The position numbers were made by a program, and so were the translations under genes. From contig JAJTCM010000001.1 of NCBI GenBank assembly GCA_021325675.1, forward strand, positions 744,001 to 808,000: DNA of 64,000 bases, read 5' to 3'. Shown here piece by piece: positions 1 to 64,000 of the stretch; positions within the stretch are counted from its first letter, which is position 1, and each line of letters opens with the position of its first letter. The notes under the pieces are model-generated. The model made no database searches and had not been told where the DNA came from. It was given only the letters and a program-made list of their open reading frames with translations. The stretch is from Crocinitomicaceae bacterium. Its GTDB lineage: Bacteria > Bacteroidota > Bacteroidia > Flavobacteriales_D > Crocinitomicaceae.

Positions 1-260
1 TGGAAGAGTTCGCCGACCGCAAGCTTGACACAAGTGGCGATTTTGCCCGCAACCTCGGAATTGCCATGGCACTTTTAGGCTTAGGCTACCTCTTCCGTTT
101 TCTTGGCCCGCTGGCGCTTTTGGGCTCTCTTGCTTCTTTAGCGAACCTGATTATCTGGATCATTTTTTGGGTAAAAATGAACCAATATAAAGAACAATTA
201 AAAAATTCCGGTAACTTCGCGGGGATATCAATTAGTAATAACCCAGATTTATTAGATTAA
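1..260 (+). CDS. Small membrane protein, 3' part only
   Basis: The gene is cut by the left edge. The frame is already open at base 3 and reads 85 residues to a TAA at 258-260. About 20 residues in, a long hydrophobic stretch begins (rich in L, G, A and F) and ends in a tryptophan-containing membrane segment, followed by a charged tail of about 30 residues. A start at 66 would give 64 residues, but no stop interrupts the upstream frame, so a longer protein is likelier. It is the first of four same-strand small membrane genes with gaps of a few bases. No family recognised. Confidence 0.6.
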   Translation, partial: EEFADRKLDTSGDFARNLGIAMALLGLGYLFRFLGPLALLGSLASLANLIIWIIFWVKMNQYKEQLKNSGNFAGISISNNPDLLD

Positions 261-262
261 CT

Positions 263-760
263 ATGGATGATGTTTTAGACTACCAGGACAAGCCGGCCGG
301 TATGCCAGCTTTCTTAAAAGTATTATGTATCCTGACCTTCGTAGGTGCGGGACTTTACGCGTTAATTGCCATTTTCAACATGATCAACTTCCAAAGCTCG
401 ATCGCCCAGCTGGAAGCTTCAGGGGAAATTCTTTCTTCTGCCAACAGTCCTTTCGGTGACATGAGCGGCTTGATCGCAGCAACTAAAAAATGGGGCATGG
501 TCTCTTACGCTTTAGGCCTGGTTGGCAGCTTGCTTTGCCTTACCGGCGCCCTGTTGATGTGGAAACTGAAAAAAATTGGCTTCTATATTTATGTAGTTGG
601 CCAGATCATCCCATTCATCGGTTCTTTCCTGATGATGGGCGCAGCAAGCGGATCAGGTGATTTCATGGGTACAATGGCAACAATCAGCCTTGTTTTCTCC
701 ATCATTTTCTCCGTGGCATTCATCGTTATGTATGCCTTCAACCTCAAACATTTAAAATAA
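263..760 (+). CDS. Four-segment integral membrane protein of unknown function
   Basis: This 165-residue protein begins two bases after the previous stop, so it is almost certainly co-transcribed. Four hydrophobic segments can be seen at about residues 17-40, 79-100, 105-127 and 137-160. A polar loop of about 38 residues lies between the first two. The short acidic N-terminus (MDDVLDYQDK) resembles the N-terminus of the next protein (MSDVLDNLG), which suggests a shared N-terminal signature in this cluster. No catalytic motif is visible. Inner-membrane location is inferred from hydropathy only; the function is unknown. Confidence 0.75.
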   Translation: MDDVLDYQDKPAGMPAFLKVLCILTFVGAGLYALIAIFNMINFQSSIAQLEASGEILSSANSPFGDMSGLIAATKKWGMVSYALGLVGSLLCLTGALLMWKLKKIGFYIYVVGQIIPFIGSFLMMGAASGSGDFMGTMATISLVFSIIFSVAFIVMYAFNLKHLK

Positions 761-768
761 AAACAGAC

Positions 769-1113
769 ATGTCAGACGTATTAGACAATTTAGGAACATC
801 AAACAATTTTACAGGAAATAAAGTCCTGCCAAATGCAACCGCAACCCTCGTCCTGGGAATTATTTCCATTGCAACATGCTGGATTTACGGTTTACCCGGA
901 CTGATCTGCGGGATCATCGCGATCGTGCTGCACAATAAAGACAAGAAAATTTACATGGAAGATCCACAGTCTTACGAAGCATCCTACAAAAACCTGAAAG
1001 CAGGCTACATTTGCGGGATCATCGGACTGTCTCTTTCCGCGTTGTTCATTTTGTACATCATCATCGTGCTATCCATTCTTGGCACGGCTTTCATGAGCAT
1101 GTCCAAATATTAA
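769..1113 (+). CDS. CCC-motif (DUF4190-like) small membrane protein
   Basis: The protein has 114 residues. Two hydrophobic regions, about residues 23-56 and 78-108, each begin with the small-residue, Gly-rich pattern of DUF4190/CCC-motif proteins (LVLGIISIATCW followed by LPGLICGIIAIVL, then KAGYICGIIGLSLS). They flank a charged loop containing Lys, Glu and Asp. Such proteins are common in Flavobacteriales, often beside DUF2752 genes as here. It lies 8 bases after the previous gene, and its TAA overlaps the ATG of the next gene (TAATG), which suggests translational coupling. The role is unknown. Confidence 0.75.
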   Translation: MSDVLDNLGTSNNFTGNKVLPNATATLVLGIISIATCWIYGLPGLICGIIAIVLHNKDKKIYMEDPQSYEASYKNLKAGYICGIIGLSLSALFILYIIIVLSILGTAFMSMSKY

Positions 1114-1379
1114 TGCTGACTTGTCACTGGAAACAAACATTTGGTGTTGAATGCCCGGGATGCGGCTTTCAACGCTCCTTTTTAAAGCTCTTCGAAGGTA
1201 ATTTTTCGGAGAGCTTTTTTCTTTTTCCCGCCACTATTCCCCTCCTGCTGCTTTTCGTGCTGCTTATACTGCACCTTATTTTTCGCTTCAAACACGGGGC
1301 TTATACATTAGTCGGCCTGTTTTCCCTTTCGACCCTCCTGATTGTGGTCAATTTTATTTACAAAATCAGCCAGGCGTAG
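1113..1379 (+). CDS. DUF2752 family membrane protein
   Basis: I place the start at 1113, where ATG overlaps the upstream TAA, giving 88 residues; a start at 1011 would sit wholly inside the previous gene. The N-terminus carries the diagnostic DUF2752 pattern: a cysteine, then CPGCGFQRSF, followed by two hydrophobic segments at about residues 33-54 and 62-84. In this family the CPGCG-x-R motif precedes membrane helices and is taken as a possible metal or redox site, but no reaction is known. It is the last gene of the cluster starting at the left edge. Confidence 0.8.
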   Translation: MLTCHWKQTFGVECPGCGFQRSFLKLFEGNFSESFFLFPATIPLLLLFVLLILHLIFRFKHGAYTLVGLFSLSTLLIVVNFIYKISQA

Positions 1380-1429
1380 TTTTTCCTGAATTCAAACGCA
1401 GCTTCGGATTTTTTTCCGTTTTTCCTGCT

Positions 1430-1437
1430 TATTTTTG
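1430..1437 (+). promoter_or_regulatory. Bacteroidota -7 box (TATTTTTG) upstream of proC
   Basis: TATTTTTG fits the TAnnTTTG consensus and ends four bases before the proC ATG. With this spacing transcription would begin at or next to the start codon, implying a leaderless or nearly leaderless mRNA. No clear -33 TTG was found. Confidence 0.4.
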
Positions 1438-1441
1438 CCAC

Positions 1442-2236
1442 ATGGAACACACAAAAATTGCAGTGCTTGGCTGCGGGAACCTCGGACTTTCTTTAATAAA
1501 CGGCTTGCTTCAAAATGAAAATTTTAATCCTGCCGGCTTATCCGTAAGCAAACGCAATACCTCACCCATTGCCCATCTCGCTGAAAAGGGCATCACAATT
1601 TTCGACCGCAATGCGGAAGCAATCTCTGACGCACGCCTCATAATCGTTGCCGTAAAACCTTATGATGTGGCAACTATCCTGGAGGAAATCAAAACGACGT
1701 TCAATGCGGAGAAGCAAATACTGGTTTCCGTGGCAAGTACCGTAACCATAACTGAAATCCAGCAAATCCTTCCCGGAGCGACGGTTTTTCGCGCTATGCC
1801 GAATACAGCGGCCGCAATCGGTGAATCACTTACCTGCATCAGCTCTTCGACCACCGACAAGGAATTGATTTCAGAAACAGGGGCATTTTTCAGCTTACTG
1901 GGCGAAACTGTTTTTATCAAAGAAGAATTAATGGAAGCAGCAACGGTTTTGGGCGCCTGCGGGATTGCCTATGTGCTCCGTTTCATGCGCTCCATGGTGC
2001 AAGGCGGGATCCAGATCGGTTTTGATGCCGAAAGCGCTTCCAGAATTGTAAACCAGGTTGTGAAAGGCGCTGCAGAGCTTTTGATTACCGGCGGACAGCA
2101 CCCTGAACAGGAAATTGATAAGGTAACCACGCCGAAAGGCTGTACCATCACGGGCCTGAATGAAATGGAGCATCACGGTTTCAGCCCGGCGCTAATCCGG
2201 GGGATTTCGGCTTCGTACCAGCTGATTGAGAAGTGA
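1442..2236 (+). CDS. proC: Pyrroline-5-carboxylate reductase
   Basis: This 264-residue protein has the family's usual length. It catalyses the last step of proline synthesis: NAD(P)H-dependent reduction of 1-pyrroline-5-carboxylate in the cytosol. An N-terminal Rossmann fold is shown by GCGNLG near residues 10-15. The family motif VKP follows, then RAMPNTAA near residue 118. The C-terminal dimerisation domain carries TTPKGCTITGLNEME in place of the common TSPGGTT. The usual SGPAYV is CGIAYV here, a variant I believe is frequent in Bacteroidota. It is a single gene with its own promoter box just upstream; the next gene is convergent. Confidence 0.92.
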   Translation: MEHTKIAVLGCGNLGLSLINGLLQNENFNPAGLSVSKRNTSPIAHLAEKGITIFDRNAEAISDARLIIVAVKPYDVATILEEIKTTFNAEKQILVSVASTVTITEIQQILPGATVFRAMPNTAAAIGESLTCISSSTTDKELISETGAFFSLLGETVFIKEELMEAATVLGACGIAYVLRFMRSMVQGGIQIGFDAESASRIVNQVVKGAAELLITGGQHPEQEIDKVTTPKGCTITGLNEMEHHGFSPALIRGISASYQLIEK

Positions 2237-2337
2237 TGAATCCCGAAATTGACCAATGTTTAACTTCGCTGCTGCGCCGTTGCTGATCAGGCAAATAAAA
2301 ACGTTGTTTACCTGGCGAAAACATAGCGGCCTTTGCG

Positions 2338-3114
2338 TTACTTAGCCCGCAGCTGTTTCTTCGCTTTTTCCCAGTACACGTCCATTTCCTGCAGGTTCAT
2401 CGCCGTCAGGTCTTTCTGGTCGGCGAGGATCATTTCTTCCATAAGCTGGAAACGGCGGATAAATTTGAGGTTCGTTCTTTCAAGGGCATTTTCAGGGTTC
2501 ACATCAATGAAGCGGCTCACGTTGATCAGGGAAAATAAAACGTCCCCGAATTCCAGCTCCGCTTCTTCCTTGTCCTTATTCTGAATGGCTTCGCGGAGCT
2601 CATCCACTTCTTCCGTGATCTTGTTCCAAACATCTTCCTGCTCGTCCCAGTCAAAACCAACGCCTTTTACTTTGTCCTGGATCCGGTAGGCTTTCACTAA
2701 TGCGGGCAGTGATTTCGGAACGCCTTCCAGTACCGATTTTTTGCCTTCTTTCAGTTTCAGCTTTTCCCAGTTGGCTTTTACTTCTTCTTCATCGGCTACT
2801 TCCGTATCCCCGTAGATGTGCGGATGGCGGTAAATCAGCTTGTCACAAATGCGGTTCAGCACTGATTCTACTGAGAATTCACCTTGTTCAGATCCAATTT
2901 TACAATAAAACACCAGGTGGAGGAACAAATCCCCCAGCTCGCCTTCAACTTCCCTGAAGTCGTTTTCAAGCAAAGCATCGGCCAGCTCGTAAGTTTCCTC
3001 GATTGTAAGGGTCCGCAGGGAATTGAAATCCTGTTTTTTATCCCAGGGACACTTCTCCCTGAGGTCATCCATGATATCCAACAAGCGTTGGAAGGCTGCT
3101 AGTCTGGCGTCCAT
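2338..3114 (-). CDS. mazG: Nucleoside triphosphate pyrophosphohydrolase MazG
   Basis: This 258-residue protein matches full-length two-domain MazG. The first domain has KCPWDKKQDF near the N-terminus, then the metal-binding pattern EETYE followed by EVEGELGDLFLH. The second domain has EEVDELREAI, then EAELEFGDVLFSL. These E-x-x-E and E-x-x-D elements bind Mg2+ for hydrolysis of NTPs, including (p)ppGpp-related or damaged nucleotides, to NMP and pyrophosphate. It is monocistronic on the minus strand, convergent with proC and divergent from the PagL-like gene, with a 58-bp shared upstream region holding a near-consensus -7 box. Confidence 0.93.
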   Translation of the reverse strand: MDARLAAFQRLLDIMDDLREKCPWDKKQDFNSLRTLTIEETYELADALLENDFREVEGELGDLFLHLVFYCKIGSEQGEFSVESVLNRICDKLIYRHPHIYGDTEVADEEEVKANWEKLKLKEGKKSVLEGVPKSLPALVKAYRIQDKVKGVGFDWDEQEDVWNKITEEVDELREAIQNKDKEEAELEFGDVLFSLINVSRFIDVNPENALERTNLKFIRRFQLMEEMILADQKDLTAMNLQEMDVYWEKAKKQLRAK

Positions 3115-3160
3115 TTTAGTTAAATTTACCTGTAAAAGTAAACAGAATATCCAATTGTAT

Positions 3161-3168
3161 TAAATTTG
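3161..3168 (+). promoter_or_regulatory. -7 box (TAAATTTG) of the PagL-like gene
   Basis: TAAATTTG matches TAnnTTTG exactly and again ends four bases before the ATG at 3173, the same spacing as at proC and rimO. No obvious -33 element is present. Confidence 0.4.
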
Positions 3169-3172
3169 TGGT

Positions 3173-4237
3173 ATGAAGAAAGCGTTATGCGCCCTTTTTT
3201 TATGCGGCTTTACACTTGTTTTCGGTCAAAAAAATGACTGGGGGATCGCTGCCTCTTACCGGCATGGGTTCCTCATGGCGCACCGCCCTATTATGGCGCA
3301 CCTGGCAAAAGAGCACTGCAATGCGTTTGAAGCTTCGCTTTTCTTTGACGTGAAAGGAAAAAAAGACTGGCACAAAGCTTACAATTACCCGACGGTTGGG
3401 GTCTCCGTGCTTGCAACTACTGTCGGGAACAAAGAAATCCTCGGGAGCTACCTGGGTTCTTACGCATTTTTACAGCTTAATTTTTTGAAGACGGAACATT
3501 CCCGGATTTACACAAAGATAGGCGCCGGTGCCGGTTTAACCAACAAGGTGTTTGACCAGGAGCTGAACCCTAAAAATGTAGCCATCAGCTCTCATATAAA
3601 TGCTTTGATCAATTTCAGCTTGCTTTATCAATACCGCATAGAGCGCAATCAGTTTACTTTTGGCGTTGACATGACCCATTTCAGTAATGGCGCCAGCGTT
3701 TTGCCAAACCTCGGGCTGAACCTTGCTTATCTCAGCTTAGGTTACGCCCGGAAATTCGAATATAACCCGAACGTACCTGAAACCAAAGAAAATGTTTCAA
3801 TCGACCGCAGCTGGAAATATACTGCTATTGGAATTGTCTCCCGCCGCGACTCCTACCCGATCAGCAAGGAAAAATACCCGGTTTTCGCCCTTTCACTGAC
3901 TACACAAAAGGCTTTTCGTCATGGCGTAGGCTACGAAACAGGGCTGGATTTTATCTACAAGCCGAGCCTTCGCAAATACAAGCCTGTGATCCCTAAATCA
4001 GCGGAAAGTATAGCGCAGCTGGGCTGGTACAATGGTTGGTTTATGAGCTTTGATAAGCTCCAGGTCCATGTTGGGATGGGCATTTACCTGCGGGACGAAT
4101 ATTTTGCCGACGACCGGATGTATCACCGCCTGGGTTTCCGTTACGCATTAAAAAAAGGCCTGCTGCTGAATGTAACACTTAAGTCGCATTGGGCGAAGGC
4201 AGATTATGTAGAATATGGAATCGGTTACCGTTTTTAA
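3173..4237 (+). CDS. Acyloxyacyl hydrolase / PagL-like lipid A deacylase family outer-membrane protein
   Basis: The protein has 354 residues with a signal peptide of about 19 (hydrophobic core LCALFLCGFTLVFG, then Q). It is predicted as an outer-membrane beta-barrel. Near residue 170 it has DMTHFSNGA followed by PNLGLN. This matches the H-x-S-N-G pattern of PagL-type lipid A 3-O-deacylases, in which His and Ser are catalytic. PagL itself is only about 170-190 residues; the extra C-terminal half here looks like further barrel strands ending in YGIGYRF. The acyl-chain substrate is inferred from the family. The downstream lipoprotein gene begins one base after its stop, so the two are probably co-transcribed. 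Confidence 0.75.
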   Translation: MKKALCALFLCGFTLVFGQKNDWGIAASYRHGFLMAHRPIMAHLAKEHCNAFEASLFFDVKGKKDWHKAYNYPTVGVSVLATTVGNKEILGSYLGSYAFLQLNFLKTEHSRIYTKIGAGAGLTNKVFDQELNPKNVAISSHINALINFSLLYQYRIERNQFTFGVDMTHFSNGASVLPNLGLNLAYLSLGYARKFEYNPNVPETKENVSIDRSWKYTAIGIVSRRDSYPISKEKYPVFALSLTTQKAFRHGVGYETGLDFIYKPSLRKYKPVIPKSAESIAQLGWYNGWFMSFDKLQVHVGMGIYLRDEYFADDRMYHRLGFRYALKKGLLLNVTLKSHWAKADYVEYGIGYRF

Positions 4238-4238
4238 G

Positions 4239-4979
4239 ATGAAAAAGCTCCTGTTAATCATATCGCTCCTCATTTTCGCTCTAACGGCCTGTAAAAAGCC
4301 GGGGGAACGAAGCTGCTTTAAATCTTCCGGTGAAAAAACAAGCATACGGATTGATTTACCGGATTTTAACAAGCTTCAGCTCAACAAGCACCTGAAATAC
4401 ATTCTCGTTCAGGATGATTCCTGCTACCTCCGGATCAGCGGCGGAAAAAACCTGCTGGGCTTTGTTCGCTGGGAAGAAAAGGATGGAAAGATCACGATTA
4501 CAAACCACAATAAATGCCATTTCCTGCGTGACCTGAAAGCCGTTTGCACCGTAGAAATCCATTTCAAAGACCTGGCCGACATTGCTTACGAAGGCTCAGA
4601 AACGCTGATTAACCGGGACACGCTTCAACTGAGCATGTTTAACTTACTGATCCTCAATTGTGCCGGATCGGTCGACCTTACTTTAAATGCGGATTACATT
4701 TCAGCTGATGTTACGGAAAGTTACGGAGATTACACTTTGCGAGGCCACGCATCCGACGCAGTTTTGTCAGCGCGGACCAACGGCTACTGCAATACCGAGG
4801 ATTTAAGCATCAGCAATACCTTGTATGTAGCGAGCAAATCTTCCGGGGATATGCATATCAACGCGGCCAACTGCTACCTGCAAGGCTATATCGGCGGAAA
4901 TGGCAATATTTACTACAAAGGATTGCCCCTCACTACGGAAATCGAATATTTTTCTTCAGGAAAGCTGATCCCTTACTGA
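4239..4979 (+). CDS. DUF2807 (GIN domain) lipoprotein
   Basis: I chose the ATG at 4239, one base after the previous stop; the upstream in-frame start at 4215 lies inside that gene and would spoil the signal peptide. The 246-residue product starts MKKLLLIISLLIFALTAC, a lipobox with Cys 18 as lipidation site. The rest is the repetitive beta-helix-like pattern of DUF2807 'head GIN' proteins: KLQLNKHLKYILVQ, then DIAYEGSETL, NCAGSVDLTL and short Ser/Gly turns. These are periplasmic or surface lipoproteins of unknown role. The 3' end overlaps the convergent ACT gene by seven bases. Confidence 0.8.
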   Translation: MKKLLLIISLLIFALTACKKPGERSCFKSSGEKTSIRIDLPDFNKLQLNKHLKYILVQDDSCYLRISGGKNLLGFVRWEEKDGKITITNHNKCHFLRDLKAVCTVEIHFKDLADIAYEGSETLINRDTLQLSMFNLLILNCAGSVDLTLNADYISADVTESYGDYTLRGHASDAVLSARTNGYCNTEDLSISNTLYVASKSSGDMHINAANCYLQGYIGGNGNIYYKGLPLTTEIEYFSSGKLIPY

Positions 4980-5635
4980 TTTTTGATCTGCATCAAAATG
5001 CGGAAAGCCCTGTCAATATCAACCTGGTTGAAGATAATCGTGAACTCATTCGCGGTTGAAATGATGTCGACGATATTCAAACCTTCCCAGGCAAGCTGCT
5101 TTAAGATGTAATAGTAAACCCCGTAAACTTCTGTGTTGAGAATTGGAAGCTGCACCGTAATAGAAGCCAGGTTTTCATTGCGTGACTTCAGTTTTTCAGT
5201 CTTCAGTAAATCCAGGATTTCGTTTTTATCAAAGAGATTGGTTACAATGCTCGTTTCAGTTACACCTTTACTGATGGTGTAAAAGGACTTTTTCTTGTCT
5301 TTTTCAAGCAATTCGATCAGCTCGCTTTGCTTTTCACTGAGTGTGTCGGAGTTTTCGAAGGTAAAAGCGTTGAGATTGCTGCGGACCAGGAAATCGCCGA
5401 TTTCGCGTACTATACTTTCGATCTTGAGGTTCAAACGGTGGTAAGTTCCCGGCGTAAGGCGCTTGATGGCCATAATAATCGCACCTTCTTTGATATCTTC
5501 GTCAAATGCTTCGTCGATCTCCGGTTTAATTTTACGGGCAAGGGCAGAAATATTTATCAGGTTTTCTGTCATCGCTTCCCTTAAAAAGGGGCTTCGGTTG
5601 ATAATATCCTCCGCTACTTTCCCAACTGAACTCAT
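4973..5635 (-). CDS. ACT-domain protein related to aspartate kinase regulatory domains
   Basis: This 220-residue soluble protein is of a kind conserved in Bacteroidota. The N-terminal half is helical and charged (EDIINRSPFLREAMTENLIN, then ARKIKPEIDEAFDEDI). The C-terminal part, from about residue 145, reads like an ACT fold: ASITVQLPILNTEVYGVYYYILKQLAWEGLNIVDIISTANEFTIIF split over two strands and a helix. This matches the C-terminal ACT of aspartate kinases, but the kinase domain is absent. A ligand-binding regulatory role is inferred. A -7 box lies at 5658-5665. Confidence 0.7.
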   Translation of the reverse strand: MSSVGKVAEDIINRSPFLREAMTENLINISALARKIKPEIDEAFDEDIKEGAIIMAIKRLTPGTYHRLNLKIESIVREIGDFLVRSNLNAFTFENSDTLSEKQSELIELLEKDKKKSFYTISKGVTETSIVTNLFDKNEILDLLKTEKLKSRNENLASITVQLPILNTEVYGVYYYILKQLAWEGLNIVDIISTANEFTIIFNQVDIDRAFRILMQIKNQ

Positions 5636-5657
5636 GTTTTATTACTTAATTTTGCCA

Positions 5658-5665
5658 CAAAAATA
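5658..5665 (-). promoter_or_regulatory. -7 box (TATTTTTG) of the ACT-domain gene
   Basis: The plus strand reads CAAAAATA, so the minus strand reads TATTTTTG, a full TAnnTTTG match 22 bases before the start codon at 5635. Confidence 0.4.
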
Positions 5666-5710
5666 GCAAAATAAGTTAAAAAATTAACTCCGGGTTAAAT
5701 TATTTTGACT

Positions 5711-6412
5711 TTATTTTTCTGCAGGAATCCGATCGGCCACTAATTCCAGGGCTTTTTGCAACTGTTCATCGGGAGTTAAAAAAGAATTATCGATAACGAT
5801 AGCGTCTTCGGTCTTAACAAGCGGGCTTTCTTTCCGGGTTGAATCGATGTGGTCACGCTGCTGCAGGTTTTGAAGCACATCCTGCATGGAAAGCGAAGGA
5901 TCGTCCAGCTCCAGGAAACGGCGTTCAGCCCTGACCATCGGATCAGCGGTAATAAACAGTTTCAGCTCCGCGTGAGGGAATACAACCGAGCCGATATCGC
6001 GGCCATCCATCACAACCCCGCCTTTACGGCCGATTTTGCGTTGTTCGGAAACCAGTTTTTTGCGCACTTCTTTAATAGAGGAAACCTGGCTCACGAGCTG
6101 GCTGATTTGCAAGGTGCGGATTTCTTTCTCCACGTTTTCGCCATTCAGGATAATTTCCAGCTTGGAACTTAACGGGTTGAATTCAAAATGCAGCTCAATG
6201 TCGTCCAGTGAAGCAATGATTTTTTCCTGGTCCATGAAATCAGTCCCGACAAGGTTTTTACGAAAGCTATAGAGTGTGATCGCCCGGTACATCGCGCCGC
6301 TGTCGATGAAAATATATCCCAGCTCCCGGGCTAGGGCTTTGGCTAGCGTGCTTTTCCCGCAAGAGGAATAGCCGTCTATAGCTATTGTGATTTTTTTCGT
6401 TTCAGGACTCAT
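5711..6412 (-). CDS. cmk: Cytidylate kinase
   Basis: I prefer the ATG at 6412 (233 residues); a start at 6445 would add 11 residues with no family counterpart. The enzyme phosphorylates CMP and dCMP with ATP in pyrimidine salvage and synthesis. The P-loop is GYSSCGKST near residue 14. The CMP-binding region follows as FIDSGAMYRAITLY. Near residue 145 comes GRKGGVVMDGRDIGSVVFP, and the lid region has RAERRFLEL. The length fits bacterial Cmk. It is divergent from efp, with a minus-strand TAAATTTG box at 6472-6479. Confidence 0.93.
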   Translation of the reverse strand: MSPETKKITIAIDGYSSCGKSTLAKALARELGYIFIDSGAMYRAITLYSFRKNLVGTDFMDQEKIIASLDDIELHFEFNPLSSKLEIILNGENVEKEIRTLQISQLVSQVSSIKEVRKKLVSEQRKIGRKGGVVMDGRDIGSVVFPHAELKLFITADPMVRAERRFLELDDPSLSMQDVLQNLQQRDHIDSTRKESPLVKTEDAIVIDNSFLTPDEQLQKALELVADRIPAEK

Positions 6413-6471
6413 TTCCGGGTACAAAAAAACGGATTTTTCCGGCAATATGGAAGATAATTTTTGTTCTTTTT

Positions 6472-6479
6472 CAAATTTA
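6472..6479 (-). promoter_or_regulatory. -7 box (TAAATTTG) of cmk
   Basis: The plus strand reads CAAATTTA, an exact minus-strand TAnnTTTG, in the cmk-efp divergent region. A near-consensus TATTTTTA for efp lies just beside it at 6483-6490 on the plus strand. Confidence 0.35.
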
Positions 6480-6511
6480 AGCTATTTTTACAGCGTTTTT
6501 AAAGATTTTTT

Positions 6512-7078
6512 ATGGCAACTACAGCTGATATCCGCAATGGATTGTGCATCAGACACAACGACAAACTATACCAGATTATCGAATTTCAACACGTAAAACC
6601 AGGTAAAGGCCCGGCTTTTGTACGTACCAAAATGCGCCAGATCGAAACCGGCAAAGTATTGGATAACACCTTTTCCGCAGGTCACAAAATTGATCCTGTA
6701 CGTATTGAAAACCGCGAATATCAGTACTTATACCAGGAAGGAAACGAGTATGTATTCATGAACAATGAAACATTCGAACAGGTTAACATTCCTGCTAAAA
6801 TGATCGAAAAACCGTTATTCCTGCAGGAAGGTATGGTTTGCAACATTCTTTTCCATGCGGAAGAAGAAGCGCCATTGGTACTCGAATTGCCGATGTACAT
6901 CATTTCCGAGGTAACTTACACTGAGCCTGGAATCAAAGGTGATACAGCTACAAACACGATGAAACCGGCAACAATTGCTACGGGGGCTGAAATCAAAGTT
7001 CCTTTGTTCATTGATAACGGCGAAGTAATCAAAATCGATACGCGTACCGGTGTGTACGTAGAACGCGTTAAAAACTAA
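6512..7078 (+). CDS. efp: Elongation factor P
   Basis: This 188-residue protein has the canonical EF-P length. It rescues ribosomes stalled at polyproline. The N-terminal KOW-like domain has the loop HVKPGKGPAFVRTK. Lys 32 in that loop is at the position that is lysylated or hydroxylated in EF-Ps with a modified lysine. Two OB-fold domains follow, ending with the EF-P signature region GIKGDTATNTMKPATIATGAEIKVP split across strands and finishing with DTRTGVYVERVKN. The gene is monocistronic with a terminator directly downstream. Confidence 0.97.
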   Translation: MATTADIRNGLCIRHNDKLYQIIEFQHVKPGKGPAFVRTKMRQIETGKVLDNTFSAGHKIDPVRIENREYQYLYQEGNEYVFMNNETFEQVNIPAKMIEKPLFLQEGMVCNILFHAEEEAPLVLELPMYIISEVTYTEPGIKGDTATNTMKPATIATGAEIKVPLFIDNGEVIKIDTRTGVYVERVKN

Positions 7079-7097
7079 GATTTTTACCGAATATATG

Positions 7098-7128
7098 AAC
7101 CGCCGGTCTGTTGATTGGCGGCTTTTTT
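7098..7128 (+). terminator. Rho-independent terminator of efp
   Basis: A CCGCC / GGCGG stem (7100-7104 with 7117-7121) is followed by a run of six T, 20 bases after the efp stop codon. Confidence 0.6.
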
Positions 7129-7290
7129 GTGCCTGTTCTTTCTGAACCCTATAAGACAGATAAGGAATTTGGGGAATGTTTTTCCCGAGGAACATATCAG
7201 AATTCTTCCATGCTCTTTTTCTCCTGTTCGTTTAGTATGTTCTTATGGTTCAAAAACCAATTTTCACCAGATTATTCGTACTTTAGGGCT

Positions 7291-7746
7291 ATGTACCAGA
7301 TCAAACGCACACAAATTATTCCTTCGGATTTAAACACGTGCTGGGAGTTTTTCATGAAGCCCGGCTGCCTGGAACAGATCACCCCGGCAAATGTCCGCGT
7401 AAAAACAATATCAGATGTTCCGGAGCGCCTTTTCGAAGGATTGATCATTGAATACCGGATGCAGCCTTTGTTGCGAATCCCGGTACGCTGGGTGACGGAA
7501 ATCAAAACGGTAAAATACCAGTCTTTTTTCGTGGATATACAACTCAGGGGGCCTTACCGGAGCTGGCACCATGAACATCATTTCCGCGAGGTTGAAGGCG
7601 GCGTTGAAATGACGGATCTCGTTTCCTATGCTATGCCCTTCGGTTTTATCGGGGAAATTATGCACCGGCTGATCGTACGAAACAAGCTTGAAGCTATTTT
7701 CGATCACCGCCGCAGCAGCATTGAACGGATTTTCGGGAAAGCTTAA
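7291..7746 (+). CDS. SRPBCC (START-like) family protein
   Basis: The frame is open from 7111, but only the ATG at 7291 gives a product (151 residues) that begins like the family: MYQIKRTQIIPSDLNTCWEF, then PGCLEQITP. The upstream codons look non-coding. The SRPBCC fold is a ligand-binding helix-grip cavity. Typical features are visible: the first strand with hydrophobic-basic alternation, IIEYRMQPLLRIPVRWVTEI in the middle sheet, the HHEHHF strand, and a long C-terminal helix. The ligand is unknown. The 3' end overlaps the convergent SUMF1-domain gene by four bases. Confidence 0.72.
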   Translation: MYQIKRTQIIPSDLNTCWEFFMKPGCLEQITPANVRVKTISDVPERLFEGLIIEYRMQPLLRIPVRWVTEIKTVKYQSFFVDIQLRGPYRSWHHEHHFREVEGGVEMTDLVSYAMPFGFIGEIMHRLIVRNKLEAIFDHRRSSIERIFGKA

Positions 7747-8555
7747 CGCTGTAAAAAAGTCGAGACCATGCGGAAACCGATATTCGGCTGCGGACGGGAA
7801 TAAACCGAAGTGCTTTCGTTGCGCACATTTTCAGCTTTGTCTTTCCAGCTGCCGCCTGTTGCCACATCTTTGACATTGGTCATTTCCGCTACGTTCCCGT
7901 TCAGGTTGTAAATCCCGAAATCATTTGGCCGGTAAGAACGTGACGGCGCGGTGATATCCGCATTATCGGAAAGGCTGCCTGCGACATTCGGTTCATCACG
8001 CAGGTGATTGCACAAAACATTGCCTTTTTCATCCTGAATCCCGTCGTATTTCCAGGCATACTTTCGGCTGTGGTCCTCTCCCCGGCAAGCGCGGATAAAC
8101 TCTTCGCGAACAGGCAAACGGAACCGGTAGACGTATTTAGCCCTGGGATCGCTGTTCATTTTCTCCGTAAACCAGGTGCAGTACATTTGCGCGGCTTCGT
8201 GGCTGATGTTCACAACCGGGTAATCCTCATACGCCGGATGGGTAAAATAATAATCTAAAAAAGCCGGGTTGAGCTTCTTCCAGGCAAGCGTATCCGGGTA
8301 AGCCGCTTTATAATCTTCCATCTTATTGTTCTTCTTAAGATCAGCGAGAAACAGGCGGTATTCTTTGTTTGTCACTTCTCCTTTGCTCATGTAAAATGCC
8401 TGCACGGAAAGTGTATCGCCGTTCCGGACAACCAAGCCGCTGGGAACGAAAGCAAAATCTTTTTTAAGCTTTTTCGGCACCCCGGGCTTGCGCGCGTTCA
8501 TTAGCGTAAAAGCCAGTACAGGCAGGATCAAAGCAGCAAGGAAAATCTGTTTCAT
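7743..8555 (-). CDS. SUMF1 / formylglycine-generating-enzyme-fold secreted protein
   Basis: This 270-residue protein has an N-terminal hydrophobic segment (IFLAALILPVLAFTL). It carries the FGE-sulfatase (SUMF1) fold: SKGEVTNKEYRLF, then YPVVNISHEAAQMYC, RFRLPVREEFIRACRG, NDFGIYNLNGNVAEMTN and the terminal GGSWKD with NIGFRMV. The same fold occurs in GldJ and GldK of the gliding/T9SS apparatus, where it is structural. I do not see the paired cysteines expected for true formylglycine formation, so an enzymatic role is doubtful. Envelope location is inferred. It could be a GldJ/K relative, but it is shorter. Confidence 0.75.
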   Translation of the reverse strand: MKQIFLAALILPVLAFTLMNARKPGVPKKLKKDFAFVPSGLVVRNGDTLSVQAFYMSKGEVTNKEYRLFLADLKKNNKMEDYKAAYPDTLAWKKLNPAFLDYYFTHPAYEDYPVVNISHEAAQMYCTWFTEKMNSDPRAKYVYRFRLPVREEFIRACRGEDHSRKYAWKYDGIQDEKGNVLCNHLRDEPNVAGSLSDNADITAPSRSYRPNDFGIYNLNGNVAEMTNVKDVATGGSWKDKAENVRNESTSVYSRPQPNIGFRMVSTFLQR

Positions 8556-8637
8556 AAGTTTATTGTTTTGACAAGTATAAGGGAAAAATATTGAAAAGTT
8601 ACGAATGCGAAATGGAAAACGAAAAATTGGAATGGCG

Positions 8638-8678
8638 TCCCGATTACCTTCGGTGCTGTCTCACGATCGGGGCGAAAT
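8638..8678. other. Inverted repeat in the 8556-8731 gap
   Basis: CGTCCCGAT and ATCGGGGCG form a nine-base stem with one G-T pair around a 21-base loop, downstream of the GT2 gene. There is no T-run, so it is not a clear terminator. The remaining gap shows nothing recognisable. Confidence 0.35.
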
Positions 8679-8731
8679 CCCCAACAAAACTCGTGCTTCC
8701 TGATGTCTCGTTTCTTTGATACCAAAAAAAC

Positions 8732-9754
8732 TTAGCGAAACAACCGCTGGTTCAGGTCGGAGAACTTACGGATTCCTTTGAAGAAAAAAGCCCAGAGAAT
8801 ACTTCCGCTGTAAAACCCTTTTGCATTGAACAGTTTTTTGTCCGGCCGGAAAGCACGGCGCTTCTGCATCGTTTTGGAAAAATTGCGGTAAAAAGTGCCG
8901 TGAGCGCGCAGTACTGCCCGGACATAGCTGAAATTACCTGTTACGAGAAACTGGGCGCTGGCAACACCATCCAGGATCATGCGATAAAATAGTTTCCCGG
9001 CCAGGAAACCCTGGTAATTTTTGGTGATCATGTACAGGTTGTTCCTGAAATTGAGGTACACTTTATTCGGGGAATTGTAGTTTAAGGTTCCGCCGCCAAC
9101 ATGGTACACCACGGAAGACGGGACCACTTTGAGACTGTAGCCCAAACGCTTCATCCGCCAGCACAGGTCTATTTCTTCCATGTGGGCAAAAAAAGCGTCA
9201 TCAAAACCTCCGGCTTCGTGAAAAACATCTGCGCGAACAAGCATACAAGCCCCCGAAACCCAAAAAACCTCCGTTTCACCGTCATATTGTCCGCGGTCTT
9301 CTTCTACTGTATTGAAAATCCGTCCGCGGCAGAAAGGATATAAATTTTTGTCTAAAAATCCACCCGAGGCCCCGGCATGCTCAAAGAAGTCTCTGCTGTG
9401 CTCCGCCAGGATTTTGGGTTGAACCGCTGCTACATTTTCGAAGCTAATGGCTTGATATAAAGGAACGAGCCAGTTTTCCGTCACTTCGATATCGCTGTTC
9501 AGGAGAAGGTAATATTTTGCAGAAACGTATTGCAGCGCATCGTTGTAGCCTTTGGCATAGCCGCCGTTGGATGCATTGACCACCAGCTCCACCTGCGGAA
9601 AATTCTCACGGACCCAGGCCACCGAATCATCTGTTGAAGCATTATCCGCCACCACGATGCGGGCGCCGGGGCTATTCCGGACAACCCCGGGTAAAAAACG
9701 TTCTAAGAAATTCTGTCCATTCCAGTTGAGAATGACTATTGCAAGCTCTTCCAA
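8732..9754 (-). CDS. Family 2 glycosyltransferase
   Basis: This 340-residue protein belongs to GT2 (GT-A fold). The N-terminus VILNWNGQNFLERFLP begins the nucleotide-sugar-binding domain. VADNASTDDSVAWV follows, then SNGGYAKGYNDAL and LLLNSDIEV, which carries the DxD-like metal site. Later the acceptor region shows SGACMLVRADVFHEAGGFD and EEIDLCWRMKRLGY, typical of rhamnosyltransferase-like enzymes of cell-surface polysaccharide synthesis. The C-terminal third, rich in aromatic and basic residues, may associate with the membrane. It begins eight bases after the GWxTD gene, so they form a two-gene operon. The donor and acceptor cannot be told from sequence. Confidence 0.88.
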   Translation of the reverse strand: MEELAIVILNWNGQNFLERFLPGVVRNSPGARIVVADNASTDDSVAWVRENFPQVELVVNASNGGYAKGYNDALQYVSAKYYLLLNSDIEVTENWLVPLYQAISFENVAAVQPKILAEHSRDFFEHAGASGGFLDKNLYPFCRGRIFNTVEEDRGQYDGETEVFWVSGACMLVRADVFHEAGGFDDAFFAHMEEIDLCWRMKRLGYSLKVVPSSVVYHVGGGTLNYNSPNKVYLNFRNNLYMITKNYQGFLAGKLFYRMILDGVASAQFLVTGNFSYVRAVLRAHGTFYRNFSKTMQKRRAFRPDKKLFNAKGFYSGSILWAFFFKGIRKFSDLNQRLFR

Positions 9755-9762
9755 AGGCCGGA

Positions 9763-11229
9763 TCAGTATTGATTATACAATTGCTGGCTGTTTCCGCCGT
9801 AATGCTTCATGTTCCCGTCGTTCGGATCGTCGATATTGGAGTTCATCGAATTGCGCTTCGACAGCTGCTGCTGCCAGCGGTAGTTCTGTACTTCGCCCTG
9901 CATATCGGAATGCAGCAAACGGTAAGTATTGTTCACTAAATCCGGGTTAAAGAAAATAAAACGCTTGTTGGAGAAATTTTTGATTTTGTCGTAGCGCCAG
10001 ATCTCGTACGGATAATCCGAAGGCGAATTTTCGCGGGTGATTACATTGTTCGGCGGACCATACTGAAGATAAACCCGGCCGCGGTCAGTTTCAAAACCTG
10101 CCGTGAAATTAGTAGAGAACAAACGCTCAACCATCCACACCTGCTGCTTGTATGTCATCCACTTGTCATAGACTTTTGTTCCATTCGTGGAGTTATACCA
10201 GTAAGACTGGATGTACTTGCGATACAGCTCGCGGTCTTTCGTTTTCAGCAGGGAAATGATGTTTTTGATTTCGGCCGGCTTGGAAATCGGGATCAGGCTT
10301 TCCACAAAATAAGCGAGGCTGTCATCCGTAATGGAAGCCTGGAAATTCGGGTCGAGCACAATGTTCTCCGTTGTAACGGGCGCGTATTCCATTTCCGTAA
10401 AACGCTCGAAAAAGTATTCGCTCACGGCAAGCTCTTTGCTTTCGCGGTCAACTAATGAAAATTGCAGGATGTATTCGCCGGAATTCAGCTTGCTGATGTC
10501 GATCACTTTGATGACCGGCTGAACCTGGTCAACCTCCACTTTGGAGAAACGCGTAAAGCTTTCAAGCTCCGTGCGTGTTTTCTGGTCAAGAATGGATTGT
10601 TTCAGGCCAAAAGTGTTTTTCTCATCCGATTTCGGGGCGTAAATTTCAAGGTAAACCGGGATGTTTTCCGCTTGTGTGGAGTAATAATTTGAAATACGCG
10701 GAATAATGTCATAACCGGATTTACTGAAGATGCTTTCATTTTTTACGGGAACGATCAGCTCAGCGGTTTCAATGTTGGAAAGGGACGTTTTATTCGCATA
10801 ATCGGCTATCTCCAGGTCCAGGAAAGTAGTCACCGGCTCATTTTCGCCGTATAAATCGGTCAGGGTCAGCTCCAGGTTATATTTTCCGGGATTGAGCGGA
10901 ACACGCTTGATTTCGTAAAAATCCTCAATAATACTGTCACGCATAACCGGGCTTTGCAGGCGGTAAGCGTCGGATTTCACGGCTTTGTCATCCTGGCGGA
11001 TGATGTAATGGATCCCGATTTCGCTCATTAAGCCATTTTGTCCGAGGGAGTCTGAAGGCTTGTAATTGAGTGAATAAGCTACAAATTGCAGGTGAAGCTC
11101 TACATAGCTGCCCGTTTCAGGCGTGTAGAACTCTTTGTGATCGAGGTAAGCTTTGAGCTTGTGTTTCTTTTGGGAAAAAGCAGAAACGCTCACGATAACA
11201 AAGCACAACAAAAAGAAGATATTTTTCAT
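9763..11229 (-). CDS. GWxTD domain-containing secreted protein
   Basis: The protein has 488 residues with a signal peptide (FFLLCFVIVSVSAFS). The first 300 residues are beta-rich and include KAYLDHKEFYTPETGSYVEL and repeated strand patterns like other GWxTD proteins. The GWxTD domain lies near residues 330-440: YWYNSTNGTK, then the diagnostic FETDRGRVYLQYGPP and YEIWRYDK with FIFFNPD. Such proteins occur in Bacteroidota and neighbouring phyla as exported proteins of unknown activity. The downstream GT2 gene is co-transcribed. The C-terminus is Asn/Gln-rich (NSNIDDPNDGN, then GGNSQQLYNQY). Confidence 0.85.
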   Translation of the reverse strand: MKNIFFLLCFVIVSVSAFSQKKHKLKAYLDHKEFYTPETGSYVELHLQFVAYSLNYKPSDSLGQNGLMSEIGIHYIIRQDDKAVKSDAYRLQSPVMRDSIIEDFYEIKRVPLNPGKYNLELTLTDLYGENEPVTTFLDLEIADYANKTSLSNIETAELIVPVKNESIFSKSGYDIIPRISNYYSTQAENIPVYLEIYAPKSDEKNTFGLKQSILDQKTRTELESFTRFSKVEVDQVQPVIKVIDISKLNSGEYILQFSLVDRESKELAVSEYFFERFTEMEYAPVTTENIVLDPNFQASITDDSLAYFVESLIPISKPAEIKNIISLLKTKDRELYRKYIQSYWYNSTNGTKVYDKWMTYKQQVWMVERLFSTNFTAGFETDRGRVYLQYGPPNNVITRENSPSDYPYEIWRYDKIKNFSNKRFIFFNPDLVNNTYRLLHSDMQGEVQNYRWQQQLSKRNSMNSNIDDPNDGNMKHYGGNSQQLYNQY

Positions 11230-11407
11230 CTGTCTGATTTTATATGGTAAAGTTACAAAAAGATCACGAATGGGTGACCTGAATTTTCTTAACGGTAAAA
11301 ACTATTGATTGAGCCGCGGCGGAGCCAATGCGTTAACCAGACTTCGTCGCTACTGCTCCCCGGGTTCTCATCCCTCGGTTTTATCGTGAAAACAAACTTC
11401 CGGAAAC

Positions 11408-11442
11408 GAAAAAAGTCCAGGCTTAAAACCCAGACTTTTTTT
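11408..11442 (-). terminator. Terminator-like hairpin copy (repeat unit 1)
   Basis: AAAAGTC and GACTTTT arms surround CAGGCTTAAAACCCA. It is the same hairpin as the one following the real tRNA-Ser. Confidence 0.5.
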
Positions 11443-11545
11443 GCGGAGAGTGAGGGATTGACTTCGTCGGGCTCCACTACGTTACGGCTCGAACCCCGGG
11501 GTTCTCATCCCTCGGTTTTATCGTGAAAACAAACTTCCGGAAACG

Positions 11546-11577
11546 AAAAAAGTCCAGGCTTAAAACCCAGACTTTTC
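11546..11577 (-). terminator. Terminator-like hairpin copy (repeat unit 2)
   Basis: The same AAAAGTC / GACTTTT stem and loop appear 136 bases from the neighbouring copies. On the minus strand a T-run follows the stem. Confidence 0.5.
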
Positions 11578-11681
11578 TGCGGAGAGTGAGGGATTGACTT
11601 CGTCGGGCTCCACTGCGTTACGACTCGAACCCCGGGGTTCTCATCCCTCAGTTTTAATGCAAAAACAAACTTCCGGAAACG

Positions 11682-11712
11682 AAAAAAGTCCAGGCTTATA
11701 ACCCAGACTTTT
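11682..11712 (-). terminator. Terminator of tRNA-Ser
   Basis: On the minus strand, four bases after the tRNA, AAAAGTC pairs with GACTTTT around a loop with two further GG/CC pairs and runs into a T-tract. It is a good intrinsic terminator for the tRNA transcript. Confidence 0.65.
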
Positions 11713-11715
11713 CTG

Positions 11716-11800
11716 CGGAGAGTGAGGGATTCGAACCCCCGGAACCCTTCGGTTCAACAGTTTTCAAGACTGCCGCAATCGACCACTCTGCCAACTCTCC
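11716..11800 (-). tRNA. tRNA-Ser (anticodon TGA)
   Basis: The minus strand reads an 85-base cloverleaf. Acceptor GGAGAGT pairs with ACTCTCC, followed by discriminator G. The D-arm region is TTGGCAGAGTGGTCGATTGC. The anticodon stem-loop is CAGTCTTGAAAACTG with anticodon TGA. The long variable arm GAACCGAAGGGTTC is expected for class II serine tRNAs, and the T-arm is GGGGGTTCGAATCCC. CCA is not encoded (CAG follows). It reads UCA/UCN codons. A terminator follows at once, and the 3' 17 bases recur in neighbouring repeats. Confidence 0.95.
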
Positions 11801-12067
11801 GGGGGCAAAATTAGCAATAGTTTGTGATTCTGCAAGGAAAAGCAGCAAAAAAAGAGAAAATTATTTGACCGGAATGGGTTATTTGGTTAGAAGTTATGGA
11901 TTTAAACACAAGATTAATTGTTTTCTCTAAACTGTTATATTTTTATAGCTGAACCGGCAATTTGTTAAATATTCAGAATTTTTCAAATCATCTGAATAAA
12001 AATATTTAATTTAATGCAACCATTTTTTCCGGAATAACGGCTTAATCTTTTAAATTATTCAGTTCAC

Positions 12068-12679
12068 ATGGCACTTTCCTACAATTTAAAAAACAAATCG
12101 AAAATCGCAGCACTGCTCATCGTTGTGTTTGGCTTAATTTTCTTTAACCATGTGAGTAAAACCAGCGATTCGGCCGCATTAAAAAAAGCAATTTCTTCGA
12201 TTTATAACGACCGTCTCATTGTTGAAAGCTATATTTTGAACTTGTCTGAAAACATGCACCAGATGATTGATTTGAGCGACCAGGCGGACCGGGATTCAAA
12301 AAAGCAGGCCATTCACCAGGTTACCGCTCAAATTGATTCCGTTGAAAAAGCTTATCTCAAAACCGAGCTGACACCGATTGAAAAGAAAAAGTTTGAAGAT
12401 TTCAGGGCTAAACAGAATGCCATTACCCAAGCTTTGGCGGCTGATGACTTTGCGGAGATAAAAGAGCTTTCACATAAATCATTAGGCATTTTAAATGATT
12501 TGTCATTAATCCAGGTTTCAGAAGCGAAAACTGTCATGGAACAGACTGAAAAATTATTCGGCTCCGGTTTTATCTCTTCTAAATTTGAAATCGGAATTTT
12601 AATTATCATCGCTTTACTGATACAAGTGATGATTTTTACTTCCGAAAGCATTGCCCCGAAAAATTTCAAACACAATTAA
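12068..12679 (+). CDS. Four-helix-bundle sensor-like membrane protein without an output domain
   Basis: The protein has 203 residues. A first membrane helix lies at about residues 13-27 (AALLIVVFGLIFFNHV). About 135 residues of amphipathic helix follow (KKAISSIYNDRLIVESYILN, then heptad-rich AIHQVTAQIDSVEKAYLK). A second membrane helix is near residues 172-192 (IGILIIIALLIQVMIFTSE), and the tail is only about 10 residues. This layout matches the periplasmic 4HB_MCP ligand-binding domain of chemoreceptors and sensor kinases, but no HAMP, methyl-accepting or kinase domain follows. It may signal through a partner protein. The next gene is 24 bases downstream. Confidence 0.65.
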   Translation: MALSYNLKNKSKIAALLIVVFGLIFFNHVSKTSDSAALKKAISSIYNDRLIVESYILNLSENMHQMIDLSDQADRDSKKQAIHQVTAQIDSVEKAYLKTELTPIEKKKFEDFRAKQNAITQALAADDFAEIKELSHKSLGILNDLSLIQVSEAKTVMEQTEKLFGSGFISSKFEIGILIIIALLIQVMIFTSESIAPKNFKHN

Positions 12680-12703
12680 ACGTATAACTAAAAATCAAAA
12701 ATC

Positions 12704-12988
12704 ATGAATTGTCCAACGTGTAAAGATGTAAACCTCGTAATGTCTGAAAGACAAGGCGTAGAAATTGATTACTGTCCTTCCTGCAGGGGCGTTTGGCTCG
12801 ACCGCGGAGAATTAGACAAGATTATCGAAAAAGCTTCCCAGTCCGAACAAGGTCAAAGCTCCGGCATGAACCAGGCTTACGGTGATAAAAGCTATAAGCA
12901 GCACTCTGGCCATGATCAGCATAAATACAAAGATCATGACCATTATAAGCACAAAAAGAAAAATTGGTTAAGCGATCTTTTCGACTAA
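12704..12988 (+). CDS. TFIIB-type zinc-ribbon protein with a His/Lys-rich tail
   Basis: The protein has 94 residues. The N-terminal 40 residues form a zf-TFIIB ribbon: MNCPTCKDVNLV, then IDYCPSCRGVWLDRGELDKII. The two CxxC pairs are at residues 3/6 and 24/27, and the WLDRGEL signature is typical of this small bacterial family. The C-terminal half is low-complexity, with a His-, Lys- and Tyr-rich run (about residues 62-88) that may bind metal or nucleic acid; this is inference. It is probably co-transcribed with the preceding sensor-like gene, and an intrinsic terminator follows. Confidence 0.8.
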   Translation: MNCPTCKDVNLVMSERQGVEIDYCPSCRGVWLDRGELDKIIEKASQSEQGQSSGMNQAYGDKSYKQHSGHDQHKYKDHDHYKHKKKNWLSDLFD

Positions 12989-13012
12989 GCTTTTCTGCAG
13001 GCCCGTACCTGG

Positions 13013-13044
13013 AAACCGTTATTCAAAAGAGTGACGGTTTTTTT
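13013..13044 (+). terminator. Intrinsic terminator after the zinc-ribbon gene
   Basis: AAACCGT at 13013-13019 pairs with ACGGTTT at 13034-13040 around a 14-base loop and is followed by more T. It directly abuts the rlmI tail remnant. Confidence 0.65.
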
Positions 13045-13081
13045 ATTGCACTTCAATCACCAAACCTTCCAGGTATTTTCG
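13043..13081 (-). pseudogene. Oldest, diverged remnant of an rlmI 3' end
   Basis: Read on the minus strand, the codons before a TAA (13045-13043) give YLEGLVIEVQ. The intact methyltransferase at 17643-18812 ends YLKGLVIQVE. Seven of ten residues agree and the stop is in the same place. At DNA level ATCACCAAACCTTCCAGGTATT (13056-13077) differs from the intact gene at one of 22 positions. Similarity stops at about 13081. It is too short to be functional. Confidence 0.7.
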
Positions 13082-13158
13082 GGAGACATTTTCTAAACTC
13101 CTAAATCAACAATTGAATTCAAAAAAAATAGTAATATTGCAGTCAATAACTAAAGTTA

Positions 13159-13755
13159 ATGACCAGAGATATAAACCACCAAGACCACTTGCGAACTGTA
13201 GCGGAAAAAATTCGGCTGAAAAAAGAAAAAGAAGAACGTGAAGACAAAGAATTTTATGAGCGCATTACCTCAGGTGTACAATGGCTCATGTTTAAAATAG
13301 TTGTCGTCTTCTCAACGTTGATGTTATTGGTTTCCCTCATCGAGGTTTTCGTTGATGGCCCAACCAAAAAACTAACTGAAAATTCCTGGAAAATTGATCG
13401 GAACTGGGAATATACATGGCACAAGGTACTTGACGTGGAAGGATATATGTTCACTCCGACAATTGGAGACTGGAGTGATCGTGTGAAAAACAGTCTTAAA
13501 ATGACCTATTCACCTATTCTTCGAACGGGGAAGAAGCTACACTACTATATTAAAACCAATGGTTTCATCAGAAGGCAGGAAGAAATCAGAGAGAATTCCT
13601 TTTTTACCTGGTTTCCTGCATTTCAACTTTTTCTACTGATCCCTTTATTCACCTTCATTTTTAAGCGACAAAGCGCCTGGTTTAATTTTGCACGAATAGC
13701 TTCGTTCGCCCTGGTGCTTCCCGGAACCCTGCTGGTGATATACTTCACTTTATAA
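13159..13755 (+). CDS. Membrane protein of unknown function
   Basis: The 198-residue product has a highly charged N-terminus (about residues 8-36, rich in Lys and Glu). Hydrophobic segments lie at about residues 43-64 (LMFKIVVVFSTLMLLVSLIEVF), 150-168 (FPAFQLFLLIPLFTFIF) and 176-196. A soluble loop of about 80 residues, with several tryptophans, lies between the first and second. I do not recognise a family. The gene sits exactly between two remnants of the rlmI 3' end and is more AT-rich than the housekeeping genes, so it may be an acquired cassette. Confidence 0.65.
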   Translation: MTRDINHQDHLRTVAEKIRLKKEKEEREDKEFYERITSGVQWLMFKIVVVFSTLMLLVSLIEVFVDGPTKKLTENSWKIDRNWEYTWHKVLDVEGYMFTPTIGDWSDRVKNSLKMTYSPILRTGKKLHYYIKTNGFIRRQEEIRENSFFTWFPAFQLFLLIPLFTFIFKRQSAWFNFARIASFALVLPGTLLVIYFTL

Positions 13756-13787
13756 TAATCAGCTACCTCTTCGGGAAATTAAGAATA

Positions 13788-13870
13788 ATCACTCCACCTG
13801 GATCACCAAACCTTTCAGATATTCGCCTTCGGGGTGGAAAGCGCTGATGGGATGATCCGCGGGTTGGTGC
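13788..13870. repeat. Direct repeat, left copy (pairs with 17642-17724)
   Basis: An 83-bp direct repeat with a single mismatch, 3.85 kb from its partner. The pair flanks the SBBP-repeat gene and its upstream region. Confidence 0.92.
13789..13869 (-). pseudogene. 26-codon remnant of the rlmI 3' end
   Basis: The minus strand encodes the last 26 residues of the intact methyltransferase (HQPADHPISAF, then HPEGEYLKGLVIQVE) and its TGA without any amino-acid change. The 83 bases 13788-13870 match 17642-17724 with one difference (A at 13819, G at 17673). Upstream of His the sequence switches abruptly to the tRNA-Ser-tail element. Confidence 0.9.
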
Positions 13871-13947
13871 CGAAACGAAGCGGAGACCAGCGCAGCTAAT
13901 CCCTCACTCTCCGCTGAAAAGTCTGAGTTAATAGCTTAGACTTCTTT
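13871..13947 (+). repeat. Inverted copy of the tRNA-Ser-tail element with its own terminator
   Basis: A 28-base segment like that in the tandem units near 11.4-11.6 kb (bases 13869-13896) leads into AATCCCTCACTCTCCGC (13898-13914), identical to the tRNA-Ser 3' end. A different hairpin follows: AAGTCTGAG (13919-13927) pairs with CTTAGACTT (13935-13943) around TTAATAG. It lies in the opposite orientation to the tRNA locus. The rest of the gap to 14047 is AT-rich and probably holds the promoter of the next gene. Confidence 0.8.
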
Positions 13948-14047
13948 CGTTTATAGATTTTTGAGTTAATCACAAATTGTTTAAAGCAGATGTGAATTAA
14001 ATAAATAAAATAATTACTTTTAACATCATGACTATTTACTAAACACT

Positions 14048-17000
14048 ATGAATCAACACTTTCTACAAATTTCCATAAAAAGATTATTGGAAAATACAGT
14101 CGTGCTGTTTGTCTTTGCAGCAGCACTGATTTCACCGTTTAATGGCAATGCACAAGGCAATGAACAAGCTAATGCGCAATTGGCAAAATCCAGTCAACAG
14201 TTCTTCATCGAAAATAAGGGCCAGTGGCCGGAAGAAGTATTGTATCTCGCCCGAATGGGTGGACTGGATGCCTGGATTACAAAAAAAGGGGTGTTATACA
14301 CCTTTTACAAACTGGAAAAGAAAAAAGAAAATACTTCTTTGGCACAGCAAATCGAAATACTTGATAAGTTTGATCAACAAAGTGAAATGCGCAGCATCAT
14401 CGGGCACCGGGTGTGGGCTAAATTTCAAAACGCCAATACCGACCCTGGTCATGAAAGCAAACAAAAGCTGGAAGGCTATTACAATTATTTAATCGGGAAT
14501 GATCCTGGGAAACACGCCAGTAATGTAGGTTTATACAAAGAAGTCCTGGTAAAAAATGTATACACCGGTATTGATGCCCGTTATTATTTTGACGGGAGGA
14601 ATTTACGCTACGATTACATCGTGTATCCCGGAGCTGATTACAGGCAAATCCAGGTTCAGCTGGAAGGAGCGCTTAGCAGTAAAGTCAAAGATAAGGACCT
14701 CGTGTTTACAACCCGTTTCGGGGAGGTGAAACAGGCGGAATTATACGTTTACCAGGACCTGGAAAAAAAACGTCAAGCCATTGGCGCAACCTGGCAGAAA
14801 AAAGGTGAAAATTATGGTTTTTTGCTTAGTAATTATGACCCTACAAAACCAGTAGTTATAGATCCGTTGATTTATTCAACCTATATAGGCGCTGCTAACT
14901 ACAATGATGAAGGCTATTCGATAGCCGTAGATGCATCAGGTAACGCTTATGTAACAGGAAGAACGAATTCAGCCACCTATGATATCACGCCGGGGGCTTT
15001 TGATAATTCCCTGGGAGGTCATAACGCTTTTGTTACCAAGTTGAATACTTCGGGTACAGCGCTCATTTACTCGACTTTTATGGGAGGGGATATTTTCGAG
15101 GTGGGTAATTTCATTGTAGTAGATGATTTGGGCAATTCCTATGTGACGGGATCTACAATTTCAAGTGATTATCCTATAGTGGCGGGAGCATTTCAAAACA
15201 CAAATGGGGGTAGTCATGATGTTTTTGTAAGCAAGCTCAACGCAACCGGCACCGCACTCGTCTATTCCACATATGTCGGAGGAAGCGGAAATGATGTAGG
15301 CCGTGGAATTGCCTTGGATGCCTCAGGTAATGCATATATAATAGGGTATACCAGCTCAAGCAATTACGATGTTACTGCCGGGGTCTTTCAAAGTACGAAG
15401 GGAGGAGTGACCGATGATGTTTTTGTTACCAAACTTAATGCCACGGGTTCTGCGCTTCTCTATTCGACTTATATTGGAGGAAGCGGAACTGATTTAGGCC
15501 GTGCAATTGCCTTGGATGCCTCAGGTAATGCATATATAACAGGGTCTACCGCCTCAAGCAATTACGATGTTACACCAGGAGTTTTCCAAGCTGTTTTAGG
15601 GGCAAATAAAGATATTTTTGTTACCAAACTGGATTCAACAGGCACAGCGCTTCTTTATTCAACTTATATTGGAGGGAGTGGATATGAAGATGCTTACTCC
15701 ATAGCGATAGATACTTCCGGTAATGCTTACGTGACAGGATGGACAGAATCTGCTGATTATGATGTCACTCCGGGGGCATTTCAAAGTACCAACGAGGGCT
15801 ATAGTGATATTTTTGTGACTAAGCTCAGTCCTAATGGCGACACACTTGTTTATTCTACCTATATGGGAGGTAGCAGTTATGATAGGAGTACATCCATACA
15901 GCTAGATGCTTCAGGTAATGCCTATGTGGCGGGAGGAACATCTTCAATTAATTTTGACATCACCCCGGGAGCTTTTCAAACTAGTTGTGAGGTATCTGGT
16001 GATGTTTTTGCGAGCAAGCTCAGCCCTATGGGTATACCCATCTATTCTACCTTCATTGGAGGAAGCTGGAATGATATGGCTAGTGCTCTTGTTCTGGATG
16101 CTTCAGGTGTTGCTTACATCACAGGATCAACCTATTCAACTGACTTTGATATTAGTCCGGGAGCATTTCAAAGCACTAATAACCAGGTTGATGAATTGTA
16201 TTTTGACGTTTTTGTGACAAAGATCTGTTTGGATTATCCCCTTAGCACCTCTTTGATGTCAGCTCCGGAAACGGATAATCAAATTGTATGCATGAATACC
16301 GGTATCAGCTCAATCGTATATGTAGCCTCAGGTTCAACGGGAGCAAGCTTTAGTGGTCTTCCAGCCGGGGTAAATGCTTCCTGGAACAACGATACCATAA
16401 CGATTAGCGGCACACCAACAGAACCGGGTGTTTTTAACTACCAGTTGAATATATTGGGTAACTGCGGTGCCACAATATCGGGAACCATTACCGTTCCGCT
16501 TATCGTTACGGCCAATGCCTCTGTAACGAACGTTTGTGCCGGGACCCAGGTTGTCTTGAGCGGTAGCGGTTGGGATGGTGCTTCCTACTCCTGGACGGGC
16601 GGAGTCATTGATGGCGTGGCTTTTGTTCCGCTGGATACCACAACCTACATTGTAACCGCTACAGACACAAATAATTGTACCAATACAGACAGTATTACCG
16701 TAAATGTAAGCCAACTTCCACTGCCAACTGTGAGCGCTAGTGCATCTGTGACGACAATTTGTGCGGGAGCTTCAGTAACCTTAACTGGCGGCGGGGCCCA
16801 AAGTTATTCCTGGTCCGGTGGGATATCAGATGGGGTAAGCTTTACTCCTTTTGCGACTACCACTTATATTGTAACCGGAACAGATGCCAATATGTGCTTT
16901 GATAGCGCTTCAATAACGATACAGGTAAATCCCTTACCGCTTGTTACAGCCTTTACAACGGCTACGACCATTTGTGCCGGATCTCCCGTTACCCTCACAG

Positions 17001-17614
17001 GCGGCGGTGCGTTAAGCTATTCCTGGACTGGCGGTATTAGCAATGGCGTAGCTTTTACCCCTTCGGCAACTGCAAGCTATACTGTAACAGGAACAGACAT
17101 TAACAATTGCAGCAATACAGCAAGCAGAACAATTACGGTCAATGCCCTGCCAAATACGGCAACTACGGCAAACGGCCTTACTATTTCTGCAATCCTGGCC
17201 GGCGCAGCATATCAATGGATTGATTGTGACAACAATAACACCGCTATCCCAAACCAAACGAACCGGAATTTCACAACGGCTGTAAATGGGAATTATGCCG
17301 TAATCATTACCCAAAACGGCTGTTCGGATACTTCGGCCTGTATTACCATAAATACGGTTGGGATCACTGGACCGGGCGACATAAAAAACTTAACGGTTTA
17401 CCCGAACCCCAACAATGGAACCTTTACCATCAGTGCTGAAAATGAAGGAAAATATAGCCTTGTTAATGAATTGGGGCAAACGGTCAGGGAATTTGAGCTG
17501 AACGCTGCCAATAAATACACGGCACCGGTAAAAAACTTAAGTACCGGGGTATATTATATTGTTGGCTTCACTAACACTGAAGTATTCAAGCAGAAAGTAA
17601 TAGTAACGGAATAA
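14048..17614 (+). CDS. SBBP-repeat surface protein with T9SS type A sorting domain
   Basis: This 1188-residue protein has a signal peptide ending near residue 36 (FAAALISPFNGNAQ). Next comes the domain that usually precedes SBBP repeats (FFIENKGQWPEEVLYLAR near residue 52). Seven SBBP repeats of about 60 residues follow (residues 276-727, each with YSTYIGGSG, then LDASGNAYVTG and TPGAFQ). An Ig/cadherin-like segment comes next, then three to four Ig-like repeats around CAGxxVTLTGGG and SYSWTGG. The C-terminal sorting domain (VYPNPNNGTFTIS, GVYYIVGF) ends VFKQKVIVTE. It is exported by T9SS and probably adhesive. The gene sits between two copies of the rlmI 3' end. Confidence 0.9.
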   Translation: MNQHFLQISIKRLLENTVVLFVFAAALISPFNGNAQGNEQANAQLAKSSQQFFIENKGQWPEEVLYLARMGGLDAWITKKGVLYTFYKLEKKKENTSLAQQIEILDKFDQQSEMRSIIGHRVWAKFQNANTDPGHESKQKLEGYYNYLIGNDPGKHASNVGLYKEVLVKNVYTGIDARYYFDGRNLRYDYIVYPGADYRQIQVQLEGALSSKVKDKDLVFTTRFGEVKQAELYVYQDLEKKRQAIGATWQKKGENYGFLLSNYDPTKPVVIDPLIYSTYIGAANYNDEGYSIAVDASGNAYVTGRTNSATYDITPGAFDNSLGGHNAFVTKLNTSGTALIYSTFMGGDIFEVGNFIVVDDLGNSYVTGSTISSDYPIVAGAFQNTNGGSHDVFVSKLNATGTALVYSTYVGGSGNDVGRGIALDASGNAYIIGYTSSSNYDVTAGVFQSTKGGVTDDVFVTKLNATGSALLYSTYIGGSGTDLGRAIALDASGNAYITGSTASSNYDVTPGVFQAVLGANKDIFVTKLDSTGTALLYSTYIGGSGYEDAYSIAIDTSGNAYVTGWTESADYDVTPGAFQSTNEGYSDIFVTKLSPNGDTLVYSTYMGGSSYDRSTSIQLDASGNAYVAGGTSSINFDITPGAFQTSCEVSGDVFASKLSPMGIPIYSTFIGGSWNDMASALVLDASGVAYITGSTYSTDFDISPGAFQSTNNQVDELYFDVFVTKICLDYPLSTSLMSAPETDNQIVCMNTGISSIVYVASGSTGASFSGLPAGVNASWNNDTITISGTPTEPGVFNYQLNILGNCGATISGTITVPLIVTANASVTNVCAGTQVVLSGSGWDGASYSWTGGVIDGVAFVPLDTTTYIVTATDTNNCTNTDSITVNVSQLPLPTVSASASVTTICAGASVTLTGGGAQSYSWSGGISDGVSFTPFATTTYIVTGTDANMCFDSASITIQVNPLPLVTAFTTATTICAGSPVTLTGGGALSYSWTGGISNGVAFTPSATASYTVTGTDINNCSNTASRTITVNALPNTATTANGLTISAILAGAAYQWIDCDNNNTAIPNQTNRNFTTAVNGNYAVIITQNGCSDTSACITINTVGITGPGDIKNLTVYPNPNNGTFTISAENEGKYSLVNELGQTVREFELNAANKYTAPVKNLSTGVYYIVGFTNTEVFKQKVIVTE
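14873..16228 (+). repeat. Seven SBBP coding repeats
   Basis: Within the preceding gene, seven units of about 180-195 bases each encode a YSTYIGG start, an A-x-D-x-x-GNAYVTG strand pair and a TPGAFQ turn. Units 3 and 4 are especially alike at DNA level (for example GCCTTGGATGCCTCAGGTAA in both), which points to recent duplication or gene conversion. Confidence 0.85.
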
Positions 17615-17641
17615 AATCAGGGTCTTTATAACCTAAGCAAC

Positions 17642-17724
17642 ATCACTCCACCTGGATCACCAAACCTTTCAGGTATTCGCCTTCGGGGTGGAAAGCGCTG
17701 ATGGGATGATCCGCGGGTTGGTGC
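17642..17724. repeat. Direct repeat, right copy (3' end of the intact rlmI gene)
   Basis: Partner of 13788-13870. This copy forms the functional last 26 codons and stop of the methyltransferase gene. Confidence 0.92.
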
Positions 17725-18812
17725 ATTTGTTCCAGAATACGGACGTTCCTACCACTTTCGATTGCTGCGGCAATGATGGTGTTTGTAAACAAAAACTTGT
17801 CAACTACCTGCGAGCAGGAAAAAGTAAAGAGCATCCCGCCCGGCTTAATCTGGCGGATTGCGTGGGCGTTCAACCGCTTGTAGCCCTGGATTGCCTGGTG
17901 GCGCTTGTCGCGGTGTTTGGCGAAAGCCGGCGGATCGAGTACAATGATATCGTATTTTTCAGGTAATTCTTTGATATAATCCATGGTATCGGCTACGATA
18001 GACGTGTTTTTCGATACATAACCGTTGAGTACCACATTCGCGTCCGTGAGCTCAATGGCTTTTTTAGAACTGTCGAGTGAGTGTGTAAACGTTGCGCCGC
18101 CCTGGATAGCAGAAAGGCTGAAACCACCGGAATAGCAAAAGGTATTGAGCACTTTTTTGCCCAGGGAATATTTGCCGAGCAAGGCCCGGTTTTCGCGCTG
18201 ATCTATGAAAAAGCCTGTTTTTTGCCCGTTGATCCAATCGATTTCGTATTTCACGCCGTTTTCAAGGGCGATGTGCGGGGTTTCGCAGTTCCCGAAAATG
18301 TATTCGTTTTTTGCTTCAATGCGCTCCGGCAAGGTATCGGAAGATTTGGAATAAATAGCAGTCAGCTGGCTACCCAAAGCATGCTGCAAAGCATTTGAGA
18401 TCAAATCCAGCGAGCGGTACATACCGATGCTGTGGCACTGGATCACGGCTACACCGTTGTAAAAATCCACGATCAGGCCAGGCAATTGATCGCCTTCGCC
18501 GTGTACAAGACGAAAAATCGTATTGTCCTTGCGCAGCAGGTTGAGCTTCATGCGTAAATCCACCGCTTTTTGGAGCTGTCCGTTGAAGAAATCCTGGTCC
18601 AGCTCTGTTTCTTCAAAGCTCAGGATCCGTACGGAAATTGTGGCCGGCTGAAAATGCCCGACAGCCAAAAAGCGGCCTTTTGGGTCTTCCACACGTACGT
18701 TTTCACCTTCTTCGATCCCTTTTGTTTCAGAAATGATCGCCCCGGAAAAAACCCAGGGGTGACGACGTTCGATTGAATGGATTTTGGCTTTGTTTATTTT
18801 GATGCTTTGCAT
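17643..18812 (-). CDS. rlmI: Class I SAM-dependent 23S rRNA methyltransferase (RlmI-type)
   Basis: This 389-residue protein matches RlmI/YccW, which makes m5C at 23S position 1962 in E. coli. The PUA domain is N-terminal (KINKAKIHSIERRHPWVFSGAI, residues 4-75). A linker domain with GEGDQLPGLIVDFYNG follows. The Rossmann methyltransferase domain has LNTFCYSGGFSLSA (SAM-binding motif I, about residue 220), then DVVLDPP-like IIVLDPPAFAK (motif IV) and FTFSCSQVVD. Its 3' 83 bases recur 3.85 kb away, and a shorter diverged version is at 13043-13081, so the stop-codon region seems to be an insertion point. A -7 box is at 18821-18828. Confidence 0.93.
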   Translation of the reverse strand: MQSIKINKAKIHSIERRHPWVFSGAIISETKGIEEGENVRVEDPKGRFLAVGHFQPATISVRILSFEETELDQDFFNGQLQKAVDLRMKLNLLRKDNTIFRLVHGEGDQLPGLIVDFYNGVAVIQCHSIGMYRSLDLISNALQHALGSQLTAIYSKSSDTLPERIEAKNEYIFGNCETPHIALENGVKYEIDWINGQKTGFFIDQRENRALLGKYSLGKKVLNTFCYSGGFSLSAIQGGATFTHSLDSSKKAIELTDANVVLNGYVSKNTSIVADTMDYIKELPEKYDIIVLDPPAFAKHRDKRHQAIQGYKRLNAHAIRQIKPGGMLFTFSCSQVVDKFLFTNTIIAAAIESGRNVRILEQMHQPADHPISAFHPEGEYLKGLVIQVE

Positions 18813-18820
18813 AATTGCTG

Positions 18821-18828
18821 CAAAGGTA
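18821..18828 (-). promoter_or_regulatory. -7 box (TACCTTTG) of rlmI
   Basis: The plus strand reads CAAAGGTA. The minus-strand TAnnTTTG match ends eight bases before the ATG at 18812, giving a very short leader. Confidence 0.4.
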
Positions 18829-18890
18829 AGCAGAGAAAAGGTGCGGCCCGTCTTTTTTAACTGAATTTTCCTTAATTTGTAAAAAAATAA

Positions 18891-18898
18891 TATATTTG
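18891..18898 (+). promoter_or_regulatory. -7 box (TATATTTG) upstream of the 18936 gene
   Basis: An exact TAnnTTTG match, 37 bases before the start codon, in the divergent region shared with rlmI. Confidence 0.4.
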
Positions 18899-18935
18899 AC
18901 TTTCATTCAGTAACATGACACTATAAAACCACGCT

Positions 18936-20615
18936 ATGAAAAAATTGCTATTCTCTTTCCTGGTGCTTTTATTCAGCTCCATGGCTTTTACCCAAAGTTA
19001 TGAGCTCGTAAGCACAAGCAGCAAAAGCTATCATAAAAATTTATCCCGCTATTACCTAAGCGACATAACCGAGCTTTCAACCGGGGATTCCGGCACAGTT
19101 TACGGGAATGTACCGTGCTATTATCCCTCTGCTGTTTGCTACCATGATTTTTCCTGGCTGGGTAAACAAATCATTAAAAAACCTGATGGTATTTATGCTT
19201 TTTTAAATAAAGACCTGGATTCCATTTGGATAAACCCACTTGCTTCCGCGGGCTCATCCTGGCTTTTTTACAGGCTTGGAGCGGGTGTTTTTATCCATGC
19301 CTACATCTCTTCGCATACTCTTGAAACTTTTTGTGACGTCCAGGATTCCGTAAAAACAATTTCTTTTCAATGTTATGGTCCCGGCAACATCCCCCAAACC
19401 CATCCAATGAACATCCAGACCCTAAAAATCAGTAAAAACTATGGTTTTGTTTCAGGCCTGAATTTTTACATGTTCCCGACATCCATCGAAAAAATGAACC
19501 TTGTTGGGCGCACCGCACCGGATATAGGATTGATCCCCCCTACTGCCCCAGAAGTATTTAATTTCCAGCCGGGGGATGTCTTTAAATACCGGTACGAATA
19601 TTCCTGGGAAGATAATGTGGATATTCGTTTTAATCGCAGGATCACTTCCAGAACAGACCTTGAGCATGGTGTTCGTTACACGTATATCGAAGGGGAAGTT
19701 TACGATCATTTCAATGACCTCTCTTTTACGATGCATTATGGCTTTGATGTCAGTGAAGATACACTGGTATACAACTATGAAACATTCGACCAGAATATCT
19801 TTAGCCGTGTACCGCAAAGCAGCAACGGGGACACCCTTTTTGCGTATGATATTACCAGCCAATATGCAACACCGGTGGTATCGAGGATCATATACCCTGA
19901 GGTGAATTCAACAACTTCCTGTTTTACACCGTTTGACGGGGAAATCGACGATCATCATTATTTAAAAACCTCCTATGTGGAAGGCTTGGGTTTAGTGATT
20001 TCCGAAGAGCTGATTGCCGATCTTGATACGTGGACCACCCGAAAAAAAACAAGCCTCACTTCTTATAACAAGGACAGTGATACGACAAACGATTTTTCAG
20101 ACCTCTGTCAACAATTCCAAGGCTACATAAACTCCTACCTGAGATTGGGTTTTTCGACAACTGATCATTACATCATCGCCTACGAAAGTCCCGGTGACAA
20201 CTACCTTCACATGGACGATTTTACCAAAATTTGGTACAGGAACGGTATACCGTACGATACGACGAATGACCTGACACTTTCTAATATCACACAGGACGGA
20301 ACTTATACCCTCAAATTGTACAACCCCTTTTGTATGTTTACTACGGAAAATGAATTCGTGAATTACTTCGGAACGGCATCAATTGCTGAAACGGAACACG
20401 AAAAACTGGATATTTATCCCAATCCGGGCAATGGAATCTTCAACATTGATTCCGATAAAGAGCTTGCTTACAGTGTATTTTCCTCCGACGGCCGGAAATT
20501 ACTGGAAGGAACGACCAAAAATAAACAACTTGATCTCACCGGGATGCAACAGGGAATTTATTATATTTGCTTCGAAAACGCATCCAATAGCATTCGGAAG
20601 CTCATTAAAAAGTAA
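18936..20615 (+). CDS. Secreted protein with T9SS type A sorting domain, unknown passenger
   Basis: The protein has 559 residues. The signal peptide is MKKLLFSFLVLLFSSMAFTQ. The passenger (about residues 20-480) is rich in aromatic and acidic residues and shows no enzyme motif that I recognise. Features such as PGDVFKYRYEYSWEDN are typical of anonymous Bacteroidota T9SS cargo. The C-terminal sorting domain starts near residue 485: LDIYPNPGNGIFNID, then GRKLLEG and GIYYICFE, ending RKLIKK. It is exported by T9SS to the surface or medium. The next gene, a small lipoprotein, follows after 45 bases. Confidence 0.82.
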   Translation: MKKLLFSFLVLLFSSMAFTQSYELVSTSSKSYHKNLSRYYLSDITELSTGDSGTVYGNVPCYYPSAVCYHDFSWLGKQIIKKPDGIYAFLNKDLDSIWINPLASAGSSWLFYRLGAGVFIHAYISSHTLETFCDVQDSVKTISFQCYGPGNIPQTHPMNIQTLKISKNYGFVSGLNFYMFPTSIEKMNLVGRTAPDIGLIPPTAPEVFNFQPGDVFKYRYEYSWEDNVDIRFNRRITSRTDLEHGVRYTYIEGEVYDHFNDLSFTMHYGFDVSEDTLVYNYETFDQNIFSRVPQSSNGDTLFAYDITSQYATPVVSRIIYPEVNSTTSCFTPFDGEIDDHHYLKTSYVEGLGLVISEELIADLDTWTTRKKTSLTSYNKDSDTTNDFSDLCQQFQGYINSYLRLGFSTTDHYIIAYESPGDNYLHMDDFTKIWYRNGIPYDTTNDLTLSNITQDGTYTLKLYNPFCMFTTENEFVNYFGTASIAETEHEKLDIYPNPGNGIFNIDSDKELAYSVFSSDGRKLLEGTTKNKQLDLTGMQQGIYYICFENASNSIRKLIKK

Positions 20616-20660
20616 ACCTTGAACACGAAGTCTCACGAATTCATTTCTTCAAAAAAGAGC

Positions 20661-21047
20661 ATGGGAAAAATAATTCTCCCTGTTTTTTTATGCTGCCTGT
20701 TGTTTTCCTGTACTAAAAAGCAGCTGAAAGAAATGACAATTACCCTGCACCAGCCAATTGACCAGCAGGTATACCATAAAAACGATACTGTTTTTGTTAA
20801 AGCCGATGTGAGCTACGAAAAAGAGCCAAAAAACATAGCATTTTTCATCGCTATGGATATTACGGACGGCGATTCCAATTTTTTCAAGCGTACCATTCTG
20901 CCTTTAAAAACGCCTTACACGGTTAACGAATATTACGTGAACGAGTTTTCGGAAGAGACCCACGTCACTGTCAGCTACGGCAAGCGCCATGTGAAAACCA
21001 GCCAGATTTACGATATCGAAACCCTCGAATTAACTTTTTTACCTTAA
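20661..21047 (+). CDS. Small lipoprotein of unknown function
   Basis: I start at the ATG at 20661 (128 residues), because only that gives a proper lipoprotein signal: MGKIILPVFLCCLLFSC with the lipobox Cys at residue 17. The in-frame ATG at 20619 would add 14 polar residues in front. The mature part is beta-rich (MTITLHQPIDQQVYHKNDTV, then VFVKADVSY and THVTVSYG), consistent with a small Ig-like fold. It stands one base before the next gene in a tight run up to the ABC ATPase and the YihY-type protein. Confidence 0.7.
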   Translation: MGKIILPVFLCCLLFSCTKKQLKEMTITLHQPIDQQVYHKNDTVFVKADVSYEKEPKNIAFFIAMDITDGDSNFFKRTILPLKTPYTVNEYYVNEFSEETHVTVSYGKRHVKTSQIYDIETLELTFLP

Positions 21048-21048
21048 C

Positions 21049-21474
21049 ATGATTTTACACCTGCATTTTTTCCTGCTGAACGAAAATTTTTCCCCTGAAT
21101 ATGCGGAAGCCAACCACCAGGGCAAGGAAACCGAGAACAACCAGAAATACGAATGGGAAGACGAGCTGGAAATAGCGCATGTGGCGAAAATTGAAATCTT
21201 CCGGAAAGATAATATCCAGCTGGAAGGCTATCTCCCGAATGAAGAGTTCTTTTCCGTACAGCTGACAAGCATGTTCGTGATCGACCTGACAACTGAAAAC
21301 GGTGAACACGCCAGGCTTGGTGTTTCTGAAAGTATCCTGGACCATTTTGAACAAAGCGAAAATGCAGGCGAAACAACGCTGAACGTATATATCAAAGACT
21401 ACGAACCCCATGGCAATCCCGTTCCCGGAATTTATGTGGCTTCCAAAGAGTTTCCTCAGGACCTTGTTTTCTGA
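21049..21474 (+). CDS. Soluble hypothetical protein
   Basis: This 141-residue acidic protein has no signal peptide or membrane segment and no motif that I recognise. Strand-like parts (IAHVAKIEIFRKDNIQLEGYLP, then FFSVQLTSMFVIDL) suggest an alpha/beta fold. Its start lies one base after the lipoprotein stop, and its TGA overlaps the ATG of the ABC ATPase (TGATG), so it is translationally coupled to both. Reverse-strand open frames over this gene lack family features and are taken as shadows. Confidence 0.6.
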   Translation: MILHLHFFLLNENFSPEYAEANHQGKETENNQKYEWEDELEIAHVAKIEIFRKDNIQLEGYLPNEEFFSVQLTSMFVIDLTTENGEHARLGVSESILDHFEQSENAGETTLNVYIKDYEPHGNPVPGIYVASKEFPQDLVF

Positions 21475-22400
21475 TGCTGACTGTCAGACATATTTCCTTT
21501 ACCCGGCAAAAAACGATTCTCGACCAGCTTTCTTTCAGCTTAAAAGCAGGGAGCTATTTCGGGATCGTAGGTCCCAGCGGCGCAGGAAAATCAACCTTGC
21601 TTAAAATCATTGCCGGCCTGCTGGACGCTGATTCCGGGGAAATTATCCTCGACGGGCAAAAAGTCGCTGGGCCGAAAGACAGGCTTATTCCCGGCCACCC
21701 GGATATTCAGCTCGTAAACCAGGATTTCAACCTGGACCTGTATCACAGTGTTTACGAAAACTTAGTACTGAAAACCGCACATCTCCAGCACGAAATACGT
21801 GAAACCTATATCAGCGAGCTGCTGGGCCTGATGGAACTGGAAGAAGTGAGAAAACGGCAGGCACACCAGCTTTCAGGCGGTGAACAGCAGCGGCTTGCCC
21901 TGGCGCGTGCCCTCGCTTCAGAGCCAAAAATTTTGCTCCTGGATGAACCTTTTGCGCACCTGGACGCGCACATCAAACGGAAAATATCAGCTTACCTGGC
22001 CGACCTGAAGCGCATCCGGAAAACCACCCTGATCATTGTGTCCCACGACGGACAGGAAATTCTTCATTTAGCTGAGCGGATTGCTTATTTTCGTGATGGA
22101 AAATTCCAGCGCATAGCTTCTCCCCACGATTTTTACGATTCTCCCGCTTCTTTTGAGGAAGGCTTGTTTTTTGGCGAGCTCAACCGCATAAAGCACGGAA
22201 GGAAGGAAGTGCTTTTCCGCCCGGGCCAGTATCGCCTTCAACCCGCAGGCACAGGTGATTTCCAAATGGACGTGGCTTTCAAAAAAGAGCTTTTTTTCGG
22301 CGCTTTCACCCTGGGACAATTTAAATTCAAACAGCAAACAATTTATCTTCAGCGTAAAGACAATATCGATTTTTCTGAAATAAAAACTATATTTGTTTAA
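21474..22400 (+). CDS. ABC transporter ATP-binding protein (PotA/FbpC-like)
   Basis: This 308-residue ATPase has its ATP-binding domain in the first 225 residues. Walker A is GPSGAGKST near residue 33. The Q-loop region is NQDFNLDLYHSV, the signature is LSGGEQQRLALARAL, Walker B is ILLLDEPF with the D-loop AHLD, and the H-loop is IIVSHD. A C-terminal extension of about 75 residues resembles the TOBE-like regulatory part of importer ATPases. No permease or binding protein gene is adjacent, so the transport partner is unknown. It is fourth from last in no cassette of known type; the next gene, YihY-type, begins seven bases on and may be functionally linked. Confidence 0.82.
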   Translation: MLTVRHISFTRQKTILDQLSFSLKAGSYFGIVGPSGAGKSTLLKIIAGLLDADSGEIILDGQKVAGPKDRLIPGHPDIQLVNQDFNLDLYHSVYENLVLKTAHLQHEIRETYISELLGLMELEEVRKRQAHQLSGGEQQRLALARALASEPKILLLDEPFAHLDAHIKRKISAYLADLKRIRKTTLIIVSHDGQEILHLAERIAYFRDGKFQRIASPHDFYDSPASFEEGLFFGELNRIKHGRKEVLFRPGQYRLQPAGTGDFQMDVAFKKELFFGAFTLGQFKFKQQTIYLQRKDNIDFSEIKTIFV

Positions 22401-22407
22401 GCTAAAA

Positions 22408-23301
22408 ATGGAAAGCCAACGTTTCATACGCAGAATCTCCCTGAAGGAAATGTACGATCTCCTCAAGGAAACATTTATCTCCTTTTTCAAGGAAAAGGCT
22501 TTTTTACACAGCGCCGCACTTTCCTATTATACGGTTTTTACGCTTGTACCGATTCTTTACCTCAGTATCGTTACTTTCGGAAAAGTCATCGGGCAAAAAA
22601 CGATGGTGGAGATCATTTCTGAATTCCTCCAGGAAAACATCGGGATCCGTGATGTCAGCGGAATTATCGATTACCTGAACCAGATCAATTTTGAAAAAAC
22701 CAATATGTATATGCAGGTCATAGGCGGAATTACATTGCTTATTTCTTCTTCTGCCCTCTTTACGTCTTTACAGCACAGCATCAACGAATTTTTTGATATT
22801 GAGAAAAAATACGAATCCCGCCGGAAAATGATCTACGGCCACCTCGGTTCCCGGCTGACTTCCATTGGCTTGCTGGCTTTTTTCGGGATTATCGTAATTG
22901 CGACTTACTTTTTCCAGACGATCCTGATTTCGTTCGGAACAAAGATGTTCTCTAACCTGAGTACGGTCCAATGGGCGTTTCTAACACTCGCACAGCACTC
23001 CCTGGCGATTATTTCCAACATCCTGATTTTCTGGCTGATCTTCAAATACCTGCACCACGCTATTGTTCCCTGGAAAATGGCCCTGGCCGGAAGCGTATTT
23101 ACTTCTATTCTGCTTTATATCGGGCAGCTGCTGATCAAATATTACCTGACGCATTACTTTTTTGCGCGTGACACGGGTATCGCAGGTTCGATCCTGGTTA
23201 TCCTCGTCTGGATGTTTTATACGTCCCAGATCATTTTCCTTGGCGCTAAATTCATTGCTGTTTACGCTGCAAAAACCGGTCGTCCGCTTCAAATTGGTTA
23301 A
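22408..23301 (+). CDS. YihY/BrkB family inner-membrane protein
   Basis: I use the ATG at 22408 (297 residues); the upstream TTG at 22393 would overlap the ATPase gene. The YihY/BrkB pattern is clear: FISFFKEKAFLHSAALSYYTVFTLVPILYL near residues 23-50 as the first helix with its conserved A-L-S-Y-Y/F-T segment. Five more hydrophobic helices follow, with the characteristic VPWKMALAGSVF and SILVILVWMFYTSQIIFLGAKF near the end. The older name ribonuclease BN is wrong for this family. The role is unknown. An exact inverted repeat overlaps the stop codon. Confidence 0.88.
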   Translation: MESQRFIRRISLKEMYDLLKETFISFFKEKAFLHSAALSYYTVFTLVPILYLSIVTFGKVIGQKTMVEIISEFLQENIGIRDVSGIIDYLNQINFEKTNMYMQVIGGITLLISSSALFTSLQHSINEFFDIEKKYESRRKMIYGHLGSRLTSIGLLAFFGIIVIATYFFQTILISFGTKMFSNLSTVQWAFLTLAQHSLAIISNILIFWLIFKYLHHAIVPWKMALAGSVFTSILLYIGQLLIKYYLTHYFFARDTGIAGSILVILVWMFYTSQIIFLGAKFIAVYAAKTGRPLQIG

Positions 23302-23312
23302 TTTTTAACCAA
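23294..23312. promoter_or_regulatory. Perfect inverted repeat TTGGTTAA-TTT-TTAACCAA
   Basis: Two eight-base arms with a three-base spacer overlap the stop codon of the YihY-type gene, 52 bases before the XRE/S24 regulator gene. There is no T-run after the stem, so an operator, possibly autoregulatory, is at least as likely as a terminator. Confidence 0.45.
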
Positions 23313-23363
23313 AAATTTGGTAGATTCAATTATTTTGATTAATTTTCCGTCAAATTTAAGATT

Positions 23364-24164
23364 ATGCAAATCGGTAACAACCTCAAAGTTCTTCGCAAAC
23401 ATTTCGGCAATTCCCAGGAAGAAATGGCCGGACTCCTGCACATAACCCGCTCTTCCTACAGCGGTTACGAAAACAATGTGGCCGAGCCCGGGATCCAGAC
23501 GCTGGTGCAGCTGAGCAACATTTACGGGATTTCACTTGACCTGATCCTCAAAAAAGATCTTTCAGCCTTCGGTGAGCATGAATTAAGCCAGCTTTTACAG
23601 GAACCCGGTGATCTGAACGGGTCCAATCTACGCGTTCTTACGAGTGTAGTTAATGAACATAACGAGGAACTGATCGAAATGATCCCTGAAAAGGCGCGCG
23701 CCGGTTATTCATTAGGCTATTCCGATCCCGAATATTTGAAAATCCTGCCGACATTCAGTCTTCCTTTCCTTTCCAAAGACCGTAAATACAGGTCCTTCCC
23801 TATCAAAGGCGACAGTATGCCCCCGGTGTCTGAAGGCTCGTACGTTGTGGCGGAATATATCCAGAACTGGATGCTGATTAAAAATGAGACCCCTTGTATT
23901 GTTGTGACAAAAGATGAAGGTATCGTATTCAAAATTGTTTACAATCACCTTACTGAAAACCAAACGCTGGTTTTACACTCCACTAATCCTTTATATGAAG
24001 CTTACGAAGTGAAAGCGCGCGACATTCTCGAAATCTGGAAGTTTGTGAATTATATCTCACCTGATTTACCCGAAATCAAGCTGGACGATCAGCAGATGTC
24101 AAAGTCTATACAACAGCTGCGGGAAGACCTGAACGAGATCAAATTATCGATAAAAAACAAGTAA
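23364..24164 (+). CDS. XRE-family regulator with S24 (LexA-like) peptidase domain
   Basis: The protein has 266 residues. The N-terminal helix-turn-helix (residues 5-62: LKVLRKHFGNSQEEMAGLLH, then TRSSYSGYENN) is XRE type. The C-terminal S24 domain shows GDSMPP with Ser 151, and GIVFKIV with Lys 190 as the Ser-Lys dyad. An Ala113-Gly114 bond lies 38 residues before the Ser, close to the LexA arrangement, so self-cleavage is plausible. The last 25 residues form a charged helix. It could control stress or prophage-like genes; perfect inverted repeats lie both upstream (23294) and downstream (24278) of it. Confidence 0.85.
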   Translation: MQIGNNLKVLRKHFGNSQEEMAGLLHITRSSYSGYENNVAEPGIQTLVQLSNIYGISLDLILKKDLSAFGEHELSQLLQEPGDLNGSNLRVLTSVVNEHNEELIEMIPEKARAGYSLGYSDPEYLKILPTFSLPFLSKDRKYRSFPIKGDSMPPVSEGSYVVAEYIQNWMLIKNETPCIVVTKDEGIVFKIVYNHLTENQTLVLHSTNPLYEAYEVKARDILEIWKFVNYISPDLPEIKLDDQQMSKSIQQLREDLNEIKLSIKNK

Positions 24165-24277
24165 TTAACGATAAAACTGTTACTTTTTTAACATTAGGTG
24201 AAATACTCATTCTTAAAGCACGTTTACACAACAAAACAGGAATAATATTCATTACACCGCCACTGAAAACGCTAAAT

Positions 24278-24305
24278 CGATTTTAAATTCATAGTTTTAA
24301 AATCG
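24278..24305. promoter_or_regulatory. Perfect inverted repeat CGATTTTAAA-N8-TTTAAAATCG
   Basis: Ten-base arms (24278-24287 and 24296-24305) are separated by eight bases, 18 bases before the start of the next gene. The dimensions suit a dimeric HTH repressor and the site directly follows the XRE/S24 gene. It is a candidate operator. Confidence 0.5.
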
Positions 24306-24322
24306 TTAAACATCTCTCACTC

Positions 24323-24697
24323 ATGAAAAAAACCACTCTACTCCTGGTATGGATCTCCCTTGCTTTCTGCAAAATCAGTCTGGGACAATCATCTGACACA
24401 CACACAGAATTCCTGGCTAAAAAATCCCAGCTTGTTCAGCAATTCAATATTTACGAGCAGGACCACCGCGGCCTTGTCATTTATTTTTCCGACCAGGGGC
24501 AAATCTCTTATCCGGTCCAGGCTACTTTCAGTACCTTACAGCAAGCCATCGAAGCTTATTTCAACGGAACAGTCCGGAGAGACATGGTTTCTTTTGCTGT
24601 AAGCCAGCCACAAGGCCTCTACCCCACTTTTACCGGCGGACTTCCGATCGATATGGGCCAGAGCATTGAAAAATATATTGAATTGTTCAATCAATAA
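24323..24697 (+). CDS. Small secreted protein of unknown function
   Basis: This 124-residue protein has a signal peptide (LLLVWISLAFCKISLGQ, cleavage near residue 22). The mature part has no cysteine-rich or enzymatic motif. VIYFSDQGQISYPVQATFST and QAIEAYFNGTVRRD suggest an alpha/beta fold. It starts 18 bases after the perfect inverted repeat and ends eight bases before the large T9SS protein, so both genes are likely to share one promoter and perhaps the same control. No family recognised. Confidence 0.65.
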   Translation: MKKTTLLLVWISLAFCKISLGQSSDTHTEFLAKKSQLVQQFNIYEQDHRGLVIYFSDQGQISYPVQATFSTLQQAIEAYFNGTVRRDMVSFAVSQPQGLYPTFTGGLPIDMGQSIEKYIELFNQ

Positions 24698-24705
24698 CCA
24701 GCACT

Positions 24706-27700
24706 ATGAAACTAAAACACTTCTTCACCACTCTTATTTTTGCTTTGGCCTTGCATTCCTATTTTGCACAGCCCGGATCGCAGACCGTTATTCCCTGTCC
24801 AACGGGTTCTATAGGCTCAACTCTTCCCAATTCGGGCTTTTCGGGTGACAATCCTACCACGGCAACCGGATCATGCGGCCAATGCTGTTATGCCGGTTCC
24901 GACCTGGACGGCGATGGTGACCAGGATGTTTCCTTTTCCGTAGAAAACTCCAGATGGTTTAAATGGTGTAATACTTCAGGTGCAACTGTTACTACCAGTT
25001 TTACAGTCGACGAAACAGCAAACGACTGTAACCTGCAAGGAGCGATTTTTTTAGGCGGAGCTAGTCCCCAGGGCGCTTCAGATGCTCTTGATGTGGATTG
25101 CGGCAACACCGAGTTCTCCGAATATGGAAGTAATGTAAACGGTGGTGCAGACGGATTTTCATTTGGAAATATAACAGTTGCCAATGGCCAGTGTGCTTAT
25201 ATCATGGTTGACGGTTATGCCGGTGCAACCTGTACAAACGGATTCAGTGTTACCACCACAGCGTGTATTGCCTGTACAGTGCCGACAACTATGACCGCCG
25301 GTGCTGACATTACCATTTGTGAAGGTACTTCAGGCGCGTTGAACTCCACTGTTTCGGGTGGAACAGTCGACGGAAGCGTTTTCTACAGCTGGAGCCCAAC
25401 CACAGGATTGAGTTGTTCCAACTGCGCCGATCCTGTTGCCAACCCTACATCCACGACAACGTACACACTCACAGCTTGCAACAGCTCTTCAGGAACTGCC
25501 TGCTGCCTTACCGACCAGGTTACTGTAAATGTTACACCCAATTTCATTCCCAATGCAGGAACAGACATTACATCCTGTGCACCAAGTACGGTAACAATCG
25601 GAGGCTCTCCAACAGGACCGGCGGGCTCTACCTATTCCTGGGTTGAAACCGGAGCAAATGCCGGGATCGCTATTTCAGGATCGGCCACTGTAGCTAACCC
25701 TTCTGTAGCGATAAGCGCCGGGGCAACCGGTTCTGCCACCTATACCGTTACTGTTACAAATGGCGCTTGTGTACGCACTGATGCCGTAATTGTAACTGTT
25801 GGTACGCTGGCTGTAAACGCAGGAACTGACCAGGATGTTTGTATCGGTTCTTCGGTCGTCATCGGCGGAACACCAACTGCTCCTGCCGGAGCAACTTATT
25901 CCTGGGCTGAAACAGGCGCCAATGCGAATGTGGCCATTTCAAGCGCCACCAATATTGCCAATCCAACTGTTACCGTAAGCGCGGGGGCTGCAGGAACGGC
26001 AACCTACACAGTTACTGCTACGCTTAGCGGGTGCTCCAATACCGATGCGGTAACAATTACGACCCGTCCTTTGCCAACAACACCAACGGCAACAGCATCC
26101 GCTTCCCCGATTTGTGCCGGAACAGCGGTCACCCTGACAGCAGCCGGTGGTGCCGGGGCCGGAACTTACAGTTGGTGGAATGCAGCAACCGGAGGTGCGC
26201 AATTGGGCACGAACGGTACACTTTCAGTCAGTCCGGTAACGACAACAACTTATTATATCCAGTCTACAGATGCGACGTATGGCTGTATAAGCGCCCGCGG
26301 ATCCGTTACTGTCACGGTAAACCCAACACCGGTTGCCAACGCAGGAAGTGATCTTGAAGTATGTGCGGGAACAGCATTAAACCTTGCCGGCTCACTTACA
26401 AACCCAGGTGCATGTGTGCCTGTTCAAACGTGGTCGGTTATTAGCGGAACCGGGAATTTTTCCAATGCAAACAGTCTCACTTCCACCTTTACCCCAACAT
26501 CAACCGGAAGTATTACATTAAGGCTCACACCTTGCGCTCCCGGTGGCTGCGTCCCGGTTACAGACGATGTTGTCCTGACCGTAAATCCTTCACCAACAGT
26601 GGATGCAACAGGAACCAGCGATACACTTTGTCCCGGCCTGGCTACCGATTTATCAGCTGTTGCCACCGGCGGAACCCCTGCTCCTGATATCATTACTACC
26701 AATACTTTTTCATCAGGTGCCGGGCCTTTTAATATCCCGGACAATAATGCCAATGGCGTAGTAATTCCGTTAACTGTTTCCGGTGTACCGAACGCAACAC
26801 TGGGAGTGACGGATATTTCGTCGGTTGAGGTCAATGTAAGCCATGCCCGGATCGGCCAGGTTGAAGCGTGGCTTTGTCCTCCGACTGTTGCCACAACATC
26901 TCCTTATACAGGCTGCCTGCGTTTGTTTGATAATGCAGGAGGAAATAATGATAACCTGGTAAATACCGTGTTCAGTGACGGTGCAGCAACTGACATTGCC
27001 GCAGGTACAGCACCTTATACCGGGACATTTAATGCGGCCGGAGCCGGTGTGTTGACCAGTCTTGACGGCGGATCGACAAACGGTACCTGGAACCTCGTTG
27101 TACTTGATAATTCAAATGCAGGCTCAACAACGGGAACAGCCGGACAATGGGAAATGAATTTCTCAACGCCCACGCCTAATCCAAATCCGTATACTTATTT
27201 ATGGTCAACTGCTACAGGCCTGAGTGATGCCGCTTCCAGCACACCGACTTTGTTTACATCAAGCTTTACAGCGCCGACAACCATCACTAAAACAGTTACG
27301 GTAACCGATGATAACGGCTGTACAGGTACGGACAACGTTTCTATTACATTGCTTGCCCCTCCTACTGCTACGCTTAGCGGCGGGCCTATTGATCTCTGCC
27401 CGGGAGGCAGTGGAATTGGCATCAGCAGCACAGGGATTTCAATTGATATGACGGGAGTCGCACCATGGACTTTCACACCTGTACTTGATGGATCAAACGA
27501 TACACCGGTTACTTCCTCTTCCGATCCTTACACCCTGAATATCGGTTATGCGGCCGTTGCTGCACTGGGAGACCAGACAATGGTAGTTACTGTGACCAAT
27601 GTTTCCGATAAATACTGCAACGGGACTTCCTCAGGAGACTTTACGGTAACTGCTTTCTGTGTACTTCCCATTAATCTTATTTCCTTCAGCGGAGAGCAGA

Positions 27701-28218
27701 CAAACCGTGAAAACAAGCTAAGCTGGCTGGTATCTTCAGAACATAAGAATGATTATTATCTCCTGGAAAGGTCCTACGACGGCATTAGCTACGATCTGCT
27801 CGCGAAAGTTGATTCGAAAGTGAATGGAAATACAACTTCCCAGCTTGAATATACTTACACGGACAAGAACCTCATTACACAAAGCATGTATTACAAATTA
27901 TCCCAGGTGGATTTCGAGGGAGAACAAACCTATCTCTCGACACTTCAGATGAGCTCTGAGAACGGGGAAATGAAGCTTATTCCAAACCCGGTAAAGAACC
28001 AGGCTAATCTCCAGTTCTATGCAGATCAGTTCGGGTCCCGGAAAGTCAGCTTAACAGACCTGCAGGGAAAAATCATCTTTTCAAGAGATTTTGAAGTTAA
28101 CCCGGGACAAAATGTACTGCCGATGGATTTCAGCAAATATGCGGATGGTATGTATTTTATCCAGGTAGAAGACAAAAAAGAAATAATTCAATTCAAAGTA
28201 GAGAAAATATCGAATTAA
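24706..28218 (+). CDS. Giant T9SS adhesin-like protein with Ig-like repeats and a P-domain
   Basis: The protein has 1170 residues. The signal peptide is FFTTLIFALALHSYFAQ. Several PKD/Ig-like repeats follow (residues 190-690, patterns such as TVTVTNGACVRTDAVIVTV and CAGTAVTLTAAGGAG). A proprotein-convertase P-domain lies near residues 665-820, with SSVEVNVSHARIGQVEAWLC and GTWNLVVLDN. Another Ig-like stretch comes next, then the linker LPINLISFSGEQ and the type A sorting domain LIPNPVKNQANLQF with GMYFIQVE. No protease domain accompanies the P-domain. Surface adhesion or matrix function is inferred. Confidence 0.87.
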   Translation: MKLKHFFTTLIFALALHSYFAQPGSQTVIPCPTGSIGSTLPNSGFSGDNPTTATGSCGQCCYAGSDLDGDGDQDVSFSVENSRWFKWCNTSGATVTTSFTVDETANDCNLQGAIFLGGASPQGASDALDVDCGNTEFSEYGSNVNGGADGFSFGNITVANGQCAYIMVDGYAGATCTNGFSVTTTACIACTVPTTMTAGADITICEGTSGALNSTVSGGTVDGSVFYSWSPTTGLSCSNCADPVANPTSTTTYTLTACNSSSGTACCLTDQVTVNVTPNFIPNAGTDITSCAPSTVTIGGSPTGPAGSTYSWVETGANAGIAISGSATVANPSVAISAGATGSATYTVTVTNGACVRTDAVIVTVGTLAVNAGTDQDVCIGSSVVIGGTPTAPAGATYSWAETGANANVAISSATNIANPTVTVSAGAAGTATYTVTATLSGCSNTDAVTITTRPLPTTPTATASASPICAGTAVTLTAAGGAGAGTYSWWNAATGGAQLGTNGTLSVSPVTTTTYYIQSTDATYGCISARGSVTVTVNPTPVANAGSDLEVCAGTALNLAGSLTNPGACVPVQTWSVISGTGNFSNANSLTSTFTPTSTGSITLRLTPCAPGGCVPVTDDVVLTVNPSPTVDATGTSDTLCPGLATDLSAVATGGTPAPDIITTNTFSSGAGPFNIPDNNANGVVIPLTVSGVPNATLGVTDISSVEVNVSHARIGQVEAWLCPPTVATTSPYTGCLRLFDNAGGNNDNLVNTVFSDGAATDIAAGTAPYTGTFNAAGAGVLTSLDGGSTNGTWNLVVLDNSNAGSTTGTAGQWEMNFSTPTPNPNPYTYLWSTATGLSDAASSTPTLFTSSFTAPTTITKTVTVTDDNGCTGTDNVSITLLAPPTATLSGGPIDLCPGGSGIGISSTGISIDMTGVAPWTFTPVLDGSNDTPVTSSSDPYTLNIGYAAVAALGDQTMVVTVTNVSDKYCNGTSSGDFTVTAFCVLPINLISFSGEQTNRENKLSWLVSSEHKNDYYLLERSYDGISYDLLAKVDSKVNGNTTSQLEYTYTDKNLITQSMYYKLSQVDFEGEQTYLSTLQMSSENGEMKLIPNPVKNQANLQFYADQFGSRKVSLTDLQGKIIFSRDFEVNPGQNVLPMDFSKYADGMYFIQVEDKKEIIQFKVEKISN

Positions 28219-28526
28219 TTTCATATATTTGATTTCAGGTACGCTTGATAAAGTTCAAGTAAGAGACCATCTCGATTTATCGGGGACCCATGTAGTATAT
28301 TTTGAAGCTTAACACATTGACCTTAAGGGGAAGCAATGTTCACCAATGGCGGGCCACAATCTTCGGATTGCGATAACATCATAACAGTGGATTACAAAAG
28401 GTGGGCTGTTACTCTAAACGTACGTTTCTGAAGTCTTCAGAAATTCAGCTGCATGGGTTATTTTTTTACCGGCATACTCTTACCTGCAAACCGTTTTCAG
28501 GCGTTTCGTTTACCTAATGGAACTAC
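28219..28526. other. 308-bp gap upstream of the PAS kinase operon, with two overlapping palindromes
   Basis: A TATATTTG box lies at 28224-28231. No coding frame looks real here. The strongest structure is the 12-base palindrome AAACGTACGTTT (28416-28427), overlapping an exact inverted repeat TTTCTGAAG-T-CTTCAGAAA (28425-28443), about 85-110 bases before the kinase gene. Confidence 0.6.
28416..28443. promoter_or_regulatory. Overlapping palindromes upstream of the kinase/response regulator operon
   Basis: AAACGTACGTTT and TTTCTGAAG-T-CTTCAGAAA share three bases. Both are perfect, and either could be an operator. Confidence 0.4.
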
Positions 28527-30134
28527 ATGGACAACCCTTCAATTGACTTTAAGCAACTTTTTGAAGCCACGCCCGGCCTTTACCTGATTTTATCCCCTAA
28601 TTTACACATCATCGCAGTCAATGATTCCTATAATAAGGCAACGATGACCCGGCGTGAGGAAATACTGGGCCGCCATTTATTTGACGTTTTTCCCGATAAT
28701 CCCGACGACCAGTCAGCTGACGGTGTTTCTAACCTGCAAAGCTCGCTTAACTATGTGCTCAAACATAAAAAGCCGCATACCATGGCTGTCCAAAAATACG
28801 ATATCCGGAGACCGGACGGCAGCTTCGAAGTGCGTTACTGGAGTCCTTTAAATACTCCTTTGCTTGATAACAACGGCGAAGTTTCCTGCATTATTCACCG
28901 GGTGGAAGATGTTACCGAATTTATTTCCATGCAGGAGGAACACCTCAAATCAAAAAAAATCACCACAGGCTTGCAACATAAGCTCGGTGAAATGGAAACA
29001 GAAATCATCGCCCGTTCCCGGGAAATACAAAATATCAATGCCGAGCTTGAAAATAAGCTGCAGCTCCTGAAAGAAAACGAAGAAAAATTCCAAATCGCTT
29101 TTCGGGCCAGTCCTGCCGGAATGACAATCAGTAAAATGAGCAATCTTCAGTACATAGACGTGAACGACAGCTTTACGGATATGATCGGCTTTGACCGGGA
29201 AGAGCTGATCGGGCGCACCTCCGCTGAGTTGGGGATTGTAGCCGATGTGGAGCGCCGGGAAGAAGTCCTGAAAGAATTCCAGGAAAAAGGATCGGTTAAA
29301 AACATGGAAATAAGTATGTTAAATCGTTCCGGGGAACCTGTTAAGCTTTTGTGTTCCATTGAGACGATCACCCTGAATGGTGAAAACCACATGCTGAGCA
29401 TTATTTACGATATTACCGAACGCAAAAAGGCTGAAGACCAGCTTGCAAGTGTCAATAAAGAGCTCGAAGCTTTCTCCTATTCCGTTTCTCATGACCTCCG
29501 TGCGCCGCTGCGGGCAATTAACGGCTATTCGGAAATGCTGCTGGAAGATTACAGCGCTGTACTTGATGAAGAAGCCCAACGGATATTAGGCAACATCAAG
29601 CATTATGCTGAGAAAATGGGAACGCTCATTGATGACCTGCTGACTTTTTCACGGCTCGGCCGCAAAGAGCTTCAAAAGCTGAAAATTGACATGGATGACC
29701 TGATGGAAGGTGTTTTAATCGATCTTGAAAAGTCAATGAAGCACCACGCCGACATCCGGATCAGCAAGATGCACCCTGTTTATGCGGATTACGGACTGAT
29801 CCACCAGGTGATGTTTAACCTTGTTACCAATGCCGTTAAATATTCATCCAAACGCGAAAAACCGCTCGTAGAAATTTCTTCTGAAGAAAAGGATAATGAG
29901 ATCCTGTTCACCGTGAAAGATAACGGAGCGGGTTTCAATATGCAATATGCGGATAAGCTGTTTGGTGTTTTCCAACGCCTGCATTCCCAGGAAGAATTCC
30001 AGGGTACCGGTGTCGGACTGGCAATTGTACAGCGTATTATTTCCCGCCATGGAGGCAAAATATGGGCTGAAGCCAAACCGGACGAAGGCGCCACTTTTTA
30101 TTTTTCACTCCCTAAAAACCCAACTGATGGATAA
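28527..30134 (+). CDS. PAS-domain sensor histidine kinase
   Basis: This 535-residue protein has no membrane segments and is presumably cytosolic. PAS 1 spans about residues 8-130 ([19 protein letters not shown]) and is followed by a coiled-coil linker (about 132-190). PAS 2 spans 190-300 ([19 protein letters not shown]). HisKA carries [16 protein letters not shown] with phospho-acceptor His 322. HATPase_c has [18 protein letters not shown] and GTGVGLAIV. The organisation resembles bacteriophytochrome-type kinases without the GAF/PHY chromophore part. It overlaps the response regulator gene by eight bases. Confidence 0.93.
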
Positions 30135-30570
30135 AGAAGTTGAAATCCTGCTTGTTGAAGACAACGTTAGCGATGCGGAATTAACGATCCGCGCCCTGAA
30201 AAAACAAAACATAGCCAACAAGCTGATCCATCTCAAGGATGGCGCCCAGGCAATTGACTATCTTTTTGGTGAAGGGGATTTTACAGGAAGAAACACGGAT
30301 AATGTGCCGCGGGTAATCTTACTGGACCTCAAAATGCCGAAAGTAACCGGAATTGAAGTACTGGAGCGTATTAAAGCTGATGAGCGCACCAGGAAAATCC
30401 CGGTGGTAGTTTTGACATCTTCCAAGGAAGACCCTGACATTCAGCGCTGCTATGACCTGGGAGTGAACAGTTATGTAGTGAAGCCCGTTGATTTTGATTC
30501 TTTTGCAAAAGCAGTCGGAAATTTGGGGATGTACTGGGTTTTACTGAACCAGGCGCCGAATAAAGATTAA
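30127..30570 (+). CDS. Rcp1-type single-domain response regulator
   Basis: The start ATG at 30127 overlaps the last codons of the kinase. A longer frame upstream lies inside the kinase gene in another phase and is rejected. The 147-residue product is a stand-alone receiver: acidic pair ED near residues 11-12, phospho-acceptor Asp 67 in VILLDLKMP, Thr 97 in VVVLTSS, Lys 119 in SYVVKP. The loop with [12 protein letters not shown] is typical of Rcp1-like partners of phytochrome kinases. It has no DNA-binding domain, so it probably acts by protein contact or phosphorelay. Confidence 0.92.
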
Positions 30571-30576
30571 TTTGGA

Positions 30577-30690
30577 TCGCAAAGAGTCGCTAAGTTTACG
30601 CAAAGAACCGCTAAGATTGTCGTCTTATAAATTGACTTTGCTCCACTCATTATACTCTTGGAAAACTTTGCGTGTTTCGCGATACTAAAA
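30577..30690. repeat. Intergenic element with CGCAAAG words in inverted arms
   Basis: The left arm has ATCGCAAAGAGTCGCTAAG followed by TTTACGCAAAGAACCGCTAAG. The right arm has AACTTTGCGTGTTTCGCGAT. It is the type of short, wordy intergenic repeat common at gene 3' ends in environmental Bacteroidota. Confidence 0.5.
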
Positions 30691-31446
30691 TCAAAACCCT
30701 TCAAACGCACCCAGGCCGAACAAGGCGAAATCATATTTCACAGGATCTTTCGGGTCGAGCTGAACCAAAGTCTGCTGGATTTCTTCCACGGAAGACCAAT
30801 CGTTTTGTGTACGTTTTAGAATTCCCAGCTTACGGGCAACATTACCTGTGTGAACATCCAACGGCAGGTGCAGATCAGACATCGGGATGCTTTTCCACAA
30901 CCCGAAATCAACGCCTTTGTTATCCTGGCGGCACATCCAGCGCAGAAACATATTGATCCGCTTGGCAGAAGAGCCTTTCAACGGGTTGGCGATGTGTTTT
31001 TCCGTGCGACCTTCATGTTCTGTTTTCAAAAATTGTTCCCGGAAATGAATGATCCTTCCGCGCTGTCCCGGATGATCGGTGTGGGAAGCAAACAATTGTT
31101 CAAGGCTCGAATCACTGTAAACCCGCTGCAGGGAACGGAAAAAGAAATCCAGGTCAATTTCATTAAAGGTCCGGTGCACGAATTTAAAATCGCGGGACGC
31201 GTCATAATTCATTACAAATTCGTGGGGTTGATTGCCCGTCAGGCTGAGTAGTTTTTCCCCGTTGCTGATAATGGATTTACGGTTTCCCCAGGCGATTGTT
31301 GCCATGATTAAAGCCGTGATCTCGATATCTTCACGTTTGGAAAAACGGTGCGGAATCTGGATCGGATCACTCTCGATGAAATTTGGATTGTTGAATTCTT
31401 CGGCCTTTTGGTCCAGGAATTCCTTTAACTCGGAAAAGCTCAGCAT
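30691..31446 (-). CDS. TIGR02757 / DUF2400 family protein
   Basis: This 251-residue protein begins LKEFLDQKAEEFNNPNFIES and carries the family's DIEITALIMATIAWGNRKSI near residue 40, then RTFNEIDLDFFF. Later, NMFLRWMCRQDNKGVDFGLW and LPLDVHTGNVARKLG match the conserved C-terminal part. The second region has the helix-hairpin-helix flavour of the DNA glycosylase superfamily, but no biochemical function is established. Its start codon shares one base with the lolD-like stop, so it is co-transcribed with ribBA and the ATPase on the minus strand. Confidence 0.88.
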   Translation of the reverse strand: MLSFSELKEFLDQKAEEFNNPNFIESDPIQIPHRFSKREDIEITALIMATIAWGNRKSIISNGEKLLSLTGNQPHEFVMNYDASRDFKFVHRTFNEIDLDFFFRSLQRVYSDSSLEQLFASHTDHPGQRGRIIHFREQFLKTEHEGRTEKHIANPLKGSSAKRINMFLRWMCRQDNKGVDFGLWKSIPMSDLHLPLDVHTGNVARKLGILKRTQNDWSSVEEIQQTLVQLDPKDPVKYDFALFGLGAFEGF

Positions 31447-32096
31447 CAGATCAGGCGGCCGTCGTTCATGGTTAATTTGCGGTCGGCCATATTCGCCAGC
31501 GACTCATTATGGGTAACAATCACAAAGCTTTGCCTGAACTTCTCGCGCAATTCAAAAAACAGGTCGTGCAGCTCACCGGAATTTTTGGAATCCAGGTTGC
31601 CCGAAGGCTCATCCGCAAAGACGATCGCCGGCCTGTTCATCAGCGCACGTGCAACGGCAACACGCTGCTGCTCGCCGCCGGAAAGCTCAGAGGGCTTATG
31701 CTCCAAACGATGGGAAATATGCAGCACATCAAACAGCTCTTTGGCGCGTGTTTTCGCCTGTGCCATGGATTCACCTTTAATCAAAGCGGGCAGAACAGCG
31801 TTTTCAATTGCCGTGAATTCCGGCAAAAGCTGATGGAACTGGAAAATGAAGCCCAATTGTGTGTTCCTGAATTTCGCAAGCTCATTCTGGCCCAGCGCTG
31901 CCGTATCAATGCCATTGATGAGTACTTTACCCCCATCCTGCCTGTCCAGCGTACCGAGAATCTGGAGTAAGGTCGTTTTACCGGCGCCGGAAGAACCGAC
32001 AATGGAAACGATTTCACTGTCGCCGATCTCCAGGCTAACACCTTTCAATACTTCGAGCGAGTCAAAACGGCGAACGATATTTTCAGCAATCAGCAT
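31446..32096 (-). CDS. lolD: LolD-like ABC transporter ATP-binding protein
   Basis: This 216-residue ATPase of the MacB/LolD subfamily has Walker A GSSGAGKTT near residue 35 and the Q-loop region FIFQFHQLLPEFTA. The signature is LSGGEQQRVAVARALMN, Walker B is IVFADEPSGNLD, and the H-loop is VIVTHN. FQFHQLLPEFTA is characteristic of LolD, which powers lipoprotein release from the inner membrane. The permease (LolC/E) is not in the window, as is usual in Bacteroidota. It lies one base after ribBA and overlaps the DUF2400 gene by one base. Confidence 0.88.
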   Translation of the reverse strand: MLIAENIVRRFDSLEVLKGVSLEIGDSEIVSIVGSSGAGKTTLLQILGTLDRQDGGKVLINGIDTAALGQNELAKFRNTQLGFIFQFHQLLPEFTAIENAVLPALIKGESMAQAKTRAKELFDVLHISHRLEHKPSELSGGEQQRVAVARALMNRPAIVFADEPSGNLDSKNSGELHDLFFELREKFRQSFVIVTHNESLANMADRKLTMNDGRLI

Positions 32097-32097
32097 C

Positions 32098-33315
32098 TTA
32101 TTGGTCGTTCATTTTGAGGCTATGCCCCATTTTATCTTTTTTTGTCTTTAAATAACCTTCGTTATGGACGTTGCTGGCAATTTCAATCGGAACGTTTTCT
32201 GTAATTTCCAGTCCGTAACCGATCAGGCCCGTGCGTTTCGTCGGGTTGTTGGTCATCAGCTTCATCTTGGTAACACGCAGGTCGTGCAGGATTTGTGCAC
32301 CAATCCCGTAATCGCGCTCATCCGCCTGGAAACCCAGCTGGATATTGGCTTCCATTGTGTCATAACCTTCTTCCTGCAGTTTATAAGCTTTCAGTTTATT
32401 GAGCAACCCGATCCCGCGGCCTTCCTGGTTCATGTAAAGAATAACGCCTTTGCCGGCAGTTTCGATCATTGTCATCGCTTTTTCCAGCTGAGGACCGCAA
32501 TCGCAGCGGCAGGAACCGAAAATATCCCCGGTAATACAGGAAGAATGGACCCTCACGAGAACCGGCTCATCGGGTTTCCACTCGCCTTTTACCAAAGCCA
32601 GGTGTTCTTTTCCCGTCAGCTTTTCGCGGTAACAGTATAATTGAAAATTACCGAATTTGGTCGGCATTTTAACGTCCACTTCTTTCTCGATGAGACTGTC
32701 GTTTTTCATCCGGTATTGGATCAGGTCCTCGATGGAAATGATCTTCATTTCGAATTTTTTGGCAATTTCCATCAATTCCGGCAAACGCGCCATCGTACCG
32801 TCTTCGTTCAGGATTTCCACGATCACACCGGCACGCTCAAAACCGGCCAGTTTAGCAAGGTCGATCGCAGCTTCGGTATGTCCTGCACGGCGGAGAACCC
32901 CTCCTTTTTTGGCGCGCAAAGGGAAAATATGTCCGGGTTTACCCAGCTCTTCCGGTTTTGTTTCCGGGTTGATAAGCGCCTGGACTGTTTTAGCGCGGTC
33001 ACTGGCAGAAATACCTGTTGTGCAGCCGTGGCCGATCAAATCGACTGAAACGGTAAACGGGGTTTCGTATGTTGCTGTATTGGATTTCACCATCAAATCG
33101 AGCCCCAATTCATCACAGCGGTCTTCCACTAGGGGAACGCAAATAAGCCCGCGCCCGTGGGTTGCCATGAAATTGATCAGCTCAGGTGTAATGTTTCTTG
33201 CTGCCGTTAAAAAATCCCCTTCGTTTTCGCGGTCTTCGTCATCTACTACTATAACGATTTTGCCATTTTTGATGTCGCTAATTGCCTCTTCAACTGTGTT
33301 AAGTTTAAAACTCAT
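32098..33315 (-). CDS. ribBA: Bifunctional 3,4-DHBP synthase / GTP cyclohydrolase II
   Basis: This 405-residue protein catalyses two entry steps of riboflavin synthesis. RibB is N-terminal (residues 1-200), with [13 protein letters not shown] binding Mg2+, [11 protein letters not shown], and [16 protein letters not shown]. RibA is C-terminal: [18 protein letters not shown] with three zinc cysteines, [10 protein letters not shown], and the tail [15 protein letters not shown]. All key residues are present in both halves. It is first in a three-gene minus-strand operon with lolD and DUF2400. A -7 box lies at 33331-33338. No FMN riboswitch is seen in the short leader. Confidence 0.96.
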
Positions 33316-33330
33316 CTCCGGATTTTTTTA

Positions 33331-33338
33331 CAAAAGTA
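33331..33338 (-). promoter_or_regulatory. -7 box (TACTTTTG) of ribBA
   Basis: The plus strand reads CAAAAGTA, an exact minus-strand TAnnTTTG ending 15 bases before the ATG. The leader is too short for an FMN riboswitch. Confidence 0.4.
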
Positions 33339-33388
33339 TCGAATAAATCTGTTTAATGGCCTATCTTTAGCCAGATTTAACGGAATTC

Positions 33389-33916
33389 ATGAAATTAATC
33401 GCCCTTTTCCTGGTGTTTTTGTCGTGCGGAACAGTATTTTACGCTCAAAAGCCAGCTGTACCGCGTTTTAGCAAGCATAAAATCGGCTCTTCAACAGTGT
33501 CTGCCTATTTCCCCGTTGACCCACCGGTTTTTGATGAAAGCTACAGCCAGGACAGCTCAGTTGTAATCACTTCGGAAAGCCTTGTTGGCGACCACAGCTT
33601 TGCCTTAGTACATGTGGATTTCCGTGACAAAGTAACCGATTCTTTAGACCGGGAAGCGCTGCTCATCAGCTATCTCGATTATTTACAGCAAAGCTTTGCG
33701 ATTTCAGGTTCAGTGGGCTACGGTAAAGGACATACGCTGAAAAGCAACCCGCAGGCACAGGGAATTATTGATTTCTGGCAGGACCTCGACGAAAATGAAT
33801 ACAGCGTGAAAGGCTGGATCACGGAAAGCAGCATCAGCGTTTTTATGGTTTACGGACCGGGAGAATATCCCTACCCTGTCGCGAAAGAGCTATTTTTTGA
33901 GGGAGTTCGTTATTGA
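33389..33916 (+). CDS. Secreted protein of unknown function
   Basis: This 175-residue protein has a signal peptide (MKLIALFLVFLSCGTVFYAQ). The mature part runs from an N-terminal strand region (HKIGSSTVSAYFPVDPPVF) to DDSSVV-like acidic turns and a C-terminal ISVFMVYGPGEYPYPVAKEL. I see no lipobox, no metal-binding motif and no T9SS tail, so it is probably periplasmic. Its near-consensus -7 box (TATCTTTA) is about 25 bases upstream, divergent from ribBA. No family recognised. Confidence 0.65.
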   Translation: MKLIALFLVFLSCGTVFYAQKPAVPRFSKHKIGSSTVSAYFPVDPPVFDESYSQDSSVVITSESLVGDHSFALVHVDFRDKVTDSLDREALLISYLDYLQQSFAISGSVGYGKGHTLKSNPQAQGIIDFWQDLDENEYSVKGWITESSISVFMVYGPGEYPYPVAKELFFEGVRY

Positions 33917-33922
33917 ATTTTG

Positions 33923-34036
33923 CCCGCAGACGAACGCGAATTTATGCACGGATTTTTTATATAGACTCTTCTTACCTAAGAATTATCCCGATTAAAATCA
34001 GCGTATTTCTGCGTAGTAATTGCGCTCATCTGCGGG
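33923..34036. repeat. Intergenic element bounded by CCCGCAGA / TCTGCGGG
   Basis: Exact eight-base inverted ends (33923-33930 and 34029-34036) enclose words such as GACGAACGCGAATTTATGCACGGA and AGCGTATTTCTGCGTAG. It lies in the convergent gap between two genes. It is a second member of the same architectural class as 30577-30690 and 40328-40387. Confidence 0.55.
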
Positions 34037-34052
34037 AAAGCAATCCTTGGGA

Positions 34053-34616
34053 TTATTTCGATTTCAATGCGTTGATATTAAAACCGAGCCCGGCTGAAAA
34101 GCGCAGATCAGAAATATTGCGGGGCAGGTCGGTTTGATGTTCAGCCAATACCAAACGCGACTGGATGAAGAAATGAATGTATTTGCCCACAAAATAATTC
34201 AAGCCTGCGATTGCCGAAACAGAAGGATTAACTGAAGTTTTCGCTTTCAGGATCAGAGAATCGGAAGCCAGTTGTGTGAAGCTTACCCCCGGTTGCATAC
34301 CGATGTAAAAATCCAGGTTGTTTTTAGTGAAATGTCTCGATAATCCAAAGAAAAGGCTGTGATTGTATGCAAACTCACTTTTATTCCCCTTGATCATCCC
34401 CTGGTAAAAATATCCTTCGCCTGAAACGGAAACTGATTCAGACAAATAGCCTTCGAGAATCCCGTGCAGGTAAAAGTAAGAATTAGGCGAGCTCAAGGAT
34501 TTTGACGGACTGATTGTCAGCGTTGCTTTGATCAAGCCGGCACGGATAAGTGACTCTTCCTGGGCAAGAGCGGAAAAACCCGTCAGGCAGAAAAACAGGA
34601 TTAATTTCTTCCCCAT
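34053..34616 (-). CDS. Small outer-membrane beta-barrel protein
   Basis: The 187-residue protein has a signal peptide (LILFFCLTGFSALAQ). Alternating hydrophobic and polar stretches of about 10 residues with Tyr and Phe girdles (NSYFYLHGILEGYLSESVSV, then FYIGMQPGVSFT, KYIHFFIQSRLVLAE, LRFSAGLGFNI) read as an eight-strand barrel. The C-terminus is LKSK rather than an aromatic residue. It overlaps the end of the preceding barrel gene by 16 bases and is surely co-transcribed with it. Function unknown. Confidence 0.7.
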   Translation of the reverse strand: MGKKLILFFCLTGFSALAQEESLIRAGLIKATLTISPSKSLSSPNSYFYLHGILEGYLSESVSVSGEGYFYQGMIKGNKSEFAYNHSLFFGLSRHFTKNNLDFYIGMQPGVSFTQLASDSLILKAKTSVNPSVSAIAGLNYFVGKYIHFFIQSRLVLAEHQTDLPRNISDLRFSAGLGFNINALKSK

Positions 34617-35212
34617 AATTTAACGATTTTGTAGTTGAGGCTAAGCGTCGTCAGCAAGTGGCCTTCGAGCGCATTGCTATGGTTGTGCTCGTCAAATTCA
34701 ATCACGCCATCGTGCTCATGATAACTGATTTCATTGGTGAAATGCATCATATACTGGCTTGTGAGCGAAACATCGAAACGGTCCGTGATATTGAAATGTG
34801 CGCCTATCCCGGCCTGTACAGCTGATCCCCAGCGATCTCTCATGTTTGCCGTATTACTGATTTCCATTTTGCGGTTGTAATCAAAGCAATGGCCCGCCAG
34901 GAAATAAGGCGATACTTTCGTATTGAATTCTTTGTGGGAAAAAGGGTAAAACAAAACCGACCAGCCGATATGGTAATAGTCGCTTTTAACCTTGTTATCC
35001 TGGTTGATGGAAATGAAATCCGCAAACCAATCCGTATTCACCTGGTTGGAAAGCTGGACCCGGAACTGGCCGCCGGTGCCCAAACCAAAACCGTCGTGGC
35101 TGAAAGAGCTCACGGTACTCCTCGCCCCAAGCGAAAACCAACCTTTATTGCTGACCTGCGACTTACCTGCCAAAGCGCTCAGCAAACAAATACTTACAAT
35201 AATTCCCCTCAT
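34601..35212 (-). CDS. Outer-membrane beta-barrel protein (OmpA/OprF-like barrel, no peptidoglycan domain)
   Basis: The 203-residue protein has a signal peptide (GIIVSICLLSALAGKSQ). The barrel pattern is clear: GWFSLGARSTVSSFSHDGFG, then GGQFRVQLSNQVNTDWFADF, YYHIGWSVLFYPF, VSPYFLAGHCFDYN, AVQAGIGAHFNITDRFDVSL, and a final strand LLTTLSLNYKIVKL. A His-rich loop (EHDGVIEFDEHNHSNAL) may face outward. It is the first gene of a two-gene minus-strand unit with the next barrel gene, overlapping it by 16 bases. Confidence 0.75.
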   Translation of the reverse strand: MRGIIVSICLLSALAGKSQVSNKGWFSLGARSTVSSFSHDGFGLGTGGQFRVQLSNQVNTDWFADFISINQDNKVKSDYYHIGWSVLFYPFSHKEFNTKVSPYFLAGHCFDYNRKMEISNTANMRDRWGSAVQAGIGAHFNITDRFDVSLTSQYMMHFTNEISYHEHDGVIEFDEHNHSNALEGHLLTTLSLNYKIVKLWGRN

Positions 35213-35276
35213 ATCTTTTCTTGTAGTAACGAAACGGATTGAAAAATGTTACTTTTTATTCATTCATCATTCAGCA

Positions 35277-37253
35277 TTACTTCCTGATTATTTTCCGCAA
35301 GGTGCGCTCACCGTTTTCAGCTTGGAGCTCAAAAAGGTAAAGCCCGTTTGCCCAGGAAGAAACATCAATTACTGTATTCGAGCTTACTTCCTGCTCACTA
35401 ACGAGCTGACCGCGCGGATCAAGAATTTTCAGTGTAAACTTTTCTGTTCCAGGCGTTTTTATTGTTACAAAATCCTGTGCCGGGTTCGGTGATAAAGTGA
35501 TTTCCTGTATTTGCTCCAGGTTTTCCACTGCGCTGATCCCCAGGTTAAGATCGTGCTGAATGGAGCCGAGGTTATTGATGATCCAGTTTTTAGGATCAAC
35601 TGAGTTCAGGTTCGTTACATTCTGCAAGCCGCTCAATACATACAGATCATTGTTTGACGTCACATCAAAGCGAACGATTGTATCCGACATACCGCTGCGG
35701 GTAAAACGCATTTCTACCGGGTTGGTGAACGTCGGTGTTACGGAAGGCTTGGAAGTGCTGTGCGACAAACGAACAAACAGGTCACTGCCAACGACATTCC
35801 ATTTTGCGGTGTAAACCGGGTAACCTTCACCATAATACCATTGCTCAAAAGCTTCGCTGAGATCCAGGCCTGAAACCTGCTCGAGCGCAAGCTGCACATC
35901 CGTTCCCAAAGCCACATCATAGGAATGGGCCGCCTGGTAGTTTCGCAGGCCTTGCAGGAAAAGGGCGTCGTTGTTGATCATAAAACGGAGTGTGTGTACG
36001 AAAGCCGCACCCTTGTTATACGTTAAACGGCTGCTGAAAACGCGGTCGCCATTGAGACTGTCTTCCACCCAAATGCTGCCGCCGGCCTGTGATTTAATGT
36101 CTGTGTGGCGGTCATTCATGTCCTGCACTTCTTCGCCCGGGTACATTTCTTCGAGCATCAGGTATTCAGCGTAAGACGCAAAGCCTTCGTTTACCCAGAT
36201 ATCCGCCCAGGATTTGCAGGTAACGTGGTCTCCCCACCATTGGTGCGCCAATTCGTGAGCTGTTAATGTTTTTTCAAAAAATCCCTGCGTAGTCATTGTC
36301 TGGTGTTCCATTCCGCCGCCCAGGGGTGCCATGCAATGCCCGTATTTCTCCGTGTGAAACGGATATAAGCCAAAAATATCAGAAAAATACTCAATAAAAT
36401 CAACCGTTTCATCGATATCATCCTGGAAATTCGGAAGTGTTTGCGGGTTGTCGTAGATGTAGTTTACCACCGGGATCGGGTCTGGCGCATCAGTCGGATT
36501 GGCAAAAATCGTATAATCCACGTACTCCGCTACGGCAACCGAAATCAGGTAATAATCAATCGGGTAACGGTGCTTCCAGCTGAATTTCGTAAACCCGTTG
36601 CCCAGGTTGGTTTCCTGCTCGAGAACACCGTTTGAGCCGGCTTTACACGTTGAAGGCACAGTAACGCTAACTGCACAGCTGTCGGCTTTGTCTTTCAGGG
36701 ACTGCTTGCACGGGAACCATTCGAAAGCAGAATACGGCTCACTAAGTGACCAGGTCACCTGGTTGCCCCAGGACGGGGAAACATCATTGGTCATCCCGGC
36801 GCCCCCAAGCGGGTTGGAAGCTGCATCGGGCGGCGTCCCACCATAATCAACTGCGATAATAAAGCTTTCGCCCGCCAGCAGGTTTACAGGAACTTTAATC
36901 GCTGAAAGCTGGCGTCCGTAATTCACCGGGCTGCCGTTGAAACGGATTTCCGTTACTGTAAATGTTTCAAATAATTCAAATAAAGCGGAATCCAGTGGTT
37001 CCCTCGCTTCACCGTGGATCTCAACCGTTCCTGACAGATCCGTGGAGGTGTTTGTCATGTTGAGGTCCAGGGAATAAAAGTGGACATCGTATTTTTCCGT
37101 TTCAGCGATTTGCTGGATATTGAGAGTATTGCTTTTTAACGTGGAATTGTGCGCTTTGATGTTCGCACAGGAGAACTTTTCTTTGTCTTTTTGTGCTGTT
37201 GTGTAGGAAGTAAAGGCTGTTGCAAGTAAGGCGGCTAAATAAATTCTTTTCAT
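35277..37253 (-). CDS. M1 family zinc aminopeptidase with T9SS sorting domain
   Basis: I start at 37253 (658 residues): MKRIYLAALLATAFTSYTTAQ is a clean signal peptide, while the 27 upstream in-frame residues are not. The N-terminal M1 domain is followed by the substrate-binding loop GGGMEHQTM (GAMEN-like). The zinc site is HELAHQWWGDH with NEGFASYAEY, which supplies the third ligand and catalytic Glu. The sorting domain starts near residue 585: ITLSPNPAQDFVTIKT, then GLYLFELQ, ending RKIIRK. It is a secreted aminopeptidase for peptide nutrition, by inference. A -7 box lies at 37281-37288. Confidence 0.92.
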   Translation of the reverse strand: MKRIYLAALLATAFTSYTTAQKDKEKFSCANIKAHNSTLKSNTLNIQQIAETEKYDVHFYSLDLNMTNTSTDLSGTVEIHGEAREPLDSALFELFETFTVTEIRFNGSPVNYGRQLSAIKVPVNLLAGESFIIAVDYGGTPPDAASNPLGGAGMTNDVSPSWGNQVTWSLSEPYSAFEWFPCKQSLKDKADSCAVSVTVPSTCKAGSNGVLEQETNLGNGFTKFSWKHRYPIDYYLISVAVAEYVDYTIFANPTDAPDPIPVVNYIYDNPQTLPNFQDDIDETVDFIEYFSDIFGLYPFHTEKYGHCMAPLGGGMEHQTMTTQGFFEKTLTAHELAHQWWGDHVTCKSWADIWVNEGFASYAEYLMLEEMYPGEEVQDMNDRHTDIKSQAGGSIWVEDSLNGDRVFSSRLTYNKGAAFVHTLRFMINNDALFLQGLRNYQAAHSYDVALGTDVQLALEQVSGLDLSEAFEQWYYGEGYPVYTAKWNVVGSDLFVRLSHSTSKPSVTPTFTNPVEMRFTRSGMSDTIVRFDVTSNNDLYVLSGLQNVTNLNSVDPKNWIINNLGSIQHDLNLGISAVENLEQIQEITLSPNPAQDFVTIKTPGTEKFTLKILDPRGQLVSEQEVSSNTVIDVSSWANGLYLFELQAENGERTLRKIIRK

Positions 37254-37280
37254 GAGCTGAGTTTGTTCTATAGTTTTAGC

Positions 37281-37288
37281 CAAATTTA
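37281..37288 (-). promoter_or_regulatory. -7 box (TAAATTTG) of the M1 peptidase gene
   Basis: The plus strand reads CAAATTTA; exact consensus on the minus strand, 27 bases before the chosen ATG. This supports the 37253 start over the longer frame. Confidence 0.45.
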
Positions 37289-37289
37289 T

Positions 37290-37348
37290 AAAACAAAATC
37301 CAGAATAAAGGAATAATTGAGTTAAATGTATCATTCCTTTATCCTGGA
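37290..37348 (-). terminator. Large terminator hairpin after the 37372 lipoprotein gene
   Basis: TCCAGAATAAAGGAAT (37299-37314) and ATTCCTTTATCCTGGA (37333-37348) form a 16-bp stem with one G-T pair. On the minus strand the stem is followed by TTTTGTTTT. It ends just before the -7 box of the next gene. Confidence 0.65.
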
Positions 37349-37371
37349 CCCAGGTATTTTTCTAACTAATC

Positions 37372-37917
37372 CTACTGACCGATATTGTCGATCTCCTGCT
37401 GAAGCGGGTTGTCCTGGATCATCAGTTTGTGTTTGGTAGCAAATTCTTTTTGTGCACCCTGGAATTCAGCGTCAAGCGGCTTTTCTTTTTCAGTCAGCTC
37501 CATTTGGATTTGCTGGATACGCTCTACGTCTTCCACTGTAATATTATCTCCTTTTTTCAGGATTTCGATCATTTCCTTGTAGGAAGTTTTACTGGCATCG
37601 TGATACAGTGTAAACAAAGCTACTGCAGCATCCCTCATACGTGTAGAGCCATCGTAACCACTCATTGCTTTTACTATTTTCAGGGATTTTTCAGCCTGGT
37701 CAACAATTCTCAGGCGAATTCCGTCAATTACATTCACATCCTGTGATTCATTGCGTCCAAACTCAAGGATCAGGTTCATGATCTTCGTTTGCTCGGAAAT
37801 AATCTGGTTATTGTATTCCAATGGTGTCTGTCCGCCGTTGGTTGTCTCAGCATTACTGCAGGATAACAGTAAAAAAAGGCCCAGCGCCATTGTTGAGAAG
37901 AATGCTATTTTTTTCAT
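37372..37917 (-). CDS. Helical lipoprotein of unknown function
   Basis: The protein has 181 residues. The signal is MKKIAFFSTMALGLFLLLSC, with Cys 20 in a lipobox. The mature part is almost entirely helical and charged (NNQIISEQTKIMNLILEFGR, then RIRLRIVDQAEKSLKIVKAM-like and EILKKGDNITVEDVERIQQI), suggesting a helical bundle. No family is recognised with confidence; LIC11966-like surface proteins have a similar look. It is monocistronic, with a strong terminator at its 3' end. Confidence 0.7.
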   Translation of the reverse strand: MKKIAFFSTMALGLFLLLSCSNAETTNGGQTPLEYNNQIISEQTKIMNLILEFGRNESQDVNVIDGIRLRIVDQAEKSLKIVKAMSGYDGSTRMRDAAVALFTLYHDASKTSYKEMIEILKKGDNITVEDVERIQQIQMELTEKEKPLDAEFQGAQKEFATKHKLMIQDNPLQQEIDNIGQ

Positions 37918-37973
37918 AGATAAAATTTTAAATTCAAGGGTAAATATAACAATATTCTCAAAGGAGCGACGCT

Positions 37974-38924
37974 TTACTCAAAATTTTTCAGCGTGTAGGA
38001 AATCCCGATTCCCAGCAGGGATTTGAATTGGGTCCGGGGACCTGTTTTGCCCTGGCTATCGCGGATCATGATGTCATCGTCATAAATAACATTGCCCTGC
38101 AAAGTCGATGTAAACCATTTATTGATGTGGAAAAGAAAAATTACTTCAGCGTTCACATCTATGTTCTGCGGGTTGTTTATGTAATTGGAAAAAAGCTCCA
38201 GCCTGGATTTCATTTCAATGTTTTTCATGATCTCTTTATTAAAACGCAGCCTGAGGTAAGAACCAAATTCATCCCGGCGGCGCTCCCCTTTTTTAATGAC
38301 ATTTCCCAAATCATCGTAAACCGCTTTTTCAACCCCGAAAGCGCCCTCATTGGCCAGCACTTCATCGTTTACAAACGTGATTTTGGCAGCCAGCGGCGAA
38401 ACAAACAGGTTAAAGCTTTCACTTGGCGCATACTCTATCCCCAGTGCGAAGTTGAGGTAGGCCGGCGCCATGAACGTGGAAATCCGGACGGAATCATTCG
38501 GAAAATTGAAGCCGTCGAGCATTTGCGTTTTAAAGCCGCCCACAATGGTGTAGAAGAACGTCTTTTTGAACTCATAGCCAAAAGATGACGATAGATCGAT
38601 CCGGTCATCGGTTTTTTGCAGCCCTTGTTTCACACCTGTACTATCGAGGAACCTGAGCCCGCCCAGGGCAAGCTTGACGTCGTTGCTCCACTTGAAATTC
38701 TCTTTCTGGTATTTAGCGCTGAAGTCGATGAAAGCAAGCATGGAAATGTTGTTCCTTCCGCCTCCCGACCAGTTCACAAAAGAAGTCTGGGTGCCGTTTG
38801 CACCAAAAATAGAATTGAGCTGCCAGTAGCTTGTATCGGTTTCCTGCAACAGACTGTCAGCGGGTTCCTGGGCTGAAAGAGTGCAACAAACGAGTAGCGA
38901 AAAAAGGCTTGTTATCAGTTTCAT
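37974..38924 (-). CDS. DUF3078 family outer-membrane protein
   Basis: I start at 38924 (316 residues): MKLITSLFSLLVCCTLSAQ is a good signal peptide; ten extra upstream residues would be spurious. The mature N-terminus has WQLNSIFGANGTQTSFVNWSGGGRNNIS, the family's signature with its W-S-G-G-G-x-N-N turn. Amphipathic strands follow to the C-terminal ISYTLKNFE. DUF3078 proteins are predicted beta-barrels of Bacteroidota, with no known substrate. A -7 box stands at 38952-38959. Confidence 0.85.
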   Translation of the reverse strand: MKLITSLFSLLVCCTLSAQEPADSLLQETDTSYWQLNSIFGANGTQTSFVNWSGGGRNNISMLAFIDFSAKYQKENFKWSNDVKLALGGLRFLDSTGVKQGLQKTDDRIDLSSSFGYEFKKTFFYTIVGGFKTQMLDGFNFPNDSVRISTFMAPAYLNFALGIEYAPSESFNLFVSPLAAKITFVNDEVLANEGAFGVEKAVYDDLGNVIKKGERRRDEFGSYLRLRFNKEIMKNIEMKSRLELFSNYINNPQNIDVNAEVIFLFHINKWFTSTLQGNVIYDDDIMIRDSQGKTGPRTQFKSLLGIGISYTLKNFE

Positions 38925-38951
38925 AAGCTTAATTGTAAGTAGTGAATAAAA

Positions 38952-38959
38952 CAAAAATA
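38952..38959 (-). promoter_or_regulatory. -7 box (TATTTTTG) of the DUF3078 gene
   Basis: The plus strand reads CAAAAATA; exact consensus on the minus strand, 27 bases before the chosen ATG at 38924 and overlapping the longer reading frame, which argues against the longer start. Confidence 0.45.
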
Positions 38960-39051
38960 GCTAATCCGGCGACATATAAAACTGATTTCCACTATTTTTT
39001 TAAACCGGGCTCACTTAAAAACACGATAGGGTGACATTTACAGATTTTTGC

Positions 39052-39059
39052 TACTTTTG
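39052..39059 (+). promoter_or_regulatory. -7 box (TACTTTTG) of the thiolase gene
   Basis: Exact TAnnTTTG, 18 bases before the ATG at 39078; it overlaps the longer frame from 39048, supporting the later start. Confidence 0.45.
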
Positions 39060-39077
39060 TACTACAAAAAACAAAAC

Positions 39078-40256
39078 ATGAGCAAAGAAGTTTATATCGT
39101 ATCCGCTGTCAGAACGCCAATGGGCGCTTTTATGGGCGGGTTGAGTTCAATCAGCGCAACAGAGCTTGGTGCTACAGCCATCAAAGGGGCGCTTGAGAGA
39201 TCAGGCCTTAAATCAGAACAAATCGACGAGGTTTTCATGGGGAACGTTCTCCAGGCAGGTGTTGGCCAGGCGCCGGCACGCCAGGCTGCTTTAGGTGCAG
39301 GACTGGACCAGGATATCCCGTGTACGACAATCAATAAAGTGTGTGCTTCAGGAATGAAAGCCATTATGCTGGGCGCACAAACCATTCTGGCGGGTGACAA
39401 TCACATCGTTGTTGCAGGAGGAATGGAAAGCATGAGCCAGACACCGCATTATGTTAGCGGGCGCAACGGCACTAAATTCGGAAATATCACGATGATCGAC
39501 GGGATCACCAAAGACGGCTTGCTGGATGTTTACAGCAAAGTGCCGATGGGAAACTGTGCTGAATTGTGTGCAAAAGAATACAACATCAGCCGCGAAGACC
39601 AGGATAATTTCGCCATTACGTCTTACACACGTGCTGCTGAAGCCTGGAAAGCCGGAAAATTCAACGACGAGATCGTTCCTGTAGCTGTTCCGCAGCGCAA
39701 AGGCGACCCGATCATGGTTTCCGAGGACGAAGAATACAAAAACGTTTTCCTGGATAAAATCCCGGGATTGAGACCGGCTTTCGATGCCGCAGGAACAATT
39801 ACCGCAGCGAACGCTTCAACTTTAAATGACGGCGCTTCTGCCCTGATCCTCGCATCTAAGGAAGCTGTTGAAAAATACGGACTGAAGCCGATCGCTAAAA
39901 TCCTGGGTTACGGTGACGCAGAACAAGCCCCGGAGTGGTTCACCACTTCCCCGGCGAAAGCTGTGCCTGTTGCCCTGAAGCGTGCAGGCCTGAGCACTGA
40001 CCAGGTTGATTTCTGGGAGCTCAACCAGGCCTTCTCCGTTGTGGGGATTGCCAACACCAAACTCTTAGGCTTGGACCCTGCGAAGGTAGACGTAAACGGC
40101 GGCGCTGTAGCCCTCGGTCACCCGCTCGGAAACTCCGGTTCCCGCATCATTGTTACTTTGATCAACGTACTGAAGCAAAACAACGGTAAAATCGGCGGCG
40201 CAGGGATCTGCAACGGCGGTGGCGGCGCTTCGGCAATGATTATTGAGAATATTTAA
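39078..40256 (+). CDS. Acetyl-CoA C-acyltransferase (thiolase)
   Basis: I start at 39078 (392 residues, the usual thiolase length). It begins KEVYIVSAVRTPMGAFMGGL. The nucleophile is Cys 89 in NKVCASGMKAI. The His region is NGGAVALGHPLGNSGSRI, and the second catalytic Cys is in GAGICNGGGGASAMI. It condenses or cleaves acyl-CoA with CoA, in beta-oxidation or acetoacetyl-CoA formation; the sequence resembles AtoB-type acetyl-CoA acetyltransferases. It is monocistronic, with its own -7 box and a strong terminator downstream. Confidence 0.93.
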   Translation: MSKEVYIVSAVRTPMGAFMGGLSSISATELGATAIKGALERSGLKSEQIDEVFMGNVLQAGVGQAPARQAALGAGLDQDIPCTTINKVCASGMKAIMLGAQTILAGDNHIVVAGGMESMSQTPHYVSGRNGTKFGNITMIDGITKDGLLDVYSKVPMGNCAELCAKEYNISREDQDNFAITSYTRAAEAWKAGKFNDEIVPVAVPQRKGDPIMVSEDEEYKNVFLDKIPGLRPAFDAAGTITAANASTLNDGASALILASKEAVEKYGLKPIAKILGYGDAEQAPEWFTTSPAKAVPVALKRAGLSTDQVDFWELNQAFSVVGIANTKLLGLDPAKVDVNGGAVALGHPLGNSGSRIIVTLINVLKQNNGKIGGAGICNGGGGASAMIIENI

Positions 40257-40274
40257 TAGAATTCATCTAAAAAG

Positions 40275-40310
40275 AAAGGCGTTCTTCAATTGAGGGAACG
40301 CCTTTTTTAT
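40275..40310 (+). terminator. Intrinsic terminator of the thiolase gene
   Basis: AAAGGCGTTC (40275-40284) pairs perfectly with GAACGCCTTT (40296-40305) around an 11-base loop; the T-run follows. Confidence 0.8.
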
Positions 40311-40327
40311 TTGGCTGTCTTTTCTTA

Positions 40328-40387
40328 GCCACGAACGACACAAACCTTCACTAAATTATTATTTGCGTAATTCGTCTAATTCGTGGC
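40328..40387. repeat. Intergenic element bounded by GCCACGAA / TTCGTGGC
   Basis: Exact eight-base inverted ends enclose CGACACAAACC and GCGTAATTCGTCTAA. It lies in the convergent gap after the thiolase terminator and is the third element of this class in the window. Confidence 0.55.
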
Positions 40388-40392
40388 CACTT

Positions 40393-43104
40393 TTACAATT
40401 TTACCATCTTTTTAGTAGCAACAATTTTCCCGTCAGCTACCAGGTTGTAGGAATACTGCCCGGAGCTCAGGTCGTCTGCAAAAACGGTCAGCTCGCCATT
40501 CCCGCGTTCGGAAATTTCAACGGATTGAATCAGCTTCCCTTGCATGTTGTAGAAATGCATTTGGGCTTGCTTCACCGTGGTTGGAATGCTGTAAGCGATT
40601 ACGGTACTTTCCGCAAACGGGTTCGGCACGTTCTGCGACAAAACAAGCGTATTTTTATCCGATAATTTCACCTGCAGCTTGCTGCTTAATTCCCGCTGGA
40701 TTTCCTGCGGCGTTTGCTGTACCGCCATTTGGTTAGCTTCACAGAGTGTTGGCAACAGCGCTGACAAACAGTTTTCGAGCTGGGACAAGCGGGAATTGAG
40801 GTCATTGAGTTGAGATTGTTGATTGGCGATTACAGAATCTTTGTCTTCGATTTCGGATTGTTGTTCTTTCATTCCGGCGATTAACAAAGGGATTAATTCT
40901 TCATATTCCACACCTTTGAATTTAAGCTCAGCTTGTATTATATTTCCTTGTGAATCATATTGAGCAGGACGATTTCGCTCATTAACAAGAGCAGGCAAAA
41001 CCAGCTCTACTTCCTGTGCTATCAAGCCCATTTGTGCATCACTTTCAAAACCAAATTCCGGGTAAGTCACTGTGTCATAAATATAAGTTCTTGGCTGTAA
41101 TTGCCCAATGAGATCCAACGCATTTTCGATATTGTCCACATTAGCTTTAAACATCTGATCGGAGACCAAAACCGGGTTACTAAATACTGTTAGTGAACCT
41201 TGTACATTCACAGGACCTACAAAATAGCCGGCATAACTGCCAGTTCCGGAAGCAGTACCAAAAACACCGTAGTTATTCGTTGTACCTCCTGAAGCTAACC
41301 CGTAAACCCCATAATTCGTCACCGCAGCACCTGTTGCAGCTCCATTCACTCCAAAGGAACTTGTCGCTGTTGCCGCAGACCTTCCCTGGACACCGAACGC
41401 CGTTATTGAAGTTCCTATAGCATCTGCCAGCAGCCCCCAGGTAGAACCGGAGCCATTGGAAGCAAAACCTCTTAAGCCGGCAACATTAATACCTTCAATT
41501 CTTGAAGCATTATTTCCAAAAGCAACACCATCCACCCCGACACAAGTACCATTGACAACGTCTGAATTTGCTATTCCTCTTACACCTAGTACGGCACCTG
41601 CGCTTGATGCTTTAGCATTGGAATTGACTCCAATTGTCTCTATGGCCGCACCTTCTGTATACACTTCAATACCTACAGGCAGTAGACCATTTGTATTAAT
41701 TACATTCAAAGACCTGTTTTTAGCTTCTGTTGTATATGGATGTGCAACTAAGGCTGTATTTGCAGGTCGAACATTCAAACCGGCAAGCTCATTCTCACCT
41801 GTCAGGCTATTTACGTTTACAAAGCCGTTATTGAAATTTAACTGTTCTCCATTCATTGGGATTTCACGGTCATTCAACAAAATTGCCGGATTAGTGATGT
41901 CACCAACGTTTTGGCCTAAAACTACATGATTGGTCAGGGAATTGATTGAAAGTCCGTTGTTTGCCTCAACTGTTCCACCTCCACCGCCGCCGGCAGGAAC
42001 GTAAATTACATCGCCGTTTGCGTCGACGGACAATACGCCAAGTCCAGGATTTACAGCCAATGGAACTGATCCGGACCGCATATCTGTTAAACGCAGTCCT
42101 GAAAAACCGGTAGCGTTTCCGCCGCCCAATCCCGGGTTACCGTTATTCGTGTTGAAATGTCGTTGTTGAGCCGGCGTTAAAGGGACGCCTGCCGCGCCAT
42201 AAAAATCTGAATTGATCTCCAGGCGGTTACCCGGATTAGCTGTTGCAAGTCCTAAAAAACCACTGGCTTCCATTACCATCAGGCCATCAACGCCGTTTAC
42301 CCATTGAAAAATTGGCCGGTTGGTAACCACGTTGACGCGCCCGAGCGTAAAATCGCCTACATTGGGATCATAATCACGGGCAGAAATAAAGCGGCTGATT
42401 GTAATTGCACTGGCTACATCCTGAGCGTTTTCTATGCTTCCTATGGTATTAAATGCCGTGTTGGGGTTAATCGCTGATTGCTTCCCCATCCAGGCCGGAA
42501 TGTATTGCGTACTTGTTACCCCGGCCAGGTTGATGTTAGCCATGTAGGCATTCGTATCTCCGGTAACCCGCGTACGCAGGAGCAGTTCCCCGTTATTTCG
42601 TTCCGGTGTCATGATATCCAGGTGGAAATTCGGATTCTCATTATTAAACCCAATGTAGCCGGGCCTTTGTGCCAAAGGACCTCCTCCCCGCAGGATTGTA
42701 ACCCGATTGAGATTAGCGGTCATGAAATGCATATTCTTGTTATGTACTGTTCCCAAACGCACTTCCTCATTACCAGCAGTGGAAAGAACCGAAATCCTGA
42801 ACTTGGCTGTGACGTTGTTAGCATTGGAACCAGTGAACATATCCCAGGTATTTGCCACAGAATTATTACCGTCAGACCTAAAAAGCAAGCCGTTTAACGG
42901 GCCATTTGGTTGATTGCAGTAGAAATTGTTGATGTGAAAACGGGCATTGGTTGCTGTTGCACCATTACTGGAAAAGTTTCCAATACCAATTCCTCTCATG
43001 GTTGCAACTGTTTCACCATAATTAGTCCCATTAAGCGTAAATTGAGCATTCAAATTAAAATTCATTACAGTTAATAACCCTAATGACAGAATTTTCTTTT
43101 TCAT
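40393..43104 (-). CDS. Fibre-like protein with S74 autoprocessing chaperone and T9SS tail
   Basis: The protein has 903 residues. The signal peptide is LSLGLLTVMNFNLNAQ. A long glycine-, asparagine- and alanine-rich beta passenger (about residues 20-640) contains repeats such as FGVNGAATGAAVTNYGVYGLASGG. The S74 intramolecular chaperone comes next: LVSDQMFKANVDNIENALD with the Ser and Lys of the proposed dyad, LQPRTYIYD, and MGLIAQEVELVLPALV. A coiled coil (EIEDKDSVIANQQSQLNDLN) follows, then the sorting domain QNVPNPFAESTVIAY, ending KKMVKL. S74 domains trimerise phage tail fibres; a trimeric surface fibre is inferred. Confidence 0.87.
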   Translation of the reverse strand: MKKKILSLGLLTVMNFNLNAQFTLNGTNYGETVATMRGIGIGNFSSNGATATNARFHINNFYCNQPNGPLNGLLFRSDGNNSVANTWDMFTGSNANNVTAKFRISVLSTAGNEEVRLGTVHNKNMHFMTANLNRVTILRGGGPLAQRPGYIGFNNENPNFHLDIMTPERNNGELLLRTRVTGDTNAYMANINLAGVTSTQYIPAWMGKQSAINPNTAFNTIGSIENAQDVASAITISRFISARDYDPNVGDFTLGRVNVVTNRPIFQWVNGVDGLMVMEASGFLGLATANPGNRLEINSDFYGAAGVPLTPAQQRHFNTNNGNPGLGGGNATGFSGLRLTDMRSGSVPLAVNPGLGVLSVDANGDVIYVPAGGGGGGTVEANNGLSINSLTNHVVLGQNVGDITNPAILLNDREIPMNGEQLNFNNGFVNVNSLTGENELAGLNVRPANTALVAHPYTTEAKNRSLNVINTNGLLPVGIEVYTEGAAIETIGVNSNAKASSAGAVLGVRGIANSDVVNGTCVGVDGVAFGNNASRIEGINVAGLRGFASNGSGSTWGLLADAIGTSITAFGVQGRSAATATSSFGVNGAATGAAVTNYGVYGLASGGTTNNYGVFGTASGTGSYAGYFVGPVNVQGSLTVFSNPVLVSDQMFKANVDNIENALDLIGQLQPRTYIYDTVTYPEFGFESDAQMGLIAQEVELVLPALVNERNRPAQYDSQGNIIQAELKFKGVEYEELIPLLIAGMKEQQSEIEDKDSVIANQQSQLNDLNSRLSQLENCLSALLPTLCEANQMAVQQTPQEIQRELSSKLQVKLSDKNTLVLSQNVPNPFAESTVIAYSIPTTVKQAQMHFYNMQGKLIQSVEISERGNGELTVFADDLSSGQYSYNLVADGKIVATKKMVKL

Positions 43105-43117
43105 AGTGGCAGTTTTT

Positions 43118-44050
43118 TTAGTTAATAATAATTTTCTGTTTTTCGTTATTTATAATTAGATAATAAATTCCTTTTTTATATTCTTTCACATCTATCTCTA
43201 TCGTATAGGTAGAGTTATTCAAATGTTGTTGATAGATCTTTTTCCCAAGCAAATCCAAAATCTCTACGTGATTAAAAGTAGATTTACTTTCTATATTTAG
43301 AATATCAGTTGAAGGATTAGGAAATACTTTATAAGTAGCATTTTCTTTGTAATTTACTGATAATGGAATATCAGATACATAAACGTTATCAATAAAATAA
43401 TATGCCGCTTGGGTGGTTATAAAGCCTGTTTGAAGTTCCTCAATACATACCAGATTACTATTTTCTGTATTGCTCCCAATATAAATATATTGCTCTCCAC
43501 CATTAGCAACATAAGCTCCTGTTAAAAGTTTCCAATTCAAAGAATCAACATCCGTTATATCAAAATCAACTCTATTAATGAAATTCATTGATCCTGCAGA
43601 AGAATTATATATTAATTGATCACTAAATGCTATTTCAATTTCACAAGTTTTATAATTGCTGCTATCAGCCATATTAACGTATATGGCTACATGATATGTT
43701 TGATTTGGAATTAAAGACTGAGATAAAAATCCTTGAGCATATTCCTTAGATATATCACCATTAGGTTCATACAAAACTAAACCTAAAAATGAATTCCCAT
43801 CCTGTGCTATTTGAAAACCAAAATAAGTTTGAGGAGTAACGTAGGCCGATCCCCAACAATCCATTAAATTAGCAGTAGAGCAAAAATAATCCGTAGTCAT
43901 ACCGTTAGGATTTACCCAATATTCACAAATGTCATAGTTCGTAGAGTAATCACATTGTATAGTATCTTCAAAACTCGGGTTCATGACCAGGTTTTGGCTG
44001 ACGCTCATTAATGAAAAATGAATGAAAAGTAAAAATATTAGTTTTTTCAT
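43118..44050 (-). CDS. T9SS-sorted surface protein (paralogue of the truncated gene next to it)
   Basis: The protein has 310 residues. The signal peptide is LIFLLFIHFSLMSVSQ, and the mature protein opens with NLVMNPSFEDT, a pattern typical of carbohydrate-binding, jelly-roll-like domains in Bacteroidota. AQGFLSQSLIPNQTYHVAIYVN and YYFIDNVYVSD support that fold. The sorting domain begins KVFPNPSTDILNIES and ends KGIYYLIINNEKQKIIIN. Base composition is clearly more AT-rich than the flanking genes. It lies 13 bases from the S74 gene and 10 bases from its shorter paralogue upstream on the same strand. Confidence 0.8.
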   Translation of the reverse strand: MKKLIFLLFIHFSLMSVSQNLVMNPSFEDTIQCDYSTNYDICEYWVNPNGMTTDYFCSTANLMDCWGSAYVTPQTYFGFQIAQDGNSFLGLVLYEPNGDISKEYAQGFLSQSLIPNQTYHVAIYVNMADSSNYKTCEIEIAFSDQLIYNSSAGSMNFINRVDFDITDVDSLNWKLLTGAYVANGGEQYIYIGSNTENSNLVCIEELQTGFITTQAAYYFIDNVYVSDIPLSVNYKENATYKVFPNPSTDILNIESKSTFNHVEILDLLGKKIYQQHLNNSTYTIEIDVKEYKKGIYYLIINNEKQKIIIN

Positions 44051-44060
44051 GGTTTAATTT

Positions 44061-44483
44061 TTAGTTAATGATCATTTTTTCCTTTTCATTGTTTATTAGC
44101 AAATAATAAATTCCTTTTTCAAATCCCCTTAGATTTTGAATCATAGGTTGGGATAAAAAACCTTGAGCAAAATCTTTTCCATTTGCAAATTGATTATATA
44201 ACATCATTCCTAAATATGATGTTCCATTTTGAGCAATCTGGTAACCTAATGAAGATTGAGGTGTATTAAACGCTGGGCCATAACAATCTAATAAACTTGA
44301 ATTTGAACCAAAATATTCAGTAGTTTGGCCATTTGGATTCACCCAATGCTGGCAAATATAATAGTGTATCGAATCGCAATCATTCAGCGTATCTTCAAAA
44401 CTCGGATTCATGACCAGATTCTGCCCTAATCCCACCAAATGGACCACCTCAAAAAAGAAACATAAAACGATTAACTTTCTCAT
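44061..44483 (-). CDS. Internally deleted paralogue of the 43118-44050 protein
   Basis: The 140 residues align end to end with two separate parts of the neighbouring 310-residue protein. Residues 20-117 (QNLVMNPSFEDTLNDCDS through AQGFLSQPMIQN) match its N-terminal domain. Residues 118-140 (FEKGIYYLLINNEKEKMIIN) match its last 20 residues. About 165 intervening residues, including most of the sorting domain, are missing, yet the frame is kept. It may be a decaying duplicate rather than a functional protein, although the signal peptide remains intact. Confidence 0.75.
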   Translation of the reverse strand: MRKLIVLCFFFEVVHLVGLGQNLVMNPSFEDTLNDCDSIHYYICQHWVNPNGQTTEYFGSNSSLLDCYGPAFNTPQSSLGYQIAQNGTSYLGMMLYNQFANGKDFAQGFLSQPMIQNLRGFEKGIYYLLINNEKEKMIIN

Positions 44484-44528
44484 ACTGCAATGTTAAACTA
44501 TTAAATAACACCAAACAAGTCCCCTTTC

Positions 44529-44551
44529 CGGGGTATTCGATCCGTACCCCG
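44529..44551. other. Inverted repeat CGGGGTA-N9-TACCCCG
   Basis: Seven-base perfect arms lie in the 192-bp gap between the truncated T9SS gene and the ABC exporter gene. A further GGGGG run follows. There is no T-tract; it may be a leader hairpin or operator for the 44061/43118 genes. Confidence 0.4.
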
Positions 44552-44675
44552 AAAATGGGGGCGTCACTTCAAAGAACGAAATCCCAAAACCATTGGTTGG
44601 TAAAACAAAGACCGGAAAATGAAGCTTTTACCCCTAAATGAGTAAAAAATGAATCCTGAAAATCAAACTGGCGCC

Positions 44676-46454
44676 TTATAAATCATCCTCGCTCACATGG
44701 TTCTCCCCTTCCACCAGCTGTTTCTGGTAAATTTCAGCGTAAATCCCGTTTAAGTCCATCAACTCCTGGTGCAAACCTTCTTCCGCTTTATGGCCGTTTT
44801 CGATCACGAGGATTTTGTCGGCGAAGCGCAGGCTCGAAACACGGTGACTTACGATGACGGTGAGGTTTTGGCTGAAGTTGGAATCAATGGCCTTGAGGAT
44901 CACGTCTTCCGTTTCTGTGTCGACGGCGCTCAGGCAATCGTCCAGCAGGAGGAGCTTAGGCTTGCGGATGAGGGCGCGGGCAATGCTGACCCGCTGTTTC
45001 TGTCCGCCGCTGAGGTTCACGCCGCGCTCGCCCAACAGGGTATCGAAACCGTCCTTAAAGCTTTCAATATTGTGATAAACATGGGCCGTTTTGGCGGCAT
45101 TCACCAAATCTTCGGGAGAAACGTTATCGTGGTTCACGCCGAATTTGATGTTGTTACCAATCGTATCGGAAAAGAGGAAAACGTCCTGCGGCACAACGCC
45201 TGTCTGGCTGCGGAACTCTTCGAGGTTAACCGTTTTGAGGTCCTTGCCGTTGACAGTTATCCTTCCTTTTGTCGGGTCAACCTGGCGCGTGAGCAGGTTT
45301 AACACCGTGGATTTTCCGCTCCCGGTACGGCCTACGATCCCCAGCGTTTCGCCTTCACGGATGCTGAAGGAAAGGTCTTTCACGGCTTCAATGCCCGAAT
45401 TTTCGTGGGTATAGGAAACATTTTCAAAGCGGATTTCCCGGATCACGCCGTTGCTTTCTTCGGTCGGGTTGACGATCTGCGGCTCTATTTTCAGGAATTC
45501 GTTGATGCGCGCCTGGGAAGCAGCCGCCCGCTGGTTGATGGACGTTACCCAGCCGACACTTGCAAAAGGCCAGGTCATCATGTTGACATAAAACACGAAA
45601 GCCACAATATCACCCGGGGTGATTTCCTTGCGGTAAACGAGGATCCCGCCGTAGTAAACCGTCAGCAGGACGCTTAGCCCGATCAGGAAAACGATCGTTG
45701 GCATGAACAAAGCGTTCACCATCACCAGGCGCATGTTTCGGCGCTTGAATTCTTCGGAGGATTTTTCAAATTTCTCCTGCATTTCGCGTTCCCGCAGGTA
45801 GGCTTTCACTACCCGGATGCCCGAAAAGCTTTCCTGTACGATGGTCGACAGCAAAGACTGCTCTTCCTGGACTTCCTTGCTCATCAGGTTCATTTTCGTG
45901 GATACGCGGTAAATCAGGATGGACATCAGCGGCAGCGGGATCAGCACAACCAATGTGAGCGGCACGTGAATGCGCATCATGGCGTAAATTCCGAGAATGG
46001 AAAGCACAACGAGGTTAATCGTATACATTAGTCCCGGGCCAAGGTACATCCGCACCTGCGAAACATCTTCCGAAATACGGTTCATCAAATCGCCCGTGCG
46101 GTTTTTTTTATAAAAGGCAAAGTTCAGGCGCTGGTATTGCTGGTAAATTTCATTTTTGAGGTCGTATTCGATCAGGCGGGAAACGATGATGATCATTTGC
46201 CGGGTAAGAAAAAGGAAGAAGCCTTTGACGACAGAAAAAAGCATATACAGGCCTGCGATTTTGAGCGTGAGCCAGAAAATAGCATCGAATTTTTCCGGGT
46301 TTCCAACCGTTTCCAGGAAGTCATTTACTGCTGTTTTGACCAGTTTCGGCATTTCCACCCCAAAATAGTTGGAAAGGGCAATGAATACGACACCGAAAAT
46401 GAGCCTCCATTTGTATTTTATTAAATATTTGTTCAGGTAGCTTAAAGACTTCAT
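44676..46454 (-). CDS. MsbA-like ABC exporter (membrane and ATPase domains fused)
   Basis: This 592-residue protein is a half-transporter. The N-terminal membrane domain has six helices (about residues 15-310; KWRLIFGVVFIALSNYFGVE, then VVKGFFLFLTRQMIIIVS). The ATPase domain has Walker A GRTGSGKST near residue 381, signature LSGGQKQRVSIARALI, Walker B LLLLDDCLSAVD and H-loop VIVSHR. It would act as a homodimer exporting lipid or drug-like substrates; the substrate cannot be read from the sequence. A -7 box at 46499-46506 is divergent from the leucine dehydrogenase promoter. Confidence 0.9.
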   Translation of the reverse strand: MKSLSYLNKYLIKYKWRLIFGVVFIALSNYFGVEMPKLVKTAVNDFLETVGNPEKFDAIFWLTLKIAGLYMLFSVVKGFFLFLTRQMIIIVSRLIEYDLKNEIYQQYQRLNFAFYKKNRTGDLMNRISEDVSQVRMYLGPGLMYTINLVVLSILGIYAMMRIHVPLTLVVLIPLPLMSILIYRVSTKMNLMSKEVQEEQSLLSTIVQESFSGIRVVKAYLREREMQEKFEKSSEEFKRRNMRLVMVNALFMPTIVFLIGLSVLLTVYYGGILVYRKEITPGDIVAFVFYVNMMTWPFASVGWVTSINQRAAASQARINEFLKIEPQIVNPTEESNGVIREIRFENVSYTHENSGIEAVKDLSFSIREGETLGIVGRTGSGKSTVLNLLTRQVDPTKGRITVNGKDLKTVNLEEFRSQTGVVPQDVFLFSDTIGNNIKFGVNHDNVSPEDLVNAAKTAHVYHNIESFKDGFDTLLGERGVNLSGGQKQRVSIARALIRKPKLLLLDDCLSAVDTETEDVILKAIDSNFSQNLTVIVSHRVSSLRFADKILVIENGHKAEEGLHQELMDLNGIYAEIYQKQLVEGENHVSEDDL

Positions 46455-46467
46455 CAGATATTTTTCC

Positions 46468-46475
46468 TATTTTTG
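46468..46475 (+). promoter_or_regulatory. -7 box (TATTTTTG) of the leucine dehydrogenase gene
   Basis: Exact TAnnTTTG on the plus strand, giving a leader of about 70 bases. It overlaps the leader of the divergent exporter gene. Confidence 0.4.
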
Positions 46476-46498
46476 CAGCGCTGTTTAGTACTATGCTA

Positions 46499-46506
46499 CA
46501 AAAATA
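46499..46506 (-). promoter_or_regulatory. -7 box (TATTTTTG) of the ABC exporter gene
   Basis: The plus strand reads CAAAAATA. Together with the box at 46468 it makes a face-to-face promoter pair whose transcripts overlap at their 5' ends. Confidence 0.4.
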
Positions 46507-46546
46507 GCAATTTGAAATAGTTTTTTGAACGCTTTTTTGAAAGATA

Positions 46547-47644
46547 ATGATTGAAGTAAAAAACATCCAGGATACCAGCCTGGCAGAAAACCCTGTTATT
46601 GCTCAAATGAGCAAATTCAACCACGAACAACTTTTATTCTGCAACGATAACGAAACCGGCCTGAAAGCAATCATCGCCGTGCACAACACCGTTCTGGGCC
46701 CGGCGCTCGGCGGTACACGTATGTGGATGTACAACAATGAAATGGACGCCCTGACAGACGTTTTGCGCCTGTCCCGCGGGATGACCTATAAGAATGCGAT
46801 TTCCGGGCTGAACCTCGGTGGCGGTAAAGCCGTGATTATCGGTGATTCCCGCAGCATGAAATCTGAAGCGCTTTTTCGCCGTTTCGGTAAGTTTGTCAAC
46901 AGCCTTGGCGGGAAATACATTACCGCGGAAGATGTCGGCATCTCCCCGATCGATATGACCTGGGTAAACATGGAAACAGACCACGTTGTAGGTTTGCCGG
47001 GCAAAAGCGGCGACCCTTCCCCTGTAACTGCCCACGGCGTTTACGTTGGTATGAAGGCTTGTGCCCACGAACAATACGGAACTGATTCCCTGAGCGGGAA
47101 AAAAGTGCTCGTGCAGGGTGTAGGCCACGTAGGTGAATACCTTGTTGCTTCCCTGGCCAAAGAAGGCGCTAAAATCTATATTTCCGATATCCACGAAGAA
47201 ACGTTGAAGCGTGTGGCTTCCACTTACGGTGCAACAGTTGTCGGGATCAATGAAGTATACGATGTTGACATGGACATCTACGCTCCTTGTGCCTTAGGCG
47301 CAACGGTAAACGACGATACGCTTTCCCGCCTGAAATGTTCTATCATTGCCGGTGCGGCCAACAACCAGCTGGCAAACGAAAGCGTTCACGGGGTGAAAGT
47401 AATGGAAAAAGGCATCATTTACGCGCCGGATTTCGCACTGAACGCCGGAGGGGTGATCAATTGCTATTCCGAGGTGAAAAGCCTGCAGTCCTCCTGGGCG
47501 CTCAACAAAGCTGAAGAAATTTATACAACGATCTCCAACATCGTTAAGCGTTCCAAAAACGAAGGCATCCCGACTTACCAGATTGCCAACAAAATGGCCG
47601 AAGAACGTATCGAAGCCATTGGCAAAGTAAAATTGCCTTTATAA
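46547..47644 (+). CDS. Leucine (Glu/Leu/Phe/Val family) dehydrogenase
   Basis: This 365-residue enzyme has the length of leucine dehydrogenase. ALGGTRMW lies near residue 55. The catalytic lysines are Lys 82 in GMTYKNA and Lys 94 in NLGGGKAVI. TAEDVGIS is followed by the dinucleotide-binding GVGHVGEYL. Oxidative deamination of branched-chain amino acids with NAD+ yields 2-oxo acids for branched fatty acid synthesis, typical of Bacteroidota. The preference for leucine is inferred from similarity. The nusB gene follows after 20 bases. Confidence 0.92.
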   Translation: MIEVKNIQDTSLAENPVIAQMSKFNHEQLLFCNDNETGLKAIIAVHNTVLGPALGGTRMWMYNNEMDALTDVLRLSRGMTYKNAISGLNLGGGKAVIIGDSRSMKSEALFRRFGKFVNSLGGKYITAEDVGISPIDMTWVNMETDHVVGLPGKSGDPSPVTAHGVYVGMKACAHEQYGTDSLSGKKVLVQGVGHVGEYLVASLAKEGAKIYISDIHEETLKRVASTYGATVVGINEVYDVDMDIYAPCALGATVNDDTLSRLKCSIIAGAANNQLANESVHGVKVMEKGIIYAPDFALNAGGVINCYSEVKSLQSSWALNKAEEIYTTISNIVKRSKNEGIPTYQIANKMAEERIEAIGKVKLPL

Positions 47645-47664
47645 TTTACCCGTAAAAATTTACA

Positions 47665-48612
47665 ATGTTAAACCGCCGTCATTTAAGGATCAAAGTTTTA
47701 CAGGCACTGTACGCCTTTTTTCAATCGGAAGAAGAAAATTTCAACCGCACGGAAAAAGAAATGATCGGCGCCCTGGACCGCATCTACGACCTCTATCTCT
47801 ACCTGCTGCTGAGCTTTGAGGAGCTTAAAACCGTAGCAGAAATGCAGATGGAGGACCGCAAGAACAAAATTCGTCCGGATGCAGAAGATTTGAACCCGAA
47901 CATGCGCTTTGTGGAAAACCGTCTTTTTGCCCAGCTCGAAAGCAGTAAGCAGCTGCGCCGCGCCGCCGAAGAACATAAAGTTTCCTGGATTGGTGACGCC
48001 AACCGCGAAATGTTCAAAAAGATCTTTGCCCAGGTGCGTGAGAGCGAGGCTTTCTTCTCCTACATGTCAGCGGAAAGCAATTCTTACGAAGACGACCAGC
48101 AGTTCGCCCTGAACCTCTTCAAGACGGATATCGCCAATTCGGAGCTTATCTATCATTTCTTTGAAGAAAAAAGCATCCACTGGCTCGACGATATCGACCT
48201 GGCTTGTTCCATGGTGCTGAAAACGATCAAATCCGCAAAAGAAGACGAAGCGCCTGAAATCCTGCCTTTGTTTAAGGACCCGGAAGATGAGATCCCTTTT
48301 GTAAAGACACTTTTGCGTAAGACAATTGTTCACGATAAAGACAACATCGCCCTGATCGACGAGCTGACAAAAAACTGGGAAATCGACCGGATTGCGAAAA
48401 TGGATATTATCCTGATGAAAATGGCGATCACTGAGTTCCAGGAATTCAACAATATCCCGACAAAGGTGACGCTGAACGAATACATTGAAATCTCTAAATT
48501 CTATTCCACCCCGAAAAGCAACGGTTTTATCAACGGAATCCTCGACCGCGCGATTGAGCGGCTTGCCCAGGACAATAAAATCAAGAAAACCGGGCGGGGA
48601 CTTATTTCTTAA
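47665..48612 (+). CDS. nusB: Transcription antitermination factor NusB, long Bacteroidota form
   Basis: At 315 residues it is about twice the length of E. coli NusB, as is usual in Bacteroidota. The N-terminal RRHLRIKVLQALYAFFQSEE starts the fold. A long charged helical insert follows. The C-terminal part, TKNWEIDRIAKMDIILMKMAITEF, then PTKVTLNEYIEISKFY and GFINGILDRAI, is the canonical NusB helical core that binds boxA RNA with NusE. It follows leucine dehydrogenase and precedes the DUF1573 lipoprotein and yajC at short spacing, probably one transcript. Confidence 0.94.
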   Translation: MLNRRHLRIKVLQALYAFFQSEEENFNRTEKEMIGALDRIYDLYLYLLLSFEELKTVAEMQMEDRKNKIRPDAEDLNPNMRFVENRLFAQLESSKQLRRAAEEHKVSWIGDANREMFKKIFAQVRESEAFFSYMSAESNSYEDDQQFALNLFKTDIANSELIYHFFEEKSIHWLDDIDLACSMVLKTIKSAKEDEAPEILPLFKDPEDEIPFVKTLLRKTIVHDKDNIALIDELTKNWEIDRIAKMDIILMKMAITEFQEFNNIPTKVTLNEYIEISKFYSTPKSNGFINGILDRAIERLAQDNKIKKTGRGLIS

Positions 48613-48630
48613 TCACTGAACAAAACAACC

Positions 48631-49023
48631 ATGAAATCATTTATCATCTTATCATCCCTTTTGATCCTGTTTTCCTGCTCTGATAACAGTGCTGTTGAAA
48701 TCGGGCAAAAAACCACCATGGACGTAAAACCGGTGTTTGACGCCGGCAAAGTGTTACATGGCGAGGAAATTAACGCCGTGTTCGAGCTTACAAATACAGG
48801 TGACTATCCCCTCGTAATTGCTGAAATCAAAGGCTCATGTTCCTGCACGGTAGTTGAGCAGCCCGAAGAGCCGATCGCACCGGGTGGAAAATACACTGTA
48901 AAAGCAACGGTACGCACAGATAACGCAAGCAGCGGCAAATTGGCCAAAGAAGTGCGTATCCTCGCTAATACCGATCCTTCTGTCACCCTGTTGCGCATTG
49001 AAGGGCTTGTATACCGCAAATAG
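48631..49023 (+). CDS. DUF1573 lipoprotein
   Basis: The 130-residue product has the signal MKSFIILSSLLILFSC with lipobox Cys 16. The mature part is the DUF1573 Ig-like fold: FDAGKVLHGEEINAVFELTN, then PLVIAEIKGSCSCTVVEQPE and APGGKYTVKATVRT. The conserved C-S-C-T is present. In Bacteroidota this family is often coded just before yajC, as here (29-base gap). The role is unknown; periplasm or outer membrane by inference. Confidence 0.88.
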   Translation: MKSFIILSSLLILFSCSDNSAVEIGQKTTMDVKPVFDAGKVLHGEEINAVFELTNTGDYPLVIAEIKGSCSCTVVEQPEEPIAPGGKYTVKATVRTDNASSGKLAKEVRILANTDPSVTLLRIEGLVYRK

Positions 49024-49052
49024 TAATCAAATCAAAAACAAAATAACGCAAA

Positions 49053-49316
49053 ATGGCAAATTTAATCCCATTGGTACTGATCGTAGTTGTATTCTACTTT
49101 TTCATGATCAGGCCACAAATGAAAAAACAAAAAGAACTGAAAAACTTCAGGGCAAACCTGAAAGTTGGCGATAAAGTCGTTACTATCGGCGGCGTTCACG
49201 GGAAAATTCTCGAAATGCGCGACACGACGATTGTAATCAGCTCTGAGGGCACGAAGCTCGTGTTCGAAAAATCTGCAATTTCGCAGGGCGTTTCAGAACA
49301 GCTGGCTGCCCAATAA
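49053..49316 (+). CDS. yajC: Preprotein translocase accessory subunit YajC
   Basis: This 87-residue protein has one membrane helix at residues 2-20 (ANLIPLVLIVVVFYFFMIRP) and then the YajC signature QMKKQKELKNFRANLKVGDKVVTIGGVHGKI. It associates with SecDF. It is last in the leudh-nusB-DUF1573-yajC run and is followed by a strong terminator. Confidence 0.95.
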   Translation: MANLIPLVLIVVVFYFFMIRPQMKKQKELKNFRANLKVGDKVVTIGGVHGKILEMRDTTIVISSEGTKLVFEKSAISQGVSEQLAAQ

Positions 49317-49342
49317 AAGCATTTAAAAAACCAGATTCGAAG

Positions 49343-49374
49343 ACCGGCCACTACAAGTGTCCGGTTTTTTTTGT
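49343..49374 (+). terminator. Intrinsic terminator after yajC
   Basis: ACCGGCCACT pairs with AGTGTCCGGT (one mismatch) around a three-base loop, followed by eight T. Confidence 0.8.
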
Positions 49375-49751
49375 GCCCTAACTCTTTCTAAACCTGCTGG
49401 AACGCTGATAAATGACAGCTTATTTGAGGTTAAAAATGAGCGTATATATCCTCGTTTAAATACGTATAAATACGTGTTTTCACTTCAAACCCCTTATATT
49501 CAACTAAAGAACTAAGTAAATTAGCGGGCTGACTGACCCGTTGCAGCAAAAAATAGTTGTAACCGGTACCAAAATTTGAATATTTGACTCACAGCTTAAA
49601 TCATCTTTTTTAAGCTTCAAACAGCCTCTCTTTTACCTGGCCGGGCCTATCATTTTAAAACTAAAACGGCTAAAACATGTATTAATGCGCCTTATAACGC
49701 ACGCTTATTATTTTTAACCCGACCGGAAGAAATTCCTGTTAATACAATTAT
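49375..49751. other. Gap upstream of the PAS gene pair
   Basis: The gap is AT-rich, with a short direct repeat AAATACGT-N-AAATACGT (about 49457-49475) and a small hairpin CGGGCTGACTGACCCG near 49525. No real coding frame is visible and no clear TAnnTTTG box was found. Confidence 0.5.
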
Positions 49752-50225
49752 ATGAAATCACTCGCTCACACGTTAATCGCTATACAAGAGATTGCAAATA
49801 ATTTTGACGGGGGTTTTACCCTCAAAAATGCCCAGGGGAAATATTTTTACGCGAATGATAGCTGGCTCAAATTAATGAAAATGAAACAGGAAGAGCTGAT
49901 CGGGAAAACCGATGATGAGCTTTTTCCTCCCGAACATGCAGAATTGTCCAAAAAGACAGACCAGCAGGTATTTGAAAACAAGGAGCTGCTCAGCTATACA
50001 GGCACCCTGACTGCTTTTGGAGAAGAAATTACTTACATAGCGCTAAAATGGGCGGTAAAACATAAAAACGGCGATGTGTTCTGCTATTGTACCATGGGCG
50101 ACCTTGAGGAAAACAGGGAGCGGATCATGGCCATACAGCCGAAAATACAGGAAGTAATCAGCAGCTACGTGACAGATGATGAAAATGATATGACGGATAA
50201 TCCGGAAGCTGACATTCACATTTGA
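49752..50225 (+). CDS. Stand-alone PAS-domain protein (copy 1)
   Basis: This 157-residue cytosolic protein is a single PAS fold: EIANNFDGGFTLKNAQGKYF, then YANDSWLKLMKMKQEELIGKTDDELFPPEH split over helix and loop, GTLTAFGEEITYIALKWAVK, and HKNGDVFCYCTMGDLEE. The NAQGKYFYAN and IGKTDDEL pieces are typical of the PAS core. No kinase, cyclase or DNA-binding domain is attached. The C-terminal tail is acidic. A close paralogue follows 27 bases later. Confidence 0.85.
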   Translation: MKSLAHTLIAIQEIANNFDGGFTLKNAQGKYFYANDSWLKLMKMKQEELIGKTDDELFPPEHAELSKKTDQQVFENKELLSYTGTLTAFGEEITYIALKWAVKHKNGDVFCYCTMGDLEENRERIMAIQPKIQEVISSYVTDDENDMTDNPEADIHI

Positions 50226-50252
50226 GCTGCATAAATTGAAATTTGATTTAAT

Positions 50253-50690
50253 ATGAAGCCACTCGCTTATACATTAATTGCCATCCAGGATATTGCGAAT
50301 AATTTCGAAGGGAGTTTTGCTTTGAAAAATGCCCAGGGAAAATATTTTTACGCCAACGACTGCTGGCTGAAAACGCTGAAGAGGGAACACGGTCAGCTGA
50401 TAGGAAAAACGGATAACGAGCTTTTCCTGCCAGAGCATGCAGCCTTTTTAAAGAAAACCGATCAGCAGGCTTTTGAGAGCAACGGGCTACTGCAATATAC
50501 CAATACCCTTTCTATAGAAGGGAAAGAAATCACTTACCTGGCCCTCAAATGGGTGATCAGGCACAAAACAGGAGATATTTTTTGCTATTGCACAATGGGC
50601 GACCTGGTCGAAAAGCAGGAAAGTGTCCTGGCAATGCAGTCCAGGATCCGGGAGATCCTCGAAAAGGCAGAAGACCGGGCCCACGCCTGA
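50253..50690 (+). CDS. Stand-alone PAS-domain protein (copy 2)
   Basis: The 145-residue protein is a clear tandem paralogue of copy 1: identical or near-identical blocks include TLIAIQ-x-IANNF, KNAQGKYFYAND, IGKTD-x-ELF and GDIFCYCTMGDL. The C-terminal 20 residues diverge (EILEKAEDRAHA). No output domain is present. It stops two bases before the convergent YitT-family gene. Heterodimerisation of the two copies is possible but not shown. Confidence 0.85.
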   Translation: MKPLAYTLIAIQDIANNFEGSFALKNAQGKYFYANDCWLKTLKREHGQLIGKTDNELFLPEHAAFLKKTDQQAFESNGLLQYTNTLSIEGKEITYLALKWVIRHKTGDIFCYCTMGDLVEKQESVLAMQSRIREILEKAEDRAHA

Positions 50691-50691
50691 T

Positions 50692-51651
50692 TTAGTGTGT
50701 CAGCGGCCGCTTTTTAATCATTCCGCCTTTCGTATCCTTTACCCTGTTCATTACCACGAAAGCGTCCGGATCGATCTTCTCAATTTCAGTATAAAGCCTG
50801 CTCAGCTCGAGACGGGTAATTACAGTAAACAGGATGTCGTTGGAATCATTTCGCCCCTTTTTTCCATAACCGCCTTTCCCGGCATAAACCGTTACACCGC
50901 GCCCCAGCTTTTGGGCAATCATCATTTTGATCTCATGGAATTTCGGTGAAATGATTGTTACCCCGTGGTATTCTTCGATCCCTTCAATGATAAAGTCAAG
51001 TGTTTTGGAGGCCGACAGATAGGTAATCATGGAATATAATGCTTTTTCGATCGTCAGGAAATAGGCTGCTACCGAGAAGATAATCACATTGATGATGATG
51101 ATTACGTCGCCAATCGTCACGTTCATTTTACGGCTGAGGAAAATCGCCAGTACTTCCGTTCCGTCGATCACTGCTCCGCCCCTGATCGAAAGCCCGATCC
51201 CCGCCCCGAGGAAAAAGCCCCCGAACAAAGCTACCAGCAGGTTATCATCCGTAATATTCGGGAAAGTGACCGCTGCAACAACCACAACAAGCGCTGCAAT
51301 TGCAATTGCCGTTTTGATTGCAAAAATCCTCCCGATAATCTTGTAAGCCATAAACACAAAGGGAATATTGACCGCTATCAGGAAAATGTAGAGGGGCCAG
51401 TCCGTAAGTGCCGATAGCAGCAGGGAAATTCCCGTAGCGCCGCCGTCAATAAATTCATTGGTGAGCAAAAAGCCTTTTAAGCCGAAGGCGGCGGCAAAAA
51501 CGCCCAGCCCGATGAGAAAAAAATCTTTGGTATACCGCTTTAGCTCAATATTGTAATTCCGCATTTCCCGCATCATACGGGCGCGTTCCAAACGTGTTTT
51601 TCCTGTGAGTTTCTTTTTGTCCCTGATGAGAAATTCCAAAATACTGAGCAT
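50692..51651 (-). CDS. YitT family membrane protein with DUF2179 domain
   Basis: This 319-residue protein is typical of the YitT family. A cytosolic N-terminus of about 38 residues precedes five to six membrane helices (DFFLIGLGVFAAAFGLKGFL, then GGATGISLLLSAL, ALFGGFFLGAGIGLSIRGGAVIDGTE, VIIIINVIIFSVAAYFL). The C-terminal DUF2179 has GVTVYAGKGGYGKKGRND and RLELSRLYTEIEKIDPDAFV. Function is unresolved. It is convergent with the PAS pair. The 290-base gap upstream shows nothing recognisable. Confidence 0.9.
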   Translation of the reverse strand: MLSILEFLIRDKKKLTGKTRLERARMMREMRNYNIELKRYTKDFFLIGLGVFAAAFGLKGFLLTNEFIDGGATGISLLLSALTDWPLYIFLIAVNIPFVFMAYKIIGRIFAIKTAIAIAALVVVVAAVTFPNITDDNLLVALFGGFFLGAGIGLSIRGGAVIDGTEVLAIFLSRKMNVTIGDVIIIINVIIFSVAAYFLTIEKALYSMITYLSASKTLDFIIEGIEEYHGVTIISPKFHEIKMMIAQKLGRGVTVYAGKGGYGKKGRNDSNDILFTVITRLELSRLYTEIEKIDPDAFVVMNRVKDTKGGMIKKRPLTH

Positions 51652-51941
51652 GCTGTAACTGTAAAGGTGAAAAAAGTGCTTTCCACAAACTTACGGGATT
51701 TTTTCCATTTAAGCTCAATCCGTATGAATGAAAAAATTTAGTTTCATCCTTCAATCCAGGGTCATAAATTTAAAAGGTACGCATACACAAATCCCATATC
51801 CTGCTGATTTGCATAAATTTATAGATTTCACAAACTGGTATATATTGCTGTAATATAATCTATGTTAATTTAATCCGAGCATTTAGCGGTGCGGCAAAAA
51901 ATAACAGCTACCTGACGTGGATCGCTGAACGTATCATGCAA

Positions 51942-52607
51942 TTATTTTTTTTCTTTTTCGGCCTTCTTTTCAGCACGAAGGCGCTCACGTTCTTTTTTGT
52001 GGTATTCCTTCTTCATTGCTTTATACTCCTTCTTGCTGGTCTTATATTCTTCCCTGGAAAGGATTTTAGGCGTAAAGTCAATTTTAACTTCTTCCGCAAT
52101 GATGTCTTTAATGACTTGTTCGGCTACCCAGTCCTCTCCTTTCGGGTCATACTTAATATCCAGCTGCTGTTCCCAGATTTTACCCATGCTCTCGCTGAAT
52201 TCCGCATTGAAGCTGCCCCTGTACTTTTCCAGGATTTCCTTGACGGTCATGCCCGTTTCCCGGTGAATAAGCTTCATCAGCATTTTCCCGTCTTCGATAT
52301 ACAGGTCACGGATAACGTAGTAAAAATCGTCTTTGAGCTGTTTATGTTCCTGCTTCGAAAGCTTTTTACGCTTCCTTTTGGAATCAAGCTGCTCAAGCTC
52401 CTTATCCAGTTCCTTAAGCTTTTCGGCAGCATAAAGTGCCAGCGGGTAAACTTTCCGGATCCGGCGTAAGGCAGATTTGTACTTTTTATAGTAGTCTTTG
52501 TAGATCTTCACTTCTTCCAGGTTCCTGTATTTTTCAGGAACAGAATCCTCCTGGCCGAAGAGCGGCAGGAAAAAAAAGAGAAAAAATATGGAAAGCAAGA
52601 CTTTCAT
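51942..52607 (-). CDS. DUF4294 family secreted protein
   Basis: The 221-residue product has a signal peptide (VLLSIFFLFFFLPLFGQ). The family core follows: KIYKDYYKKYKSALRRIRKVYPLALYAAEKL, then YYVIRDLYIEDGKMLMKLIHRETGMTV and YRGSFNAEFSE. It ends in a strongly charged Lys/Glu helix. DUF4294 is found mainly in Bacteroidota; its role is unknown. A minus-strand -7 box lies at 52652-52659, and the small lipoprotein gene is divergent. Confidence 0.85.
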   Translation of the reverse strand: MKVLLSIFFLFFFLPLFGQEDSVPEKYRNLEEVKIYKDYYKKYKSALRRIRKVYPLALYAAEKLKELDKELEQLDSKRKRKKLSKQEHKQLKDDFYYVIRDLYIEDGKMLMKLIHRETGMTVKEILEKYRGSFNAEFSESMGKIWEQQLDIKYDPKGEDWVAEQVIKDIIAEEVKIDFTPKILSREEYKTSKKEYKAMKKEYHKKERERLRAEKKAEKEKK

Positions 52608-52651
52608 TTTTGAAAAAATTATTAATTTAGGCTTCTTAAACCCTTCAGGTA

Positions 52652-52659
52652 CAAATTTA
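52652..52659 (-). promoter_or_regulatory. -7 box (TAAATTTG) of the DUF4294 gene
   Basis: The plus strand reads CAAATTTA, giving an exact minus-strand TAnnTTTG 44 bases before the start codon. Confidence 0.35.
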
Positions 52660-52679
52660 TTGCCAAAATAACGATTTCC

Positions 52680-53105
52680 ATGAAAAACACTGCTTTAATC
52701 TTATCTTTTTTCCTTGTACTGGCATCTTGCTCCTCCTCCGAAAAATGTGAGGAATGCGAGCTGGAAAACGCAAATGATACGATTGTTAAGGACACTATCA
52801 GTTCCCTGGACGATGCTTTGAAAGCAGAAAAGGTAGAAACCAAGTCCAAAGAACAACAGGAAAATCTCCAGAAAATTGAAAAAAAATACGGTGAGCAGTG
52901 GGATTTTTGTACCTGTGTAGTTGCCAATGATTCCATCAACAACGCGTTTGAAAAAAGCCCTTCCGATAAGCAGGCTGAAAAGCTGATGGCCCGCTGGGAA
53001 CACGTTGAGCTCAAATGCAAGGAATTCCTCACCCAGCCTAATACCACGCCGGAAGAACGGGCGATCCATGAGAAAAAAGTCAGAAAGTGCCTCAAAAACC
53101 GTTAA
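52680..53105 (+). CDS. Cysteine-containing small lipoprotein
   Basis: This 141-residue protein has the signal MKNTALILSFFLVLASC, lipobox Cys 17. The mature start SSSEKCEECELEN carries a CxxC. A charged helix follows (ALKAEKVETKSKEQQENLQK), then a second cysteine cluster WDFCTCVVANDSIN and two single cysteines further on. The cysteine pattern suggests disulfides or metal binding; inference only. It precedes the TonB-dependent receptor cluster by 15 bases. Family not recognised. Confidence 0.7.
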   Translation: MKNTALILSFFLVLASCSSSEKCEECELENANDTIVKDTISSLDDALKAEKVETKSKEQQENLQKIEKKYGEQWDFCTCVVANDSINNAFEKSPSDKQAEKLMARWEHVELKCKEFLTQPNTTPEERAIHEKKVRKCLKNR

Positions 53106-53120
53106 TCCTGCTATCATAAA

Positions 53121-53426
53121 ATGCTACACAAGTTTGTCTTTCGCATTATCCTTGCGGCCTTCGGTTTTATCCTGGTCCCGACAAACTATTGGCATAGCTG
53201 CGAAAAGCCGCACAATGAACATTCCGGTCACCAGGCCAGCCTCGATTCGCAGCATCAAACCTGCTCCATTTGTGATTTTGACCTCTTTCAGCTTGACCAG
53301 GCCGAATATTTTTCTATCAAAAACCAACGGGCTTCCCTGCCTTCTTTCTCAGCAGGAAACACCAGCCCATGCCAATCCAAAGCACCCGGCTATTTCAATA
53401 AAGGCCCCCCGGCAGTAACAGCATAA
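53121..53426 (+). CDS. Small exported His/Cys-containing protein upstream of the TonB receptor
   Basis: The protein has 101 residues. An N-terminal hydrophobic segment (FRIILAAFGFILVP) is followed by a His/Cys-rich stretch: YWHSCEKPHNEHSGHQ, then SQHQTCSICDFDLF. The CxxC and clustered histidines resemble small periplasmic proteins coded beside metal-related TonB receptors in Bacteroidota, but I cannot name the family. It lies 38 bases before the receptor gene and is probably co-transcribed. Metal binding is inferred. Confidence 0.65.
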   Translation: MLHKFVFRIILAAFGFILVPTNYWHSCEKPHNEHSGHQASLDSQHQTCSICDFDLFQLDQAEYFSIKNQRASLPSFSAGNTSPCQSKAPGYFNKGPPAVTA

Positions 53427-53464
53427 TCGCTTACTGCTTATTTTCCTTTATTAAATAGTTTATT

Positions 53465-55708
53465 ATGTTAAAACATGTTGTTTTAGCCTTTTTGGCTGTG
53501 CTGCCCGTGTATATAGGCGCACAATCTTTCTCAGGCACGATTTACGATAAAGACACCAGAAACCCCATCCCCCACGCCACCGTTTACCTCGTCGATTTTG
53601 AAATCGGGACGGTGAGCGACAGCCTGGGCTTTTTCCAATTCACCTCACCTCTTCCGGCGCAGGTCAAAATACGGATTTCCTACCCGCTGTACGAAAGCTT
53701 CCAGGCTATTGTTCCGGTGCAAAAAAACGCGATGTTTTACCTCGAAGAAAACCACCTGGAGCTGGACGAAATTGTCGTTTCCAATGCCCGCGGTGATTTG
53801 CATAAAAACAATGTCAATCCCGTTGAGGTGCGTAAGATCGATGAGCTCAAAGCCATTCCTTCCACCAACCTCGGGGAGCTGCTCGCTACTATTCCCGGGG
53901 TTTACCAGTCCTCCACCGGGCCGGGCATCAGTAAGCCTGTGATCCGCGGTATGCAGGGAATGCGCGTGGTAACCTATCTCAATGGTCTCCGGATCGAAAA
54001 CCAGCAATGGGGCGGCGATCACGGAATGGGCATCAACGACCTTGGGATCAGCAGCGTTGAGGTCATCAAGGGCCCTGCTTCACTCCAGTTCGGAAGCGAT
54101 GCTTTGGGTGGCGTGCTTTATTTCCAGGATGATGCTTACGCGAGACAAAACACGCAGGAGATCGAGCTGCGGTCACAATTTGAAAGCAACACGCTGGGGC
54201 ACAACAACCGCCTGGAATATAAAATTGCCAAAAACCGCCTGCGCTTTAACCTTTCGGGCCTGTATGCCAATCATGCGGACTACCGCCTGCCGGACGGTAC
54301 ATTTGCAGGCAATTCACGCTTTGCGGAGCAGGACCTCAAAAGCGCCCTGGGCTTTCATTTCAAAAACTGGGTGACGCACATCCGCTATACCTATGTAAAC
54401 AACCGCACCGGGATTCCCGGCCACAGCCACGATTCGATTATAGATTTCGCCGATTTTCGCTACAAAGGACAATCCCGCGAGCAAACGATCCCCGCGCAGC
54501 TGATCCGCAACCATTATCTTTCGCTGGAAAGCAAATATTTCTTCAAACGGGGCGAAATCAACCTTTTGGCAGGAGAAACGGTCAACCAGCTTACCGAGCT
54601 TGAGGACAAGCTGACGATCCCGGCAATCCACATGGGACTACAAAACTCATTGTACCAGCTGCGTTACATTCACAATTTCACTGAAAAACTCAGCTTGATC
54701 TCCGGTTTCCAGGGCATGTACCAAAGAACACGCAATTACAGTGACGCTACGGAATTTCTCGTCCCGAACGGGAACACGATTGACAACGGGGTTTACAGTA
54801 TTGCCTATCTTTCCTACAAAAAGTGGAATTTCCAGGCTGGTCTGCGCTTCGACAACCGCCTCCTGGAAAGTTTGGAAAATTACAAGGAAAATCCGCCTAT
54901 CCGGAAAGATTTTTCACAGCTCAGCTTTTCAGCGGGAGGCGTTCGAAATTCCGAAAAAACAACCGTTCGTCTCAATGTATCCAATGGTTTTCGTACACCG
55001 CATTTCACGGAATTGCTTTCGAACGGCGAACACCACGGAACTTTGCGCTATGAAATCGGGAACCGGGATTTGAAAAGCGAAAACGCAGCACAGATGGATT
55101 TTTCGTTTGAATACCATAACGAGCACCTCGCTTTTACCATCAACCCGTTCTATTCCCTTTTTCAAAACTACATTTACATCAATCCCATTGATTCCGTAGC
55201 TGAAGGCTTGCCGGTTTTCCAATATGAACAGATGAAGCAAGCGCAAATTGCCGGGGTTGACCTTGGCTTTCATTACCATCCGCATTTTGCCCATTTCCTG
55301 CATTTGGAAAGCTCTTTTTCCACTTTATCCATGCAAGGCGCTGCGGGACAAAACCTGCCGCTGACACCACAAAGCCGGATCAATTCTTTTGTCAAAATTT
55401 CCCTCAAAATGAAAGGCAGGCTCAAAATCGAACAGCTCGTACTGCAACATAGCTATTACTTCAGGCAAGACCGTGTTGTGAGCTACGAAACAGCATCCAA
55501 AGCCTACAACCTGCTTCATTTTGCGCTCAACCTCAAATGGTCGGGCAAATACCCGCTTTGGTTTGATCTCGGTTTTAAAAATTTTACCAATACGAATTAC
55601 ATCAACCATTTATCACGCCTCAAAAACATCCAGCTTCCTTCACCGGGGTTCAATCTCTACTGCTCGCTGAAATTCAGGCTGGAATCACAGCTAAACAAAT
55701 CAAAATAA
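53465..55708 (+). CDS. TonB-dependent outer-membrane receptor
   Basis: This 747-residue protein has a signal peptide (VVLAFLAVLPVYIGAQ) and a CarboxypepD_reg-like domain (residues 20-100, FSGTIYDKDTRNPIPHATVYL). The plug has NLGELLATIPGVYQSS, SKPVIRGMQGMRVVTYLNG, and DLGISSVEVIKGPASLQFGSDALGGVLYF. The 22-strand barrel carries EIELRSQFESNTLGHNNRLE and ends GFNLYCSLKFRLE before a short tail. The gene has no SusD neighbour, so polysaccharide uptake is unlikely. The His/Cys-rich flanking proteins hint at a metal or metallophore, by inference. Confidence 0.9.
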   Translation: MLKHVVLAFLAVLPVYIGAQSFSGTIYDKDTRNPIPHATVYLVDFEIGTVSDSLGFFQFTSPLPAQVKIRISYPLYESFQAIVPVQKNAMFYLEENHLELDEIVVSNARGDLHKNNVNPVEVRKIDELKAIPSTNLGELLATIPGVYQSSTGPGISKPVIRGMQGMRVVTYLNGLRIENQQWGGDHGMGINDLGISSVEVIKGPASLQFGSDALGGVLYFQDDAYARQNTQEIELRSQFESNTLGHNNRLEYKIAKNRLRFNLSGLYANHADYRLPDGTFAGNSRFAEQDLKSALGFHFKNWVTHIRYTYVNNRTGIPGHSHDSIIDFADFRYKGQSREQTIPAQLIRNHYLSLESKYFFKRGEINLLAGETVNQLTELEDKLTIPAIHMGLQNSLYQLRYIHNFTEKLSLISGFQGMYQRTRNYSDATEFLVPNGNTIDNGVYSIAYLSYKKWNFQAGLRFDNRLLESLENYKENPPIRKDFSQLSFSAGGVRNSEKTTVRLNVSNGFRTPHFTELLSNGEHHGTLRYEIGNRDLKSENAAQMDFSFEYHNEHLAFTINPFYSLFQNYIYINPIDSVAEGLPVFQYEQMKQAQIAGVDLGFHYHPHFAHFLHLESSFSTLSMQGAAGQNLPLTPQSRINSFVKISLKMKGRLKIEQLVLQHSYYFRQDRVVSYETASKAYNLLHFALNLKWSGKYPLWFDLGFKNFTNTNYINHLSRLKNIQLPSPGFNLYCSLKFRLESQLNKSK

Positions 55709-55728
55709 TTATTAAAAAACGATACATT

Positions 55729-55941
55729 ATGAAAAAGACAAATTTTATCCTTTTAGCTGGCGCAGTGCTGCTTTTTACAGCTTTAAGCTCCTGCAAAAAA
55801 TGCCACGATTGCCATTACGATAAAGACGGACAGGAAATTGAGCTGGGCGAATACTGTGACGAAGATGAGATCCACGACCTGGAAAGCAATGGTTATACGG
55901 CCGATAGCATAACGTACGAAGTGCATTGCCACGCCCATTAA
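55729..55941 (+). CDS. Cys/His-rich small lipoprotein
   Basis: This 70-residue lipoprotein follows the receptor by 20 bases. Its signal is FILLAGAVLLFTALSSC with lipobox Cys near residue 23. The mature part has KKCHDCHYDKDGQ, then EYCDEDEIHDLE, and ends YEVHCHAH. Four further cysteines and five histidines in 47 residues suggest metal binding. The family is not recognised. Together with the receptor and the two upstream small genes it forms a probable four-gene unit. Confidence 0.7.
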   Translation: MKKTNFILLAGAVLLFTALSSCKKCHDCHYDKDGQEIELGEYCDEDEIHDLESNGYTADSITYEVHCHAH

Positions 55942-55958
55942 CATTTATGTTTTTTTCC

Positions 55959-55966
55959 TATATTTG
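55959..55966 (+). promoter_or_regulatory. -7 box (TATATTTG) of mscL
   Basis: Exact TAnnTTTG, 23 bases before the mscL ATG. Confidence 0.4.
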
Positions 55967-55989
55967 TGTGAATCTTCAATAACACACTT

Positions 55990-56364
55990 ATGCTAAAAGA
56001 ATTCAAAGAATTTATCATGCGGGGAAATGTCGTTGATCTGGCTGTTGCGGTCATCATCGGCTCTGCCTTCAACACGATTGTCAGCTCCCTGATCAATGAT
56101 GTGATTACCCCGCTGATCCTGAGCCCGGCCATGAAAACGCTCGGAGTTTCCAAACTGGATGCCGTAGCCTGGAATGGCGTGCTTTACGGTAAGTTTCTTG
56201 CTTCCGTGATCAACTTCCTGGTGACAGCGTTTATCGTCTTCCTGCTCATCAAAACGATGAACCGCTTCAAGCGTAAAAAAGAACAGGAGCCTGCCGCTCA
56301 GCCTGCGCCATCCCGCGAAGAAATACTGCTCGGCGAAATCCGTGATTTACTCAAAAATAAATAA
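55990..56364 (+). CDS. mscL: Large-conductance mechanosensitive channel
   Basis: This 124-residue protein has the MscL layout. The N-terminal helix FKEFIMRGNVVDLAVAVIIGSAFNTIVSSL includes TM1 and the pore-lining glycine pattern. The periplasmic loop contains LSPAMKTLGVSK. TM2 is SVINFLVTAFIVFLLIKTMN. The C-terminal charged helix has EEILLGEIRDLLK. It opens under hypo-osmotic stress and sits in the inner membrane as a pentamer. It is monocistronic with its own promoter box and terminator. Confidence 0.96.
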   Translation: MLKEFKEFIMRGNVVDLAVAVIIGSAFNTIVSSLINDVITPLILSPAMKTLGVSKLDAVAWNGVLYGKFLASVINFLVTAFIVFLLIKTMNRFKRKKEQEPAAQPAPSREEILLGEIRDLLKNK

Positions 56365-56386
56365 GCTGTAACGTACTATCAGACAG

Positions 56387-56418
56387 AAAAGTGGAAATAT
56401 TTTCCACTTTTTTTTTGG
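56387..56418 (+). terminator. Intrinsic terminator of mscL
   Basis: AAAAGTGGAAA (56387-56397) pairs perfectly with TTTCCACTTTT (56401-56411) around a three-base loop and runs into further T. Confidence 0.85.
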
Positions 56419-56487
56419 ATTTAAAAAAAAATTGTATTTTCGAAGCATAATTGATGAATATTTACACTAAAAAAAATGCTAACCCCC

Positions 56488-56502
56488 TGATCTGACAGAT
56501 CA
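56488..56502 (+). promoter_or_regulatory. Leader hairpin TGATCT-GAC-AGATCA before the RRM gene
   Basis: A six-base perfect stem with three-base loop ends 13 bases before the ATG, where the ribosome would bind. It is a candidate RNA control element for the RNA-binding protein gene. Confidence 0.4.
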
Positions 56503-56515
56503 AATCAATCCCATT

Positions 56516-57040
56516 ATGACTAGTATATTTGTTGCCAAATTAGATTATGGCGTTTCCCAGGAAGAACTTAAATCTGCATTTGAAAGATTTGGAAAAGTAA
56601 ACAAAGTTACCATTGCGATGGACCGGGAAACCGGTAAGCCGCGTGGTTTTGCCTTTGTTGAAATGTTAGACGACCAGGAAGCGCAGGAAGCTATCAGGCA
56701 GCTTGAAGGCTTTGTATTTAACGGAAGACCTGTTTCTGTTAAGCAGGCTGAAGACAGGGCAGGCTCAAAAGACAACCGCCCAACCGAACGCAAACCCTTC
56801 AGCCAGGATACACGCCCGGATTTCAAAAAACCTGATTACGGCGCAGATATAAAAGCTCCGGTAATTGTCGCTCCTGATGCTGCAAAATTTGAAGTCCGTA
56901 AAAAAGAATTGCCTAAGAAAAAAGAAAAAGCCAAGGATTTCGCGGATGGAAAACCGCGTCAGCAAAAAATGCAGGCTTATAAAAAAAGTGGCAAAAACAA
57001 CCGCTTCATTAATTTTGATGACGAAGAGGAGGATTTTTAA
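56516..57040 (+). CDS. RRM-domain RNA-binding protein
   Basis: This 174-residue protein has a single N-terminal RNA recognition motif (residues 3-80): RNP2 IFVAKL near the start and RNP1 KPRGFAFVEM near residue 42, with the aromatic residues intact. The C-terminal 90 residues are low-complexity, rich in Lys, Pro, Asp and Arg, and end FINFDDEEEDF. This glycine-poor charged tail is longer than that of most bacterial RRM proteins. Bacterial RRM proteins are often cold- or stress-linked; an autoregulatory hairpin lies in the leader. Confidence 0.92.
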   Translation: MTSIFVAKLDYGVSQEELKSAFERFGKVNKVTIAMDRETGKPRGFAFVEMLDDQEAQEAIRQLEGFVFNGRPVSVKQAEDRAGSKDNRPTERKPFSQDTRPDFKKPDYGADIKAPVIVAPDAAKFEVRKKELPKKKEKAKDFADGKPRQQKMQAYKKSGKNNRFINFDDEEEDF

Positions 57041-57215
57041 TTCAGCCTTAAACCTCTTTATTTGACTTTTTCTTCAACGGGTTTAAATCATGCTTTATCA
57101 GCATGCATGAGCTCATTTTGGAATGGCCGGATTTTCTGTTTTCCCCCCGAAGCTCTTTGTTCCTAAAGTAAACTATTTTTTCTTTACTAACCCGATTTTT
57201 CTTGAATAAATTCTC

Positions 57216-57223
57216 TATCTTTG
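57216..57223 (+). promoter_or_regulatory. -7 box (TATCTTTG) of the ROK kinase gene
   Basis: Exact TAnnTTTG, seven bases before the ATG at 57231, implying a very short or absent leader. Confidence 0.45.
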
Positions 57224-57230
57224 CCTTCGC

Positions 57231-58193
57231 ATGGATAAAATCGCATTAGGAGTTGACATTGGAGGCACAAACACGGCTTACGGCCTGGTTGACCACAAGG
57301 GAAAAATCCTCGTTGAAGACAGTGCGCCAACACGCCAGTTTGCAAGCGCCCGGGATTTAGCCGGTTTTCTCTACGATTTTGTTCAAAAAAACTGTGACAT
57401 TGACCATTTGGTTGGAATCGGGATCGGTGCACCAAACGGGAACCAGTTTACCGGAACAATCGATTTTGCACCAAATCTCCACTGGAAAGGCGTAATCCCG
57501 ATGGTGGAAATTTTCGAGAAGAAATTCAATAAGAAAGCCTTGCTCAGCAACGATGCGAATGCTGCTGCCATCGGTGAAAAATTGTTCGGCAACGCCAAAG
57601 ACCTGACTGATTTTGTTGAGATCACACTCGGTACAGGACTGGGGAGCGGGATAATTTCCGACAACGAGCTTCTCTTTGGTAAACATGGAATTGCCGGTGA
57701 ATACGGTCATATCCGCGTAATCCCGAATGGACGTTTATGCGGCTGCGGACGAAAAGGCTGCCTGGAAACCTATGTTTCTTCTACAGGCGTTGTGCGCAGT
57801 ATCCGCGAGCTGAATTCCGTCAACAAGCAGTCATCCAAACTGGCGGATCTTTCTGAACCGAGCGCCAAGAAAGTTTTTGAGCTTGCTTTGGAAGGAGATG
57901 TGTTTGCCCGTGAAATTGTCGACTATACAGCCGAAATCCTGGGCTCGTCCCTGGCTGATTTTGCTGCATTCTCAGACCCGGAAGCTTTTATCCTCTTCGG
58001 CGGCTTATCGCTCAGCGGAAGCTATTTTACAGATAAGGTCAAAAAGGCGATGGACGCCAACCTCCTCAATATTTACCAGCACAAAATTGAAATCCGCGTT
58101 TCAGCCCTGAACGAACTGAATGCTGCCATCCTCGGTGCATCTGCGGCAATTTTCTGGAATACTTTAAAATTCAATTTCAATGAAACTCACTAG
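57231..58193 (+). CDS. ROK family sugar kinase (glucokinase-like)
   Basis: The protein has 320 residues. The phosphate-binding loop is LGVDIGGTNTAYGLVD at the N-terminus. The substrate region has GIGAPNGNQFTGTIDFAPNLHW, and LLSNDANAAAIGE supplies the catalytic Asp. ITLGTGLGSGII follows. The ROK zinc signature is GEYGHIRVIPNGRLCGCGRKGCLE, with the His and three Cys present (the C-x-C-x4-C pattern). It phosphorylates glucose or a similar hexose. The gene overlaps the GH92 mannosidase gene by 14 bases, so mannose or glucose from surface glycans may be its substrate. Confidence 0.92.
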   Translation: MDKIALGVDIGGTNTAYGLVDHKGKILVEDSAPTRQFASARDLAGFLYDFVQKNCDIDHLVGIGIGAPNGNQFTGTIDFAPNLHWKGVIPMVEIFEKKFNKKALLSNDANAAAIGEKLFGNAKDLTDFVEITLGTGLGSGIISDNELLFGKHGIAGEYGHIRVIPNGRLCGCGRKGCLETYVSSTGVVRSIRELNSVNKQSSKLADLSEPSAKKVFELALEGDVFAREIVDYTAEILGSSLADFAAFSDPEAFILFGGLSLSGSYFTDKVKKAMDANLLNIYQHKIEIRVSALNELNAAILGASAAIFWNTLKFNFNETH

Positions 58194-61100
58194 CTGTTTT
58201 TTTTTCTGCATTATACTAAATGCATTTAGTCAGATCGACGAATTAAAGCAAAACCAGGAAGTACGTAAGAAATACCTTGATCCGTCCAAACAGCAGGATG
58301 GCCGCAAGCGTTACGATTTCAGTCAGCATGTGAACCCCTTCATCGGTACCGGCGGCCATGGACATACGCATCCGGGCGCAACAGCGCCTTTCGGTATGAT
58401 GCAGCTTGGGCCTGACACGCGCTACAACGGCTGGGACGGCTGCTCGGGCTATCATTATTCCGATTCCGTTATTTATGGCTTCAGTCACACCCATTTGAGC
58501 GGTACCGGCGTGGAAGACCTCAACGATTTACTAGTTGTTCCACAGCAGGGAAAAGCAGCAATTGACCCTTCCTACAAAGCAAAAGGCGGATATGCCGCTT
58601 CTTTTTCACACAGCAACGAAAAAGCCGAGCCCGGTTATTACGAAGTAAAGCTCAACAGCGGGATAACCGTGCAACTTGCCGTAACACCCCGCGCCGGGAT
58701 CCACACCTATACGTTTGATAACAAAACGAAGGCAAAATATATCCTGCTCGACCTGGATCACCGCGACAAACTACTGGATTGCGAGATGAACATCGAATCC
58801 AAGAAAGCTGTTTCCGGGAGCCGCCGCTCACGTGCCTGGGCCCAAAACCAGCATTTTTATTTTTACCTGGAAAGTGAAAACGAATTCAGCAAGGCCAAAA
58901 TCATTACCAAAGGCGGAAGGCATAAAATTCTCCTCACTTACCCGAAAACAACGGAGAAAGTCACTTTACGCGTCGGGATTTCAGCGGTAGATATTGAAGG
59001 CGCTAAAAAGAACCTTTTCCAGGAAATTACCGGCTGGGACGTGAACACAATCAAAAGCCTGACCCGCAACAGCTGGAACATTGAATTGAACCGCCTGCAT
59101 TTTCAAAGCCCCGACCCGGAAGCGATGACGAACTTTTATACGGCGATGTATCACGCTTACAGCTGCCCGACCGTTTTTTCAGACGTCGACGGCCGTTTCC
59201 GGGGAAATGACGCACAGGTTTACAGCTCAACAACGCATCAACAGTACAGTATTTTTTCACTCTGGGACACGTACCGCACCGCCCACCCGCTTTATACGCT
59301 TACCCAGCAAAAACGCAGCACCGATTTCATTCGCTCCTTCCTCGAAATTTACAAAAACATCGGTACGCTCCCGGTTTGGGAACTCAACGGAAACGAAACC
59401 AACTGCATGATCGGGTATCACTCGGCTTCTGTTATTACAGACGCTTACCGCAAGGGAATTACCGATTTTGACACTAAGCTCGCCCTCGAAGCTATGCTGG
59501 CAACTGCAAAAAAAGACGAATTGGGCAAAAGCTATTTTGCGTCGCAAGGCTTCATTGGTTCGCGTGACGAGCCGGAATCTGTTTCCAAAACCCTCGAATA
59601 TGCTTACGATGACTGGTGTATTTCCCAATTCGCCAAAGAAATTAGAGATGGAATCACAGCCCAGGAATTTGATCTCCGCTCGCACAATTTCATGAATATT
59701 TTTGATCCGCAGACGAAATTCATGCGGCCGCGTATTGGTGGAAGCTGGCTCGCCCCTTTCGTACCTTCGGAAGTGAATTTCAATTTTACGGAAGCCAACA
59801 GTTACCAATATTCACTGGCCGCACCGCATAACATCAACGGCTTACGCTCCCTGATCGGAGGAAAAGACAGCCTGGAACAGTGGCTTGACCGTCTCTTTAC
59901 AACCTCGAGCAAGCTCGACGGCAGGCAGCAGGCAGACATTACCGGCCTGATCGGGCAATATGCCCACGGGAACGAGCCTTCGCACCACATGGCGTACCTG
60001 TACAATTACACCAACGCACCGCACAAAACCCAGGAAAAAATTGACCAGATCCTCAAAGAGATGTACCACCCCACCCCTGACGGCCTGAGCGGAAACGAAG
60101 ACTGCGGACAAATGTCGGCCTGGTATGCACTTTCTGCAATCGGTCTCTACCCTGTTTGTCCCGGGAAACCAATTTATACTTTCGGCCGCCCGATCCAGGA
60201 ATATGCCGGGATGCATTTTGAAACAGGAAAATCATTCTACATCCGAACAAAAAACAACAGCCCGGAAAACAAATACATCCAGAAAATCGAGCTGAACGGA
60301 AAACCGTATACCCAGCTTTTCATCACCCACCAGGAACTGCTGGCAGGCGGCGAGCTCGTATTTTACATGGGCAACCAGCCGAATAAAGAGCTGGAAACGT
60401 ACACAAGCGATATCCCGGCCACAGACGAAATAAACCCTTCAGTGATCCCTGTCCCCTACTTCACAGCTTCCAACACGACTTTCAGCAAGGAAATCACAAC
60501 GGAAATCAAAACGCTGGACTTGCCCAACCTGCAGATCCGTTACACCACGGACGGCAGTGAGCCGGGGTTAAACAGCCCGATTTACAAAGAAGCCCTGCAT
60601 TTCACGGAAACAACGACGCTGAAAGCCAAAACCTTCCGCGTGGATAAAGGTCCATCCGGCAGCGACGACCGGGTTCAGTTCAGCTACCATACCGACGATA
60701 AAAAAGCTGTCAGTACGACTTTTTACAAGCTCAAAGCAGGCACTTCGCTTGAAGTAACGAGTGTATACAACAATCAATATACCGGCGGCGGACAAACAGC
60801 CCTGATCGACGGTATCCGCGGCGGGAAGGATTTCCGTACCGGAACCTGGCAGGGCTATGAAGGCGTAAGCGCTTCGGGTATTGTTACGCTGGATGAAGCG
60901 AAAAACATGCCGGAGATCACAATTTCTGCTTTGCAGGACGAACGCTCCTGGATTTTCATGCCAACGGCAATTGAAGTGGAGCTTTCTTACGACGGGGTCA
61001 ATTTTGAAAAGCCGATCATACAAAAAATCACCTTTCCGGCTGATAAACAAGGAATTTTCAATGAGACTTTCACGCTAAAGACAAATGCTTCAAAACCCGT

Positions 61101-61203
61101 GAAGAAGTTCCGCTATAAAATCGTGAACCGCGGTGTTTGTCCCAAAGGACATATGTTTCAAGGGGAAAAGAGCTGGATTTTTGTTGATGAGCTGATTTTT
61201 TAA
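58180..61203 (+). CDS. GH92 alpha-mannosidase with C-terminal CHB_HEX-like domain
   Basis: This 1007-residue enzyme has a short signal (LTSCFFFCIILNAFSQ). The N-terminal beta-sandwich carries NPFIGTGGHGHTHPGATAPFG and GPDTRYNGWDGCSGYH. The (alpha/alpha)6 catalytic domain has SLWDTYRTAHPLYTL, VWELNGNETNCMIGYH and GNEDCGQMSAWYALSAIG, where the Glu is the predicted catalytic acid. The C-terminus has a chitobiase-like segment (IRYTTDGSEPGLNSPIYKEA) and a discoidin-like module (NNQYTGGGQTALIDGIRGG). GH92 enzymes are Ca2+-dependent exo-alpha-mannosidases; periplasmic or surface location is inferred. Confidence 0.93.
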   Translation: MKLTSCFFFCIILNAFSQIDELKQNQEVRKKYLDPSKQQDGRKRYDFSQHVNPFIGTGGHGHTHPGATAPFGMMQLGPDTRYNGWDGCSGYHYSDSVIYGFSHTHLSGTGVEDLNDLLVVPQQGKAAIDPSYKAKGGYAASFSHSNEKAEPGYYEVKLNSGITVQLAVTPRAGIHTYTFDNKTKAKYILLDLDHRDKLLDCEMNIESKKAVSGSRRSRAWAQNQHFYFYLESENEFSKAKIITKGGRHKILLTYPKTTEKVTLRVGISAVDIEGAKKNLFQEITGWDVNTIKSLTRNSWNIELNRLHFQSPDPEAMTNFYTAMYHAYSCPTVFSDVDGRFRGNDAQVYSSTTHQQYSIFSLWDTYRTAHPLYTLTQQKRSTDFIRSFLEIYKNIGTLPVWELNGNETNCMIGYHSASVITDAYRKGITDFDTKLALEAMLATAKKDELGKSYFASQGFIGSRDEPESVSKTLEYAYDDWCISQFAKEIRDGITAQEFDLRSHNFMNIFDPQTKFMRPRIGGSWLAPFVPSEVNFNFTEANSYQYSLAAPHNINGLRSLIGGKDSLEQWLDRLFTTSSKLDGRQQADITGLIGQYAHGNEPSHHMAYLYNYTNAPHKTQEKIDQILKEMYHPTPDGLSGNEDCGQMSAWYALSAIGLYPVCPGKPIYTFGRPIQEYAGMHFETGKSFYIRTKNNSPENKYIQKIELNGKPYTQLFITHQELLAGGELVFYMGNQPNKELETYTSDIPATDEINPSVIPVPYFTASNTTFSKEITTEIKTLDLPNLQIRYTTDGSEPGLNSPIYKEALHFTETTTLKAKTFRVDKGPSGSDDRVQFSYHTDDKKAVSTTFYKLKAGTSLEVTSVYNNQYTGGGQTALIDGIRGGKDFRTGTWQGYEGVSASGIVTLDEAKNMPEITISALQDERSWIFMPTAIEVELSYDGVNFEKPIIQKITFPADKQGIFNETFTLKTNASKPVKKFRYKIVNRGVCPKGHMFQGEKSWIFVDELIF

Positions 61204-61262
61204 CTTGCTGCTTAAACCTGTAAAAAATTGTCAGGCATATACTAAAATTGCTTTATCCGAGT

Positions 61263-61270
61263 TATATTTG
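61263..61270 (+). promoter_or_regulatory. -7 box (TATATTTG) upstream of the 61294 lipoprotein
   Basis: Exact TAnnTTTG, 23 bases before the ATG. Confidence 0.4.
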
Positions 61271-61293
61271 TGTGACCACCAATTCATAATATC

Positions 61294-61857
61294 ATGAAAT
61301 TAATTCTACTTTGCTTTCTTGGATTGATTCTTCTCTCTTGTAAAAAAGACAATGTACCTGATCATAGCTATGACTTACCCTGGAATGCCAAATTTATAAC
61401 CTACAAAAACATATCCATCGGCAACCATGGTTCAGGCTATCAGCTATTCTATAAAGACTCCTTAATCCGGGAAGAGGGCGAAAGTTTCGGCGGTCCCGGT
61501 ATTAGCCAGGCTTTTCTGATGAATGAACAGGTTTTGTATTTATATAAAACCCATAGTGTCTACCCGAGCCTGGCGGTATTGTACACTAAAGACGGTGGAA
61601 ATACTTGGAAATCGGTAAATTGCGGACCGAGACATTCAGCTAAGCTTCATGTTGTTAATCCAGATCACGTTTATTGTGTAACGCAATATCAAACAAGGAT
61701 ATTTTTTACCGGGATAGATCAAAGTGATCTGAAAATGTACGAAGACACCATGACAAGCGGAATTCACTATATTTCAGATCTTGGAACCAATTCGGATTTG
61801 GATTCAACGGTGATCAACATCAATGACACCGTGCAATACGTCATTTTATTTCACTAA
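61294..61857 (+). CDS. Lipoprotein with one BNR/Asp-box motif
   Basis: The protein has 187 residues, with signal MKLILLCFLGLILLSC and lipobox Cys 16. The mature part contains YTKDGGNTWKSVNCG near residue 100, a BNR/Asp-box (S/T-x-D-x-G-x-T-W) as in sialidases and photosystem-stability factors, followed by beta strands (HVVNPDHVYCVTQY). A single repeat is too little for a full propeller. The gene is more AT-rich than the GH92 gene before it. Function unknown. Confidence 0.7.
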   Translation: MKLILLCFLGLILLSCKKDNVPDHSYDLPWNAKFITYKNISIGNHGSGYQLFYKDSLIREEGESFGGPGISQAFLMNEQVLYLYKTHSVYPSLAVLYTKDGGNTWKSVNCGPRHSAKLHVVNPDHVYCVTQYQTRIFFTGIDQSDLKMYEDTMTSGIHYISDLGTNSDLDSTVININDTVQYVILFH

Positions 61858-62006
61858 CGACAACAACTATTGCTTCGGCTTACATTAATCGGAATTAGAC
61901 CAGTATCCAGCCCTGGTCATGTACATTTTGTCCCGTCAACTTGTCCGGGTTCCGGTGGTCAACTTATCTAAAATCAGTTCTTAGTATCGACTTTAATCAA
62001 CTCATT

Positions 62007-63320
62007 TTAGATCACACTCCCATACAAATCATAATGATCTGCAGATTCAATGAGTACGTTCGCAAAATCACCGATTCTCACGTGGTTTGCTTCTGATTTT
62101 TTGACGAGGACTTCGTTGTCTACTTCGGGGGAGTCGAATTCACTGCGGCCGATGAAGTAATCGCCTTCGGCGCGATCAAAGAGCACTTTGAAGGTTTTGC
62201 CAACTTTTTGCTGGTTGAGCTCATAGCTGATGCTGGCCTGGAGTTCCATGATTTTATCGGCGCGCTCGCGTTTCGTTTTTTCCGGAACGTTGTCTTCCAG
62301 TGAGTAAGCGTGGGTATTTTCTTCGTGGGAATAGGTAAAGATTCCGAGACGCTCAAAGCGCATGCGTTCCACGAAATCATACATTTCCTGGTAGTCTTCC
62401 TCGGTTTCGCCCGGGTAGCCGGCAATTAATGTGGTTCGGATTGCAATACCGGGAGCCTGTGCACGGATCACGTTTACCAGCTCTTCTGTTTTTTCACGGG
62501 TAATCCCGCGGCGCATGGATTTCAGTATTTTAGTTGAGCCATGCTGCAAAGGCATGTCGAGGTACAGGCAAACTTTCGGGTTGTCGCGGATCTCATCGAT
62601 CACGTCCATTGGGAAACCGGCCGGGAAAGCATAATGCAGGCGGATCCATTCAATTCCTTCCACTTCGGAAAGTTGTTGGATCAGCTCGGCAAGGTTGCGT
62701 TTTTTATAGATATCCAATCCGTAATACGTCAGGTCCTGGGCGATGAGCATGAGCTCCTTCACGCCTTGTGCTGCCAGGCTTTTAGCGGATGTTACCAAAT
62801 CTTCAATCGGTGTGGAAAGGTGCTTGCCGCGCATCAGCGGAATGGCACAGAATGAACACGGACGGTCACAGCCTTCGGCAATTTTAAAATAAGCGAAATG
62901 GGAAGGCGTTGTTAGCAGGCGCTCACCGATCAATTCTTTTTTGTAATCGGCTTTGAGGGTTTTGAGCAAGCGCGGCAAATCACGGGTACCGAAAAAAGCG
63001 TCCACTTCCGGGATTTCCTTCTCCAGGTCGTCCTTGTAGCGCTCGGAAAGGCAGCCTGTTACGTAGAGCTTGTCTACCTGTCCGTCGTTTTTAGCATCCA
63101 CGTAACGCAGGATTGTATCAATAGATTCCTGTTTGGCGTTGTCGATAAAACCGCAGGTATTGATGATCACGATTTCCGCGTCATCATCCAGGGATTCGTG
63201 CTCCACTTCAAATTTATTAGCCTTCAGCTGGGCCATCATGACTTCGGAGTCAAATAAATTTTTAGAGCAGCCTAAAGTGACTACATTGACCTTATTCTTC
63301 CTGAGCGTCTTTGTTTTCAT
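62007..63320 (-). CDS. rimO: Ribosomal protein S12 methylthiotransferase RimO
   Basis: This 437-residue protein has RimO architecture. The N-terminal UPF0004 domain has NVVTLGCSKNLFDSEVM, INTCGFIDNAKQESID and VTGCLSERY, whose three cysteines hold one cluster. The radical SAM domain has AEGCDRPCSFCAIPLMRG (CxxxCxxC), and the TRAM domain is C-terminal. NTCGFI with CSKN is the RimO rather than MiaB signature. It methylthiolates an aspartate of S12. It is monocistronic; its -7 box ends four bases before the ATG. Confidence 0.96.
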   Translation of the reverse strand: MKTKTLRKNKVNVVTLGCSKNLFDSEVMMAQLKANKFEVEHESLDDDAEIVIINTCGFIDNAKQESIDTILRYVDAKNDGQVDKLYVTGCLSERYKDDLEKEIPEVDAFFGTRDLPRLLKTLKADYKKELIGERLLTTPSHFAYFKIAEGCDRPCSFCAIPLMRGKHLSTPIEDLVTSAKSLAAQGVKELMLIAQDLTYYGLDIYKKRNLAELIQQLSEVEGIEWIRLHYAFPAGFPMDVIDEIRDNPKVCLYLDMPLQHGSTKILKSMRRGITREKTEELVNVIRAQAPGIAIRTTLIAGYPGETEEDYQEMYDFVERMRFERLGIFTYSHEENTHAYSLEDNVPEKTKRERADKIMELQASISYELNQQKVGKTFKVLFDRAEGDYFIGRSEFDSPEVDNEVLVKKSEANHVRIGDFANVLIESADHYDLYGSVI

Positions 63321-63324
63321 GGTG

Positions 63325-63332
63325 CAAAATTA
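63325..63332 (-). promoter_or_regulatory. -7 box (TAATTTTG) of rimO
   Basis: The plus strand reads CAAAATTA. The minus-strand box ends four bases before the ATG, as at proC and the PagL-like gene. Confidence 0.4.
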
Positions 63333-63608
63333 GGGAAAAGAAAGCAATCTTCTTACAAAAACACTGGATTTTAAGGCTTTTTAGCAGAATTATACACTAA
63401 AATGCTAACTATTTTTAACCGCACAGGCACATAGTTTATTTTAAAAGACACTTTGTTTTTTAATCGCTCACAGTAGTTTTTTTACGGGCAATTCTTTCAT
63501 ATTGCACATTACACCTAATTTTTCATCCAGGTTATCCTATTTGGTTATGTGGTTTCACAAAGTTCATAAGTTTAACAATTTTTCGGAAGAATTATTCATT
63601 TAAAATCT

Positions 63609-63616
63609 TACCTTTG
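63609..63616 (+). promoter_or_regulatory. -7 box (TACCTTTG) upstream of the HMA lipoprotein gene
   Basis: Exact TAnnTTTG, eight bases before an ATG at 63625 and 14 before the ATG at 63631. Confidence 0.4.
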
Positions 63617-63630
63617 GTAAAATTATGGTT

Positions 63631-64000
63631 ATGAAATTACTCAGCCCGATTTTCCTGCTCGTACTTTTATCCTCGGCTTTTTCTTGTTCGAACGGCGCTG
63701 AGCATAAGGTAATTAAATCCGAAAAAAAGAAAACCCATATCGTAATCCAGACCGATGAGGTGAAGGCTGACAAGATGCTTTCCGCCAAAATTGAGGGCAT
63801 GATGTGCGAAAAAGGCTGTGGAAGCAGTATCCGGAAAGAACTGATGAATACCCATGCCGTTCAGTCCTGTGAATTTGATTTCGACAGCGACCGCAAGGAA
63901 AATACAGTCAAAATTGCCTTTGATAAAAGCAAAATCAGTGTTGACCAGCTTATCACGATCCTGAACAAGATCAACGACAAGCAATTTAAAGTAAAAGAAA
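63631..64000 (+). CDS. HMA-domain lipoprotein, 5' part only
   Basis: The gene runs off the right edge. From the ATG at 63631 (63625 is also possible) it reads MKLLSPIFLLVLLSSAFSC, a lipoprotein signal with Cys 19. A linker rich in Lys follows, then a heavy-metal-associated fold: SAKIEGMMCEKGCGSSIRKEL, with CxxxC in place of the usual CxxC metal loop, and the second half VKIAFDKSKISVDQLITILN. A periplasmic or surface metal-binding role is inferred. Antisense frames across it lack features. Confidence 0.75.
   Translation, partial: MKLLSPIFLLVLLSSAFSCSNGAEHKVIKSEKKKTHIVIQTDEVKADKMLSAKIEGMMCEKGCGSSIRKELMNTHAVQSCEFDFDSDRKENTVKIAFDKSKISVDQLITILNKINDKQFKVKE

Follow-up and report, generated by a model that had tools for sequence, protein, structure and literature searches.

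Serial displacement has been described for the T6SS effector loci of Vibrio cholerae, where it is proposed to proceed via homology-facilitated illegitimate recombination, and the same account mentions strings of orphaned 3' regions at Vibrio T6SS loci (PMC5361080). Genomic islands in tRNA genes, as outlined in the Islander report (PMC4383910), restore their target gene and leave a displaced fragment of it. The locus considered here shares features with both systems. It lies in a 64,000-nucleotide stretch of DNA (the window) within a 919-kb contig of a genome assembled into 12 contigs and 99.8% complete. In this window the 3' end of rlmI, a gene for a 23S rRNA methyltransferase, is duplicated, and the duplication is real and unique to this genome among those examined. 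An event of a known kind has most likely left its mark here, and the locus looks like a one-off recombination scar rather than a recurrent insertion hotspot. A core repeat behind serine tRNA genes, to which the duplicated end is joined, is a better lead than the rlmI duplication itself and the part most worth following. The features at rlmI are these.

12068-12988, plus strand: two further genes of the same segment, for a 4HB_MCP-domain protein (203 aa) and a Zn-ribbon TFIIB-like protein (94 aa)
13043-13081, minus strand: possible copy C, a diverged and weakly matching rlmI 3' end that reads KYLEGLVIEVQ-stop
13159-13755, plus strand: MEM (ORF list), an orphan cargo protein of 198 aa, called a membrane protein in the initial annotation
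13788-13870, minus strand: copy B, the duplicated rlmI 3' end
14048-17614, plus strand: T9, a cargo gene of 1188 aa with DUF7948, SBBP beta-propeller repeats and a T9SS sorting tail (Pfam, NCBIfam)
17642-17724, minus strand: copy A, the last 83 bp of intact rlmI
17643-18812, minus strand: rlmI, an intact gene for an RlmI-type 23S rRNA methyltransferase of 389 aa, with Pfam- and NCBIfam-type matches

The rlmI product is RlmI-like, with NCBIfam scores below the equivalog cut-offs. The initial annotation had reported that the 83-base end of this gene recurs in the same orientation with one mismatch, and blastn within the genome gave the same result (82 of 83 bases, E 6.9e-36), the sole mismatch falling in a synonymous Tyr codon. 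Identity between copies A and B ceases 1 bp past the rlmI stop codon (17643-17645 and 13789-13791) and, at its other limit, between 13870 and 13871. The locus thus carries the direct repeat of a gene end, with the target gene restored, by which an integrative element or genomic island is recognized, and on one side, in the intact rlmI and its 99% identical second end, it carries the homology anchor by which homology-facilitated illegitimate recombination is recognized. The closeness of the two ends suggests that the event was recent or that the donor was closely related. The best matches of a literature search on rlmI as an integration target did not mention this gene.

Two open reading frames lie between the rlmI ends, as had been described. 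MEM and T9 each point toward an rlmI end, stopping 33 and 28 bp before it. MEM matched no Pfam or NCBIfam family. Both genes are sporadic in the family: MEM had a homologue at E < 1e-60 in 15 other genomes (150 were searched, the source genome included), and of 239 other genomes, 3 had a match to the N-terminal part of T9 at E <= 1e-40. In the comparison of codon use that the initial annotation had called for, the cargo genes were low in GC3, which was 0.39-0.46 in five accessory genes and 0.52-0.59 in seven core genes. A second gene with a T9SS tail (18936-20612), on the far side of rlmI, was unmatched around rlmI in 20 relatives.

We examined 10 of the 15 MEM loci in other genomes. None was flanked by a duplicated gene end, so that MEM was rejected as a cassette carrying such an end; the repeats seen at these loci were of 18-19 nt in L118 and, in L124, a single one of 30 nt at 90% identity. 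The surroundings of MEM, judged by eye, differed among the 10 loci, except that G102 and G158 had a common downstream neighbour. In one of the 10 (G108, L123:7299-10142), an SBBP/T9SS gene comes after the MEM homologue on the same strand, as T9 comes after MEM here, the two SBBP/T9SS proteins being 33% identical over 446 aligned positions. The description of MEM and T9 as two unrelated cargo genes may therefore be too strong, and the pair may not be wholly unrelated. Two further candidates were rejected. A paralogue as the source of T9 was set aside since none of the 44 partial matches that T9 has in its own genome, besides itself, is close; a common 3' flank of the two genes found no support in a comparison of the 32 bp after MEM with the 27 bp after T9 (permutation p 0.16).

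The proposal that rlmI is an insertion hotspot was evaluated in three sets of genomes or loci. Self-comparison of 20 relatives, drawn from the 32 other genomes with a near-full-length rlmI match, found no repeat of the rlmI coding end at E <= 0.01, and both MEM and T9 were absent from the stretches around rlmI in these genomes, indicating that unoccupied rlmI sites exist. When the last 33 residues were used as a probe for second ends in 240 family genomes, including the source, 194 had a match, and two matches were found in the source genome and in G115 alone. In G115, a fragmentary MAG, the second match falls on a different contig and is an open frame of 319 aa. The 46 genomes that the probe did not match are uninformative, which leaves 193 other genomes as the base of comparison. 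Finally, 51 of 80 rlmI loci were self-compared (L217 and L228, where the match falls short of the end, and L238-L264, of lower identity, were omitted); at least four of the 51 come from contigs that the set of 20 relatives had covered. Nothing better than 31 nt at E 0.001 (L237) was found as a leftover rlmI end; the five of these 51 loci that matched at E <= 0.01 did so over 31 nt or less, once upstream and once in inverted orientation, and we read them as noise.

The downstream comparison that had been suggested as a check thus yielded no leftover ends in the 20 relatives and none that was convincing in the 51 loci. With a second match in one of 193 other genomes, the fragmentary G115, a family-wide hotspot at rlmI was rejected. 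Of the original proposal, an insertion at the 3' end of rlmI that is specific to this lineage and left the old end in place is supported by the unoccupied sites of the 20 relatives and by the sporadic, low-GC3 cargo. The remark that no integrase is visible was also borne out for tyrosine integrases: none was found in the window or among the main ORFs scanned with Pfam, and the three in the genome that pass the Pfam cut-off all lie outside the window, the sole one on this contig about 134 kb away. Furthermore, a Pfam scan of six ORFs, the main ones from 12068 to 20612, matched no transposase family.

Whether the site was used at least twice, as had been claimed, hinges on copy C, which is plausible as a remnant of an rlmI end but not proven. 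It lies on the rlmI strand, is in frame through to a stop, and matches the rlmI end at 21 of 22 bases in a blastn search of the 64-kb window (E 2.4e-4). However, a profile of other rlmI 3' ends scored it at E 0.2 in 164 kb, with a noise match beside it at 0.32. By eye, copy C has no core-type junction like that of copy B. The claim of repeated use is accordingly no firmer than this weak match, and the statement that the farther copy is the more decayed depends on it as well.

The inner limit of copy B coincides with a feature absent from the initial annotation, a detached copy of a tRNA-Ser 3' end. The elements concerned are as follows.

9763-11229, minus strand: gene for a GWxTD-domain protein, the usual neighbour of tRNA-Ser(UGA) in relatives
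11358-11731, minus strand: array behind tRNA-Ser of about 2.8 tandem 136-bp units, each made up of core, tRNA 3' end and terminator
11715-11800, minus strand: tRNA-Ser(UGA) (ARAGORN), flipped relative to the GWxTD gene when compared with relatives
13847-13914, plus strand: hybrid core element, the first 24 bases of which are rlmI copy B and the remainder core repeat and tRNA 3' end
13898-13952, plus strand: X4, a detached fourth copy of the tRNA-Ser 3' end (17 nt) and terminator, inverted relative to the tRNA gene

The tRNA-Ser(UGA) gene is the only tRNA gene that ARAGORN found in the window, and the units of the array repeat its last 17 nt and its terminator. Copy B ends 27 bp before X4 and the two are fused. 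A model made solely from the cores of other genomes recognized 13850-13905 at E 1e-10, though the first 21 bases of that match are rlmI DNA; with the R1 model, which includes two units of the source genome, the hybrid element scored E 2.4e-11. The rest of the hybrid core has its nearest relatives in G092 and G065 (scores of 30-32 over 35-36 positions; G170 scored 30). At the fusion, rlmI GGGTTGGTGC stands in place of the look-alike part of the core, which in G092 and G065 is GGGTTCGTGC and matches it at 9 of 10 positions; other cores match at 6-8 of 10, and the two units of the source genome at 7 and 8 of 10. The native rlmI site by itself received no score with the core model. This resemblance between rlmI and the core is short and was noticed after the fact, so that we regard it as suggestive.

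The core itself is found widely behind the tRNA-Ser genes of the family, where a T-arm look-alike (GGGATGAGAACCC..GGGTTCG) is separated by about 30 nt of filler from AATCCCTCNNTCTCCGC, which the local terminator often follows. The pattern of the tRNA 3' end occurs in 161 of 240 family genomes, a count in which a match may be merely a tRNA gene, and in at least 13 genomes (source included) two or more copies lie on the same strand with less than 200 bp between them. We inspected twelve arrays from relatives and that of the window; in genera g11 and g12 some arrays keep this layout but differ in the filler, G092 has one filler in common between two different tRNA-Ser loci, and from copy to copy the repeated tRNA end keeps the same pair of variable bases. 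The core model (A1, R1) was built from ten cores. R1 matched 63 of the 240 genomes at E <= 1e-5, six of which contributed sequences and match by construction, and a tRNA-Ser gene (UGA, GGA or GCT) lay within the same 1.6-3.1 kb at 28 of 30 core loci checked. Tandem core arrays were also seen at L269, L270, L271, L276, L277 and L280.

Three detached core copies were seen: X4, L317 (G011:C206) and L318 (G108:C43), the latter two having no nearby tRNA. X4 alone among them is fused to a duplicated protein-gene end; the 300 bp preceding the G011 and G108 copies are not repeated in the surrounding contig stretches. The tRNA-Ser 3' end with its terminator is duplicated behind the gene in several genera. 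In G004 the copy (101 bp, 94%) is 1.28 kb away from tRNA-Ser(UGA) in L131, and an ORF6N-domain gene of 182 aa is the sole clear gene in the stretch bounded by the two (L131:9625-11072). Folding z-scores of -0.1 to -1.6 in four sequences lend no weight to the idea that the core is a structured RNA. No published name or description of the repeat was found in titles and abstract openings, and literature on tRNA fragments and on Crocinitomicaceae, as represented by the same kind of record, contained nothing relevant.

The surroundings of the locus are rearranged as well. Among ten loci of relatives compared for the orientation of tRNA-Ser(UGA), the GWxTD gene and the tRNA gene were divergent in all eight where they are adjacent; of the other two loci, L132 has them more than 2 kb apart and L131 yielded no GWxTD match. 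Here the tRNA gene and the GWxTD gene share the minus strand, indicating that the tRNA gene has been flipped together with its array. In the 164 kb around this locus, nothing matched at 45% identity or more to the two genes found behind rlmI in G001 and G002, and one of them, a 442-aa MatE gene, is about 286 kb off in this genome, with a formyltransferase gene behind it. On the other flank of rlmI, genes are conserved in 9 of the 20 relatives. Taken together, these differences mark the locus as a rearranged spot in this lineage.

The best explanation for these observations, which we nonetheless hold tentatively and with somewhat less than even confidence, is a concatenation in which two alleles of the DNA behind rlmI were joined. 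The recipient chromosome would have carried MEM convergent with rlmI, and the incoming DNA or sister copy would have carried the tRNA-Ser core repeat, the T9 gene and an rlmI end, in that order. One of the two exchanges would have been ordinary homologous recombination inside rlmI. In the other, the T-arm-like part of the core would have been joined to the look-alike site in rlmI, 83 bp from the gene end, and the product would have kept the recipient's old 3' end (copy B) beside MEM and a near-identical rlmI end (copy A) beside T9. We infer the order of events, and that the T9 allele was supplied by DNA uptake or by unequal exchange; copy C would mark an earlier round of the same process.

Joining of alleles with different downstream DNA would be expected to leave a copy B that stops 1 bp after the stop codon, and it accounts for the 99% likeness of the ends and for the inner boundary in the core repeat with no need of an integrase. 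It is favoured by the recognition of the inner end of copy B by a model from other genomes, and by sporadic, low-GC3 cargo together with the lack of leftover ends in relatives. It is weakened by the shortness and post-hoc nature of the microhomology, and the unscored native rlmI site counts against it, as does the MEM and SBBP/T9SS pair of G108, given that MEM and T9 could belong together. Neither of the postulated alleles (MEM-rlmI; core-T9-rlmI) was found on its own, and none lies beside rlmI in the 20 relatives.

The same junction could have arisen by site-specific integration, in which a tyrosine-integrase element that normally targets the tRNA-Ser T-arm or 3' end inserted at the end of rlmI as a secondary site and restored the gene, the integrase being lost later. 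In elements that restore a gene end, identity typically ends at the stop codon, as it does here, and the junction lies at a T-arm-like motif adjoining a tRNA-Ser 3'-end copy; the duplication of such ends in several genera, once around the ORF6N stretch of G004, points the same way. However, the integrase is missing from the window and from the ORFs scanned, no other clearly occupied rlmI site was seen in the family genomes examined, and the insert contains one secreted-protein gene; we consider this origin unlikely. We consider it unlikely, too, that the core repeat (T-arm look-alike, filler of about 30 nt and local tRNA 3' end) is itself the agent of the rlmI duplication: it would be a short sequence that is mobile or prompts recombination, moves from one serine tRNA gene to another with a new copy of the local gene end on each occasion, and in this case picked up the end of rlmI.

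Because the core repeat and the rlmI motif are directly oriented around T9, unequal exchange within the chromosome would also yield the joint of copy B and core, by duplicating the core-T9-rlmI end in tandem. It would require the extra step of replacing the first T9 by MEM, and the 3' flanks of these genes are not significantly alike, so that this course of events appears improbable. If MEM and T9 had arrived together, as the order of the G108 genes would allow, the short stretch that combines rlmI end, core and tRNA end (13788-13952) could be a templated or captured fragment that came to lie between them. Such a pair was present in just one of the 10 MEM loci, SBBP and T9SS genes are common (as the 44 partial T9 matches attest), and the rlmI-orientation fragment behind MEM, mirroring the intact gene behind T9, would stay unexplained; we judge this quite improbable. 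An assembly artefact might be suspected since the contigs of four relatives stop at or just behind the tRNA-Ser 3' end, but the length of this contig, the completeness of the genome, the one-base difference between copies A and B and their unlike flanks make it very improbable.

If the joining of two alleles is the true origin, the end of a housekeeping gene can anchor the stacking of accessory genes by homology and without an integrase. The core repeat is a family-wide tandem repeat behind serine tRNA genes, and could mark or drive gene turnover in the family.

In comparison with the known systems, the locus resembles the Vibrio T6SS loci, as portrayed in PMC5361080, in that cargo is anchored by homology and the previous gene end is displaced outward and retained, orphan pieces accumulating over successive rounds. 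It differs from them in its target, a housekeeping gene for an rRNA methyltransferase that is left intact, in the tRNA-Ser core repeat at its second joint, in having at most two rounds, one of them doubtful, and in lacking any toxin-immunity logic. With the tRNA-gene islands described in PMC4383910 it has in common a duplicated gene end bracketing acquired DNA and a restored gene; unlike them, it showed no tyrosine integrase and no recurrent use of rlmI, and its 83-bp repeat surrounds a single gene. X4, finally, has the same core and the same tRNA 3' end and terminator as the core repeats behind the tRNA-Ser genes of the family, but differs from those in being detached and fused to the duplicated end of a protein gene.
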